A stretch of 23,274 nucleotides of DNA from a virus, in IMG/VR virus record IMGVR_UViG_3300042731_005410, positions 1-23,274 of that record; one strand, 5' to 3'. How positions within the stretch are numbered: position 1 is the first letter of the stretch; every line of letters begins with the position of its first letter. A model generated the notes under the pieces. It searched no databases and was not told the origin of the DNA. It worked only from the letters and a program-made list of their open reading frames with translations. A program made the position numbers and the translations under genes. Shown here in pieces: positions 1 to 23,274 of this stretch.

Positions 1-1
1 G

Positions 2-76
2 CACACCGAAAAGTTTGTATACTATGCAGATGAAGTTTTATTATCACACAACAAAGTAACCGCCTATATACCATGA
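2..76 (+). CDS. 3' end of an upstream gene (partial)
   Basis: An open frame enters from the left edge and reads 24 residues ending ...NKVTAYIP before a TGA at 74-76. The stop overlaps the ATG of the next gene by four bases (ATGA), the same junction used by several genes in this operon, which supports real coding. The fragment is too short to assign a family. Confidence 0.6.
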   Translation, partial: HTEKFVYYADEVLLSHNKVTAYIP

Positions 77-228
77 ATATTATCAAAGCATTAGAAATTG
101 TTTTAGAACTAGCCAACCAAAATGTTATCGAGGACCCTGAAATGGAGGAGGAGACAGCAAAACAAAATGAAGCTATTCAGTGGGTCGAATATTATTTATC
201 TAACTTCTTAAAGAAAGGAAAGTATTAA
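73..228 (+). CDS. Small acidic protein, 51 aa, unknown
   Basis: A 51-residue protein starting MNIIKALEIVLELANQ, with an acidic middle (EDPEMEEE) and a C-terminal amphipathic stretch with WVEYYL. It is probably two helices joined by an acidic turn. The ATG overlaps the preceding stop as ATGA, so translation is probably coupled. It is five bases upstream of the next gene in a tightly packed rightward operon of small genes. I do not recognise a characterised family. Similar short helical proteins are common in the accessory regions of aquatic phages, but the role is unknown. Confidence 0.7.
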   Translation: MNIIKALEIVLELANQNVIEDPEMEEETAKQNEAIQWVEYYLSNFLKKGKY

Positions 229-232
229 AATC

Positions 233-448
233 ATGACATATGTAGAAAACTTATTCCAACCATGCGATGCAGATGAAGCCACCTGTGTTTTAGTGGACAA
301 TGCTAGCCCATCCGAACCCGCATTATTTTTTCGCACAGTGCAACATGCAGTTGATTGGGCGGAACTTGACAACGATTTTCGCTACAAACAATACAATCCC
401 AATGTAGAAAATTGGTCAGTATATAAATTAAATGGAAAGGCAGTATAA
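233..448 (+). CDS. Small hypothetical protein, 71 aa
   Basis: A 71-residue soluble protein with no signal peptide or membrane segment. It is rich in aromatic and acidic residues (WAELDNDFRYKQYNPN, ENWSVYKLNGK). The pattern suggests a small alpha/beta fold ending in a strand. The start is weakly supported: a purine-rich stretch (AAGAAAGGAAAG) lies upstream but is far from the ATG. It is followed with no gap by the next gene (TAA then ATG), consistent with one operon. No family recognised. Confidence 0.7.
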   Translation: MTYVENLFQPCDADEATCVLVDNASPSEPALFFRTVQHAVDWAELDNDFRYKQYNPNVENWSVYKLNGKAV

Positions 449-652
449 ATGAGAGAAGAAATCTACGCAATTAAAACCGCCATTGACGGACTCAGCGATG
501 AGATACTAGAACATCGCAGACACGCCAACATGGAGGATCTCGTCAAGGTTATGAAGAATATCAACGACAGTCTTGTGTCTATTAACTACGACTTAAAAGA
601 GTTAGTTGAAGCAAAAAAGTTTCAAAACGAGTTGACAACAGCCCTAAGATAG
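449..652 (+). CDS. Small helical/coiled-coil protein, 67 aa
   Basis: A 67-residue protein made almost entirely of heptad-compatible helix (IKTAIDGLSDEILEH ... LVKVMKNINDSLVSINYDLKEL), so it probably forms a coiled coil and oligomerises. Its ATG directly abuts the previous stop codon. The last codons contain the -35 element of the promoter for the next gene (TTGACA at 632-637), so the 3' end of this gene is also regulatory DNA. Function unknown. Confidence 0.7.
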   Translation: MREEIYAIKTAIDGLSDEILEHRRHANMEDLVKVMKNINDSLVSINYDLKELVEAKKFQNELTTALR

Positions 653-666
653 TTTACTTTATTATT
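632..666 (+). promoter_or_regulatory. Sigma70-like leaderless promoter for the gene at 667
   Basis: TTGACA at 632-637, a 17-base spacer, TACTTT at 655-660, then six bases to the ATG at 667. With a -10 box ending at -7, transcription would start at the A of ATG. There is no Shine-Dalgarno sequence. The same spacing recurs at many genes in this window. Confidence 0.7.
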
Positions 667-834
667 ATGCAAGATACGATAGATATAACACCAACATGGT
701 CAGCACTCGTTCCTATTATGATCGAGGTGTTGAAAAACCCAAAAGCAAACAACGCAGCAAAAGCAGAAGTAACACAAGAATTGCTTCGTCTTGCAAAAAT
801 TGTAGACAATCAAAACAAAGGAGGTAACCAATGA
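667..834 (+). CDS. Small conserved-type phage protein, 55 aa
   Basis: A 55-residue protein reading MQDTIDITPTWSALVPIM, then IEVLKNPKA, and ending LLRLAKIVDNQNKGGNQ. The TPTW-AL-P pattern followed by an alanine-rich helix and RLA--VD is, from memory, a recurrent layout of short phage proteins of unknown function. The start is fixed by the leaderless promoter ending one base before the ATG. The stop overlaps the next ATG (ATGA at 831-834), while a strong AAAGGAGGT for the next gene lies within this gene's 3' end. Confidence 0.75.
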   Translation: MQDTIDITPTWSALVPIMIEVLKNPKANNAAKAEVTQELLRLAKIVDNQNKGGNQ

Positions 835-1058
835 TGACCAACGAACAAATTATTCAAACCATTCGCCAACTTTGCGAAGGCAACATGAGGTATGCCGATG
901 CAATGGATAGGATCAATGTCGAGCGCGGCAGAGAACTTGGCGTAGATGGATTCACAGTACAATCAGCACAAGAAGCTCTTGCAGATTTAATTTGCGATCT
1001 ACAAGACTTTGAACACGAGCTATGTCTCAACGACTCAATGGAAGGAGCATCACTATGA
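831..1058 (+). CDS. Small hypothetical helical protein, 75 aa
   Basis: A 75-residue, mostly helical protein (EQIIQTIRQLCEGNMRYADAM ... AQEALADLICDLQDFEHEL). A strong ribosome binding site, AAAGGAGGT at 817-825, serves the tandem ATGATG, so the start may be 831 or 834. It overlaps the previous stop by ATGA, and its own stop overlaps the next ATG the same way. No domain recognised. Confidence 0.75.
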   Translation: MMTNEQIIQTIRQLCEGNMRYADAMDRINVERGRELGVDGFTVQSAQEALADLICDLQDFEHELCLNDSMEGASL

Positions 1059-1255
1059 TATTAGACACACCAAACCAAATCGAAGCATTTCGCCAACGCA
1101 CCTTGCTCAGAGGATTGCAAGGAGAAATCATGGGTCTTAGACTCAGCAGAGGCAGAAGTTGCTACTCTATCATTAAGGAAGAGTTTGGACTTAAGGGTGG
1201 CAAACAAAAAGTTTACGATCAATTCAAAAAACTATTACAAGGAGAACAATCATGA
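1055..1255 (+). CDS. Small basic protein, 66 aa, conserved phage type
   Basis: A 66-residue basic protein: MILDTPNQIEAFRQRTLLRG, then residues including RLSRGRSCYSIIKEEFGLKG and a C-terminal helix. The layout (DTP-QI-AFR ... leucine/arginine-rich helix ... IKEEFG) resembles short conserved proteins of cyanophages and other aquatic phages, whose function is unknown. I start it at 1055, not at the in-frame ATG at 1022. The 1055 ATG overlaps the preceding TGA as ATGA and has GAAGGAG upstream at 1041-1047. Confidence 0.75.
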   Translation: MILDTPNQIEAFRQRTLLRGLQGEIMGLRLSRGRSCYSIIKEEFGLKGGKQKVYDQFKKLLQGEQS

Positions 1256-1449
1256 CACCCGCACAAGTAGAATCGCAAGTAGAATCCTGGAATTGGAACC
1301 TTAACATATTTGAAATTTACGATGAAATTAGAGATTATAGCGAACGAGACAAAGAGCAACTGCTTAAATTTGCTTACGACTTTTTTAACAAAGATGTAAT
1401 GATGAAAGAGCTTGCATCTCACTTCGGAATTGATATTATAGAAGAATGA
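1252..1449 (+). CDS. Small acidic hypothetical protein, 65 aa
   Basis: A 65-residue protein with a tryptophan-rich N-terminus (VESWNWNLNIFEIYDEIRDY) and a C-terminal part (KELASHFGIDIIEE) that could be one helix-turn-helix-like element. The evidence for DNA binding is weak. AAGGAGAA lies seven bases upstream of the ATG. Both junctions are ATGA overlaps, so it is translationally linked to its neighbours. Confidence 0.7.
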   Translation: MTPAQVESQVESWNWNLNIFEIYDEIRDYSERDKEQLLKFAYDFFNKDVMMKELASHFGIDIIEE

Positions 1450-1658
1450 AAAACAATTATATAGAAGCAACCTGCATCGGCAGACCACTTGATCTACCAA
1501 CTTGGGATGAGGCTAGCGAGCTTTGGGAATTATTCTTTGAAGAGTCGCCCACCTCTTACCACCCATATGAAAGTAGAGATGTTATTTCTGTAAGTTTCGA
1601 GTCAGCACAAGAAGTGACTGACGCTTACAACCACTACAATCAAAACCCCATAGGTTAA
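1446..1658 (+). CDS. Small hypothetical protein, 70 aa
   Basis: A 70-residue acidic, aromatic-rich soluble protein (DLPTWDEASELWELFFEESP ... VISVSFESAQEVTDAYNHY). It is probably alpha/beta, with no membrane segment. Its ATG overlaps the upstream stop (ATGA at 1446-1449) and no separate ribosome binding site is needed. It is the last member of the ATGA-linked run that begins at 831. Function unknown. Confidence 0.7.
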   Translation: MKNNYIEATCIGRPLDLPTWDEASELWELFFEESPTSYHPYESRDVISVSFESAQEVTDAYNHYNQNPIG

Positions 1659-1664
1659 ACACAT

Positions 1665-1898
1665 ATGAAAAAACTACTAAACAAAATTCTCAGCCTATTT
1701 AATGCGCGCTATCAAGTGCTTTATACAAAGGCTAACGGAGTCACTCAGATGTACACCATCAGTAAACCAAAACACAAAAACGAGTTCGGCAACTGCAAGG
1801 AAGGTCTTGCCGTAGCGGGTTTTAGGGCTTATTGCTTCAACAAAGGAGGGATTCGCTCCTTTCGCTATGATCGTGTTGTTTCACTTAACCGAGGATAA
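1665..1898 (+). CDS. Small basic beta-rich protein, 77 aa, WYL-like pattern
   Basis: The N-terminus is a short basic amphipathic helix (MKKLLNKILSLFNARY). It is followed by beta-strand-like sequence (YQVLYTKANGVTQMYTIS) and a C-terminal GIRSFRYDRVVSL. The last motif, preceded by FRAYCFN, resembles the small SH3-like or WYL-like barrels in which a GIR-F--DRI strand closes the fold. This is pattern recognition only. The six-base gap to the previous gene and absence of a Shine-Dalgarno leave the start slightly uncertain. Confidence 0.7.
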   Translation: MKKLLNKILSLFNARYQVLYTKANGVTQMYTISKPKHKNEFGNCKEGLAVAGFRAYCFNKGGIRSFRYDRVVSLNRG

Positions 1899-1903
1899 AA
1901 ATT

Positions 1904-2059
1904 ATGCAAATTAAAACATTAAGAAATCAGATTCGTAAACTTGGCTACCAACTTGCGGTAAGAGAAATCTACGGAGAGAACACTCCGGCCTATTATGATT
2001 TAGTTTGGGAACACCGAAGGATGTTGGATAAACTTTATGAATTGGAAAAGCGATCTTAG
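1904..2059 (+). CDS. Small helical protein, 51 aa
   Basis: A 51-residue protein (MQIKTLRNQIRKLGYQLAVR ... YYDLVWEHRRMLDKLYELEK), probably two long amphipathic helices. It has a good ribosome binding site, GAGGA at 1891-1895. It is the last gene of the operon: a strong intrinsic terminator starts 25 bases after its stop. Function unknown. Confidence 0.7.
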   Translation: MQIKTLRNQIRKLGYQLAVREIYGENTPAYYDLVWEHRRMLDKLYELEKRS

Positions 2060-2083
2060 GAAATAGGCCCTTTGTTGTCTCTA

Positions 2084-2115
2084 CCCCCTTCCCGTTTTTG
2101 GGAAGGGGGTTTTTT
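2084..2115 (+). terminator. Strong intrinsic terminator of the first operon
   Basis: A perfect 10-bp stem, CCCCCTTCCC at 2084-2093 and GGGAAGGGGG at 2100-2109, with a GTTTTT loop, followed by TTTTTT at 2110-2115. This is a textbook rho-independent terminator. It ends the run of small genes before the first 59-bp repeat element. Confidence 0.93.
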
Positions 2116-2124
2116 GTATCTACT

Positions 2125-2183
2125 TGTTATTCAGCCATTTAGGCGGCCCCTGGCGCCATAACTGCCTGATAGTTAACGACTTA
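2125..2183 (+). repeat. 59-bp intergenic element, copy 1
   Basis: First of six copies of a two-part element. The left half-site is diverged (TGTTATTCAGCCATTTA) and the right half-site is TGATAGTTAACGACTTA, with starts 42 bases apart. Between them lies the GC-rich core GGCGGCCCCTGGCGCC and a 9-base linker. It sits after the terminator at 2084-2115 and 30 bases before the promoter of the next unit. Confidence 0.85.
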
Positions 2184-2213
2184 CAACAAAATGCATTTAG
2201 TTGTATTTTTTTC

Positions 2214-2248
2214 TTGTGTCAATTAGGTTTTTACGTTACTTTGTTTAT
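2214..2248 (+). promoter_or_regulatory. Leaderless promoter for the gene at 2249
   Basis: TTGTGT at 2214-2219, a 17-base spacer, TACTTT at 2237-2242, then six bases to the ATG at 2249. The run TTTTTTTCTTG ahead of and into the -35 box is shared almost exactly with the promoters at 3669 and 4742. No ribosome binding site lies between promoter and start. Confidence 0.7.
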
Positions 2249-2377
2249 ATGAAAGCGAGAGATATTAAGATTAGAAAATCGATTCTTTTCACCAAGAGTC
2301 GCCCACACAAGATCAAAAACAAAATCATTCACCGCAAACAAAAACACAAGGAGGTATTTAACTATGTTTATTCCTAA
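2249..2377 (+). CDS. Very basic 42-aa micropeptide
   Basis: A 42-residue protein beginning MKARDIKIRKSILFTKSR, with 14 lysines or arginines plus three histidines. Such charge would suit binding to nucleic acid or a ribosome, but there is no direct evidence. The start is set by the promoter at 2214-2248, which places +1 at this ATG. It overlaps the next gene by 14 bases, and the Shine-Dalgarno of that gene (AAGGAGGT) is inside this reading frame. It could alternatively act as a translated leader for the next gene. Confidence 0.6.
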   Translation: MKARDIKIRKSILFTKSRPHKIKNKIIHRKQKHKEVFNYVYS

Positions 2378-2594
2378 TTCAGACAACCAAGATCAACTAC
2401 CATCTGTTGATGATGTCATGGATGCAACCATGTCCCACCTTTGGAACACTTATATTCGCCCAAATGTTGATGAGTCAGACCAAGAAGAGGCTCAAATGCT
2501 TACCTTAATCGGCAAAGCATTAAGAGATATTCAAGACAAAGCTAGCGCATATGATAAACTACAAAGCGAAAAAGATTACTTTTCTCGCAATTAA
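2364..2594 (+). CDS. Small acidic protein, 76 aa
   Basis: A 76-residue acidic protein (VDDVMDATMSHLWNTYIRPN ... EEAQMLTLIGKALRDIQDKA), mostly helical with no membrane segment. It has the strong ribosome binding site AAGGAGGT eight bases before the ATG. It is the second gene of the unit started at 2249. The intergenic space after it is only 38 bases and is filled by the promoter of the DUF932 gene. Function unknown. Confidence 0.75.
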   Translation: MFIPNSDNQDQLPSVDDVMDATMSHLWNTYIRPNVDESDQEEAQMLTLIGKALRDIQDKASAYDKLQSEKDYFSRN

Positions 2595-2597
2595 TCG

Positions 2598-2632
2598 TTG
2601 ACAAAAACAATCACATCTATATTATTACTATT
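2598..2632 (+). promoter_or_regulatory. Sigma70-like promoter for the DUF932 gene
   Basis: TTGACA at 2598-2603, a 16-base spacer, TATTAT at 2620-2625, then seven bases to the ATG at 2633. The distance from TTG to ATG is 32 bases, as at the other leaderless starts. No Shine-Dalgarno is present. Confidence 0.7.
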
Positions 2633-3502
2633 ATGAATACTGAAGAAAACACCACTATCGCTCCTCGCAAATCTGTTAACCTTAACATTTGTGGAGGTAA
2701 TCGCACTCTCGTAGATTATGAGCTTGTCAAGGCAGTGCCTACTCCGCCTGTCGAGTATCGCAAAAAAGAAAATGCTCTCGGTGAGCGCAATGTATCTTAC
2801 CAACCAATCGCTCACCATGAGTTGGTTGAGCGCACCAAAGGATTCCTTGGTGACAATGGTTTCACCATTCAAGATGAGGTTCATTCTCTCGCTCGTGACA
2901 ACAATCATTACTTCGGATTGTTCTCTGTCGATCATCCGAACCGCGCTGAATCGGATCGTGGTTGTGTGGTTGGCTTGCGCAACTCGCATGACAAAACTTT
3001 TCCTGCGGGATTGTGTGCAGGTGATGCTCCATTCGTTTGCGACAATTTGATTTTTACCAATACAATCAAACTCGCACGTCGTCACACTCGCAACATTTTG
3101 CAAGACCTCAACTTCACCATCAATCGCGCACTTGGTAAATTGTTTGGTTTTTGGCATGGTCAAGACAACAGAATCGAGGCTTATAAAAACTTTGAGCTTA
3201 CCAACTCTCAAGCAAATGATCTCATCATTCGCGCTTGCAAGGCAGGTGCTTTGCCAAAGTCCAAGATTATGGACGTTGTCAACCAATGGGAATCTTCCGA
3301 TCACCCCGAATTTTGGGATCGCAATGTAAACTCTCTTTACAATGCTTTCACCGAAATTTACAAGGGCAATCTCGTTCAGTTGCCTAATCGCTCGGATGCT
3401 CTGCACTCTGTTTTTGATAGTGAGGTTAACTTCGACATCAACAACCATGTTGAGAATGTGCTTGACATGGATGTGGTTGAAGGCGAATTGGTAGAAGCCT
3501 AA
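2633..3502 (+). CDS. DUF932-type phage/plasmid protein, 289 aa
   Basis: A 289-residue soluble protein with the hallmark central block of the DUF932 (phage/plasmid-like) family: VGLRNSHDKTFPAGLCAGDA followed by PFVCDNLIF at about residues 118-147. After it come a basic helix (KLARRHTRNI) and a helical C-terminal half. DUF932 proteins are widespread in phages and plasmids and are mostly uncharacterised. They often sit in early or replication regions. The start follows a leaderless promoter. Codon use is visibly richer in C and G (CTC, CGC, GGT) than in the structural genes to the right, which suits high expression or a different origin. A terminator follows. Confidence 0.85.
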   Translation: MNTEENTTIAPRKSVNLNICGGNRTLVDYELVKAVPTPPVEYRKKENALGERNVSYQPIAHHELVERTKGFLGDNGFTIQDEVHSLARDNNHYFGLFSVDHPNRAESDRGCVVGLRNSHDKTFPAGLCAGDAPFVCDNLIFTNTIKLARRHTRNILQDLNFTINRALGKLFGFWHGQDNRIEAYKNFELTNSQANDLIIRACKAGALPKSKIMDVVNQWESSDHPEFWDRNVNSLYNAFTEIYKGNLVQLPNRSDALHSVFDSEVNFDINNHVENVLDMDVVEGELVEA

Positions 3503-3520
3503 ATACGGGCTTGACAAATA

Positions 3521-3555
3521 CCCCCTTCCTGTGCATCGGGAGGGGGGTTATTTAT
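3521..3555 (+). terminator. Intrinsic terminator after the DUF932 gene
   Basis: CCCCCTTCC at 3521-3529 pairs with GGGAGGGGG at 3538-3546 (one G-T wobble), with an eight-base loop. The downstream T-tract is interrupted (TTATTTATAT). The stem resembles that of the terminator at 2084-2109. Confidence 0.8.
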
Positions 3556-3572
3556 ATCTATATAACTTACAT

Positions 3573-3638
3573 AAGTCGTTGAATACCAACGACTTCGGCG
3601 AGCCCCGGCGCCATAAATGCTTGATATTTAACGAGTTA
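3573..3638 (+). repeat. 59-bp intergenic element, copy 2, with a perfect hairpin
   Basis: The element proper is 3580-3638: left half-site TGAATACCAACGACTTC, core GGCGAGCCCCGGCGCC, linker, right half-site TGATATTTAACGAGTTA, period 42. The left half-site is extended to a perfect 9-bp inverted repeat, AAGTCGTTG (3573-3581) and CAACGACTT (3587-3595), around a five-base loop. It lies between the DUF932 terminator and the promoter at 3669. Confidence 0.87.
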
Positions 3639-3668
3639 CAACAACTTTCAATTTAGTTAACTTTTTTC

Positions 3669-3703
3669 TTGTGTTCAGTTAGGTTGCGCGCTACTTTATA
3701 GGT
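3669..3703 (+). promoter_or_regulatory. Leaderless promoter for the gene at 3704
   Basis: TTGTGT at 3669-3674, a 17-base spacer, TACTTT at 3692-3697, then six bases to the ATG. It is preceded by AACTTTTTTC as at 4777, and stands 30 bases after repeat copy 2. Confidence 0.7.
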
Positions 3704-3904
3704 ATGAACAGAATTGTAAAAATCCTTATGGAGCGTGACGGCTTAAGCCATGAAGACGCTGACTTGCAAGTATCCGCTTTCTTTTCCGAAATGGCTCTCG
3801 ATATCTCACAAGGTGGCGATCCTTTCGAGTGGGAAACTTTGTTTGTAGATGAATTTTCTTTAGAGCCAGACTTTTTTGAAGATTTAGTGTTTGCCTTAGT
3901 TTAA
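3704..3904 (+). CDS. Conserved small acidic phage protein, 66 aa
   Basis: A 66-residue acidic protein. The N-terminus MNRIVKILMERDGLSHEDA and the C-terminal LEPDFFEDLV match the layout of a widespread short phage/bacterial family of unknown function: a basic start with ERDG(L/M)S-E-A, a helical middle, and a GLEPDY-like end. No catalytic residues are evident. Translation should start at the first base of the mRNA. The 3' end contains the -35 element of the next promoter (TTG at 3891). Confidence 0.8.
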   Translation: MNRIVKILMERDGLSHEDADLQVSAFFSEMALDISQGGDPFEWETLFVDEFSLEPDFFEDLVFALV

Positions 3905-3925
3905 AAATTAGTTTACTTTAGTTTT
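3891..3925 (+). promoter_or_regulatory. Leaderless promoter inside the end of the preceding gene
   Basis: TTGCCT at 3891-3896, a 17-base spacer, TACTTT at 3914-3919, then six bases to the ATG at 3926. The -35 box lies within the last codons of the 3704 gene. Confidence 0.65.
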
Positions 3926-4639
3926 ATGATTAACTTACTATCTAACCCAAAAAAGATGCCATGTTATGGTTTCAACATTCCTGCTTTTAAGTATTGCCCT
4001 GCCGCGCAGCTATTAGCAAAGATTAAAGAAGCGGGCAAGAAATTCATTTGTGATTCTTGTTATGCTTGCAAAGGTTTTTATACTTTTGCCAATGTCAAGG
4101 CAAGTTTACAAGCAAAGGCGGATCTTATTACAAAGTCTTTACATCAAGACAACGGGCAAACTTTTGTGGATGCAATGTGCAATCAAATTCGCGCAAAGTA
4201 TTTTGACAAGCACGGCAACAAGAAAAAACTAAAAAACAAAAACACTGATTTGTTTCGCGTTCATGATTCGGGCGACTTGTTTTCCCCAAAGTACATTTCT
4301 GCATGGATTCGCATTTGCGAGCAATTCCCAACTATTCGCTTTTGGTTTCCAACTCGTGAATGGAAACGTGATTCTCAATTGCCCCACTTGCAAAAGTTGG
4401 CTAGTTTTAAAAACGTTTGCTTAAAGCCTAGCGCAATTTATGTAGATGAGCCAGCCCCACAAGTGGACGGACTCGACGCGGGGACTTCAGTTTATACATC
4501 CCAAGCCCAAGCCGAGCAAGACGGGCACTTTGTTTGCCCCGCAACTATAGAGGGCAACGAGCCAACTTGTCAAGCGAATAATTGCAATCTTTGCTTTATT
4601 AAGGGATGCAAGAAGGGAATTGCCTACCTAGCCCACTAA
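3926..4639 (+). CDS. GP88-type cysteine-rich phage protein, 237 aa
   Basis: The protein matches the layout of the phage GP88 family (named after a mycobacteriophage gene product). There is an N-terminal FNIPAFKYCP, then CDSCYACKGFY at about residues 41-51, a central FRVHDSGDLFSPKYISAWIR at about 110-129, and a distal cysteine cluster (CPAT ... CQANNCNLC ... CKKG) at about 207-229. The conserved cysteines suggest a metal or iron-sulfur centre, and the HDSGDLFS motif looks like an active or binding site. No biochemical role is established to my knowledge. It is transcribed from its own promoter and ends just before repeat copy 3. Confidence 0.8.
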   Translation: MINLLSNPKKMPCYGFNIPAFKYCPAAQLLAKIKEAGKKFICDSCYACKGFYTFANVKASLQAKADLITKSLHQDNGQTFVDAMCNQIRAKYFDKHGNKKKLKNKNTDLFRVHDSGDLFSPKYISAWIRICEQFPTIRFWFPTREWKRDSQLPHLQKLASFKNVCLKPSAIYVDEPAPQVDGLDAGTSVYTSQAQAEQDGHFVCPATIEGNEPTCQANNCNLCFIKGCKKGIAYLAH

Positions 4640-4652
4640 TCCCATAAACCGC

Positions 4653-4711
4653 TGATAGTCAACGACTTAGGCGGCCCCTGGCGCCATAAGTGCCTACTAT
4701 TCAACGACTTA
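4653..4711 (+). repeat. 59-bp intergenic element, copy 3
   Basis: One of the best-preserved copies: TGATAGTCAACGACTTA, core GGCGGCCCCTGGCGCC, linker ATAAGTGCC, then TACTATTCAACGACTTA, with a period of 42. ATAAG and CTTAT flank the right half-site as a dyad. It lies between the GP88-type gene and the promoter at 4742. Confidence 0.9.
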
Positions 4712-4741
4712 TGAGAAAATGCATTTTATTTAACTTTTTTC

Positions 4742-4776
4742 TTGCTATAACTAGCGAACTGCATTAGGGTATAGGT
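4742..4776 (+). promoter_or_regulatory. Leaderless promoter for the gene at 4777
   Basis: TTGCTA at 4742-4747, a 17-base spacer, TAGGGT at 4765-4770, then six bases to the ATG. Preceded by TTTAACTTTTTTC as at 3660. It stands 30 bases after repeat copy 3. Confidence 0.65.
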
Positions 4777-5016
4777 ATGACAATTACACATGACGGAAAA
4801 GAATTCTACTTCGAGCGCTTAGCCAATGGCTTACTTAAAACTTATGATTACAAATGCGCTTGGGATATTACATTTAAGAAAGTAGATGGCAAATGGGAAG
4901 GTCACTTTCGTGGCGACTATGTCGGCTACAAAGGTTTACTTAACAAACTTAACCTATTACAACAACAAGTAGATGCAGAAATGGCATTGACAAAAGACTT
5001 ACAAGAGGTTATATAA
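4777..5016 (+). CDS. Small hypothetical protein, 79 aa
   Basis: A 79-residue protein with a beta-rich first half (ITHDGKEFYFERLANGLL ... WDITFKKVDGKWEGHFRGDY) and a C-terminal helix (LLNKLNLLQQQVDAEMALTK). No family recognised. Its last codons encode the -35 and -10 boxes of the next gene's promoter, so coding and promoter sequence overlap. Confidence 0.75.
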   Translation: MTITHDGKEFYFERLANGLLKTYDYKCAWDITFKKVDGKWEGHFRGDYVGYKGLLNKLNLLQQQVDAEMALTKDLQEVI

Positions 5017-5021
5017 TTATT
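4987..5021 (+). promoter_or_regulatory. Near-consensus leaderless promoter for the gene at 5022
   Basis: TTGACA at 4987-4992, a 17-base spacer, TATATA at 5010-5015, then six bases to the ATG at 5022. The -35 and most of the -10 are inside the coding sequence of the upstream gene. This is the copy closest to the bacterial sigma70 consensus. Confidence 0.75.
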
Positions 5022-5366
5022 ATGAAAAGTTTTGATGATTTAAATTTCACTTACGATGAATCCATGATGAGGTGGATGGCATCGCTCACACTTGACAATG
5101 GATATTCTTTCTCAGTTATTGCGGGAAACGATGATGGAGCATTTCAACCTTTTTATGGTCGTTATCCCGATACTTATGAAGTTGCAGTATTTAATCCTGA
5201 CGGAGGTTGGGTTCCTTTGTCAGTCTCAGATGATGTGCTAGGTTGGCAAGAGCCACACAGAATAACTTCTCTTATGCACCAATTTGAGATGGACGGCAAA
5301 GCTCACGAAGATTTGCTCGTAGCAATTCGGGCAGATTTTAATCAAAAACTTGTTGACTCTCACTAA
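5022..5366 (+). CDS. Conserved hypothetical phage protein, 114 aa
   Basis: A 114-residue soluble protein with strands in the first half (LTLDNGYSFSVIAGNDDGAF, then YPDTYEVAVFNPDGGWVPLS), a DDVLGWQEP turn at about residues 70-78, and a C-terminal helix. The series SVI-G ... YEVAVF ... PLS--DDVLGW recurs, from memory, in aquatic phage proteins of unknown function. The start is set by the leaderless promoter; there is no Shine-Dalgarno. Confidence 0.78.
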   Translation: MKSFDDLNFTYDESMMRWMASLTLDNGYSFSVIAGNDDGAFQPFYGRYPDTYEVAVFNPDGGWVPLSVSDDVLGWQEPHRITSLMHQFEMDGKAHEDLLVAIRADFNQKLVDSH

Positions 5367-5387
5367 AAACTAAACTACCTTATTATT
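5353..5387 (+). promoter_or_regulatory. Leaderless promoter for the gene at 5388
   Basis: TTGACT at 5353-5358, a 17-base spacer, TACCTT at 5376-5381, then six bases to the ATG. The -35 lies in the last codons of the upstream gene. Confidence 0.7.
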
Positions 5388-5657
5388 ATGGAATTAACAC
5401 AAGAACAAAGAATCGCAATTATCAAGCACGCCGTTCAAACCTCTCAAGGTGTTGGATTAAACTCTTCACTTGAGGAGTTTGTCTCAGAGATTAAGTCTCA
5501 AGAAGTTTTTGGCGAGCATGGTTTACTTGACAATCAGAGCCACGACATTGAGGACGAAATGTCCTTGATTGACTATGATCCAACCGCAGAAGAGATTGAC
5601 GAAGAAGATCAAGACTTCGGAGTTAGCCAAGAAATGAAAGGGGTTTACAATGATTAA
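5388..5657 (+). CDS. Small acidic protein, 89 aa
   Basis: An 89-residue very acidic protein. The first part is helical (QEQRIAIIKHAVQTSQGV); the second is rich in aspartate and glutamate (IDYDPTAEEIDEEDQDFG). Strong acidity in a small early protein can indicate DNA mimicry, but nothing here shows that. It overlaps the next gene by eight bases. Function unknown. Confidence 0.75.
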   Translation: MELTQEQRIAIIKHAVQTSQGVGLNSSLEEFVSEIKSQEVFGEHGLLDNQSHDIEDEMSLIDYDPTAEEIDEEDQDFGVSQEMKGVYND

Positions 5658-5763
5658 TTTGTTTGAATTTATTGTTTATTTATTTTTCTTGACACCAACC
5701 TTCTTCGCTTTCTATTTAATGTTTAAATGCATGATGGAAGATAATTCAGATTGGTATAAGTAG
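5650..5763 (+). CDS. Single-pass membrane micropeptide, 37 aa
   Basis: A 37-residue peptide with one long hydrophobic segment (residues 3-26, including LFEFIVYLFFL and FFAFYLMF) followed by a short polar tail (MMEDNSDWYK). It is therefore a likely inner-membrane micropeptide. A good ribosome binding site (AAAGGGG) lies upstream of the ATG inside the previous gene. It is the last rightward gene before the convergence point. Small phage membrane peptides can act in lysis, superinfection exclusion or host-enzyme inhibition; the sequence does not say which. Confidence 0.65.
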   Translation: MINLFEFIVYLFFLTPTFFAFYLMFKCMMEDNSDWYK

Positions 5764-5791
5764 AGTTTTCTATTACTACGTTGTTAAAAGT

Positions 5792-5860
5792 CGTAAGTCT
5801 TTGGTATTCAAGGGCTTACGGCGCCCTGGGCGCTATAAACGCCTGATAATCAACGACTTA
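5792..5860 (+). repeat. 59-bp intergenic element, copy 4, between converging units
   Basis: The element proper is 5802-5860: TGGTATTCAAGGGCTTA, core CGGCGCCCTGGGCGCT, linker ATAAACGCC, TGATAATCAACGACTTA, period 42. The left half-site forms a 12-bp stem, CGTAAGTCTTTG (5792-5803) with CAAGGGCTTACG (5809-5820), using two G-T wobbles and a GTATT loop. It lies between a rightward and a leftward gene and could terminate transcription from both. Confidence 0.87.
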
Positions 5861-5862
5861 TG

Positions 5863-6072
5863 TTAAAAGTCGTATTGGTCGTGATAGCCGTAGTCGAAGT
5901 CTTCATAATGGTCTTGCCATACGGGCTCCTCCTCTGGCTGGTTGTAGTGGTTGGCGAGTTGTAAGTTATGTAGTTCCAACTCGGTCCTGCCCGCATTTGC
6001 TTCTGCGCTAAACTGGGCGGCGTGCATCACGGCTAATCCGTGCTTGTCTGTGAGTGCTTGTATTTTATGCAT
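5863..6072 (-). CDS. Small hypothetical protein, 69 aa
   Basis: A 69-residue protein starting MHKIQALTDKHGLAVMHAAQ. The middle is helical, and the C-terminus is acidic and aromatic (EDFDYGYHDQYDF) and probably disordered. The start is fixed by a sigma70-like promoter whose -10 box ends five bases before the ATG. It is the leftmost gene of the minus-strand block, and its stop lies two bases from repeat copy 4. No family recognised. Confidence 0.7.
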   Translation of the reverse strand: MHKIQALTDKHGLAVMHAAQFSAEANAGRTELELHNLQLANHYNQPEEEPVWQDHYEDFDYGYHDQYDF

Positions 6073-6107
6073 ACCCTAACCTACCCCAGGCAGGGGCTAA
6101 TGTCAAA
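6073..6107 (-). promoter_or_regulatory. Leaderless promoter with a CCCC/GGGG dyad
   Basis: Read on the minus strand: TTTGACA (complement of 6101-6107), a 17-base spacer, TAGGTT (complement of 6078-6083), then five bases to the ATG at 6072. The spacer holds an inverted repeat, CCCC at 6084-6087 and GGGG at 6093-6096, next to the -10 box, which could be an operator. It is the only member with 31 bases rather than 32 between TTG and ATG. Confidence 0.65.
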
Positions 6108-6130
6108 TTTTTTTTATTTTTTTATCTGAT

Positions 6131-6189
6131 TGATGATCAACGACTTACGAAACCCGGGGCGCCATAAGCGCCTGATATTCAACGACTTA
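6131..6189 (+). repeat. 59-bp intergenic element, copy 5
   Basis: TGATGATCAACGACTTA, core CGAAACCCGGGGCGCC, linker ATAAGCGCC, TGATATTCAACGACTTA, with a period of 42. Its last three bases are the complement of the stop codon of the minus-strand gene 6187-6387, so element and gene overlap. It lies upstream of the promoter for the gene ending at 5863. It reads on the same strand as copies 1-4 although the flanking genes are on the other strand. Confidence 0.9.
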
Positions 6190-6387
6190 CATATCTTCGG
6201 CTAGCAAGAACAAACGACCTTCGGGGTTAGCCCCTGTGTGGGATAGGTCAACAAAATTACCGCTTTCTGTATTGACTTTTAAGCAAGCCTCACTTATATA
6301 GCGCTCGCCCTTGCGTTCATCTGCCAATTCAGCACTTTCTACTATGGCGACCTTGCCTTGCCCTATGGTAGTTAAAACGAGCTTCAT
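6187..6387 (-). CDS. Small hypothetical protein, 66 aa
   Basis: A 66-residue protein, probably beta-rich (MKLVLTTIGQGKVAIVESAE ... ACLKVNTESGNFVDLS). Its ATG overlaps the TGA of the upstream minus-strand gene (ATGA), so the two are co-translated. Its TAA stop is the terminal TTA of repeat copy 5 read in reverse, which suggests the repeat arrived at or was trimmed to the gene's end. No family recognised. Confidence 0.72.
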   Translation of the reverse strand: MKLVLTTIGQGKVAIVESAELADERKGERYISEACLKVNTESGNFVDLSHTGANPEGRLFLLAEDM

Positions 6388-6557
6388 ATTTTGATAGCTT
6401 TCCCTTCGACATTAACATGAGTTTCTTTTGCTTTGATGGCTATATTTTTCGCATATGCTACCGCCTTACCCTTTGACAAAAACTCATCTACCATTTTGCC
6501 AAACGAGTATACTTGAAACCAATTATCGAAGTTAGTATGTTGTTTTATTGAGATCAT
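6384..6557 (-). CDS. Small basic protein, 57 aa, DUF2188-like pattern
   Basis: A 57-residue protein starting MISIKQHTNFDNWFQVYSFG, followed by LSKGKAVAYAKNIAIKAKE and a final strand (HVNVEGKAIKI). The order strand, lysine-rich helix with KA--YAK--A, strand ending in VEGK recalls the small DUF2188-type fold; this is a weak match by eye. It has its own leaderless promoter on the minus strand. Its stop overlaps the next ATG as ATGA. Confidence 0.65.
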   Translation of the reverse strand: MISIKQHTNFDNWFQVYSFGKMVDEFLSKGKAVAYAKNIAIKAKETHVNVEGKAIKI

Positions 6558-6592
6558 GTTTTTAATCTAGTATAGTTGTTGTATAATTGCAA
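6558..6592 (-). promoter_or_regulatory. Leaderless promoter for the gene starting at 6557
   Basis: Read on the minus strand: TTGCAA (complement of 6587-6592), a 17-base spacer, TAGATT (complement of 6564-6569), then six bases to the ATG at 6557. No Shine-Dalgarno is present. Confidence 0.65.
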
Positions 6593-6593
6593 G

Positions 6594-6887
6594 TTAAATC
6601 GTTGCACATTCTAAGAAAAAGTTATCGTTTACAAGGATAGACTCAAGGCGGGATTTTAACTCTTCCCAATTATCAAGTGCTACTGCATTGTCGTTTGCAT
6701 CCCATGCACCATACAGAACGGGGTTGGTAATGGTGTTGTCAAGGCTATTCCAATCTATATCAACAACAGCACAGCCCTCAAAGTGTGGCTTACCTGTGTC
6801 CTGCATGAGGGTTACTCGGACTTTATCGTTGTCCAAGTTAAGGATTTCTACATCGTGGATTTCTATATTATCAATTATCAATTTCAT
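6594..6887 (-). CDS. Small acidic protein, 97 aa, paralogue of the 7670-7993 gene
   Basis: A 97-residue protein starting MKLIIDNIEIHDVEILNLDN. The shared features with the protein at 7670-7993 are the opening M-(K/N)-L-x-I-D-N, then DTGK--(H/Y)(F/Y)EG at about residues 31-38, an acidic beta-rich middle, and a C-terminal LE(S/N)-x-I-E-S-(I/L)-L helix (here LKSRLESIL). The two are probably diverged duplicates. Each has its own leaderless promoter. No known family or catalytic motif is recognised. It is separated from the upstream gene by repeat copy 6. Confidence 0.75.
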   Translation of the reverse strand: MKLIIDNIEIHDVEILNLDNDKVRVTLMQDTGKPHFEGCAVVDIDWNSLDNTITNPVLYGAWDANDNAVALDNWEELKSRLESILVNDNFFLECATI

Positions 6888-6922
6888 ATAAACAACCTAA
6901 CCCATAAAACAACTTAAAGCAA
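6888..6922 (-). promoter_or_regulatory. Leaderless promoter for the gene starting at 6887
   Basis: Read on the minus strand: TTGCTT (complement of 6917-6922), a 17-base spacer, TAGGTT (complement of 6894-6899), then six bases to the ATG. It is preceded by TTCACTTTTTTC, matching the plus-strand promoters at 3669 and 4742. Repeat copy 6 lies just upstream. Confidence 0.7.
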
Positions 6923-6957
6923 GAAAAAAGTGAATTATTTTTAATTTTTTAAATCGT

Positions 6958-7016
6958 TGACATTCAACGACTTGCGGCGCCAGGGCCCGCCTAAGTACTT
7001 GGTACTCAAGCGGTTA
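6958..7016 (+). repeat. 59-bp intergenic element, copy 6
   Basis: TGACATTCAACGACTTG, core CGGCGCCAGGGCCCGC, linker CTAAGTACT, TGGTACTCAAGCGGTTA, with a period of 42. The left half-site extends to an 8-of-9-bp inverted repeat (AAATCGTTG at 6951-6959, CAACGACTT at 6965-6973). It lies between two minus-strand genes, upstream of the promoter at 6888-6922. Confidence 0.85.
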
Positions 7017-7022
7017 TGTAAA

Positions 7023-7250
7023 CTAGCAGTCCATTAGCCACTCGTCAAGAGCATAGGTGTCAAGCTCCGGGTCTGTGTAGCTTGCCCCGTCAGGGGTGGC
7101 GGTCGCACCGCAGTCCTCTAGCTCTTGGGCTAGGTCTTTGTAGTGAACGAACCGGCGGGCTATCTTATAAAGCCCAGGGTCATTACCTAGCCATAGTGCT
7201 ACATTCCAAGTTTCCCAATTCTTCCAACCGTTGTATGTTGTGTCTGTCAT
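7023..7250 (-). CDS. DUF7249-type phage protein, 75 aa
   Basis: A 75-residue protein beginning MTDTTYNGWKNWETWNVALW, then GNDPGLYKIAR and a C-terminal TPDGASYTDPELDTYALDEW. The opening NGW-N-ETWNVALW and the TPDG-S--DP-LD segment match a short protein family common in aquatic phages and some bacteria (DUF7249 type), function unknown. It is the third gene of a minus-strand operon starting at 7617. Its ATG overlaps the upstream stop (ATGA). It ends six bases from repeat copy 6. Confidence 0.8.
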   Translation of the reverse strand: MTDTTYNGWKNWETWNVALWLGNDPGLYKIARRFVHYKDLAQELEDCGATATPDGASYTDPELDTYALDEWLMDC

Positions 7251-7468
7251 GATTGTATTGTATGAATTTGTTTAAGTAAAGTCAAGACTTTTTCGTATTC
7301 TTTTTGTGCTTTTACAAGTGCGGTGTGTGCATCTTGTATGGCTTGCGCGGTGGTATGTGTTTCCTGCCATTCTTCCTTAATTCTATTTACAAGGAAATTG
7401 AGATTGCCGCGCGCCTTGCTCATTGCAAGGGCACAGTCAAGTTCTGGGTATGGTTCGTGCTCGTTCAT
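7247..7468 (-). CDS. Small coiled-coil protein, 73 aa
   Basis: A 73-residue, mostly helical protein (ALAMSKARGNLNFLVNRIKE ... DAHTALVKAQKEYEKVLTLL), probably a helical hairpin or coiled coil. ATGA overlaps exist at both ends, linking it to its neighbours in the minus-strand operon. No family recognised. Confidence 0.72.
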   Translation of the reverse strand: MNEHEPYPELDCALAMSKARGNLNFLVNRIKEEWQETHTTAQAIQDAHTALVKAQKEYEKVLTLLKQIHTIQS

Positions 7469-7617
7469 TGGTTATTAAATGCTTCGATGATTTGGTCGAG
7501 ATTCCAAACGTTGTTGCCAACGTCCAAGAATAATTCTTCGCCTTCGAGTGGTTCAAAGCCTAGGCGATCAATGATGCCTAGCTCTTCCGTCATAAATTGT
7601 TCTAGTTGTTCTGTCAT
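7465..7617 (-). CDS. Small acidic protein, 50 aa
   Basis: A 50-residue acidic protein (MTEQLEQFMTEELGIIDRLG, then GEELFLDVGNNVWNLDQIIE and AFNNQ). It is the first gene of the operon 7617-7023. The start has a TTG 32 bases upstream, as at the other leaderless genes, but the -10 box is poor. Its TGA overlaps the next ATG. Function unknown. Confidence 0.7.
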   Translation of the reverse strand: MTEQLEQFMTEELGIIDRLGFEPLEGEELFLDVGNNVWNLDQIIEAFNNQ

Positions 7618-7652
7618 ATTACTACTATCATCTATTTAATGATTAAAGTCAA
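7618..7652 (-). promoter_or_regulatory. Probable leaderless promoter for the gene starting at 7617
   Basis: Read on the minus strand, TTTGACT ends with its TTG exactly 32 bases before the ATG. The expected -10 position reads GATAGT, which deviates from the TAnnnT seen elsewhere, so this is a weaker member of the set. Confidence 0.45.
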
Positions 7653-7669
7653 ACTAATTGGCAATTATT

Positions 7670-7993
7670 TTAGCCAAGCGCTTCGACTAAGTTACGCTCG
7701 TTTTCGTTTACCATTTTGCTATGCAGTACATCATCAAGTAAACTTTCGATTTTATTCTCTAATGCTTTTGTATCGCAAGCAAAGTCAACCTCATTACCGC
7801 TGTCATCTTCGACGCAGTTAATTTTTACAGCATCAACAAGAACGTAACCCTCTTCTTGTCTAACCACTATATCGGCGTTAATTCCGCCTTCGTAGTAATT
7901 CTTGCCTGTGTCAAACAAGCAAAACACATTTACAACATTAGAGTCGATGTAATCGACTTGATCCATTTTTAAGTTATCTATTGTTAAGTTCAT
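7670..7993 (-). CDS. Small acidic protein, 107 aa, paralogue of the 6594-6887 gene
   Basis: A 107-residue protein beginning MNLTIDNLKMDQVDYIDSNV. It has FDTGKNYYEG at about residues 26-35, a beta-rich acidic middle (DIVVRQEEGYVLVDAVKINC) and a C-terminal LENKIESLLDD helix. It aligns by eye with the 6594-6887 product. The reading frame is open to 8023, but I start at 7993. A leaderless promoter places +1 at that ATG, and a longer start would put the promoter inside the gene. It is the rightmost gene of the minus-strand block. Confidence 0.78.
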   Translation of the reverse strand: MNLTIDNLKMDQVDYIDSNVVNVFCLFDTGKNYYEGGINADIVVRQEEGYVLVDAVKINCVEDDSGNEVDFACDTKALENKIESLLDDVLHSKMVNENERNLVEALG

Positions 7994-8028
7994 ATATACA
8001 AGGTAAGCCAAAAACCGCCCCACGTCAA
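7994..8028 (-). promoter_or_regulatory. Leaderless promoter for the gene starting at 7993
   Basis: Read on the minus strand: TTTGACG (its TTG complements 8026-8028), a 17-base spacer, TACCTT (complement of 8000-8005), then six bases to the ATG. Confidence 0.7.
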
Positions 8029-8396
8029 ACTTATTTGCAATTATTTTGAAGAAAATTAACCCTACCCCGGGGGTACTTTTTTGAATTTTTACAAAGGTAT
8101 AGCTTTCTGATTAGCGGGGGGGGTGGGTTTTCTCATTCTCAAAATTAAAAACACTAATTTTATATATTTGCTTGTTTAAAAAAAATCTGAAGGGGGGTAA
8201 AAAATAAAACAAAAAATTAAAAAATATAAATTTTATATAATTTTATTATAAATACTGATTAAGTGGAACAAAAAAAAATAAAAACTGGAACAATGCTTGG
8301 CATGAGTGAGAGAATGTGTTGTGGTGGGCGACAGATTATGCCGCCGAAAATCATTTTTATGTGTATATTATACATATCCAGTTTAATATAAAATAT
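8029..8396. other. Gene-free hinge between divergent blocks
   Basis: These 368 bases carry no convincing gene. They separate the leftward small-gene block from the rightward virion block. Visible structure includes the palindrome TACCCC-G-GGGGTA at 8064-8076, a run of eight G followed by TGGG near 8116-8127, AAGGGGGG near 8190, and A/T-only stretches around 8200-8260. Two copies of GGAACAA occur near 8264 and 8286. GTGTATATTATAC at 8361-8373 is a candidate late promoter for the 8397 gene. The mix could suit an origin or a recombination hinge, but no initiator gene or iteron series is seen. Confidence 0.5.
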
Positions 8397-9047
8397 ATGA
8401 AAGAATTAGATTTTAGTAAAGAAATTCGTGCTCAACTCGAAGCTGAAGAAGGTAATGTCGAAGCAGTCACTCAAGAATCTTGGGCAGCTGAAGAAAAAAA
8501 AGGCAAGAAATTAAACAAGCCATTCCGAACACCAGGTGGCCCCAAGAAATTTTCAGTATATGTAAAAAACGAAAAAGGTAATGTTGTTAAAGTTAATTTT
8601 GGCGACCCTAATATGTCAATTAAACGTGATGATCCTGGGCGCAGAAAAAACTTTCGTGCTCGCCATAATTGCGACAATCCGGGCCCAAAAACCAAAGCCC
8701 GTTATTGGAGCTGCAAAATGTGGAGTAAAAAAAGTGTTACTAAAATCACTAAAGGCGAACAAGACAGCGAAGAAGAATTATTAAACGAGCTTGATGAAAG
8801 TGACAGCAAGCAAGGACTTTGGGACAACATTCGTAAAAAGAAAAAACGCGAAGGCAAAAATTATAAACCTGCAAAACCTGGCGACAAAGACCGCCCTAGT
8901 AAAGAAGCCTGGAAAAAAGCTCAAGAAAAAAAATCTAAAGCTGATGAAAAAGCTGGATATCCCCCAAAATGCAAAGAAGGATATGTAGAAAAAGATGGTA
9001 AATGTGTGCCCGTCTCTGATAGCGGCTATAAAAAAAAGAAAAAATAA
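8397..9047 (+). CDS. Lysine-rich protein with a prohead-protease-associated type domain, 216 aa
   Basis: Residues 43-115 form a compact conserved-looking block: FRTPGGPKKFSVYVKN, VVKVNFGDPNMSIKRDDP, FRARHNCDNPGPKTKARYW and SCKMW. From memory this block occurs at the C-terminus of prohead proteases or as small proteins in T4-like marine phages. Its function is not established to me. The C-terminal 100 residues are extremely rich in lysine and probably disordered, ending with a small cysteine motif (PPKCKEGYVEKDGKCVP) and a lysine tail. The frame is open from 8316, but 8397 fits better: the earlier codons are low-complexity and carry the putative promoter. It is the first gene of the right-hand block. 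Confidence 0.75.
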   Translation: MKELDFSKEIRAQLEAEEGNVEAVTQESWAAEEKKGKKLNKPFRTPGGPKKFSVYVKNEKGNVVKVNFGDPNMSIKRDDPGRRKNFRARHNCDNPGPKTKARYWSCKMWSKKSVTKITKGEQDSEEELLNELDESDSKQGLWDNIRKKKKREGKNYKPAKPGDKDRPSKEAWKKAQEKKSKADEKAGYPPKCKEGYVEKDGKCVPVSDSGYKKKKK

Positions 9048-9050
9048 CAT

Positions 9051-9560
9051 ATGCCGACATTATTTGGGCAATCATACAGGAAAACTGGACCCGACTCTAA
9101 TCCGATTTATTTTCGGGACGATCAAACTTCAGGAACTTCATCTACTCTTTCATCTTCGGATGTATTTTTTGGTGAACTTGCTTGGCAGCCTGGAGACAGT
9201 GCGCCTACTGACGGAGTCACACGGTTAAATTTTACATTTACTCAAGACAACGTTAACGACATATTAAATGCATGGTCAGCTCAAATATATATCTGGAGCA
9301 CCCCAGTAATCATGAGCAAGCCTTATAATTCGAATACTATAACTATTCCTGGTGTGTTAAATTTCAATGCACTTGGTGTATCGCCAGTCACTAACATTTA
9401 TAGCAGAAAAATAGATGGTGGCACAACCTCATTTGTAGATCTCGAGGTTGATGCCAGTAATAAGCATGAATTAAAGCTAGAATTTATTGGTCGACCTGTG
9501 CGACAAGCTTTTTGGAAAAATCCCGTGAGCGTAGTCATTACGAGTTCATACAAAGGATAA
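9051..9560 (+). CDS. Probable virion-associated protein, 169 aa
   Basis: A 169-residue beta-rich protein. The N-terminus (MPTLFGQSYRKTGPDSNPIY) is rich in serine and threonine. Further on are FTQDNVNDILNAWSAQIYIW and a final FVDLEVDASNKHELKLEFIG. There is no signal peptide or membrane segment. The composition and its place between the lysine-rich protein and hsp20 suggest a structural protein, but no family is recognised. It starts three bases after the previous stop without a clear Shine-Dalgarno, so translation is probably coupled. Confidence 0.7.
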   Translation: MPTLFGQSYRKTGPDSNPIYFRDDQTSGTSSTLSSSDVFFGELAWQPGDSAPTDGVTRLNFTFTQDNVNDILNAWSAQIYIWSTPVIMSKPYNSNTITIPGVLNFNALGVSPVTNIYSRKIDGGTTSFVDLEVDASNKHELKLEFIGRPVRQAFWKNPVSVVITSSYKG

Positions 9561-9665
9561 ATCTTAAATTTGGCGTAGTCCTTGCAAAATATATATTGGA
9601 AGTGCTTAAAACGAGGCTTCTTGAGTGCCAGATGGACTCATAAACAATATAATCAAGGACAAAAT

Positions 9666-10133
9666 ATGACACAATTACTCAAATATGAAAAATCCCTACC
9701 TGCCAGCAGGAACGAATTCTTAACTCCATTTGATTCTTTATTTGATCAAATGATAGGAAAAGCATTTCCTTCATTAGAGCGCGAGCTTGGAGTTGAATTT
9801 TTTGGAAATAACAGTTATCCAAAAGTTGATGTACTCGATACTCCAGAAAGTATCGAATTTGAGGCTGAAATTCCCGGTCTCGAGAAAAATGAAGTTTCTG
9901 TAGAGGTTGATCAAGGCATATTATCAATTTCTGGCGAAAAGAGGTCCCAAGAAAAACGGGAAGATGCTACATATATTCGTAAAGAACTTAAAAAATCTAG
10001 TTTTCAACGATCTTTCAAGCTCTCTGACTCTTTCAACCATGATAAAATCAAAGCAAAATTTGAAAATGGTTTATTATTAATTTCAGTGCCCAAGAAAAAA
10101 CCTGAAAAAAGTAAAAAGGTTAAAATATTATAA
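9666..10133 (+). CDS. hsp20: Small heat-shock protein, Hsp20/alpha-crystallin family, 155 aa
   Basis: The alpha-crystallin domain spans about residues 54-145: YPKVDVLDTPESIEFEAEIP, then GLEKNEVSVEVDQGILSISG and a C-terminal FENGLLLISVPKK. The N-terminal LTPFDSLFDQM is typical of Hsp20. Hsp20 proteins are ATP-independent chaperones that hold unfolding proteins as oligomers. T4-like phages of aquatic hosts often carry one and may use it in virion assembly. I start at 9666, where AAGGA stands upstream, not at the in-frame ATG at 9582. It is followed by a strong terminator. Confidence 0.93.
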   Translation: MTQLLKYEKSLPASRNEFLTPFDSLFDQMIGKAFPSLERELGVEFFGNNSYPKVDVLDTPESIEFEAEIPGLEKNEVSVEVDQGILSISGEKRSQEKREDATYIRKELKKSSFQRSFKLSDSFNHDKIKAKFENGLLLISVPKKKPEKSKKVKIL

Positions 10134-10141
10134 CACCCTAT

Positions 10142-10164
10142 AGCCCTTGAAAAAGGGCTTTTTT
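10142..10164 (+). terminator. Intrinsic terminator after hsp20
   Basis: AGCCCTT (10142-10148) pairs perfectly with AAGGGCT (10153-10159) around GAAA, followed by a T run to 10164. The next promoter candidate, GTGTACAT, starts at 10165, immediately after the T run. Confidence 0.92.
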
Positions 10165-10181
10165 GTGTACATATATAGTAT
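10165..10181 (+). promoter_or_regulatory. Candidate late promoter GTGTACAT
   Basis: GTGTACATATATAG starts at 10165 and lies directly upstream of the ATG at 10182. The GTGTAYAW motif recurs ahead of several transcription units of the right-hand block. No clear -35 box and no Shine-Dalgarno are present. Confidence 0.35.
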
Positions 10182-10421
10182 ATGAAACGTAAGACAATTG
10201 AAGATTATAAGAAAGAAGCACCTGAAATTCCCACCAATACATGCCCTTATATAAATTTCGCCAAAGATATTATTGGAGAGATTAAAGATGAAACTAATAA
10301 TTATTTCGTAAATGAAAAGCTCTCGGTTATTGAGTGCCTATTAGAATATATAAGAGAAAGCAACGACAGTCTTAGGCAAAGTGGAGAATATTGGTACAGA
10401 AGCTTTTTGAATAAAAAGTAG
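10182..10421 (+). CDS. Small helical protein, 79 aa
   Basis: A 79-residue protein: a basic N-terminus (MKRKTIEDYKKEAPEIPTNT), then CPYINFAKDIIGEIKDE and a C-terminal helix with LLEYIRESNDSLRQSGEYWY. It is probably all helical and soluble. The pattern CPY-DF and E-IR--N-SLR---YWY seems recurrent among short phage proteins, but no function is known to me. It is the only gene between the hsp20 terminator and the convergent tail-fibre cassette. Confidence 0.7.
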   Translation: MKRKTIEDYKKEAPEIPTNTCPYINFAKDIIGEIKDETNNYFVNEKLSVIECLLEYIRESNDSLRQSGEYWYRSFLNKK

Positions 10422-10428
10422 CGGGCAA

Positions 10429-11622
10429 CTAAACTCCCAGTCCGAATACTGGATCGAGATAAGAGTAAACGAAAATATTTTTTGATGTAATCGTTGACCC
10501 AGTGCTTAATTGAGTGATTCTTGCTCTTACGCTTGGGTAAGCTTGATCAAATTCTATCCCCAAATAAACCATTCCATTTTTAGAGTAAGACGGAGTTGAC
10601 GCATTAACTATACCCATTTTAGCGGGTAATGGTATTGGTTGTCCTGGGCCATCATATGTTTGTTGCAAGTCGGCGCCTGTATACATCATGTCCACTCCTC
10701 CTGCAGTCTGTAAAGTGACTCCATTTTGATCTATATACTCTAAGCCTAAATTATTCCAATTTGCAGTATTAATTTCTTCTTTGAGCCATTCAAATTCATC
10801 ATCAATAAATAAAATACATGTAAAAACATTTGCATCTTGATTGTAATAAAAATATAAAGAATCTGTAGCGATGCTAGTTTTTGTCTCACCATCTGAATAT
10901 TTTGTTGCATCAGGATCCCAAGAGGCCCAGCCTTCAACAACACTATACATTTCAGCAGACCAAGTGCTAACATCAATCAGCTCAACCACAGGTGTAAGTG
11001 TGACACTTTGAGCGGGCATGCTAAAGGTTAAATCAACTTCAGTCCTTCCATTTAACTCAGCCCAATCAGACTCCCATCTGGTTAAGCCATATCCATAATC
11101 TAAAGTAATTCCTACGTTTACTAACCTTCCTTCTACATAATTTTGAGTTCCTACTGGGTATACGTCTCCACCGGGATCTACATCATTTACTATTAATTCA
11201 TATGTAGCTGATGGATTGATTGAATTAATTAAATCAGCGAGTGTAACATGCAGTGTTCGGTCATAAGATCCATTATTGCCATCATCGCGTGATAATGCAA
11301 AAATATCTGATTGATTAAGTATGCCGGCATTCGGCAATTCGCTAATTTTCACACCATTAACTTCTTGCGTAAAACCTCCAGACGATCCAGACCCACTATC
11401 AACGGATAAAATACCATCATCTAGCATAACATTATACTCTGAATGGCCTGAAAAAATAGGTAGAGCTATGATAGTTTTATTTGTGCAATCAATAACTAAT
11501 TCAGATATTTTAGTGCCGTCGCTATTATTAATATTGATCGTTTTCTCTCCTATATGCTGAGAGATATCCTCCATACCATGATCGTAGACTACATATGACC
11601 CCCATACAATATCAATCTTCAT
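10429..11622 (-). CDS. Tail-fibre-like protein with an InlB-type repeat, 397 aa
   Basis: After a beta-rich N-terminus and a glycine/serine hinge comes VNGVKISELPNAGILNQSDI followed by FALSRDD and TLADLI, a layout common near the start of phage tail-fibre and baseplate adhesin modules. Residues of about 150-215 resemble an InlB B-type beta-grasp repeat: YPVGTQNYVEGRLVNVGI, GYGLTRWESDW, and MPAQSVTLTPVVEL. The C-terminal half is probably a beta-rich receptor-binding or trimerising region. It would act at the virion surface. It is encoded on the minus strand, against its neighbours, downstream of two related genes. Confidence 0.78.
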   Translation of the reverse strand: MKIDIVWGSYVVYDHGMEDISQHIGEKTININNSDGTKISELVIDCTNKTIIALPIFSGHSEYNVMLDDGILSVDSGSGSSGGFTQEVNGVKISELPNAGILNQSDIFALSRDDGNNGSYDRTLHVTLADLINSINPSATYELIVNDVDPGGDVYPVGTQNYVEGRLVNVGITLDYGYGLTRWESDWAELNGRTEVDLTFSMPAQSVTLTPVVELIDVSTWSAEMYSVVEGWASWDPDATKYSDGETKTSIATDSLYFYYNQDANVFTCILFIDDEFEWLKEEINTANWNNLGLEYIDQNGVTLQTAGGVDMMYTGADLQQTYDGPGQPIPLPAKMGIVNASTPSYSKNGMVYLGIEFDQAYPSVRARITQLSTGSTITSKNIFVYSYLDPVFGLGV

Positions 11623-11625
11623 AAT

Positions 11626-11949
11626 TTAATTAGTTTGCACCCATCCAGTTCCGTCAACATATACCATAAGTACCCCTTGAGATGTATTAAACCACAAATC
11701 TCCATGATTCCTGCTTAATGGAGGTGTACTTGCTACAGTTTGTTCGGTTTTAATATTTATGCTAGTATACTTTGTATTATTTGATGCTAAATTATTTAAT
11801 TCATCAAATGCGCCTGGCAAATCGGATTTAGATCCGTTAGGGCCATAAAACTTAACCGACTCAAGCAACCCAGCCGAACTTTGTAAACCTCCTGCTAGGT
11901 TAAATCCATTTTTTACCTTAACTGATAATTTTGTAAATTGCTTACCCAT
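11626..11949 (-). CDS. Tail-fibre-associated virion protein, 107 aa
   Basis: A 107-residue protein. The C-terminus GDLWFNTSQGVLMVYVDGTG ending in WVQTN matches the (G)DLW(F/Y)(D/N)T--G-LY-Y motif found in many phage fibre and virion proteins. The N-terminus (KLSVKVKNGFNLAGGL) is also beta-rich. It overlaps the upstream minus-strand gene by eight bases and stops three bases before the tail-fibre gene, so the three form one operon. It is probably a short fibre or fibre-attachment subunit. Confidence 0.75.
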   Translation of the reverse strand: MGKQFTKLSVKVKNGFNLAGGLQSSAGLLESVKFYGPNGSKSDLPGAFDELNNLASNNTKYTSINIKTEQTVASTPPLSRNHGDLWFNTSQGVLMVYVDGTGWVQTN

Positions 11950-12139
11950 CTTTCTTTTTAGCTTTGATATCTTTTTCGAGCTGTGCGTACACAGTATGAA
12001 TATCTCCTGCTTTCATCAAATCTGAAGGAGCTTGTTTGCTTAACTCCGGATGTGGATTTTTTAACCATTGAGTGGCAGCAAAAAAAGGCATTTTCTTTGA
12101 AAGTAAATTCAGCACATCATATTTTGATAAATTTTGCAT
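11942..12139 (-). CDS. Small protein with a DUF2384-like (MbcA/ParS/Xre antitoxin C-terminal) pattern, 65 aa
   Basis: A 65-residue protein. AATQWLKNPHPELSKQAPSD followed by LMKAGDIHTVYAQLE matches the toxin-binding DUF2384 layout (W-x-x-P-x-x-x-L-x-x-x-x-P-x-x-L-x-x-x-G-x-x-x-x-V-x-x-x-L). The usual N-terminal helix-turn-helix is missing and no toxin gene is next to it. It may therefore have another role, for example in the virion, since it leads the tail-fibre operon. The match is by eye and no database search was possible. Confidence 0.6.
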   Translation of the reverse strand: MQNLSKYDVLNLLSKKMPFFAATQWLKNPHPELSKQAPSDLMKAGDIHTVYAQLEKDIKAKKKDG

Positions 12140-12204
12140 AATAATATATATTATTATACACTAAAGTTTGTGTAATTACAATTAACTATCTTATATATCA
12201 TAAT
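12140..12204. promoter_or_regulatory. Divergent promoter region between the tail-fibre operon and phoH
   Basis: On the minus strand GTGTATAAT (complement of 12153-12161) faces the 12139 gene. On the plus strand TTGTGT at 12168-12173, an 18-base spacer, TATATA at 12192-12197 and seven bases lead to the phoH ATG at 12205, again giving a near-leaderless start. No Shine-Dalgarno stands before phoH. Confidence 0.5.
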
Positions 12205-12924
12205 ATGGGCAGAAAAAAAATTGAACCACAAGACATAGAAAAACTCAATCAAAACGCCTTCAAGCCTAAAATTACCGTTAAAGGTCTTAAATTAAGCGAG
12301 AAACAAAAAAAATTCGTTGATATATCAATGGATCCAGAATGTAAAATTATGTTTGTGTCTGGGCCTGCAGGTTCTACTAAAACTTATATGGCTGTATTTG
12401 CCGCACTTAGACAGTTACAGAAGGCTGACGAACTTGACCTCTTATACGTTAGAACAGCTATAGAAAGCGCTGAAAAAGGATTAGGAGCTCTGCCCGGCAC
12501 AATCGAAGAAAAATTCAACCCTTATATGGCTCCGCTAGAAGATAAGTTGGATGAAATGCTTCCAAAAACAAGCTCAATTAAATATGAATTAATAAAAAGC
12601 GGGCGCGTGCAAGCCATGCCTATCAACTTTCTTAGAGGGGCAAGCTGGATCAACAAAATTGTCATAGCTGATGAGTCACAAAATTTTACCTTTAAAGAAT
12701 TAGTGACCTTAGTTACAAGAATAGGGGACAATACAAGATTATTTGTATGCGGAGATGTAATGCAAAGCGATATCAATGGCAAAAGTGGATTCAAAGATAT
12801 GATGAATTTATTTGACGATCAAGAAAGTCAAGATAGAGGCATACATTGTTTCCGATTCAATGAAAACGATATATTTAGAAGTGAAATTCTTAAATATATA
12901 ATTAAAAAATTAAAAAACAAGTAA
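12205..12924 (+). CDS. phoH: PhoH-family P-loop ATPase, 239 aa
   Basis: Walker A is GPAGSTKT at residues 53-60 and Walker B is IVIADESQNF at about 150-159. Between them and after are PhoH-type segments (VRTAIESAEKGLGALPGTIE, then EKFNPYMAPLEDKL) and a C-terminal TRLFVCGDVMQSD. PhoH-like proteins are RNA-helicase-related ATPases induced by phosphate starvation in bacteria and are very common in marine phages. Their role in infection is unsettled. The glycine before the Walker lysine is replaced by threonine; comparable changes at this position (such as GPAGTSKT) are, as I recall, common in phage PhoH. It is divergently transcribed from the tail-fibre operon. Confidence 0.92.
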   Translation: MGRKKIEPQDIEKLNQNAFKPKITVKGLKLSEKQKKFVDISMDPECKIMFVSGPAGSTKTYMAVFAALRQLQKADELDLLYVRTAIESAEKGLGALPGTIEEKFNPYMAPLEDKLDEMLPKTSSIKYELIKSGRVQAMPINFLRGASWINKIVIADESQNFTFKELVTLVTRIGDNTRLFVCGDVMQSDINGKSGFKDMMNLFDDQESQDRGIHCFRFNENDIFRSEILKYIIKKLKNK

Positions 12925-12927
12925 TTT

Positions 12928-12941
12928 GTGTACAAAACTGT
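12928..12941 (+). promoter_or_regulatory. Candidate late promoter GTGTACAA
   Basis: GTG at 12928-12930 followed by TACAAA at 12931-12936 and five bases to the ATG at 12942. No -35 box is evident 17 bases upstream. It shares GTGTACAA with the site before the portal gene. Confidence 0.4.
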
Positions 12942-13565
12942 ATGACATCAATAGATTGGTCTACAATAATCGCATCAATGATTACTGCTCTAGCTACCTT
13001 GAGTAGTGTTTTGTTGGGGCAAAAAATTTTTAGAGCTAAACAAGTTAATACAGAATGCGCAAAAGACCCAGTCGTAAAAGACACACTTCAAAGCAGGAAT
13101 GTATACAAGGCTCTTGAGTATCTTATTGAAGAGCTTAAAGGCGATAGAGCTTATGTGGTAGAATTTCATAATGGCAATCATTATTTATCAGGCAGAGGCC
13201 AGCAAAAGTTTAGCTGCACCCATGAGCTAGTGACCGAAGGCACAAGTCGAGAATGTATAGAATTGCAAGAATATAAAGTGTCTAATTACCATGCATACAT
13301 CAGTAGCTTGATTGATACGGGCCAATTTTTCTGCAATGATACCACCCATTTAAATGATCATGCATTTTCAGCATTATTACAATCTAAAGGTGTTAAGTCT
13401 ATTTTAAATGTACCAATTAAAACCTTAAACGGTAATATCATTGGTATTCTTGGAGTTGATTATGTAAAATTACCCATAAATAAAAAAGAAATAGCTTATC
13501 AAGATCAAGCATTACTTAAGTTTTTAAAACAGCAAGCTCGTACAATTGGCGGTTATTTAATATAA
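12942..13565 (+). CDS. Membrane-anchored GAF-like domain protein, 207 aa
   Basis: Residues 8-27 (IIASMITALATLSSVLLGQK) are a single N-terminal membrane segment followed by basic residues, so the rest should face the cytoplasm. Residues of about 50-207 have the order of a GAF sensor domain: DRAYVVEFHNGNHYLSG, a helical and loop region, SKGVKSILNVPIKTLNGNII, then GILGVDYV and a final helix. GAF domains bind small ligands or mediate dimerisation; no effector domain is attached here. The FHNGN motif after the first strand is typical of phage-type members as I recall them. Function in infection is unknown. Confidence 0.75.
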   Translation: MTSIDWSTIIASMITALATLSSVLLGQKIFRAKQVNTECAKDPVVKDTLQSRNVYKALEYLIEELKGDRAYVVEFHNGNHYLSGRGQQKFSCTHELVTEGTSRECIELQEYKVSNYHAYISSLIDTGQFFCNDTTHLNDHAFSALLQSKGVKSILNVPIKTLNGNIIGILGVDYVKLPINKKEIAYQDQALLKFLKQQARTIGGYLI

Positions 13566-13606
13566 TATAATTGATTTTTTAAAGTCAATGATTATTATAA
13601 ATTAAT

Positions 13607-13921
13607 ATGCAACATATTTATTGTACTGAATGCGGAAGCAAAGTCTCTTATTCTGGGGCTAAGCCTAAATTTTGTTCTTCATGCGGGTCTCCAATAGCGG
13701 GCACTTCGAATAGTCAAGTTAAAAAGCGCAAAACTATTCCAAGGCGTGAAGAAAGTAAGATTGAAAGCCAAGCTGAATTAAAAGATGACGAAACAGACAT
13801 AGACCATGTTCCCCATATTGGAAAATTGAGTTACGATATAGCTCACGAAGGATCAGGAAACAAAGTTTATAAATTTGGAGATTTCGTTAATGCCGAGCAA
13901 ACGCCAAAATCCGAAAATTAA
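13607..13921 (+). CDS. Zinc-ribbon protein, 104 aa
   Basis: The N-terminus forms a four-cysteine zinc ribbon: CTECG (Cys6, Cys9) and CSSCG (Cys23, Cys26). It is followed by a charged linker and an acidic C-terminal part (HIGKLSYDIAHEGSGNKVYK). It overlaps the sigma factor gene, whose Shine-Dalgarno (GGAG) lies in its 3' end, so the two are co-expressed. Zinc-ribbon proteins beside transcription factors can be co-activators, but that role is inferred from position only. A TTGATT/TATTAT pair upstream gives a near-leaderless start. Confidence 0.8.
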   Translation: MQHIYCTECGSKVSYSGAKPKFCSSCGSPIAGTSNSQVKKRKTIPRREESKIESQAELKDDETDIDHVPHIGKLSYDIAHEGSGNKVYKFGDFVNAEQTPKSEN

Positions 13922-14636
13922 AAAACAACAAGAGACATACGAAGACTATTCTGATTTCATTGACCAAGAACTAGCAAAAAGACGTAAAAACTGGTTTCTC
14001 ACGTCTGTTGCTTGGGTTGATTTTGATGATGTATGTCAAATTATTCGGGCCCATATTTATAAAAAATGGACTCAATGGGATCAATCGAGGCCAATCAAGC
14101 CATGGATCAATAAAATTATTGCCAATCAGATGAAAAACATCTTGAGGAATCATTACAGTAATTATGCTAGACCCTGCTTGAATTGTCCGTTTAATTCTGA
14201 TGCAGAATATAATCTTTGTAGTTTTACAGCTTCCGGCGAACAAGATACAACATGTCCCCTTTATAAGAAATGGGCTAAAAGCAAAAAGAATGCATATAAT
14301 ATTAAAATCACATTGTCTTTAGAAAATCATATAAACCAAATAGAGAACTCTGCAGAAAGCATTCTCGGCTCCGATATAGAATCTTCCACTCAGAAATTAA
14401 TAAATGAATTAAAAAAACAATTGAATAGTAGGCAATATCAAGCATTTGATTTGTTATTTATACAAAACCTCAATGATGAAGAGGCTGCGCTAGCCATGGG
14501 ATTTAAAAGCAGTGAGTCTGGCAGGAAAGCCGGGTACAAGCAGATTAAAAATTTAAAAAAAACACTGAAAGATAAAGCTGTAAATATTTTACAAAAAAAA
14601 GGCATTACCTTTTTAGATAACGATGAAACTAACTGA
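13890..14636 (+). CDS. Phage-encoded sigma70-family sigma factor, 248 aa
   Basis: Residues of about 35-95 match sigma region 2: VDFDDVCQIIRAHIYKKWTQ, WDQSRPIKPWINKIIANQMK, then NILRNHYSNYARP. The RP-KPWI-KI--N---N-LR pattern is typical of ECF-like factors. Residues of about 172-240 match region 4, with the helix-turn-helix LNSRQYQAFDLLFIQNLNDE, EAALAMGFKSSESG and a basic end. Between them is an insertion with four cysteines (Cys96, 99, 110, 122) that may bind zinc. It should redirect host RNA polymerase to phage promoters, probably late ones, as gp55 does in T4. I use the ATG at 13890 with GGAG nine bases upstream, not the TTG at 13875. Confidence 0.85.
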   Translation: MPSKRQNPKIKKQQETYEDYSDFIDQELAKRRKNWFLTSVAWVDFDDVCQIIRAHIYKKWTQWDQSRPIKPWINKIIANQMKNILRNHYSNYARPCLNCPFNSDAEYNLCSFTASGEQDTTCPLYKKWAKSKKNAYNIKITLSLENHINQIENSAESILGSDIESSTQKLINELKKQLNSRQYQAFDLLFIQNLNDEEAALAMGFKSSESGRKAGYKQIKNLKKTLKDKAVNILQKKGITFLDNDETN

Positions 14637-15672
14637 AGATCAAAAAACTTTTATCAGGGAAAATTTTAAATCAACTCCCAACTTGCTCGATCTAACAAGA
14701 AAATTGTTTGACAACCCAGAAATTGACGGCCGCAGTCGAGAAGGCAGGGCTGTCCGTAAATTCCTTGCAGAAGAAAACCTGGAATACCAAACTACAGCAA
14801 AAGAAAAATTACCTGACATTTTATTAAACGAACAGCAAACTGATTTTATTAAAGCTCAAGCTCAAAATGGGCTCAGCGCTTTTCAAATCGCAGAAATTCT
14901 ATTTCCCGAAGGCAACATTCGCAGATTATGCAAAGAGCATTTAACAGTTTTGGAGTTTTTACGTCAATATGAGCCAGCATATGTTCACGACAGCGAAACT
15001 GCCGTTAACAGGGCATACAATCCGCCTAAGCTAACCATCACTTGCCTCAAGAAGGTTAACATGTATACATTGCAAAATCTCGAAGAAGATAAATTGAACC
15101 ACGAAGAGATGGAATGCATCAATGCTTTACTTAGAAGCCTTTCTGCACCCCGCCTGATCCAAGTAATCAGTAATTATACCAGCATGAAAGATAGAGAGTT
15201 ATTTGAGGCAGAATTTATAAGAGCTACATGGGATAAACCGGATTTAACTAGTGATGAAATTAATTTATATATTAATGTTTGTGTTGATTATATTAATTTA
15301 AAAAATATTTCTTCGCATATAGAAAAGTTAAATACTATGTTCAATGAAGTCGAAGATCAGCAAGATATGACTGTCAGGCTTGCAGAAGTATTAAAATCAA
15401 AAACTGATGAATACGATAAATGCGAAAAACGAATGGAGTCTTTGATTAAAAAACTTAATGGTGATAGAGCTGAAAGACTTAAAAACCGGCAAAAAGACAA
15501 TGCCACTATTATTTCGCTAGTCAAGAACTTCCAGGCAGAGTCTGAAAGAAGAAGAATGATCGAAATTGCAGAGATGCAAAAAAAATTAGTTGAAGAAGAG
15601 GTGGAAAGACTTGATAATATGGATAGCTGGAAAGCTAGAATATTAGGAATTTCAAAAAATGATGCAGTATGA
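14623..15672 (+). CDS. Helical/coiled-coil protein, 349 aa; possible small terminase subunit
   Basis: The N-terminus has two similar helical modules that may each bind DNA: LTEDQKTFIRENFKSTPNLL at about residues 3-22 and LNEQQTDFIKAQAQNGLSAF at about 68-87. Each begins L-(E/Q)-Q-x-x-F-I. The second continues IAEILFPEG-IRRLCKEHL, like a helix-turn-helix. The C-terminal third is a long coiled coil (about residues 245-335). DNA-binding N-terminus, coiled-coil C-terminus and location three genes before the large terminase suggest a small terminase subunit, but the length is much more than usual and no family match is certain. It overlaps the sigma gene by 14 bases. Confidence 0.7.
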   Translation: MKLTEDQKTFIRENFKSTPNLLDLTRKLFDNPEIDGRSREGRAVRKFLAEENLEYQTTAKEKLPDILLNEQQTDFIKAQAQNGLSAFQIAEILFPEGNIRRLCKEHLTVLEFLRQYEPAYVHDSETAVNRAYNPPKLTITCLKKVNMYTLQNLEEDKLNHEEMECINALLRSLSAPRLIQVISNYTSMKDRELFEAEFIRATWDKPDLTSDEINLYINVCVDYINLKNISSHIEKLNTMFNEVEDQQDMTVRLAEVLKSKTDEYDKCEKRMESLIKKLNGDRAERLKNRQKDNATIISLVKNFQAESERRRMIEIAEMQKKLVEEEVERLDNMDSWKARILGISKNDAV

Positions 15673-15926
15673 AAAAAATTGAATTATTAATAGGTGACTT
15701 TGAATATAACACTATTCAAGAAATATTTAAAGAAGAGGCTAATTTCAAGCCTATAAACGAAAAAGATTATGTTATAATCAAGGCTTTGCAACAAATCATT
15801 AATCCAAACAACCTAATTGAAGAAGATGTTGGCGGTGAAAAAGACACGGTCAGTGTAGTGCACAAGAAAATTAAAGAGCCTAAAAATAAATCCTTAGATA
15901 ATGGTAATGTAGAATTTAAATTATGA
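15669..15926 (+). CDS. Small hypothetical protein, 85 aa
   Basis: An 85-residue protein with a helical first half (MKKIELLIGDFEYNTIQEIF ... YVIIKALQQIINPNN) and a charged, probably disordered second half rich in lysine and asparagine. ATGA overlaps occur at both ends, so translation is coupled with the 349-aa protein and the next gene. No family recognised. Confidence 0.72.
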   Translation: MKKIELLIGDFEYNTIQEIFKEEANFKPINEKDYVIIKALQQIINPNNLIEEDVGGEKDTVSVVHKKIKEPKNKSLDNGNVEFKL

Positions 15927-16147
15927 GCGATAACGAAAACGATCAAAAAATTATTCAAGCGATTGCTAACGCGACTTTCCAGTCATTAAATATTCAGGGC
16001 CTGGTTCATGCGGCTAAATTTTACTGTGTGCATGAAGCTCGTGGAAAATTTCCTGACCTGGACGAAGAAACTAAAGCTAAAATACTACAAGAAATCGAAG
16101 AGCAAGAAAAAGAAGGCGAGAAAGATCCTTCTGCAGTCGAAGCATAA
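15923..16147 (+). CDS. Small acidic helical protein, 74 aa
   Basis: A 74-residue protein: a helix with NATFQSLNIQGLVHAAKFYC and an acidic C-terminal helix (EETKAKILQEIEEQEKEGEK). Helical small proteins with this layout occur next to terminase genes in aquatic phages, as I recall, but I know no function. The ATG overlaps the preceding stop. It ends the operon that begins with the zinc-ribbon gene; 55 bases then separate it from the nuclease gene. Confidence 0.72.
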   Translation: MSDNENDQKIIQAIANATFQSLNIQGLVHAAKFYCVHEARGKFPDLDEETKAKILQEIEEQEKEGEKDPSAVEA

Positions 16148-16202
16148 CTTCTGTTTTTTTGTATATTTATATACCTTTCTTTTGGGTTTGTAGTTTACCC
16201 CT

Positions 16203-17324
16203 ATGGCCCTAACATGTAAAATATGCGACAAAGCCTGCAAGAACAAGCAAGGCTTACATTCGCATGTCTCTCGAATACATAAATTAACTATACCAGAATA
16301 CTATATACAAGTATACCAAAAGAGAGATAAACATACAGGAGAACTATTAGAGTTTAAAGATTTTAATGATTACTTTAATAGAGACTTTAAAAATATAAAT
16401 AATTTTATAAGTTGGGCTAAAAGTGCTAAAATTGAAGAAGTTCGGGGTTTGATGCTGAAACAGCTCAAAGCCCGTGTAACGGGCAAAGAACTGAAGTTTG
16501 CTCCTCCGCATCTTGAATTAACACTCAACAAGATGCCTTCTATCGATATGTTCAGAGAATATTTCGGGTCTTATTCTGAGGCCTGTAAAGAAATCGGAGT
16601 TCCTCCTTTATACCCTAAAGGATTAATGAAAGATTTTTTTGCTTTAAATACAGAGTTAGACGATGTCAAGATCATGATCGATACCCGTGAGAGAAAACCA
16701 TTAGAATTTAATAAAAGTACTAGTTTAAAATTAGATTTTGGTGATTATGCGGTGGGCGATCCTTATTACAACTATACATATGTTGATCGAAAGGATGAAA
16801 GCGACTTCAAGAGCACGATGACTACAGGTTTTGAACGATTCAAACGAGAACTCGATAGAGCACAACATTTTGATGCTTTTTTATTTGTTGTTGTAGAAGG
16901 CTCCGTAGAATCAATTATAAAAAATAATATATTATTTGGCTCTAGATCTAATTTATCATTTATTTGGCATAATATGAGAGTGATCTCTCACGAATATGCT
17001 GGTCGTTGCCAATTTATATTTACTGGTAAAAATGGTAAAAATTTATTTGACCAGCTTGATGATGATTTTTATAATGAATATAATGAATTAAATGATTTAT
17101 TTTTTAATTTAAAAAAAGTTAAAAACGAAGACCGCGCCAGTAAAATTAGTAAAAAAATGTGGGTTATGAGAAAAAAAATATTCGAACCAGCATACGATAA
17201 ATATATCGCAGATGCTCGTATAGAATCCCAAAACATTATACCTAAACTGTTAGTCTACGGCAAGAAACTATGGGAAACGGACCTTCAATACTTTATCGAT
17301 AGTCATGTCTTGGGAAGAGGGTAA
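16203..17324 (+). CDS. C2H2 zinc finger-ERCC4 nuclease fusion, 373 aa
   Basis: The N-terminus is a classical C2H2 finger: Cys5, Cys8, His21, His26 (C-x2-C-x12-H-x4-H). Residues of about 157-260 form an ERCC4 (XPF/MUS81-type) nuclease: IMIDTRERKPLEF, LDFGDYAVGD, then YVDRKDESDF, matching the GD...ERKxxxD active site with the first glutamate replaced by aspartate. ERCC4 enzymes cut branched or flapped DNA. Next to terminase, this one could resolve branched replication intermediates before packaging, as T4 endonuclease VII does; that role is inferred. The last 20 bases overlap the TerL gene, so the two are coupled. The C-terminal 100 residues are helical and unassigned. Confidence 0.85.
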   Translation: MALTCKICDKACKNKQGLHSHVSRIHKLTIPEYYIQVYQKRDKHTGELLEFKDFNDYFNRDFKNINNFISWAKSAKIEEVRGLMLKQLKARVTGKELKFAPPHLELTLNKMPSIDMFREYFGSYSEACKEIGVPPLYPKGLMKDFFALNTELDDVKIMIDTRERKPLEFNKSTSLKLDFGDYAVGDPYYNYTYVDRKDESDFKSTMTTGFERFKRELDRAQHFDAFLFVVVEGSVESIIKNNILFGSRSNLSFIWHNMRVISHEYAGRCQFIFTGKNGKNLFDQLDDDFYNEYNELNDLFFNLKKVKNEDRASKISKKMWVMRKKIFEPAYDKYIADARIESQNIIPKLLVYGKKLWETDLQYFIDSHVLGRG

Positions 17325-19179
17325 GTTTTTAATTAAAAAAGAGACTCCGAATATAAATGAGGAGCTACTTAAAATAACAGGGCATCTTGAAGAGAAAGAT
17401 GCCAAGTATCATTTGCATAATTTTTTGCGAGAAAATATTACTTTCACTACCAACCTAATTGCAGGGGTAGACCTATTTCCGTTTCAGCACCTTGCGATTA
17501 AATCAATGCTTGAAACGGATTATTTCTTGGGTATATGGAGTCGGGGTATGTCGAAGTCCTTTAGTACTGCTATATATGCCTTCCTGGATGCTATATTCAA
17601 TCAAGGGGTGCAGATAGGTATTTTGGCGGCTACATTTAGACAGTCAAAGATGATATTTGAAAAAATTGAAGATATTGCTAACAAGCCAGAGGCTCAATTC
17701 TTATCACAGTGCATAACAAAAAAATCCAAAAAGAATGACCAATGGACCTTAGAGATTGGTGAGTCTAAAATAATTGCTTTACCTTTGGGTGATGGTTCAA
17801 AACTTCGGGGTTTCCGATTTCATAGAATTATTATAGATGAGTTTCTTTTGATGCCTGAGCATGTATATAACGAAGTTATTTTGCCATTCTTGAGTGTTGT
17901 TCAAAATCCTACCGAGCGTGAAAAAGTAAGAAAGCTAGAAAACGAACTCATAGCCCAAGGTAAAATGAAGGAAGAAGATAGGTACCAATGGCCAAACAAT
18001 AAATTAATAGCTTTATCTTCTGCTAGTTATAAATTTGAATATTTATATAAAGTATATGAAACTTTTGAAGATTTAATATTGAATGGTATACCTGAACATA
18101 GTAATGATACCTCTAAGAGAGTTATTATGCATTTTAGTTATGATGTTGCTCCTGAAGCATTGTATGATCAGAATTTAATTAATCAATCAAAGCAAACAAT
18201 GAGTCAGTCTCAGTTTGACCGAGAGTTTAATGCTGTGTTTACAGACGATAGCTCTGGTTACTTTAAGACATCTACAATGGCTGAATGTACAATAAAAGAC
18301 GGAGAAGGGCCTCATTTAGAGATAGCTGGAGATAGAGACTCTAAATATTTGCTTGCTTTTGACCCCAGTTGGGCAGAATCAGAGAGTTCTGACGATTTTG
18401 CTATACATGTGTTTAAATTAAATGACAATACTCAAACAGGCACCTTAGTCCATAGCTATGCTATGCCCGGACTCAAAATGCAAGATCATATTAATTATTT
18501 TCATTATTTATTGACACATTTTAATATAGTAGCTATTGTAGGTGATTATGGTGGAGGTGTTCAGTTTATGCAAGCCGCTAATGCTAGTGAACAGTTTAAT
18601 AAAAGTAATATCAACATTCAAGAAATTACAGCTAACTTCGACGACCTAGAGAAATATCAAGATGTATTATTGCAAGCCAAGAATCAATACAACTTAAAAG
18701 ACAAGAGGATATGTGTTCTGAGAAAGGCTACATCTGACTGGATTCGAAGGGCAAACGAATTATTACAGGCTAATTTTGACCACAAAAGAATCTCTTTTGG
18801 ATGCCGAGCATTAGATGAAAATTATCACAAGCAAATAAAGGTTAATATACCAATTGACAGCTTAACCTTTTTACCGAACCAGAAAGAACTTTTAAAAAAT
18901 TCTGGTTCAGCTAAAATTATCGACTTTTTAGACCATCAATACGACATGGTTAATTATACAAAAAACCAATGCGCCTTAATTCAGGTATCCTCTTCAGCAC
19001 AGGGCACCCAGACATTTGGCCTGCCGAATAACTTAAAAAGACAAACTGGGCCAGGCAAGACACGAAAAGACTCGTATTCTGCTTTAGTTTTAGGTAATTG
19101 GATGATTAAGACTTATTATGACTTTACGATGTCGAAAAGTGATCCAACTGCAGCTACTTTCACTCCTATGATGATTTAA
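17305..19179 (+). CDS. terL: Terminase large subunit, 624 aa
   Basis: The packaging motor has an ATPase and a nuclease domain. FPFQHLAIKSML at about residues 58-69 is the adenine-binding region. The Walker A is atypical, SRGMSKS at 79-85. Walker B is RIIIDEF at about 174-180, with the catalytic glutamate. LIALSSAS at about 233-240 is the coupling motif. The nuclease acids are in LLAFDPSWA (about 350), AIVGDYGG (about 412) and RKDSYSAL (about 590). TerL translocates DNA into proheads and cuts it. It overlaps the C2H2-ERCC4 gene and precedes the portal gene after a hairpin. Confidence 0.93.
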   Translation: MSWEEGKFLIKKETPNINEELLKITGHLEEKDAKYHLHNFLRENITFTTNLIAGVDLFPFQHLAIKSMLETDYFLGIWSRGMSKSFSTAIYAFLDAIFNQGVQIGILAATFRQSKMIFEKIEDIANKPEAQFLSQCITKKSKKNDQWTLEIGESKIIALPLGDGSKLRGFRFHRIIIDEFLLMPEHVYNEVILPFLSVVQNPTEREKVRKLENELIAQGKMKEEDRYQWPNNKLIALSSASYKFEYLYKVYETFEDLILNGIPEHSNDTSKRVIMHFSYDVAPEALYDQNLINQSKQTMSQSQFDREFNAVFTDDSSGYFKTSTMAECTIKDGEGPHLEIAGDRDSKYLLAFDPSWAESESSDDFAIHVFKLNDNTQTGTLVHSYAMPGLKMQDHINYFHYLLTHFNIVAIVGDYGGGVQFMQAANASEQFNKSNINIQEITANFDDLEKYQDVLLQAKNQYNLKDKRICVLRKATSDWIRRANELLQANFDHKRISFGCRALDENYHKQIKVNIPIDSLTFLPNQKELLKNSGSAKIIDFLDHQYDMVNYTKNQCALIQVSSSAQGTQTFGLPNNLKRQTGPGKTRKDSYSALVLGNWMIKTYYDFTMSKSDPTAATFTPMMI

Positions 19180-19216
19180 AGTCAAAGTTAACTTTTAACT
19201 TTAAAATAGACTTTTT
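19178..19216 (+). terminator. Nested hairpin terminator candidate after terL
   Basis: AAAGTTAA (19184-19191) pairs with TTAACTTT (19195-19202) around CTT. Outside it AAAGTC (19178-19183) can pair with GACTTT (19209-19214), which runs into a T tract. The stem is AT-rich, so termination may be partial. Confidence 0.55.
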
Positions 19217-19225
19217 GATTCTTTG

Positions 19226-19239
19226 GTGTACAATTAAAT
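19226..19239 (+). promoter_or_regulatory. Candidate late promoter GTGTACAAT before the portal gene
   Basis: GTG at 19226-19228 and TACAAT at 19229-19234, then five bases to the ATG at 19240. No -35 box is visible. With a -10 here, the mRNA would be leaderless or nearly so; there is no Shine-Dalgarno. Confidence 0.45.
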
Positions 19240-21237
19240 ATGCCAAGAAAATATGTAAAAAAATCTGAGTACTGGAAAAAGTTTGAAACCACTGACGGAG
19301 CTAACTCAAGCATAGACCAGCCAAAAATTAATAGCGATATAAAGCCTGCTAGTGCAGGAGATTCATATTATACTGAGGCAGCATACTCAAGAAACGTAGG
19401 TCAAATTGATGCAAGTGATTCTACAAGGACAAGGCGGAACTATGTAGCCACTAATAAAAAAGGTGCAAAGTATAAAAATATAGAAGAGTGTCCATTGTCT
19501 TATAGTAACGAAAAAAGTTACATTAGTCCCAGGTCTTCTATTTTATTATGTCAAAAGGCTTATGCCAATATAGCTATATTCAGAAATGCCATCGATGTTA
19601 TGTCTGAGTTTTCTAATTCAGATATATATTTGGAAGGTGGTTCAGAAAAATCAAAGGCATTTATCCAAAAATGGATGGATAAAATTGAAATATGGAAATT
19701 TAAAGATCAATACTTCAGGGAATACTATAGATCTGGTAATGTTTTTATTTATAAATTAAATGCAAAATTTACTACTGAAGACTTAGTTAAACTCAATAAA
19801 GTCTATGCATCAGATGATTTTAGTATAGCTAGTAAAAATATACCTATTAAATATATATTTTTAAATCCTTATGACTTTGTAGCAGATAGAGTGTTATCGT
19901 TTAATGCTCAAGATGGAGTTTATAAAAAACTGTTAAGCGAGTATGACATACAAAAACTTAGAAACCCGCAGACAGATTACGACCAAGAAGTTTTCGATTC
20001 TTTACCTCAAGATGCAAAAGAAGCTATCACTGGCAATCGATTTAATCAAGAGGGGGTACTGGTTCCTTTGGATGCCTCTAAGCTCCTATTCTCTTTTTAT
20101 AAAAAGCAAGACTACGAACCATTTGCCACACCTTTTGGGTTTCCAGTACTGGACGACATCAATTGGAAAATGGAGTTAAAGAAGGTTGATCAAGCTATTA
20201 CTAGAACAATCGAAAATGTTATATTGTTAGTAACTATGGGTAATACTCCTGATAAGGGAGGTATTAATCCTAATAACTTAAAAGCCATGCAAGATCTTTT
20301 TCAAAATGAAAGTATTGGCCGGGCTTTGATTGCCGATTATACTACAAAAGCTGAGTTTATTATTCCCGACTTAAACAAAGTTCTTGGTGCAGACAAATAT
20401 GAAATCGTTAATGAAGACATTAAAGAAGGTTTGCAAAATATTATCGTAGGAAAAGAAAACTATTCGAGCACTCAGGTTAAGGCTCAGATTTTCCTGGAAA
20501 GGCTTAAAGAAGCCCGCAATACATTTTTAAATGATATTTTACAGCCTCAAATCAAAGAAGTTTGTAAAGCGATGGGATTCAAGAACTACCCCAGGGCAAA
20601 GTTTGTTGAGATTGACATTAAAGACGAAGTTCAAATGCACAGAGTCACATCTAGACTAATCGAGATGGGAATCATTACCCCCGAGCAAGGCATGACTGCC
20701 CTCAAGCAAGGTGTTTACCCGGATCCATCAGATTTAAAACCTGCTCAAGAGAAATTTGTAGAACAAAGAGAAAAAGGATTCTATACCCCCCTTAGTGTCG
20801 CTCAGCCTATTCTACCAGAAGGAGAAGAATTAGGATCCCAGACTTCGGTACCAAGTGAGACTGGCAGGCCCGCTGGCACAAAAACAAAAACTAATAATTT
20901 AATAGCTCACGAAGATTCATACAGCAGGGCCGATATACAGTCTGTCATATATGCCATCGAAGATCTTGACAAACACATGGAATCTGAACTTAAAAAAGCA
21001 TACAATAAAAAACGTTTATCAAAAGAGCATAAAAGCATGATTGAGAGTCTTTCAGAAAGTATTGTTATGTCTGCAGATATGGAAAGCTGGAAAAGTACAG
21101 CTAGCGAGTGCATTAAAGACTTTAATAATATAGAAGACTTAACCATCATGCCTGAAGTGCTCGACATAGGAGAAGAGCATAAAATAGTATCCTATCCTGC
21201 AGCTATATTATATCATAGTAAAAAAAATCAAAAATAA
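19240..21237 (+). CDS. Portal protein, 665 aa
   Basis: The identification rests on layout and content. A polar N-terminus is followed by RNAIDVMSEFSNSDIYLEGG (about residues 114-133), FREYYRSGNVFIYKLN (about 159-174), YIFLNPYDFVAD (about 205-216) and a long helical stem region with ENYSSTQVKAQIFLERLKEA (about 406-425). The ENYSS-Q--A-IFLERL motif at the stem and clip is typical of portal proteins. Twelve copies would form the DNA channel at the capsid vertex and the docking site for terminase. The C-terminal 120 residues form a charged helical extension. The position directly after terL supports the call. Length is above the T4 gp20 size (524 aa). Confidence 0.88.
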   Translation: MPRKYVKKSEYWKKFETTDGANSSIDQPKINSDIKPASAGDSYYTEAAYSRNVGQIDASDSTRTRRNYVATNKKGAKYKNIEECPLSYSNEKSYISPRSSILLCQKAYANIAIFRNAIDVMSEFSNSDIYLEGGSEKSKAFIQKWMDKIEIWKFKDQYFREYYRSGNVFIYKLNAKFTTEDLVKLNKVYASDDFSIASKNIPIKYIFLNPYDFVADRVLSFNAQDGVYKKLLSEYDIQKLRNPQTDYDQEVFDSLPQDAKEAITGNRFNQEGVLVPLDASKLLFSFYKKQDYEPFATPFGFPVLDDINWKMELKKVDQAITRTIENVILLVTMGNTPDKGGINPNNLKAMQDLFQNESIGRALIADYTTKAEFIIPDLNKVLGADKYEIVNEDIKEGLQNIIVGKENYSSTQVKAQIFLERLKEARNTFLNDILQPQIKEVCKAMGFKNYPRAKFVEIDIKDEVQMHRVTSRLIEMGIITPEQGMTALKQGVYPDPSDLKPAQEKFVEQREKGFYTPLSVAQPILPEGEELGSQTSVPSETGRPAGTKTKTNNLIAHEDSYSRADIQSVIYAIEDLDKHMESELKKAYNKKRLSKEHKSMIESLSESIVMSADMESWKSTASECIKDFNNIEDLTIMPEVLDIGEEHKIVSYPAAILYHSKKNQK

Positions 21238-21279
21238 GTGTATCTATATAAAGTATCATTTTTAAAATAAAAAAATATT

Positions 21280-22872
21280 ATGCTGCCATATAAATATATC
21301 ACTAGCTTTGAAGAGAGTATAGCTGTACAACAAAATGATAGTGATCAACTGATAAGTTCTGCATCACTTGATTCATTAAAAGAGCTAGCCCCAGAAAATA
21401 TAGACTTTGAAAAGAATATAGACCTCGTTGGGGTTGCATTTAATGCAGCTGTCGCTAATAGGTTTAATAAAAACGGGGATGGAATCGACACTGCTACAGC
21501 TTTAGCTATTAAAGATTACTTTATTCATAAACCAACAAACATAGAGCATCAAAAACAAAAGGTGGTGGGTCATATTGTGGGAGCTTCTTTGTCGGAGTAT
21601 GGAAGTAACGAAATCATATCTGAAGCTGAAGCCGCAAACAATAATGGACCATTTAATATTGCACTTTCAGCCGTTGTATATAGAACAGTGAATCCAGATT
21701 TTGCAGAGTTAATTGAACAATCCGTCGATGAGTCTAGTGATTTTTATCAAACTGTATCCGCTAGCTGGGAAATTGGATTCAATGATTATGTGATAGCGGT
21801 AGGCAGTAAAAACCTAGAAGAAGCGAAAATCATTTCTGGAGAACTAAAGCAAGAATACTCTAAATACCTAAAAGCATACGGAGGAAATGGAAGGACTGAA
21901 GAAGGAGAAGAAGTTTATCGATTAATTAAAGGCGATATATATCCTATAGGTATAGGTTTCACATCGAATCCAGCAGCGGATGTCAAGGGTTTAGTCATGC
22001 TTGCAGAAAACGAAGAAGGTGATAATACTCAAGGCGATAATGATGCTTCAATTGAAGTACTGAAAATAAAAAATAATTTTTTACAAGAAAAAAGTTCCCA
22101 TTTACAGAATGGCGATGTAATCATTAACAAGAATCATAAACCAAATCACATTATGGAAAAAGAAATTCTAGATCAAGTAACCGAAACCCTCGAGGCTCAA
22201 GCTTCTTCTAAGAAGTTATCCGAAGAGGCAATCGCTAATATCACTAAAGTGTTTCATGACGCCATCATCGACAAAAGCGAAAAATGGCAACAAGAAAAAG
22301 AAGACCTACAAAAAGAAAAAGAAGAACTTGCCCAAGCTCAAGAAGCTTCCGCACAAGAGCTTGAAGACATGAAGGTTAAACTTTCTGAAGTTAGCGAAGA
22401 ACTTGCAACAATTAAAACAGAAGTAGCTGCAAAACAAGAAGCTGAATTGTTCAACGAAAGAATGAGTGAACTTGATGACAATTTCTTATTGGAAGATGAA
22501 GATCGAGTACTTTTAGCATCAGAACTTAAAGAGCTCGGTTCATCCGAAGAAGCTTATGCTCAATACAAAGAAAAGCTCAATGTAGTATGGAAACATAAAA
22601 CAAAAGCTTTCCAAGAAGAGCAAGAAAAGATTTTCAACGAAAAAATTGAAGCAGAAGTGCAGAAACGTCTTGCATCTCTTGCCAACGAAACCGAAGCTGA
22701 AGTTGAATCTACTGAAGAATCAGAAGAAGCTGCTGAAGAAGTTATTGAATCTGCAGAATCTGAAGAGCAAGCAGTTGCAAACAACAACAGCGAATCAATC
22801 GAAGAAGAAATTTCTTTAAGAGAAAAATTTAAAAAATCTTTCTCCAAGGATAGTGTACAAATTCAATACTAA
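21280..22872 (+). CDS. Fused prohead protease and scaffold protein, 530 aa
   Basis: Residues 1-250 look like a prohead maturation protease: VGVAFNAAVANRFNKNGDGI, then KPTNIEHQKQKVVGHIVG with candidate catalytic His90 or His98, and FYQTVSASWEIGF with Ser160 or Ser162. Residues of about 290-520 are an acidic, alanine- and glutamate-rich coiled coil starting MEKEILDQVTETLEAQ, typical of a capsid scaffold. The scaffold half should organise the prohead and be degraded by the protease half. An in-frame ATG at 22153 could give a scaffold-only product, though no Shine-Dalgarno precedes it. GTGTATCTATATA at 21238-21250 may be its promoter. Confidence 0.85.
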   Translation: MLPYKYITSFEESIAVQQNDSDQLISSASLDSLKELAPENIDFEKNIDLVGVAFNAAVANRFNKNGDGIDTATALAIKDYFIHKPTNIEHQKQKVVGHIVGASLSEYGSNEIISEAEAANNNGPFNIALSAVVYRTVNPDFAELIEQSVDESSDFYQTVSASWEIGFNDYVIAVGSKNLEEAKIISGELKQEYSKYLKAYGGNGRTEEGEEVYRLIKGDIYPIGIGFTSNPAADVKGLVMLAENEEGDNTQGDNDASIEVLKIKNNFLQEKSSHLQNGDVIINKNHKPNHIMEKEILDQVTETLEAQASSKKLSEEAIANITKVFHDAIIDKSEKWQQEKEDLQKEKEELAQAQEASAQELEDMKVKLSEVSEELATIKTEVAAKQEAELFNERMSELDDNFLLEDEDRVLLASELKELGSSEEAYAQYKEKLNVVWKHKTKAFQEEQEKIFNEKIEAEVQKRLASLANETEAEVESTEESEEAAEEVIESAESEEQAVANNNSESIEEEISLREKFKKSFSKDSVQIQY

Positions 22873-22891
22873 AAAATAGAGGAAATAAAAA

Positions 22892-23274
22892 ATGGCTAAT
22901 AGACTACTACCATTCAGGCAATATAACGAACATTTTGTAGTAAATTTGTTCGCTCTCAAAACATCAGAGCTTGACTTAACAAGCATCTCTGTTAATACTC
23001 ACGCTGCATCCGGCAAACATGACGCCGGTGTTCTTGTTAAGCCAACCCAAGGTATACTCGATCTTGGTGCTGGATACAGCGGATCTGGCGAAGATGCAGG
23101 CAAAGGAGACTCTACTCTGAACACCTACTTGGGTTCAACAGGCTACCCTCACGTTGGTCGCAATGTCAACCCCGAAGCTTTTGGAAAAATTGAAGTTGCT
23201 GATGCAACTGATACCATTTTGGGCGTCACGCTTAACCAAACCCTCGCTTATGATGAAAACGGGGAAAAAATGCT
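22892..23274 (+). CDS. Capsid-associated structural protein, N-terminal part (runs off the window)
   Basis: The frame opens MANRLLPFRQYNEHFVVNLF and stays open to the window edge (127 codons), including GVLVKPTQGILDLG and ILGVTLNQTLAYDENG. The beta-rich sequence with GVTLNQT--YDENGEK resembles head decoration or capsid-associated proteins encoded next to the major capsid gene; it does not look like a standard gp23 N-terminus. The ribosome binding site AGAGGA lies ten bases before the ATG. Codon use is richer in C and G than upstream structural genes, as expected for a highly expressed virion protein. It could still be the major capsid protein of an unfamiliar type. Confidence 0.75.
   Translation, partial: MANRLLPFRQYNEHFVVNLFALKTSELDLTSISVNTHAASGKHDAGVLVKPTQGILDLGAGYSGSGEDAGKGDSTLNTYLGSTGYPHVGRNVNPEAFGKIEVADATDTILGVTLNQTLAYDENGEKM

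Follow-up and report, generated by a model that had tools for sequence, protein, structure and literature searches.

The intergenic repeat of this virus record is best read as a real, family-wide junction element that resembles the PeSLs and ESAS of other phages in position and likely role, but is built differently and is a member of neither. In the window (the whole 23-kb stretch analyzed, 23,274 nucleotides), the element is a unit of 67 bp, in which two 25-bp near-palindromes flank a 17-bp GC-rich core. Its copies are confined to one array of small accessory genes, where they occupy transcription-unit boundaries. The window encodes a terminase (weak match to Terminase_6N; PHROG 2 match), PhoH, and sigma-factor-like, DUF932, and GP88 proteins, and no close isolate phage was found for it. 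Companions in the collection suggest that the phage family is largely marine. The window also carries a gene for an HSP20-like small heat-shock protein (9666-10133, read from the translation), followed by a short terminator-like hairpin (∼10140-10164).

The consensus of each half, TAAGTNNTTGANNNTCAANNACTTA, is an 11-3-11 palindrome with near-invariant AA/TT and TTG/CAA positions in a weight matrix (PWM) built up from element halves. Scanned over 2.5 Mb, this matrix returned 1236 strong halves (66 of them unpaired), compared with 6 in shuffled DNA. Within the window, 12 halves scored above 12 bits, whereas 200 dinucleotide shuffles yielded 0.03 on average; six pairs were observed, and the shuffles contained none. 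The scan recovered all six copies where the initial annotation had placed them (Table 1). The 59-bp unit given there was too short: it lacked the first palindrome's left arm and cut through the second palindrome, whose left arm had been taken for a "9-base linker". The core is GC-rich as described, but comprises 17 instead of 16 bp, and GGCGCC, reported for five cores, is present in all six (copy 6 being reversed).

Table 1. Element copies and neighboring signals in the window
Feature	Position	Strand	Remarks
Element copy 1	2117..2183	+	Halves 2117-2141 and 2159-2183, core 2142-2158; PWM scan
Element copy 2	3572..3638	+	PWM scan
Element copy 3	4645..4711	+	Begins 5 nt past the GP88 gene stop
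Element copy 4	5794..5860	+	Between convergent genes
Element copy 5	6123..6189	+	Minus-strand gene 6187-6387 takes its stop codon from the final TTA
Element copy 6	6950..7016	-	Core reversed; upstream of minus-strand gene 6594-6887
Intrinsic terminator immediately ahead of copy 1	2083..2110	+	
Intrinsic terminator immediately ahead of copy 2	3520..3548	+	Terminator-element pair conserved; it also follows DUF932 in the relatives inspected
Copy 1 unit promoter, TTGTGT-17-TACTTT	2214..2251	+	ATG 2249, 65 nt past element; read from sequence
Copy 2 unit promoter, TTGTGT-17-TACTTT	3669..3706	+	ATG 3704, 65 nt past element
Copy 3 unit promoter, TTGCTA-17-TAGGGT	4742..4779	+	ATG 4777, 65 nt past element
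Promoter left of copy 5, TTGACA-17-TAGGTT	6078..6106	-	Serves minus-strand gene 5863-6072; read from sequence
Promoter left of copy 6, TTGCTT-17-TAGGTT	6885..6922	-	Start codon 6887, 62 nt from element

Relatives were IMG/VR contigs retrieved via the terminase, DUF932, and GP88 genes of the window, and the PWM scan found at least 385 distinct paired copies in these related viral contigs. The half-to-half distance is 42 bp in all six window copies and in the window clade. The 42-bp period was therefore described correctly for the window, but it is not invariant beyond the clade: distances of 41, 46-48, 50, or 53 bp occur elsewhere, each nearly constant per genome. The initial annotation had proposed that four helical turns put two bound proteins on the same face of the DNA. 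However, some relatives keep 46-48 bp much as the window clade keeps 42, and because the spacing differs by clade and 47 bp corresponds to ∼4.5 turns, same-face phasing is not the conserved property. The same annotation had regarded an absence of further copies, with indels breaking the period, as the sign of a passive, decaying repeat. Instead, relatives carry hundreds of copies and the length is nearly fixed per genome, so that this outcome did not occur. Variant elements were seen in related phages (L107, L111, L112, L126, and L127): either one of the arms reads TAATTATATGA or TAACTATATGA, or the core contains the hairpin AAATCGC...GCGATTT at a spacing of ∼60 bp. Arm variants mark the L107, L112, and L127 clades.

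Halves and core follow different rules. Half similarity is 0.75 within genomes and 0.74-0.76 between them, whereas the 16-17-bp cores show a similarity of 0.78-0.83 within genomes and of 0.59-0.60 between. Since cores are alike within and unlike between genomes, and halves are equally alike everywhere, the simplest reading of these sequences is that the core undergoes concerted evolution while the arms are constrained across the whole family. A universally palindromic core was rejected, because the core dyad exceeds shuffles in just 12 of 34 genomes and is absent or negative in several.

The array is restricted to one region. In a 200-kb relative, every paired copy falls within a stretch of ∼11 kb (179.7-191 kb). 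Among 371 classified copies, 288 lie at tandem, 60 at convergent, and 23 at divergent junctions, and 8 more lie inside called genes; the span contains 69 convergent junctions, with the 60 convergent copies. The placement between transcription units that had been described for the window is borne out in that all six copies sit at unit boundaries, but the copy at 6123 also supplies a gene's stop codon, and in 63 cases the first TAA of the element is the stop codon of a gene. An intrinsic terminator precedes none of the 179 copies that abut gene 3′ ends, compared with 67 of the 139 located at 46-130 nt, a contrast that arises in part because a terminator hardly fits into so short a gap.

On its other side, the element is frequently linked to a promoter at a fixed distance. 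Of the 191 TTTTTCTTG motifs in the arrays, 131 follow an element within 60 bp, 116 of these at 21-26 bp, and the exact distance is clade-specific. The distance from the element to the next ATG peaks at 62-66 nt. Most TTGACA promoters in the arrays have no element. The 60 convergent copies lack an adjacent promoter, so that a purely promoter-linked role fails, and conservation is slightly lower in the promoter-side half than in the 3′-side half; on these grounds, we rejected a site that serves only a promoter activator. The array genes appear to be leaderless, with -10-like TACTTT or TATTAT motifs 5-9 nt before the ATG (window 632-669, 2598-2635, 3909-3928, and 5353-5390). Promoters inside the units have TTGACA-like -35 motifs, unlike most element-linked promoters.

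We see an even chance that the element marks a boundary at which a bound protein co-regulates the units, and that module shuffling also results from the repetition of the element. Each 25-bp palindrome would suit a dimeric sequence-specific protein, with the GC-rich spacer in between. The two bound proteins of the initial annotation agree with an element that looks like a protein site in DNA, but two dimers, instead of two monomers, would probably bind, because each half is itself palindromic. The boundary module would consist of a terminator or a bare stop codon, the element, 21-26 bp, a T-tract with a weak -35 (TTTTTCTTG), 17 bp, the -10, and a leaderless ATG. At every boundary, both palindromes would most likely be occupied by a protein of the phage (or of the host), which would thereby insulate and co-regulate the units of the array. 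Conservation of the element is independent of the presence of a terminator, which counts against this reading; we infer, rather than observe, protein binding, insulation, and regulation. The one DNA-binding-type family correlated with the element is a conserved AbrB/MazE-like protein of ∼100 amino acids, encoded in 8 of 10 large related records (G001-G006, G008, and G009; e.g. L344:3053-3349, minus strand). It is missing from the element-free record G007 but also from the element-bearing record G010, and it is acidic in the one translated copy; with this imperfect correlation, it is a weak lead at most and was not retained as the binder.

Gene order breaks at the elements. Gene maps of six relatives show blocks that are swapped, inserted, and inverted between elements, and in a comparison of L096 with L106 blocks are permuted, with several of their limits inside elements. 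Across 24 loci, two genes separated by an element remain neighbors in 22% of same-strand comparisons and in 10% of opposite-strand pairs, compared with 41% at element-free boundaries of at least 40 bp and 68% inside operons, the comparisons being non-independent because some of these loci are near-identical or closely related. Ends of alignment blocks coincide with elements in 19.7% of cases against 10.3 ± 1.3% at rotated positions, a figure that is supportive only, because elements resemble each other and alignments tend to run into them. With 6 to 16 similar copies in one array, recombination may take place between copies, and it would both homogenize the cores and move, insert, invert, or delete whole units. 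For its route, we infer homologous exchange as a candidate: the 200-kb relative encodes RecA, SSB, and Holliday-junction-type nucleases (by family match), a set that would in principle suffice for homologous shuffling. In two phages that are 96-97% identical, ∼690 bp are inserted between an element and its promoter (L101:4290-4450 versus L106:10930-11760).

An alternative that we consider unlikely is a REP/BIME- or MITE-like palindromic repeat, mobile or selfish, which would multiply within each genome, survive only in the spaces between units, and owe the conservation of its arms to recognition by a trans-acting enzyme. The genome-specific cores would fit such a repeat, as would the very similar paired palindromes, with an AT-rich core, that are dispersed in at least 124 copies in a Microscillaceae MAG (G011, JALONJ01; e.g. 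L324-L343). However, these look-alikes are flanked by GGACAGTTT...AAACTGTCCGAAGTATTG, are embedded in a longer repeat, and are untied to gene ends; their kinship is uncertain, and a bacterial origin via this repeat was rejected. Fixed distances to promoter and ATG are likewise unexpected for random insertions. The Y1 transposase (PF01797) that characterizes REP/BIME with RAYT was found in none of six phage records, and neither tyrosine nor serine recombinases were found in ten. A pattern scan located at least 120 stretches in viral contigs, many with genes of the same family, and 29 in bacterial MAGs, several of them phage-like. The latter include contigs binned as Halobacteriovorax, Flavobacteriaceae, and Verrucomicrobiales, for which a MAG-based host assignment is unsafe. 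In isolated phages, there was no convincing match, only two weak 40-base hits.

It is rather improbable that the element acts as a functional RNA, i.e. as a bidirectional terminator or 3′-end hairpin that replaces intrinsic terminators. The lack of terminators before abutting copies, the presence of the element in most convergent junctions, and the core dyad in a subset of genomes would all be in line with this, but the dyad is not general, and the window copies have no U-tract. Arm covariation within or between halves showed no consistent excess over shuffled partners (small deviations of either sign), and the element had no Rfam covariance-model match and no tRNA match, in agreement with the initial statement that it is unlike tRNA. 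Moreover, copies that follow strong terminators and precede promoters, e.g. downstream of DUF932 in the relatives inspected, are equally conserved. The absence of arm covariation and the copies between terminator and promoter argue for selection on double-stranded DNA, not RNA. An RNA hairpin or attC-like fold was therefore rejected, as was a simple terminator substitute, because conservation is equal with and without a terminator.

Integron attC sites stand at gene 3′ ends, take part in cassette-like shuffling, and form a site family particular to each genome, and the element shares all three traits. We attach little probability, comparable with that of the RNA reading, to the possibility that the array is a phage counterpart of superintegrons, in which a paired-palindrome site would serve specifically for the acquisition, loss, inversion, and rearrangement of units by a recombination enzyme outside the known tyrosine and serine families, for example a phage Holliday-junction nuclease that cuts the extruded cruciform of the element, or a host enzyme. 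An integron-like cassette system, in which the element is an attC-like site and a tyrosine recombinase moves single-unit cassettes, is highly unlikely. It would explain the stop codons supplied by the element, the units shuffled, inserted, and inverted between elements, and the restriction of the array to one region. However, a tyrosine recombinase (PF00589) was found in 0 of 10 related records with a positive control, although these records could be incomplete and the host could supply such an enzyme. Consistent cross-arm covariation, expected from hairpin pairing of a folded single strand, is absent, and orientation relative to genes is not fixed (100 versus 31, even with the major orientation chosen per genome). 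Tyrosine recombinases, serine resolvases, and Y1 transposases were accordingly rejected as machinery, as none was present in the phage records searched. Purely passive short homologies that travel with a duplicated promoter, without any protein, would account for the clade-specific element-promoter spacing, as in an inherited composite, but hardly for arms conserved family-wide while core and flanks drift, and are very improbable.

A literature search, with most subscription journals outside its reach, found no earlier description of the element. Among the closest known systems are the PeSLs (promoter early stem-loops) of T4-like phages, reportedly described by Arbiol (2010) and Comeau (2014). 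According to a further account, they are repeated composites of a terminator and an early promoter in hyperplastic regions (PMC4503421). The element likewise forms a repeated inter-unit composite associated with module shuffling, located in shuffled accessory regions, and a terminator-promoter composite of this type is seen at copies 1 and 2 and after DUF932 genes, but not at abutting 3′ ends. Compared with PeSLs as described there, the paired palindrome is a third component between terminator and promoter, has a genome-specific core, and also occurs at sites that lack a promoter or a terminator. ESAS of cluster K mycobacteriophages are pairs of 17-bp repeats, mutually inverted with a 4-13-bp spacer, beside a 13-bp SAS (PMC3203893). 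Like the element, they consist of two imperfect repeats around a spacer and lie upstream of non-structural gene starts, with a consensus that differs by subcluster and a function that is unknown (PMC3203893). In contrast, the element has no 17-bp inverted pair with a 13-bp SAS; its halves are self-palindromic and 25 bp long, its spacer measures 15-28 bp in most cases and hardly varies within a genome, and convergent 3′ ends carry copies as well.

Two further mycobacteriophage repeats invite comparison, the second of which, the stoperator, is bound by a phage repressor that stops elongation. The 17-bp 7-3-7 palindromes of cluster O occur in >30 copies with a variable 3-bp center and inferred inter-copy recombination, but are single, and about a third lie inside genes, whereas the element is paired and confined to the boundaries of one array (PMC4351075). 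Stoperators of cluster A are many dispersed sites in short intergenic spaces and are bound by a phage protein; they are 13-bp asymmetric sites whose orientation follows transcription, in contrast to the symmetric pairs of near-palindromic halves and the weak orientation bias found here (PMC9283540).

The element is a marker that delimits modules of accessory genes of unknown function in a widespread family of uncultivated phages, and its genome-specific core provides a natural signature for tracing recently moved cassettes. It also opens to experiment the question of how phages maintain transcriptional order in a plastic gene array.
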